DNA from: Proteobacteria bacterium UBA1847
GTDB taxonomy: Bacteria > Pseudomonadota > Gammaproteobacteria > Steroidobacterales > Woeseiaceae
DNA: 10,595 nucleotides
Reading direction: 5' to 3'
Assembly: GCA_002338605.1 (NCBI GenBank)
Contig: DDIP01000363.1
Span: 8,398 to 18,992 of the forward strand
The translations under genes were made by a program, and so were the position numbers. Positions 1 through 10,595 of this stretch are shown here, piece after piece (position 1 is the first letter of the stretch; each line of letters starts with the position of its first letter). The notes beneath the pieces are model-generated. The model was not told the origin of the DNA. It saw only the letters and a list, made by a program, of their open reading frames with translations, and ran no database searches.

Positions 1-372
1 AGCCTGGAGGCGGTCGCCGGAACTCTGCAACCGAAGCCTATGCGCGACTGGTCCGACCGCAACCGCGAAGGTGCCTTGTCTGAGGTAGCCAAGCTCGGGC
101 GCCGCTTCAGGCAGGCCGAAGCAGTGGCGTTGATGCGCGACCGAAAATCAAACACGGAAGCGATCGCTCTCATTGTGGGCGTCGACCCGAAGCAGCCGCC
201 AATCCTCCAGAGTTTCGAACTCAGCGAAAACGAAAAAAAGACTGCGAGCAAGCTTGCGGACCAGATCATACGGAATCTTGGCCAAAGTGAACACGGGCAC
301 GAGCTCGTGCTGGCGGCGCTCGCTCGGGCTGTTGCGGCGCTCACCGACAATATGGACAAGATCGAAGCATGA
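1..372 (+). CDS. C-terminal fragment of an unidentified protein, upstream partner of the PP-loop gene
   Basis: The reading frame is open from the first base of the window, so this is the 3' end of a longer gene: 123 residues are visible before the TGA at 370-372. The ATG at 40 is only an internal methionine candidate, and no Shine-Dalgarno sequence is obvious before it. The visible part is soluble, rich in Arg, Glu and Ala, and probably helical. A basic stretch (residues about 14-47) is followed by a helical tail with the segment ELSENEKKTASKLADQII. There is no membrane segment, no Cys cluster and no catalytic motif that I recognise. Its stop overlaps the start of the PP-loop gene (ATGA at 369-372), so the two are almost certainly cotranscribed and translationally coupled. 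A DndB/DGQHR-like protein would fit such a position, and a DWS-x-R-N segment near the fragment's start faintly recalls DndB C-termini. That resemblance is too weak for a name. Confidence 0.7.
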   Translation, partial: SLEAVAGTLQPKPMRDWSDRNREGALSEVAKLGRRFRQAEAVALMRDRKSNTEAIALIVGVDPKQPPILQSFELSENEKKTASKLADQIIRNLGQSEHGHELVLAALARAVAALTDNMDKIEA

Positions 373-1205
373 CCAACGAACGACACATTCTCGGGATATC
401 GGGCGGCCGCGATAGTGCAGCCTTGGCCGTCTATATGCGCCAGAACCACCCCGACATCGACATGGAGTATTTCTTCACTGACACAGGGAAGGAACTACCA
501 GAGGTCTATGACTTTCTGAACAGGCTCGAGGGGTTCCTTGGCAAGCGGATCAATCGGCTGAACCCAGATCGGGATTTCGATTTCTGGCTGGCGGAGTATG
601 GGCATTTCCTACCGTCGGCCAAGACCCGTTGGTGCACCCGGCAGCTAAAGCTGAGACCGTTGAACCTGTGGCTGCGTGAGGACCTGGATAGGGGTGTCGT
701 GGTTCACTCCTATGTCGCAATCCGTGCAGATGAACCAAATCGGGCCGGCTACAAGTCACAGCATCCAAACATGAAGGTGAGGTTTCCTCTGCGAGACGCC
801 GGCATCGACAAGGCTGGTGTGGTCGATTTGCTGAAAGACACGGATATCGGCGAGCCAGAATACTACCGCTGGCGCTCGAGGTCAGGGTGCACCTTCTGCT
901 TCTTCCAACAGAAGATTGAGTGGGTGCGGTTGATGGAAGAGCATCCTAAGGCATTTGAAGAAGCCCGGGCCTATGAGAAGACGGCTGAGGAACACGGCTC
1001 CCCCTTCACCTGGAGCGATGGTGAAAGCCTAGACGACCTCGCCAAACCTGAACGTGTCGAGGCGATCAAGGCGGACTATGAAAAGCGCCGGGCCCGCGCC
1101 ATGCGCGCCGTGCGCCCCAACCCACTGTCAGCGCGCTCCGAGCCGTCGATCGACGAGATTTTTGGTGTCTTTGAAGGAAATTCGTGTGTTGTTTGCCACA
1201 AATAG
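369..1205 (+). CDS. PAPS-reductase-family PP-loop protein, DndC-like
   Basis: This 278-residue cytoplasmic protein belongs to the adenine-nucleotide alpha-hydrolase (PP-loop) superfamily, PAPS reductase branch. The PP-loop is SGGRDS at residues 11-16, followed by FTDTG at 36-40, the second nucleotide-site signature. TRWCTRQLK (86-94, Cys89) matches the segment typical of DndC and related sulfurtransferases. Two further Cys pairs, C174/C177 (SGCTFC) and C273/C276 at the extreme C-terminus, could with Cys89 hold an Fe-S cluster or zinc. DndC adenylates DNA for phosphorothioation; small relatives of this kind are common in defence islands and prophages, mostly with unknown substrates. The ATG at 369 is chosen because it overlaps the preceding stop (ATGA) and the PP-loop follows at the usual distance. 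No DndD, DndE or cysteine desulfurase gene is visible, so DNA sulfur modification is possible but not shown. An assimilatory sulfate-reduction role looks unlikely, because no cys genes surround it. Confidence 0.88.
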   Translation: MTNERHILGISGGRDSAALAVYMRQNHPDIDMEYFFTDTGKELPEVYDFLNRLEGFLGKRINRLNPDRDFDFWLAEYGHFLPSAKTRWCTRQLKLRPLNLWLREDLDRGVVVHSYVAIRADEPNRAGYKSQHPNMKVRFPLRDAGIDKAGVVDLLKDTDIGEPEYYRWRSRSGCTFCFFQQKIEWVRLMEEHPKAFEEARAYEKTAEEHGSPFTWSDGESLDDLAKPERVEAIKADYEKRRARAMRAVRPNPLSARSEPSIDEIFGVFEGNSCVVCHK

Positions 1206-1224
1206 TCTCCAGGCGCACTAGCAC

Positions 1225-1284
1225 ATGGATTCGCGGCAAAGTGCTCCGGCAAAGGGCGAGAAAGGCAATACTTGTTTAGAGTAA
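1225..1284 (+). other. Short ORF (19 codons) overlapping the ATPase start, possible leader or lost N-terminus
   Basis: An ATG at 1225 opens a 19-codon frame ending at TAA 1282-1284, thirteen bases inside the following ATPase gene but in another frame. The peptide begins MDSRQSAPAKGEKGNT. It may be chance, a short coupled leader that delivers ribosomes to the TTG start at 1272, or the original N-terminus of the ATPase separated from it by an indel or sequencing error. GHKL proteins of this type often carry some residues before the F-x-V-x-x-R-T segment, which makes the last option worth noting. An AGG at 1211-1213 is a weak, distant ribosome-binding candidate. Confidence 0.25.
1258..1265 (+). 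promoter_or_regulatory. Ribosome binding site supporting a TTG start
   Basis: GAGAAAGG lies 6 nt before the TTG at 1272. In this frame there is no ATG, GTG or other usual start between the upstream stop TAG (1203-1205) and 1272, so this site together with the TTG defines the start of the dual-GHKL ATPase gene. A TTG start suggests modest translation. Confidence 0.5.
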
Positions 1285-3620
1285 CGGCAAGAACGGTTTT
1301 GGAACTCGGCTCCGAGCTTATCAGTTCGGACGTGATCGCCTTTTATGAGCTTATCAAGAACGGGTTTGACGCGCGAACCGAGAACGGCGTTGAGGTACGC
1401 TTTGATGTTGTGCTTGGTCTACGAAGCTTCAGCTCGCTTCGCAATCGCTCGGAAGAGCAAGAAGTCCCTCTGCAAAATCTCAAGGAGCGTTGTCTGTCCG
1501 AGCTGAACTCAGCCGCCACAACGATCTATGACCAAGCACGGAAGTTGATTGCTGCCGCAGATTCTTATGATCAACTTTCTAAAGCGTTGAACGAAGTCTA
1601 TTCTCTCAACACGATCCGCGTCATTGATACCGGCACTGGGATGTCGGCGACGGATCTGGAAGACAAGTTCCTGGTCATCGGTACACCCTCACGAAAGATT
1701 GCCGTAGAGAAGTCCGTTGCCGAAGGGCAGAAAAAGCCGGATTTTCTGGGTGAGAAGGGCTTGGGCCGGTTGTCAGCAATGCGATTGGGCGGAACGCTCT
1801 CTATCGAAACCGCGCGAAAGAAAGACACGAAACTCAATCACCTATCGATCGATTGGCGGGCGTTTGAAGACGTCAATAAGATGATCGAAGATATAGATAT
1901 CAAGGCAAGTACCTCTGGCGCAAAGCCATCGCCAAACTACTCCGGAACTATTCTTACTATCTCAGAGCTAACATCCGATTGGAACGAAGGCCGGATCAAA
2001 CAGTTGGCCGCTGCAGATTTTGCTTTTCTGACCAATCCCCTTGCAGATAGCAGAAATCGACCACGAATTGCATTGGTGTGGAATGGTGAGCGCATCCCAG
2101 TTCCTATGCTTGGAAAGAGCTTTCTCAAGCTCGCCCACGCCAGCATTTGGGGGGCATACACGTTAGGAGAAAGCGGACCCCAGCTTACCCTGAACTTGAA
2201 ACTCAGAGAGTTAGGTTTTGAGCACCCAGTTGTCGAAGAGCAGTTAAGGTTCGGGGAGAAGGACCTGTTTGCAATGATACGCGGCCGGGACGAGGCGATT
2301 CCAGAGGATGCGCTGACTGACTTGGGTCCATTCACCTTCGAGGCGCATTGGTACAATAGGCGCCGCGTTAAGGCGGAGGGTGGGATGGATCGCGAGCAGA
2401 TCCTGAAGCTACACCGTCAATGGACCGGGATCAGAATGTATCGCGATGACTTTCGGGTCTATCCGTATGGGCAAGAGAAGGATGACTGGCTCGGACTCGA
2501 TCGTGAAGCTCTTATGGCCAGAGGATACCTCCTCAACAAGATTCAGCTTGTCGGTCAAGTCGACATCAGTCGAAGCGCGAATCCCGGTCTCGTAGATCAA
2601 ACCAATCGGGAGGGCCTGAGAGAGACCCACGAACAGCAAGCGATGCTGAGGATTGTTCAGTTCTCAATTCAAGACCAATTGCGCAACGCGATGAGGCGTG
2701 CGGAAACCAAATACAAGGCTAAACGTGCAAAACCAGTGGAAGCAAAGACGGAGATCGCAAGGCTCGAGACGAGAGCGCAGAAGGCAATCAGCAATTTGCG
2801 TTCAGTCACGACCAACCAAGAACGCGAAACGATAGAAGAACTACAACAAACATTGCTCGAGCTGACGGAGCTCGCAAAGATCTTGAGAGAACGTAACGCC
2901 GAGGTCGAGGGCGATGCGAAGCTAATGCAAGACATGGCCGGCATTGGACTGCTGGTTGAAATCGTCGCTCACGAACTCGCACGCACCTCAGAGCATGCTT
3001 TGGAGCGCATTCGGGAAATTCGAAGCACGGCAACGTCGGACGAGGTCGTAACAGGCTTGGATGGGTTGGCGGCTTCGATGAAGAGCATTCACAAGAGACT
3101 GCGCATTCTGGATCCATTGAGTGTAAGCGGACGACAGGCACCCGAAACCTTTTCGCTCACCCAGCTCATCAGCGAGACCCTCGAGGATCATCAGACCCAG
3201 TTCAATAGGCACGGAATTCATCTCAAGTATGAGCCGCCAAAAGACCGCTTCACGACTAAGACCGTCAAAGGCTATGTCGTGCAGATATTCGAGAACCTAC
3301 TTGCGAATTCTGTCTACTGGTTGAGTCTTGAAAAGGAAAAGTCGCCTCTGTTCGAACCTCAGATCAGTGTCAGCATTGTCGGTTCTCCGACCAGAATCAT
3401 TTTTTCTGACAATGGCCCGGGGATCGACCCTGAACATAAAGATCGCATCTTTGATATGTTCTTCTCCTTAAAAGAGAGCAAGAAACGGCGCGGCTTAGGT
3501 CTTTACATCGCTAGGGCCAACGCCGTCGCAGCAGGTGGATCACTCGAGCTACAAGAGGAGCCGGTAAATGATTTCGGGCGCCTGAATACATTCGAGTATT
3601 GTATTTCGGAACAAAGCTAA
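1272..3620 (+). CDS. Dual-GHKL protein: Hsp90/MORC-like ATPase fused to a histidine-kinase-like module
   Basis: This 782-residue soluble protein carries two ATP-binding modules of the GHKL fold. The first has its N-box at residues 26-34 (ELIKNGFDA), G1 at 119-124 (DTGTGM) and G2 at 160-166 (GEKGLGR), the pattern of Hsp90/MutL/MORC-type ATPases. Residues about 230-455 form a middle region, possibly S5-like. A charged, probably coiled-coil stretch spans about 465-550. The second module looks like a sensor kinase: an H-box-like AHELA with His567, an N-box with Glu674, Asn675 and Asn679, G1 DNGPGI at 713-718, an F-box near 727-731 and G2 GLGL at 741-744. No signal peptide or transmembrane segment is seen, so any sensing is cytoplasmic. 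The TTG start is preceded by GAGAAAGG at 6 nt and puts the first helix right at the N-terminus. The gene follows the PP-loop gene by 66 nt and overlaps the receiver-domain gene (TAATG), which suggests His567 could donate phosphate to that partner. Phosphotransfer itself is inference. Confidence 0.85.
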   Translation: MFRVTARTVLELGSELISSDVIAFYELIKNGFDARTENGVEVRFDVVLGLRSFSSLRNRSEEQEVPLQNLKERCLSELNSAATTIYDQARKLIAAADSYDQLSKALNEVYSLNTIRVIDTGTGMSATDLEDKFLVIGTPSRKIAVEKSVAEGQKKPDFLGEKGLGRLSAMRLGGTLSIETARKKDTKLNHLSIDWRAFEDVNKMIEDIDIKASTSGAKPSPNYSGTILTISELTSDWNEGRIKQLAAADFAFLTNPLADSRNRPRIALVWNGERIPVPMLGKSFLKLAHASIWGAYTLGESGPQLTLNLKLRELGFEHPVVEEQLRFGEKDLFAMIRGRDEAIPEDALTDLGPFTFEAHWYNRRRVKAEGGMDREQILKLHRQWTGIRMYRDDFRVYPYGQEKDDWLGLDREALMARGYLLNKIQLVGQVDISRSANPGLVDQTNREGLRETHEQQAMLRIVQFSIQDQLRNAMRRAETKYKAKRAKPVEAKTEIARLETRAQKAISNLRSVTTNQERETIEELQQTLLELTELAKILRERNAEVEGDAKLMQDMAGIGLLVEIVAHELARTSEHALERIREIRSTATSDEVVTGLDGLAASMKSIHKRLRILDPLSVSGRQAPETFSLTQLISETLEDHQTQFNRHGIHLKYEPPKDRFTTKTVKGYVVQIFENLLANSVYWLSLEKEKSPLFEPQISVSIVGSPTRIIFSDNGPGIDPEHKDRIFDMFFSLKESKKRRGLGLYIARANAVAAGGSLELQEEPVNDFGRLNTFEYCISEQS

Positions 3621-5512
3621 TGGATATCCAAAAAAACGGCGTTGTTACCGCAATAATTGTCGATGACGGCGTAGATCCGTCACCCCTGGTGTCCGACCTT
3701 GGCAATGTGGATGATGAATGGTCGGTTTTCTGGGCTGATCTGACAGCCGAGGACAATGTGCTGCTCGATGAGATCTATCCCGAGCACAAGGATCTCGATG
3801 CGGAAGCACTGATCAAAGACCAGGCCTTCGTGACGCTCATGTTTGAACGACGGGGGGATTTCTCTGGTAACGCTCTCGACAAGGTGTTTGAGGCGTTCCT
3901 AGCAAATCAGCAGCAAGTTCGGAAGTTCATCGACGCCGCGACCGCGAAGCTTGATGGCATCGGCATGAAAGTAAGCGAAGTCGGTAGGGACTTTGTTGCC
4001 GCTGCAAAAGATGCCGATCTTATTATTGTCGATCTGTTTCTTGGGTCTGAGCAAGCGGAGGGGGATAAGGAGCGATCCATCAGCGGCTTGAAGGACGTTT
4101 TGAGTGATCGAGCCGACAACCCGCCTATGGTGATTTTGACCTCTGCACACAATAGCCTCCATGACCTTCGCCATGAGTTTCGCGACAAGACAGGCCTACT
4201 GGCATCCGGCTTCAGGACCATCAAAAAGTCGGAAATCGAAGAAGATGGGCACCTCGAGCAACTTGTCTTCGAATTATCCGAGCATCGAGAAGATGCACTG
4301 AAGCTGTGGTCGTTCCTGAAATCCTGGGAGACCGGCATCTCGCAAGCTCTACAACGCGCACAAAACGAGGTTCGGAAGCTCGATCTCGAAGACCTTTCTC
4401 ACGTAAAGCAAATGCTATCGTCAGAAGGTGTGCCTTTGGGCGGCTACATGGTCGATATCATGGATGCAGTGCTCGCACACGAACTGGAGGCAGAACAAGG
4501 CGTTATCGACGCGGCGATTGCGCTCAACGCACTTGAAGCTACGTCCTTTCCGCCAAATTCAATCACGGGGAACAAGAATACGCTGGAAGTTGTTCGTAAG
4601 ACGCTGTTTGTAAATGAAAAAAGAAGGCAACTTGATCCGAGTAGCGGCTTTCAAGTTTCCTTGGGCGACATCCTTGCCATTTCACCGGACGCGGACGGGC
4701 CCGATGTTCGGAACGGCACAATTTTCCAGGGCGAAGAGCGACGTGTCTTCCTCGTACTGACGCCTTTGTGCGACCTTGTGCGCGATCCACCGAAGGCCAA
4801 GCGTGTCCTATTGCTCGCAGGCACCTTTCACGATCACGGGGCGCTCAATTTCAAAGCTGTAGCCAATGGAGTCCATACCCCTGTCCTGGATCTGAATGCG
4901 GAATTGCGCGGTATCGTTAAATGGGACCTGAAGCATATCGAGACGATTGGGAGCGACGCGCTCACCAATCTTCTGCCGCCGCACGGCTCGTGTTTTGTCC
5001 CTGCGAGGTTGAAGGAGCATACGGCAATTGCGCTGCAACAAAAGTTACTCAGTGACCTGGGTCGGGTTGGAGAACTGAAAACCATGCCATCGATGTTCCC
5101 GGTTCGGTGTGTAGTGTATTTCACGAACAACCACCGCGAACTTGTCCCATTGGCTACGAACCTCGATGGAATTCTGGTAGGTGAGAGCTCTAATCGGCTC
5201 GCCTTCGACGCTGCGCACAGGTTTGACTTTATGAAAGAGGTCCGGGCGGCAATCGCAGAGGTTTACGAAACTAGCAGGGCGAAGCTCCAATCGACCTTGG
5301 CTCCAGGCGCGTTGGACGCTCTGTTCACAACGGGTGTTGATTACAAGTCAGATGCCAAGCCGAAGCCCTGCAAAGTGCCGGGTGATGGTGCGAGCGTCGA
5401 AATTGGCAAGATCATAATCAACGAATCCGCTCAAGACACCTTTCAGGATGTCAACCAACATCAGGGAGCCGGTTTGATCTTCGAGTTAAGTGAAGAACTA
5501 GCGAATGGCTAG
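3620..5512 (+). CDS. Receiver-domain-like protein with a large uncharacterised C-terminal region
   Basis: This 630-residue cytoplasmic protein has an N-terminal receiver-like fold. IIVDD (12-16) would supply the acidic pair Asp15/Asp16, LIIVDLFLG (134-142) the acceptor Asp138, ILTSA (172-176) the conserved Thr/Ser, and FRTIKKS (198-204) the conserved Lys. Between the first and third strands there are about 120 residues instead of the usual 35-40, so an insertion of some 80 residues (about 35-125) interrupts the domain. After residue 205 come helical segments to about 335. Then a beta-rich region follows with VFLVLTPLCDLVRD (376-389), whose CDL motif I have an impression of from other defence-associated proteins but cannot name. 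There is no helix-turn-helix, GGDEF, EAL or HD output domain. The ATG at 3620 is preferred to the TTG at 3599 because it forms a TAATG junction with the kinase-like gene; GGA sits 9 nt upstream. The likely role is phosphorylation-dependent partner or effector of the upstream protein. Confidence 0.8.
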   Translation: MDIQKNGVVTAIIVDDGVDPSPLVSDLGNVDDEWSVFWADLTAEDNVLLDEIYPEHKDLDAEALIKDQAFVTLMFERRGDFSGNALDKVFEAFLANQQQVRKFIDAATAKLDGIGMKVSEVGRDFVAAAKDADLIIVDLFLGSEQAEGDKERSISGLKDVLSDRADNPPMVILTSAHNSLHDLRHEFRDKTGLLASGFRTIKKSEIEEDGHLEQLVFELSEHREDALKLWSFLKSWETGISQALQRAQNEVRKLDLEDLSHVKQMLSSEGVPLGGYMVDIMDAVLAHELEAEQGVIDAAIALNALEATSFPPNSITGNKNTLEVVRKTLFVNEKRRQLDPSSGFQVSLGDILAISPDADGPDVRNGTIFQGEERRVFLVLTPLCDLVRDPPKAKRVLLLAGTFHDHGALNFKAVANGVHTPVLDLNAELRGIVKWDLKHIETIGSDALTNLLPPHGSCFVPARLKEHTAIALQQKLLSDLGRVGELKTMPSMFPVRCVVYFTNNHRELVPLATNLDGILVGESSNRLAFDAAHRFDFMKEVRAAIAEVYETSRAKLQSTLAPGALDALFTTGVDYKSDAKPKPCKVPGDGASVEIGKIIINESAQDTFQDVNQHQGAGLIFELSEELANG

Positions 5513-5515
5513 TTC
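5495..5515. terminator. Perfect hairpin at the convergent junction, possible bidirectional terminator
   Basis: GAACTAGC at 5495-5502 and GCTAGTTC at 5508-5515 form a perfect 8-bp stem with a 5-nt loop (GAATG). The right arm contains the TAG stop of the receiver-like gene. Only 17 nt separate that gene from the end of the opposite-strand nuclease gene, so the hairpin is well placed to end transcription in both directions. It is only half G/C and no T-tract follows on either strand, so it is not a textbook Rho-independent terminator. It could also act as a 3'-end stabiliser. Confidence 0.45.
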
Positions 5516-5529
5516 AATGGATGGCTGCG

Positions 5530-6471
5530 CTACCCGGAAGAAATGGTTCGGCCCTTGACCAAGACTTCTTGGCCAACCTCTATTCTATACTGCTCCGGAA
5601 AGAAGTGCATCATCCATTGCTTGAGAATTCGCCAGGCGTCAGTCGGACCGATCATTGATGACGCATCGATATACTCTGCGATCAGCTCGGCCGCCTGAGA
5701 ATCCGAAATCCCTGAACTGCTGGCAGAAACCACTTTTTGGACGACTTCCAACTTCTGGAGTCGATCCGCAACGTACTCCAGGAACTGTTCCTCCGGGTAG
5801 CCTTCGGGCGGGCCCAGTGTTCTCAAATCGCGTTGTGCGAACTCGAAGGCCGACCGGACCATCTTTGCCTCGTCAAGCTCGCCGGTATATACCTTGAATA
5901 GCCGTTCTGGCGACGGGCAGAGGGGTATCCATCGAAAACTCGGATCATCGTCGTGCTCAACATCGATCGAGGTTATCTTTGGGCGCTGAGCCGCTAGGTC
6001 TGCGGCCTGGTGCGCGATCTGATCACGCAGTTCGGTCGTCACTGAGACGCAGCTGCTCATTAACGATGCTTCCCATGCCTGGAGCTCATGTCGGCTCATA
6101 TCTAACTCAACAAGAAGTTCGAGATTGGTCGGGAGACGCCAACCAAGCGCTCGCCCGGTTAGGTTAGCGGAGCCGAGGAGACAAGACTGGTCGGCCCTGA
6201 AGAATTTGGCATGCAGGTTTGGGTGCCTCCAAAGCTGCGCGTTCGCGCGATCGGTAATGACCTCGAAGATCTCCAAGTCACAGACACCGTCTACGATATC
6301 TTCGGGTCGCCAACGTGTTATGCAGTCGATATGGAGCCCTGCCGAGATTGGGATGGCGGCCAATACCCGCTGGAGCGCATCGACCTTAATGAAGGGCGCA
6401 ACGAGGACGACTCGCTCTTTCGCCGATGACACTAGTTTCAGCAGCTGGTCGCCCAGCATCTCACCCGCCAT
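5530..6471 (-). CDS. Phospholipase-D-family (single HKD) protein, probable nuclease
   Basis: This 313-residue protein contains one HKD motif, LHAKFFRAD, with His87, Lys89 and Asp94, followed by LLGSANLTGRA (98-108) with Gly100, Ser101 and Asn103. A TNLELLVEL stretch (115-123) completes the usual core. PLD-family nucleases with one motif per chain, such as Nuc and BfiI, dimerise to build the active site, and the same is inferred here. Residues about 145-313 form a non-catalytic helical C-terminal region I do not recognise, possibly for binding the partners. The ATG at 6471 is chosen over a TTG at 6474 because it overlaps the stop of the MORC-like gene (TGATG) and has GAGGA six bases upstream. 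The gene closes the leftward operon. Its company of a helicase and an ATP-driven clamp points to DNA cleavage rather than lipid hydrolysis; cleavage of RNA is an alternative. Confidence 0.85.
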   Translation of the reverse strand: MAGEMLGDQLLKLVSSAKERVVLVAPFIKVDALQRVLAAIPISAGLHIDCITRWRPEDIVDGVCDLEIFEVITDRANAQLWRHPNLHAKFFRADQSCLLGSANLTGRALGWRLPTNLELLVELDMSRHELQAWEASLMSSCVSVTTELRDQIAHQAADLAAQRPKITSIDVEHDDDPSFRWIPLCPSPERLFKVYTGELDEAKMVRSAFEFAQRDLRTLGPPEGYPEEQFLEYVADRLQKLEVVQKVVSASSSGISDSQAAELIAEYIDASSMIGPTDAWRILKQWMMHFFPEQYRIEVGQEVLVKGRTISSG

Positions 6472-8312
6472 CAATCATCCTCGCCATCGTCGAGGAAGAA
6501 CCGGGTCATCTTGCCCCACTCTTGACGCATGTCCGAGAGGCGTTGCTTGTGCCTGACTTCTTCCATTTCGTAGCGAGCCCAAGCCGAAAACACGATGCGT
6601 AGTGTGTCCGAAGCCATGTGTACGCGGTCGAGCAGTTCCTTCTCGGTATCTTCTTCTGTGTCCGGGTTCAGCGCTCTCACCAAGTTATCGTAGAATGGAT
6701 GGTTGGAATTGAAGATAACGTTGGTGACACCGCCTTGGACGCTCTCCACGTTGAAGAACGCATAGCCTTCCATGGCTTTCTCCAGGAAAGCGACCTTGCG
6801 CTTTCTCGTAAGGATGGCGTCAGCAATGGCTTTGGCGACGTCGTCGGGATAGTGCTTGTCGTCCTTCAAATCGTCTTCATAGGCATCGCGGTCATCGGCT
6901 CCGAAATCCTCGGTGTCTCCTGGGGTCTCATGTCCTTCGTCTGCACGTTGGCGGAACTTCGAGGTGACGGTGTCTTCCACGCCTGGCTCTTCGTGACGCT
7001 TGCGACCGCCAGTACTTCGCGTGCCTTTCGTCTGCTGTTCTGTTCTTTTCCTCAGTTGGGTGATCTGTTCCCGAATGTGCTCGACGATAGGGATTAGGAG
7101 CGCCCGCGGGTCACCTTCGCTACTCGCTCGTTCAATGAAAGAGGAGCGGCTTTCATTCTCTTCTGCGTCGGCCTTCCAATCATATTGGGCCAGCTGCGAA
7201 AAGATCGTCGCACTTTGCTTGTTGTTCGTTACACCGAAGATTTCGTCGAGCGTGGCGGGGAATTCGACCTCAGCTCCCCACCATCGTTCCGTGGGGTCAT
7301 AGCTGTTGGTCCAAGATGTATCCAAATCGAGTTCACGACCCTCTCGAACAATCGAAAGGCCGAGGTTCTTCATGGCATGTTTGCCGTACGGCTTTGAGCC
7401 GCGGTTCAGCCCGTCATCAGGCACAGTCTCTGGTTTGGCCCAACTAAACCTGACGAAGACTTTATGCTGCTTGCCTCCAAAATCGATTGTGAACTCTTCG
7501 TCGTTCTCGCCCCAACGCTGAAACATCGGAACCTTGTCAAAAGGTTCGGGAGTGGAGGAGTTCGGCATGAGGTAGAGGGGATCATTGACAACCGCCAACC
7601 TTCGGCCGGTGTTCCCACCCTCTTCGACCCGAACGAGGTGAATGGCGACACGGCCATCGTTAATGAACTTGCGATACATCCGGCCGATGATCGCCTCGGT
7701 ATTTCGCAGGGTCGCTTCAGCGCCTCGCCATGTAAGTCGATACTCTTCAAATCGCGACCAGACAACGAGTGTACCGGACGTCCCCAAAATCTCGGACCGT
7801 TCGCGCCATTTGGCGGGAACGGGTGAAGGAGTTGGCGGAGGCACCCGATCTTTCACACCACTTTGAATGTCAGCGACATCCAGATAGGAATGAATTGCGT
7901 TGTCCGGACCGTTCGTCCAAGTCCAGACATCCAAGCGGCGGCATTGCGAAATCGAAGAGTTTGGAAGTCCCATGCCGAACCGTCCAATGCCAGCTCGATC
8001 CTCCAGGTGAGTGCCGTTTCCAAACTGTAACGCGATGGCCAATGTTTGTGCGGACATCCCATTGCCGTTGTCGATGGTACCGATCTCTTGCAGGCGAAGA
8101 CGCTGCTGAGAATTCACCTGCTCGTATTTCTCGACACAGATGAGCTCGACTTCACTAGCATCAGCCTGAATCGAGTTGTCGATCAGCTCTGCGAGTGCGT
8201 ATGCGGTATTTCGATACCCACTATCGCGCATCGCTTTGACGGCGAGTTCCGGTGGAATAATGAATCCGGACTCAGCGGCCCCATCTTCAACAATCTCGTT
8301 CATTCCAAACAT
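6471..8312 (-). CDS. MORC/Hsp90-like GHKL ATPase
   Basis: This 613-residue cytoplasmic ATPase shows the full GHKL signature: N-box AELIDNSIQAD (41-51, Glu42 as general base, Asn46 for Mg2+), G1 DNGNGM (81-86) and G2 GIGRFGMG (108-115). Residues about 220-370 look like the S5-type second domain of MORC, MutL and Hsp90. They end in FGVTNNKQS (359-367), which recalls the Asn-Lys-Gln segment of eukaryotic MORC ATPases; Lys365 could be the lysine that reaches the ATP phosphate. A low-complexity charged linker (about 420-490) separates this from a helical C-terminal domain (about 490-613) with an acidic tail. Members of this family dimerise on ATP binding and act as clamps. The gene overlaps the helicase gene by 26 nt, and its stop overlaps the nuclease start, so the three products are probably made in fixed ratio and work as a complex. 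The ATG at 8312 is preferred (GGGA close upstream); the one at 8303 is an alternative. Confidence 0.88.
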   Translation of the reverse strand: MFGMNEIVEDGAAESGFIIPPELAVKAMRDSGYRNTAYALAELIDNSIQADASEVELICVEKYEQVNSQQRLRLQEIGTIDNGNGMSAQTLAIALQFGNGTHLEDRAGIGRFGMGLPNSSISQCRRLDVWTWTNGPDNAIHSYLDVADIQSGVKDRVPPPTPSPVPAKWRERSEILGTSGTLVVWSRFEEYRLTWRGAEATLRNTEAIIGRMYRKFINDGRVAIHLVRVEEGGNTGRRLAVVNDPLYLMPNSSTPEPFDKVPMFQRWGENDEEFTIDFGGKQHKVFVRFSWAKPETVPDDGLNRGSKPYGKHAMKNLGLSIVREGRELDLDTSWTNSYDPTERWWGAEVEFPATLDEIFGVTNNKQSATIFSQLAQYDWKADAEENESRSSFIERASSEGDPRALLIPIVEHIREQITQLRKRTEQQTKGTRSTGGRKRHEEPGVEDTVTSKFRQRADEGHETPGDTEDFGADDRDAYEDDLKDDKHYPDDVAKAIADAILTRKRKVAFLEKAMEGYAFFNVESVQGGVTNVIFNSNHPFYDNLVRALNPDTEEDTEKELLDRVHMASDTLRIVFSAWARYEMEEVRHKQRLSDMRQEWGKMTRFFLDDGEDD

Positions 8313-9939
8313 CTTCCCAGTTGCAGAAAGCGTCGGCCACGTCTCCGAAGCCGTGCATTTCAGTATCCGTCACCGTGACGATCTCTGAGGTTTCATTTCC
8401 CCCAGCTTTTACGCCTCGCGTAGCCCGGCCCACCATTTGGCTGTAGAGAACCAGAGATTTGGTTGGGCGGGCAATGATGGCCGCGCTCGTTTGCGGTGCA
8501 TCAAAGCCGGTTGTGAGAACGCCATAGTTGAACATCACAATAGGTTCTGGCGCCTGGCTCTTGAAGCGTCGAATAGCCCGTTCGCGAGCTGCCGGAGGAG
8601 ATTCTCCGGTGACGACAAGTGCTTCAGTGCCCCGTGCGAGCATGATGGCTGCCAGCATCCTGGCGTTGGCAACCGATGGGGCAAAGACAATGACGCGGCG
8701 ATGGGACGACACGAGTTTCTCGCACTCTGCAATAATCCTGAGGTTTCTTTGTGTGCTTTGACCTAGGCGCTCCAGAACGCTCCCCGGCACATCGATCGCC
8801 TGTGACAGGCCCTGCATGTCTTCGTGCGATAAATCGAGGCCGGCCTGCACGTTCAGTGTCCGGAAGCGCGGACGAGCAAGGTAACCCTCGTCCATCAGGT
8901 ATGTGACCGGGTCGGGGTGGCCCTCGATTTCCAACATTACCTTTTCACGACCGAAGAACTCGGAGAGCTCTTCATCTTTGCTCAAATCATCCCAGGTTCG
9001 TCCCGGAGTGGCCGTCAGGCCTAGCAGACGCGTCGTCGCCCGTTTTGTTGCCAGGGCATCTAGAACGGAGCGGTATGTTGGGGCGATTGCTTGGTGTGCC
9101 TCGTCGATGACAACCAAAGACACCCGATCAGCCAAGGTGAGCAGATCGTTCACTGCGTTCTTTTCCAACGCGGACATCTTTCCCAGGCCGGCGACGACGA
9201 GCCCGTCCCTGGCGTTAGTGAGATCGACACGTTTGTTTCCCCAAAGCCGCCAAAGCCCGACATCCCTGTTGCCAAGGAAGCGCCACGACTTTTGAAACTC
9301 ATCGGCTGCTTGATCGAGAAGCTCAATGTTCTGTGCGAGCCATACGACTAGTGTCGGCTCACTGGCGCTCAGGTGCGATCCTACGAGGTGCATTGCCGTA
9401 CGTGTTTTTCCTGCGCCTGTCGGCATGTGCAGGACACCACGGTGGGGACCTTCGAAGAGCATCCGTTCAGTGCGCCTTGCAGCCAATCGCTGATGCTCAA
9501 AGAGCCCATAGCCGACGGGGGCGCGATCATTTCCTGGAAGCTGCGCCCCTGGAGCGGTCGGGTCGTCGACGACACCAAAAAAGGAAAGCAAGGCTGGGAG
9601 GTTCTCTGCGTCCGAGGCAAGGTTCAGTGCATCATCGAAAGGGTTTCGCCCGGCTGGAGTGCCGAGTTTCGTGCAAAGCTCACGCGCTTTCCTTAGTGGC
9701 ATCAGAGAAATTACGGCGTCGCGCAACGTTTCGTTCATCAGCGTCTCGGCAGGATCCAACATGTTCACTGCCAGCTCCGCCAATTTCTCTGACGTGCTGA
9801 AACCCGGTTCCAACCCATCCATAATGTCGAGCATTTCGTCAGGAAGAAGGGCTTTGACTCTCCCAGGCTTCGCCAGGCGTAGGAGCTTGGAAAATGCAAG
9901 ACCCGGCGAGTCCAGATCAATGTCTGTATCGGGTGACAT
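8287..9939 (-). CDS. SF2 DEAH-box helicase/translocase
   Basis: This 550-residue protein has the motifs of a superfamily 2 helicase of the restriction-enzyme/RecG-like type. A Q-like GLFEHQ lies at 145-150, Walker A MPTGAGKT at 172-179 and Walker B DEAH at 279-282. LTATPGRT (308-315) is motif III, IVFAPS (417-422) motif IV, and TTGFDAP (476-482) motif V. QMVGRATRG (501-509) is motif VI with Arg505 and Arg508. The first 130 or so residues are a helical region I do not recognise, perhaps a target- or partner-binding domain. No nuclease or methylase domain is fused, so cleavage would fall to the PLD protein two genes downstream. The ATG at 9939 is the only possible start, since an in-frame TGA lies at 9958-9960. 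AGAGGA at 9953-9958 is 13 nt away, longer than ideal. It is the first gene of the leftward operon and would translocate on DNA using ATP. Confidence 0.9.
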   Translation of the reverse strand: MSPDTDIDLDSPGLAFSKLLRLAKPGRVKALLPDEMLDIMDGLEPGFSTSEKLAELAVNMLDPAETLMNETLRDAVISLMPLRKARELCTKLGTPAGRNPFDDALNLASDAENLPALLSFFGVVDDPTAPGAQLPGNDRAPVGYGLFEHQRLAARRTERMLFEGPHRGVLHMPTGAGKTRTAMHLVGSHLSASEPTLVVWLAQNIELLDQAADEFQKSWRFLGNRDVGLWRLWGNKRVDLTNARDGLVVAGLGKMSALEKNAVNDLLTLADRVSLVVIDEAHQAIAPTYRSVLDALATKRATTRLLGLTATPGRTWDDLSKDEELSEFFGREKVMLEIEGHPDPVTYLMDEGYLARPRFRTLNVQAGLDLSHEDMQGLSQAIDVPGSVLERLGQSTQRNLRIIAECEKLVSSHRRVIVFAPSVANARMLAAIMLARGTEALVVTGESPPAARERAIRRFKSQAPEPIVMFNYGVLTTGFDAPQTSAAIIARPTKSLVLYSQMVGRATRGVKAGGNETSEIVTVTDTEMHGFGDVADAFCNWEDVWNERDC

Positions 9940-10155
9940 GGTCTGCTCGCTGTCCTCTCATTCTTTCTTTCAGGTTTGTTGGAGAAGTTATGCCACATTT
10001 TGGTGCTGGCCTGCTATGCCAGTAAGACGAAGCTCCAAACTATTCCTAGGGTTAGGTTGTGGCTTAGAGGAGTCTGTGGGCTGAACGCTGGGCTTCTTCG
10101 TCATCCAGATGCTGAAAAGCTCCGAACGGCATCCGCAGTTCTGGGAAAGGCGCGG
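9940..10155. promoter_or_regulatory. 216-bp intergenic region, presumed promoter of the helicase-MORC-PLD operon
   Basis: This is the largest non-coding stretch in the window and the only place for a promoter private to the leftward operon. I see no convincing sigma-70 -35/-10 pair on the minus strand. It contains an inverted repeat CTGGC-N7-GCCAG at 10006-10022, a possible operator. The heptamer TATGCCA occurs twice in direct orientation, at 9989-9995 and 10015-10021, and its second copy overlaps that inverted repeat. A weaker GATGC...GCATC pair lies at 10108-10133. No clear terminator for dnaE2 is visible, so readthrough from dnaE2, which is often SOS-controlled, is possible. Confidence 0.4.
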
Positions 10156-10595
10156 CTAGTGGAAATCCCGGCTCGGAAACAGCTTCTTGGCCTGTTCGCG
10201 CGGATGCCGGGCGGTTGATCCTGCACCACTACGCGTGGGTTGGTGCGCTGCCTCGGCCTGACGATCACCTGCGTCTGTCAGTGGCCGCCCGAGGCTTGAG
10301 AGCATCGGCGAGATGTCCTCGATCCGCTCGGCAATCACATGAACGACCTGTCCTTCGCGTTCGACCTTGCCGGTAACGCGCAGGAGCCGCCCGGCGATCA
10401 CCGCCTTGCGGAAGGTCTCGTAGACCCGGCTCCAGACCACCACGTTGGACACGCCGGTCTCATCCTCGAGCGTCAGGAAGATCACGCCCGATGCCGTGCC
10501 GGGCCGTTGCCGCGTGATGACGAGACCCGTCACGGTGATGCGCCCTGTGGCCCGATCCAGCCGTTCATGCGGCAGGCTTTCCGGCAGGCGCGGCC
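10156..10595 (-). CDS. dnaE2: Error-prone DNA polymerase DnaE2 (ImuC), C-terminal part
   Basis: The frame runs off the right edge of the window, so only the last 145 residues of a polymerase usually over 1,000 residues long are present. They cover the C-terminal OB-fold: GLVITRQRPGTASGVIF, then TLEDETGVSNVVVW, then an RVTGKVEREGQ strand and HVIAERIEDI. The closing FPSRDFH before the TAG at 10156-10158 is very characteristic of DnaE2. The GTG at 10533 is internal, as coding sequence continues upstream to the window edge. DnaE2 is the translesion polymerase of the SOS mutagenesis cassette (ImuA, ImuB, DnaE2), normally the last gene of that operon. It is core-like rather than part of the accessory locus, and it marks the locus's right border. 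A region between the OB-fold and the end (about 40 residues, with LTDAGDRQAEAAH) is the usual variable linker. Confidence 0.95.
   Translation of the reverse strand, partial: PRLPESLPHERLDRATGRITVTGLVITRQRPGTASGVIFLTLEDETGVSNVVVWSRVYETFRKAVIAGRLLRVTGKVEREGQVVHVIAERIEDISPMLSSLGRPLTDAGDRQAEAAHQPTRSGAGSTARHPREQAKKLFPSRDFH

What the first reader, a model, noticed from the sequence alone, without database searches (positions are those of the whole stretch)
369..9939. Two convergent blocks that together look like an unnamed multi-gene defence locus
Six recognisable genes, packed with stop/start overlaps, combine a DndC-like PP-loop enzyme, a dual-GHKL kinase-like ATPase, a receiver-like protein, a PLD nuclease, a MORC-like ATPase and a DEAH helicase. 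Seen directly: motifs and gene order. Known: MORC/MutL-like ATPases occur with helicases and nucleases in bacterial conflict systems (mzaABCDE and related clusters share part of this logic), and DndC-type proteins belong to phosphorothioation systems. Inference: the two blocks form one sensor-plus-effector system that I cannot match to a named one.
Basis: partly seen in the sequence, partly recalled or inferred. Interest (0 to 1): 0.75.

Follow-up and report, generated by a model that had tools for sequence, protein, structure and literature searches.

The report
Sulfur-marked DNA defence, new add-on modules
The stretch is part of a bacterial defence system that marks the cell's own DNA with sulfur, and it carries two unnamed add-on modules, a probable DNA-cutting trio and a sensor-and-switch pair, that turn up beside this marking system in many unrelated bacteria and may be missing partners biologists have been looking for.

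Summary
The six genes are real. The 'DndC-like' enzyme is SspD; the contig carries a complete SspABCD DNA-phosphorothioation module, mostly outside the window. The other two blocks are separate modules without a full-length PADLOC match, each tied to Ssp but seldom to each other. (1) The convergent RadD-like helicase-MORC-PLD triad: ssp genes lie beside it in 8 of 8 other genomes and 4 of 4 viral contigs with a MORC hit, and SspD is in the same record in at least 13 of 15 plasmids. Among 397 sampled genomes of the window's phylum, all 5 MORC carriers are among the 10 SspD carriers (P = 3e-9). (2) The dual-GHKL kinase plus receiver pair, a divergent relative of the HEF_HK/Response_reg_2 pair known beside cytosine methylases: ssp genes are nearby in 25 of 28 genome loci and 9 of 9 plasmids. 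The receiver protein's C-terminal part is predicted to hold a MazF-like barrel. In two other genomes the nine-gene cassette is 90-92% identical over 15 kb, with flanks unlike the window's. Best reading: an Ssp variant in which the triad is a further mark-gated restriction complex and the pair an Ssp-dedicated phosphorelay. No function was tested. It offers candidate partners for the roughly 83% of sspBCD loci reported without sspE or sspFGH.

The parts
1..372 (+). 3' end of sspC (ATPase of the Ssp modification module); the gene begins upstream on the contig, with an N gap inside it
   Evidence: PADLOC SspC 39.8 bits over the C-terminal end; upstream part 972 bits
369..1205 (+). sspD, PP-loop/PAPS-reductase-like sulfurtransferase (the finding's 'DndC-like' gene)
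   Evidence: PADLOC SspD 432 bits, residues 5-278 of 278; SGGxDS, WCT and SGCxFC residues conserved in 54-56 of 55-57 aligned proteins
1272..3620 (+). HK: dual-GHKL histidine-kinase-like ATPase (N-terminal HATPase_c_3, DHp-like region with AHEL H-box, C-terminal HATPase_c)
   Evidence: Pfam; HEF_HK 20.7 bits, below its cut-off of 24.1; H-box His in 34 of 35, N-box Asn in 35 of 35 aligned proteins
3620..5512 (+). RR: receiver domain (about residues 11-236 of the ORF counted from 3599) plus a C-terminal region from about residue 346 whose first ~145 residues are predicted MazF-like
5530..6471 (-). PLD/HKD-superfamily predicted nuclease
   Evidence: PLDc_2 24.5 bits, under the cut-off; His 29 of 29, Lys 29 of 29, Asn 30 of 30 aligned proteins
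6471..8312 (-). MORC-type GHKL ATPase
   Evidence: HATPase_c_3 71 bits; family profile finds MORC2, MORC4, SMCHD1 and MORC3 chains among PDB sequences
8287..9939 (-). SF2 DEAH helicase related to RadD
   Evidence: RadD model 109 bits, under that model's cut-off; PDB RadD 84 bits; Walker A, DEAH and motif VI conserved
10156..10593 (-). C-terminal end of an error-prone DNA polymerase gene; flank, not part of the cassette
   Evidence: NCBIfam error-prone DNA polymerase 103 bits over the C-terminal end; DNA similarity to the other two copies of the cassette stops at window 9968 (L002 18365)

Best explanation
The window is the right-hand two thirds of a mobile nine-gene Ssp cassette. SspABCD writes phosphorothioate marks into the cell's own DNA (known for the family; inferred here). 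The convergent helicase-MORC-PLD triad is a further type of Ssp restriction complex beside SspE and SspFGH: the MORC ATPase dimerises as an ATP-driven clamp on DNA, the RadD-like helicase translocates or unwinds, and the PLD nuclease cuts or nicks DNA that lacks the mark (inferred from domains and from tight linkage to the modification genes). The dual-GHKL kinase and the receiver protein are a dedicated Ssp phosphorelay: the kinase, probably through its N-terminal MORC/paraMORC-like GHKL part, senses invading DNA or loss of marking and phosphorylates the receiver Asp, which releases the receiver protein's C-terminal MazF-like region to act on the Ssp machinery or on the cell (most speculative step). 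Shown by computation: gene identities, conserved catalytic motifs, linkage, module exchange, predicted receiver fold. Inferred: all activities and the order of events.
For: SspA, SspB, SspC and SspD at 310, 331, 972 and 432 bits. Triad linkage: ssp genes at 8 of 8 other genome loci with a MORC hit at E<=1e-20 (hits; contexts); 4 of 4 viral contigs; SspD in the same record for at least 13 of 15 plasmids (60 of the 69 SspD records were listed) in Pseudomonadota, Bacteroidota and Cyanobacteriota; SspB+SspC in a 14th (Spirochaetota). Phylum sample without the window's genome: MORC in 5 and SspD in 10 of 397, all 5 shared, P=3.1e-9. Pair linkage: ssp genes in 25 of 28 genome loci and 9 of 9 plasmids. 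Gene order and strand vary. Mantel r is 0.77-0.98 inside modules and 0.29-0.54 across them. Closely related sspD genes sit with different partners (L026/L049, L067/L078). Mobile unit: 90-92% DNA identity over L002 3257-18365 in two genomes with flanks unlike the window's. Catalytic motifs conserved.
Against: No functional data. The PLD match is below Pfam's cut-off, and 3 of 15 plasmid loci have no PLD match; in two of them (L043, L049) an unmatched 359-aa gene stands in its place. One of 15 plasmid MORC homologues (Nocardiopsis, 30% identity) has no ssp gene nearby, and in the Treponema locus no SspD match was seen. Linkage could partly reflect defence islands. Of the 5 SspD genomes without MORC in the sample, two show no SspE, SspFGH, triad or pair in about 20 kb. 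The pair was not found in any of 13 ssp-bearing genomes. Cross-module distances also correlate beyond permutation, and labels are clustered on the SspD tree, so part of the pattern is shared descent. The MazF-like reading rests on a predicted fold with a modest Z and no sequence signal.
Confidence: 0.65

Rival explanations
1. The kinase-receiver pair is an abortive-infection arm of its own: infection triggers phosphotransfer to the receiver, which frees a MazF-like ribonuclease that stops growth; the triad and Ssp act separately on DNA.
Confidence: 0.2
2. The pair is a regulator only: it tunes expression or activity of SspABCD and of whichever effector is present, so that marking precedes restriction.
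For: Among 28 genome loci the pair's receiver lies with SspF/G/H (11), SspE (5), triad genes (5) or no visible effector (7), without overlap in the fetched stretches; PMC8011034 suggests control of restriction-modification for the related HEF_HK/Response_reg_2 pair.
Against: No classical DNA-binding output domain was recognised; the receiver protein is large (630 aa) with a predicted toxin-like fold; some pairs sit beside ssp genes with no other effector seen.
Confidence: 0.3
3. The two blocks form one obligate sensor-plus-effector system.
For: In L002, L004 and L005 all nine genes form one near-identical unit; both blocks also lie together in L008 and L028 in other orders.
Against: Most homologues found of either block occur without the other.
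Confidence: 0.08
4. Plain defence-island co-location: the modules are independent systems that happen to be stored near ssp genes.
For: RES-Xre, VapBC and AbiE toxin-antitoxin genes and integrases are also nearby in some loci.
Against: Linkage is close to complete at gene-neighbour distance in several phyla with varied order; 5 of 5 MORC genomes carry SspD against 10 of 397 overall.
Confidence: 0.07

Closest known systems
SspABCD-SspFGH and SspABCD-SspE phosphorothioation defence (PMC8092258)
   Same: Same modification module SspABCD; a separate adjacent effector module; effectors can be exchanged or combined.
   Different: No match to SspE, SspF, SspG or SspH on this contig; the effector candidate is a helicase-MORC-PLD triad, and a kinase-receiver pair is added.
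HEF_HK / Response_reg_2 two-component-like pair (PMC8011034)
   Same: Adjacent dual-GHKL kinase-like protein and divergent receiver protein beside a DNA-modification system.
   Different: Divergent: the window's HEF_HK match is below the cut-off (20.7 against 24.1 bits) and Response_reg_2 is not matched; the modification partner is Ssp, where the paper reports cytosine methylases and its main text has no hit for Ssp, Dnd, PAPS or phosphorothio-.
MORC/SFII-helicase restriction operons (PMC2292703)
   Same: MORC ATPase with an SFII helicase and, in a few operons, an HKD-fold nuclease domain.
   Different: The paper describes partners such as methylases and has no hit for PAPS or phosphorothio-; here PLD is a separate gene and the helicase is RadD-like.
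MzaABCDE
   Same: MzaB shares the MORC-like GHKL N-terminus (60 bits in PADLOC, 72 bits in NCBIfam).
   Different: The match covers only the N-terminal part and is far below NCBIfam's cut-off of 850; no other Mza protein is among the hits.
DndCDEA-PbeABCD
   Same: PbeA is described as an HKD nuclease fused to an SF2 helicase (PMC10853773 passage) and is the best PADLOC hit of the helicase (82 bits).
   Different: Separate genes here, a MORC ATPase added, Ssp instead of Dnd; the other Pbe proteins are not among the hits.

Membership tests
Ssp modification module (SspABCD) | Adjacent sspB (DUF4007), sspC ATPase and sspD, with a cysteine desulfurase SspA | tested here: met
   PADLOC 331, 972, 432 and 310 bits; DUF4007 262 bits
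Ssp modification module (SspABCD) | Single-stranded phosphorothioate in host DNA | not testable with these tools
   Needs mass spectrometry of genomic DNA
SspABCD-SspE | SspE gene adjacent | tested here: not met
   No tblastn match to an SspE on the 18,992-base contig; contig ends are open and the rest of the genome was not searched for it
SspABCD-SspFGH | sspF, sspG and FtsK-like sspH adjacent | tested here: not met
   No match on the contig; contig ends are open and the rest of the genome was not searched for them
HEF_HK / Response_reg_2 pair | HEF_HK domain above the Pfam cut-off | tested here: not met
   Window 20.7 against 24.1 bits; of three relatives, L028 reaches 28.0, L036 22.8, L012 20.7
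HEF_HK / Response_reg_2 pair | Response_reg_2 domain in the partner | tested here: not met
   1 of 42 homologues matches, at E 0.055; 0 of 9 genomes in a six-frame search whose control rang nowhere
HEF_HK / Response_reg_2 pair | Adjacent dual-GHKL kinase and receiver-fold protein | tested here: met
MORC ATPase family | GHKL ATP-binding motifs and closest relation to MORC among GHKL proteins | tested here: met
   Motifs conserved; the 10 PDB sequences matched at E<=0.1 are MORC2, MORC4, SMCHD1 and MORC3
MORC ATPase family | S5-domain motif GhXhhpXXRhl of PMC2292703 | tested here: inconclusive
   The window has GLSIVREGREL; 10 of 11 positions fit by eye (sequence, motif)
MzaABCDE | Full-length MzaB and the other Mza proteins | tested here: not met
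   Partial MzaB match only; no other Mza among the hits
Type 4 BREX | PglZ and BrxL beside the phosphorothioation genes | tested here: not met
   No PglZ or BrxL among the PADLOC hits shown for the 13 contig proteins scanned; contig ends are open
MazF/PemK toxins | MazF fold | tested here: met
MazF/PemK toxins | Sequence similarity to, or catalytic residues of, MazF | tested here: inconclusive
   No profile signal to one PemK-like protein; catalytic residues recalled, not aligned on the structures
Detocs two-component defence | DtcA kinase, DtcB, DtcC with nucleosidase effector | not tested
   Recalled only

The most novel reading that the evidence does not exclude
Phosphorothioation defence comes with a dedicated two-component phosphorelay: a MORC-like kinase reads invasion and switches, by phosphorylation, a receiver-fused MazF-like toxin, as a fail-safe behind interchangeable DNA-restriction modules (SspE, SspFGH, or the helicase-MORC-PLD complex).
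Probability: 0.2. Interest if true: 0.87.

Novelty: new variant of a known kind. Interest (0 to 1): 0.72.

Why it matters
Wang et al. 2021 (PMC8092258, section 9 read) found 2,211 of 2,678 sspBCD loci without sspE or sspFGH and asked whether other restriction partners exist or the loci are orphans. The triad and the kinase-receiver pair are concrete candidates from several phyla, and the question becomes directly testable by swapping modules on one SspABCD background. [quoted passage not shown] in the one A. baumannii record looked at here a related receiver-kinase pair sits convergent to sspD.

Tried and rejected

Rows left out: before the distance tests the near-duplicate, truncated or degraded loci L003, L005, L011, L013, L025, L029, L030, L035 and L048; before the tree L005, L011, L013, L029, L035, L048 and L051; in both, the short copies of loci fetched again at greater length (L001, L047, L056, L057, L062-L066). 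The linkage counts keep every row. The loci were mostly collected through the pair or the MORC protein, so only bear on frequency; they list the same number of genomes (398) and share handles, and I take them as one draw. Results against strict linkage are kept in the counts: Treponema (no SspD match seen), Nocardiopsis (no ssp), L006 (receiver gene without kinase or ssp), and the empty.
Full report
WHAT IS THERE. Six frames match the finding, with overlapping starts and stops and 17 nt between the convergent stop codons. PADLOC names the first gene SspD at 432 bits over its full length; DndC scores 22 bits. The frame before it is the end of SspC, and upstream on the contig lie SspC (972 bits), SspB (331 bits) and SspA (310 bits). 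So a whole SspABCD phosphorothioation module stands in front of the two blocks. An N gap lies inside sspC. Further upstream are a RES-Xre toxin-antitoxin pair and scpB; downstream is the end of an error-prone DNA polymerase gene.

BLOCK TWO, THE TRIAD. The helicase is closest to RadD. The MORC protein's family profile finds MORC2, MORC4, SMCHD1 and MORC3 among PDB sequences. The PLD match is weak in Pfam (24.5 bits, cut-off 27), but the active-site His, Lys and Asn are conserved in 29 of 29, 29 of 29 and 30 of 30 aligned proteins; the Walker A Lys is conserved in 30 of 30 helicases.

LINKAGE OF THE PAIR TO SSP. A scan of 84,980 species genomes with two peptide patterns from the receiver alignment gave 28 loci. 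By tblastn the kinase is beside the receiver gene in 26 of 28; SspB, C or D is in the fetched stretch in 21 of 28; 4 more have SspE, SspF, SspG or SspH (L021, L022, L025, L027), so 25 of 28 carry an ssp gene. Exceptions: L003 (contig ends inside the kinase gene), L030 (5.5-kb contig) and L006 (a receiver gene without kinase or ssp). Record titles name bacteria that I know as alpha-, beta- and gammaproteobacteria, and an Akkermansia, an acidobacterium and a fibrobacter. Other modules at the 28 loci: SspF, G or H 11, SspE 5, triad genes 5, none seen 7, without overlap. One of the five, L003, shows only part of the PLD gene, with no MORC or helicase match in the 9 kb that follow. SspE in L010 and L019 and SspF in L052 were confirmed at 928, 925 and 817 bits. 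All 9 plasmid records with a receiver match hold ssp genes near it. Some loci are near-copies (L004/L005; L010/L011/L013; L035/L052), so these are not independent counts.

LINKAGE OF THE TRIAD TO SSP. MORC homologues at E<=1e-20 were found in 2 of 369 class, 3 of 107 family and 6 of 398 phylum genomes, the window's own included each time. All 8 other genomes have ssp genes and the helicase beside MORC, and a PLD match with the wider query set. Four of 4 viral-contig loci have ssp genes too. Of 15 plasmid records, at least 13 hold SspD in the same record, in three cases about 10-12 kb away (which listed 60 of 69 SspD records); a Treponema plasmid holds SspB and SspC, no SspD match seen; a Nocardiopsis plasmid (30% identity) holds none. 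The helicase matches in 14 of 15 and the PLD protein in 12 of 15; in two of the three others a 359-aa gene without a PLD match stands in the PLD position. In the phylum sample SspD was in 11 of 398. Leaving out the window's genome, MORC is in 5 and SspD in 10 of 397, with all 5 shared; hypergeometric P = 3.1e-9, relatedness of genomes not corrected for. The other five SspD genomes: three with SspFGH, two with no known partner in about 20 kb.

SEPARATE BUT COMPATIBLE MODULES. Pairwise-distance correlations are high inside modules (SspB-SspD 0.89, SspC-SspD 0.89, HK-RR 0.98, MORC-PLD 0.82, MORC-helicase 0.77) and lower across them (RR-SspD 0.54, HK-SspD 0.51, MORC-SspD 0.41, helicase-SspD 0.29); the cross-module values still exceed permutation (0 of 5000 as high, 19 of 5000 for the helicase). 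On an SspD tree of 51 rows the triad label needs at least 11 changes and the pair label 10; the labels are nevertheless more clustered than shuffled ones (21 changes against a mean of 28.9). The closely related SspD genes of L026/L049 and of L067/L078 have different partners in the stretches held. Four genomes with the pair but no triad at the locus have no MORC match anywhere, while four carriers were found as controls. The receiver profile found nothing in 13 ssp-bearing genomes, 8 of them triad carriers; it recovers 4 of 4 known carriers but not the A. baumannii relative, so divergent pairs could have been missed. DNA similarity between L002 and both L004 and L005 runs from L002 3257 to 18365 at 90-92% and ends at both sides; scpB, RES-Xre and polymerase queries find nothing in L004 or L005. 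Here the nine genes move as one unit.

ACINETOBACTER. In one A. baumannii record (L061) a 637-aa gene convergent to sspD aligns with the receiver family over 340 columns (hhalign E 1.8e-6, probability 90%), and kinase pieces lie next to it in separate frames (matched). PMC12421847 (passages and section 5 read) notes a histidine-kinase two-component system in the region of the Ssp genes and suggests a possible new variant.

HOW IT MAY WORK. Known for the family, from PMC8092258 (part 1 of 5, section 9 and passages read): SspABCD marks host DNA; SspFGH damages unmarked DNA and is toxic to unmarked cells; effectors can be combined. By analogy and domains, the triad is a mark-gated restriction complex (confidence about 0.7 that it is an Ssp effector). 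The pair is most likely an Ssp-dedicated phosphorelay; whether regulator or toxin arm is open. All activities are inferred.

NOVELTY. No PADLOC-DB 2.0.0 model matches the pair or the triad proteins over their full length. A 2025 review passage lists dndFGH/sspFGH, sspE and pbeABCD as the proposed restriction branches (PMC12707154, passages). PMC2292703 (parts 1-2 of 4 and passages) describes MORC-helicase operons, with no hit for PAPS or phosphorothio-; PMC8011034 (abstract, part 2, sections 8 and 10, term search) describes the related pair beside methylases with no hit for Ssp or phosphorothio-; PMC10853773 and PMC12839542 (outline of the first, passages of both) have no hit for MORC or GHKL. 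The literature searches were judged by their listings and by these papers, not by reading every paper listed; one search listed 20 of 46. In what I saw, neither link is described apart from the Acinetobacter remark. Subscription papers and most preprints are not in that library, so prior description cannot be excluded.

Noticed in passing
L002 2096-3225 (upstream of the window): A RES toxin and Xre-like antitoxin pair directly before sspA; a similar pair (75% identity, and 88% over part of the antitoxin) sits at the same place in the Roseobacter litoralis plasmid locus L031, but not in the 1,375 bases held before sspA in L004 and L005.
   Followed up: partly
L008 12128-15088 and L010 12101-15091: Proteins of 986 and 996 aa with similar beginnings follow the receiver gene; possibly a further accessory of the pair.
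   Followed up: no
L033, L040, L042, L048, L031: Cyanobacterial Ssp-triad loci carry a DndB-annotated or uncharacterised protein and a small protein between sspD and the helicase; in the Roseobacter plasmid a DGQHR-domain protein and a 176-aa protein lie between sspD and the PLD gene.
   Followed up: no
L035, L037, L043, L052, L054: VapC-type toxin-antitoxin genes, an integrase and an 'RHE_PE00001 family protein' recur together beside Ssp modules on Agrobacterium and Ensifer plasmids, suggesting one integrating element that swaps its defence cargo.
   Followed up: no
L053 20014-23846: A second response-regulator-like gene (530 aa) and a 747-aa gene lie after the pair on a Rhizobium plasmid; no PADLOC match.
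   Followed up: partly
L002 772-1812: A 346-aa protein after scpB has no Pfam or PADLOC match.
   Followed up: partly
L076, L077: Two chromosomal sspBCD loci without a match to SspE, SspFGH, triad or pair within about 20 kb; they may hide still other partners.
   Followed up: no
L043 9028-10107, L049 11807-12886: A 359-aa gene without a match to the PLD protein occupies the PLD position of the triad; possibly a replacement.
   Followed up: no
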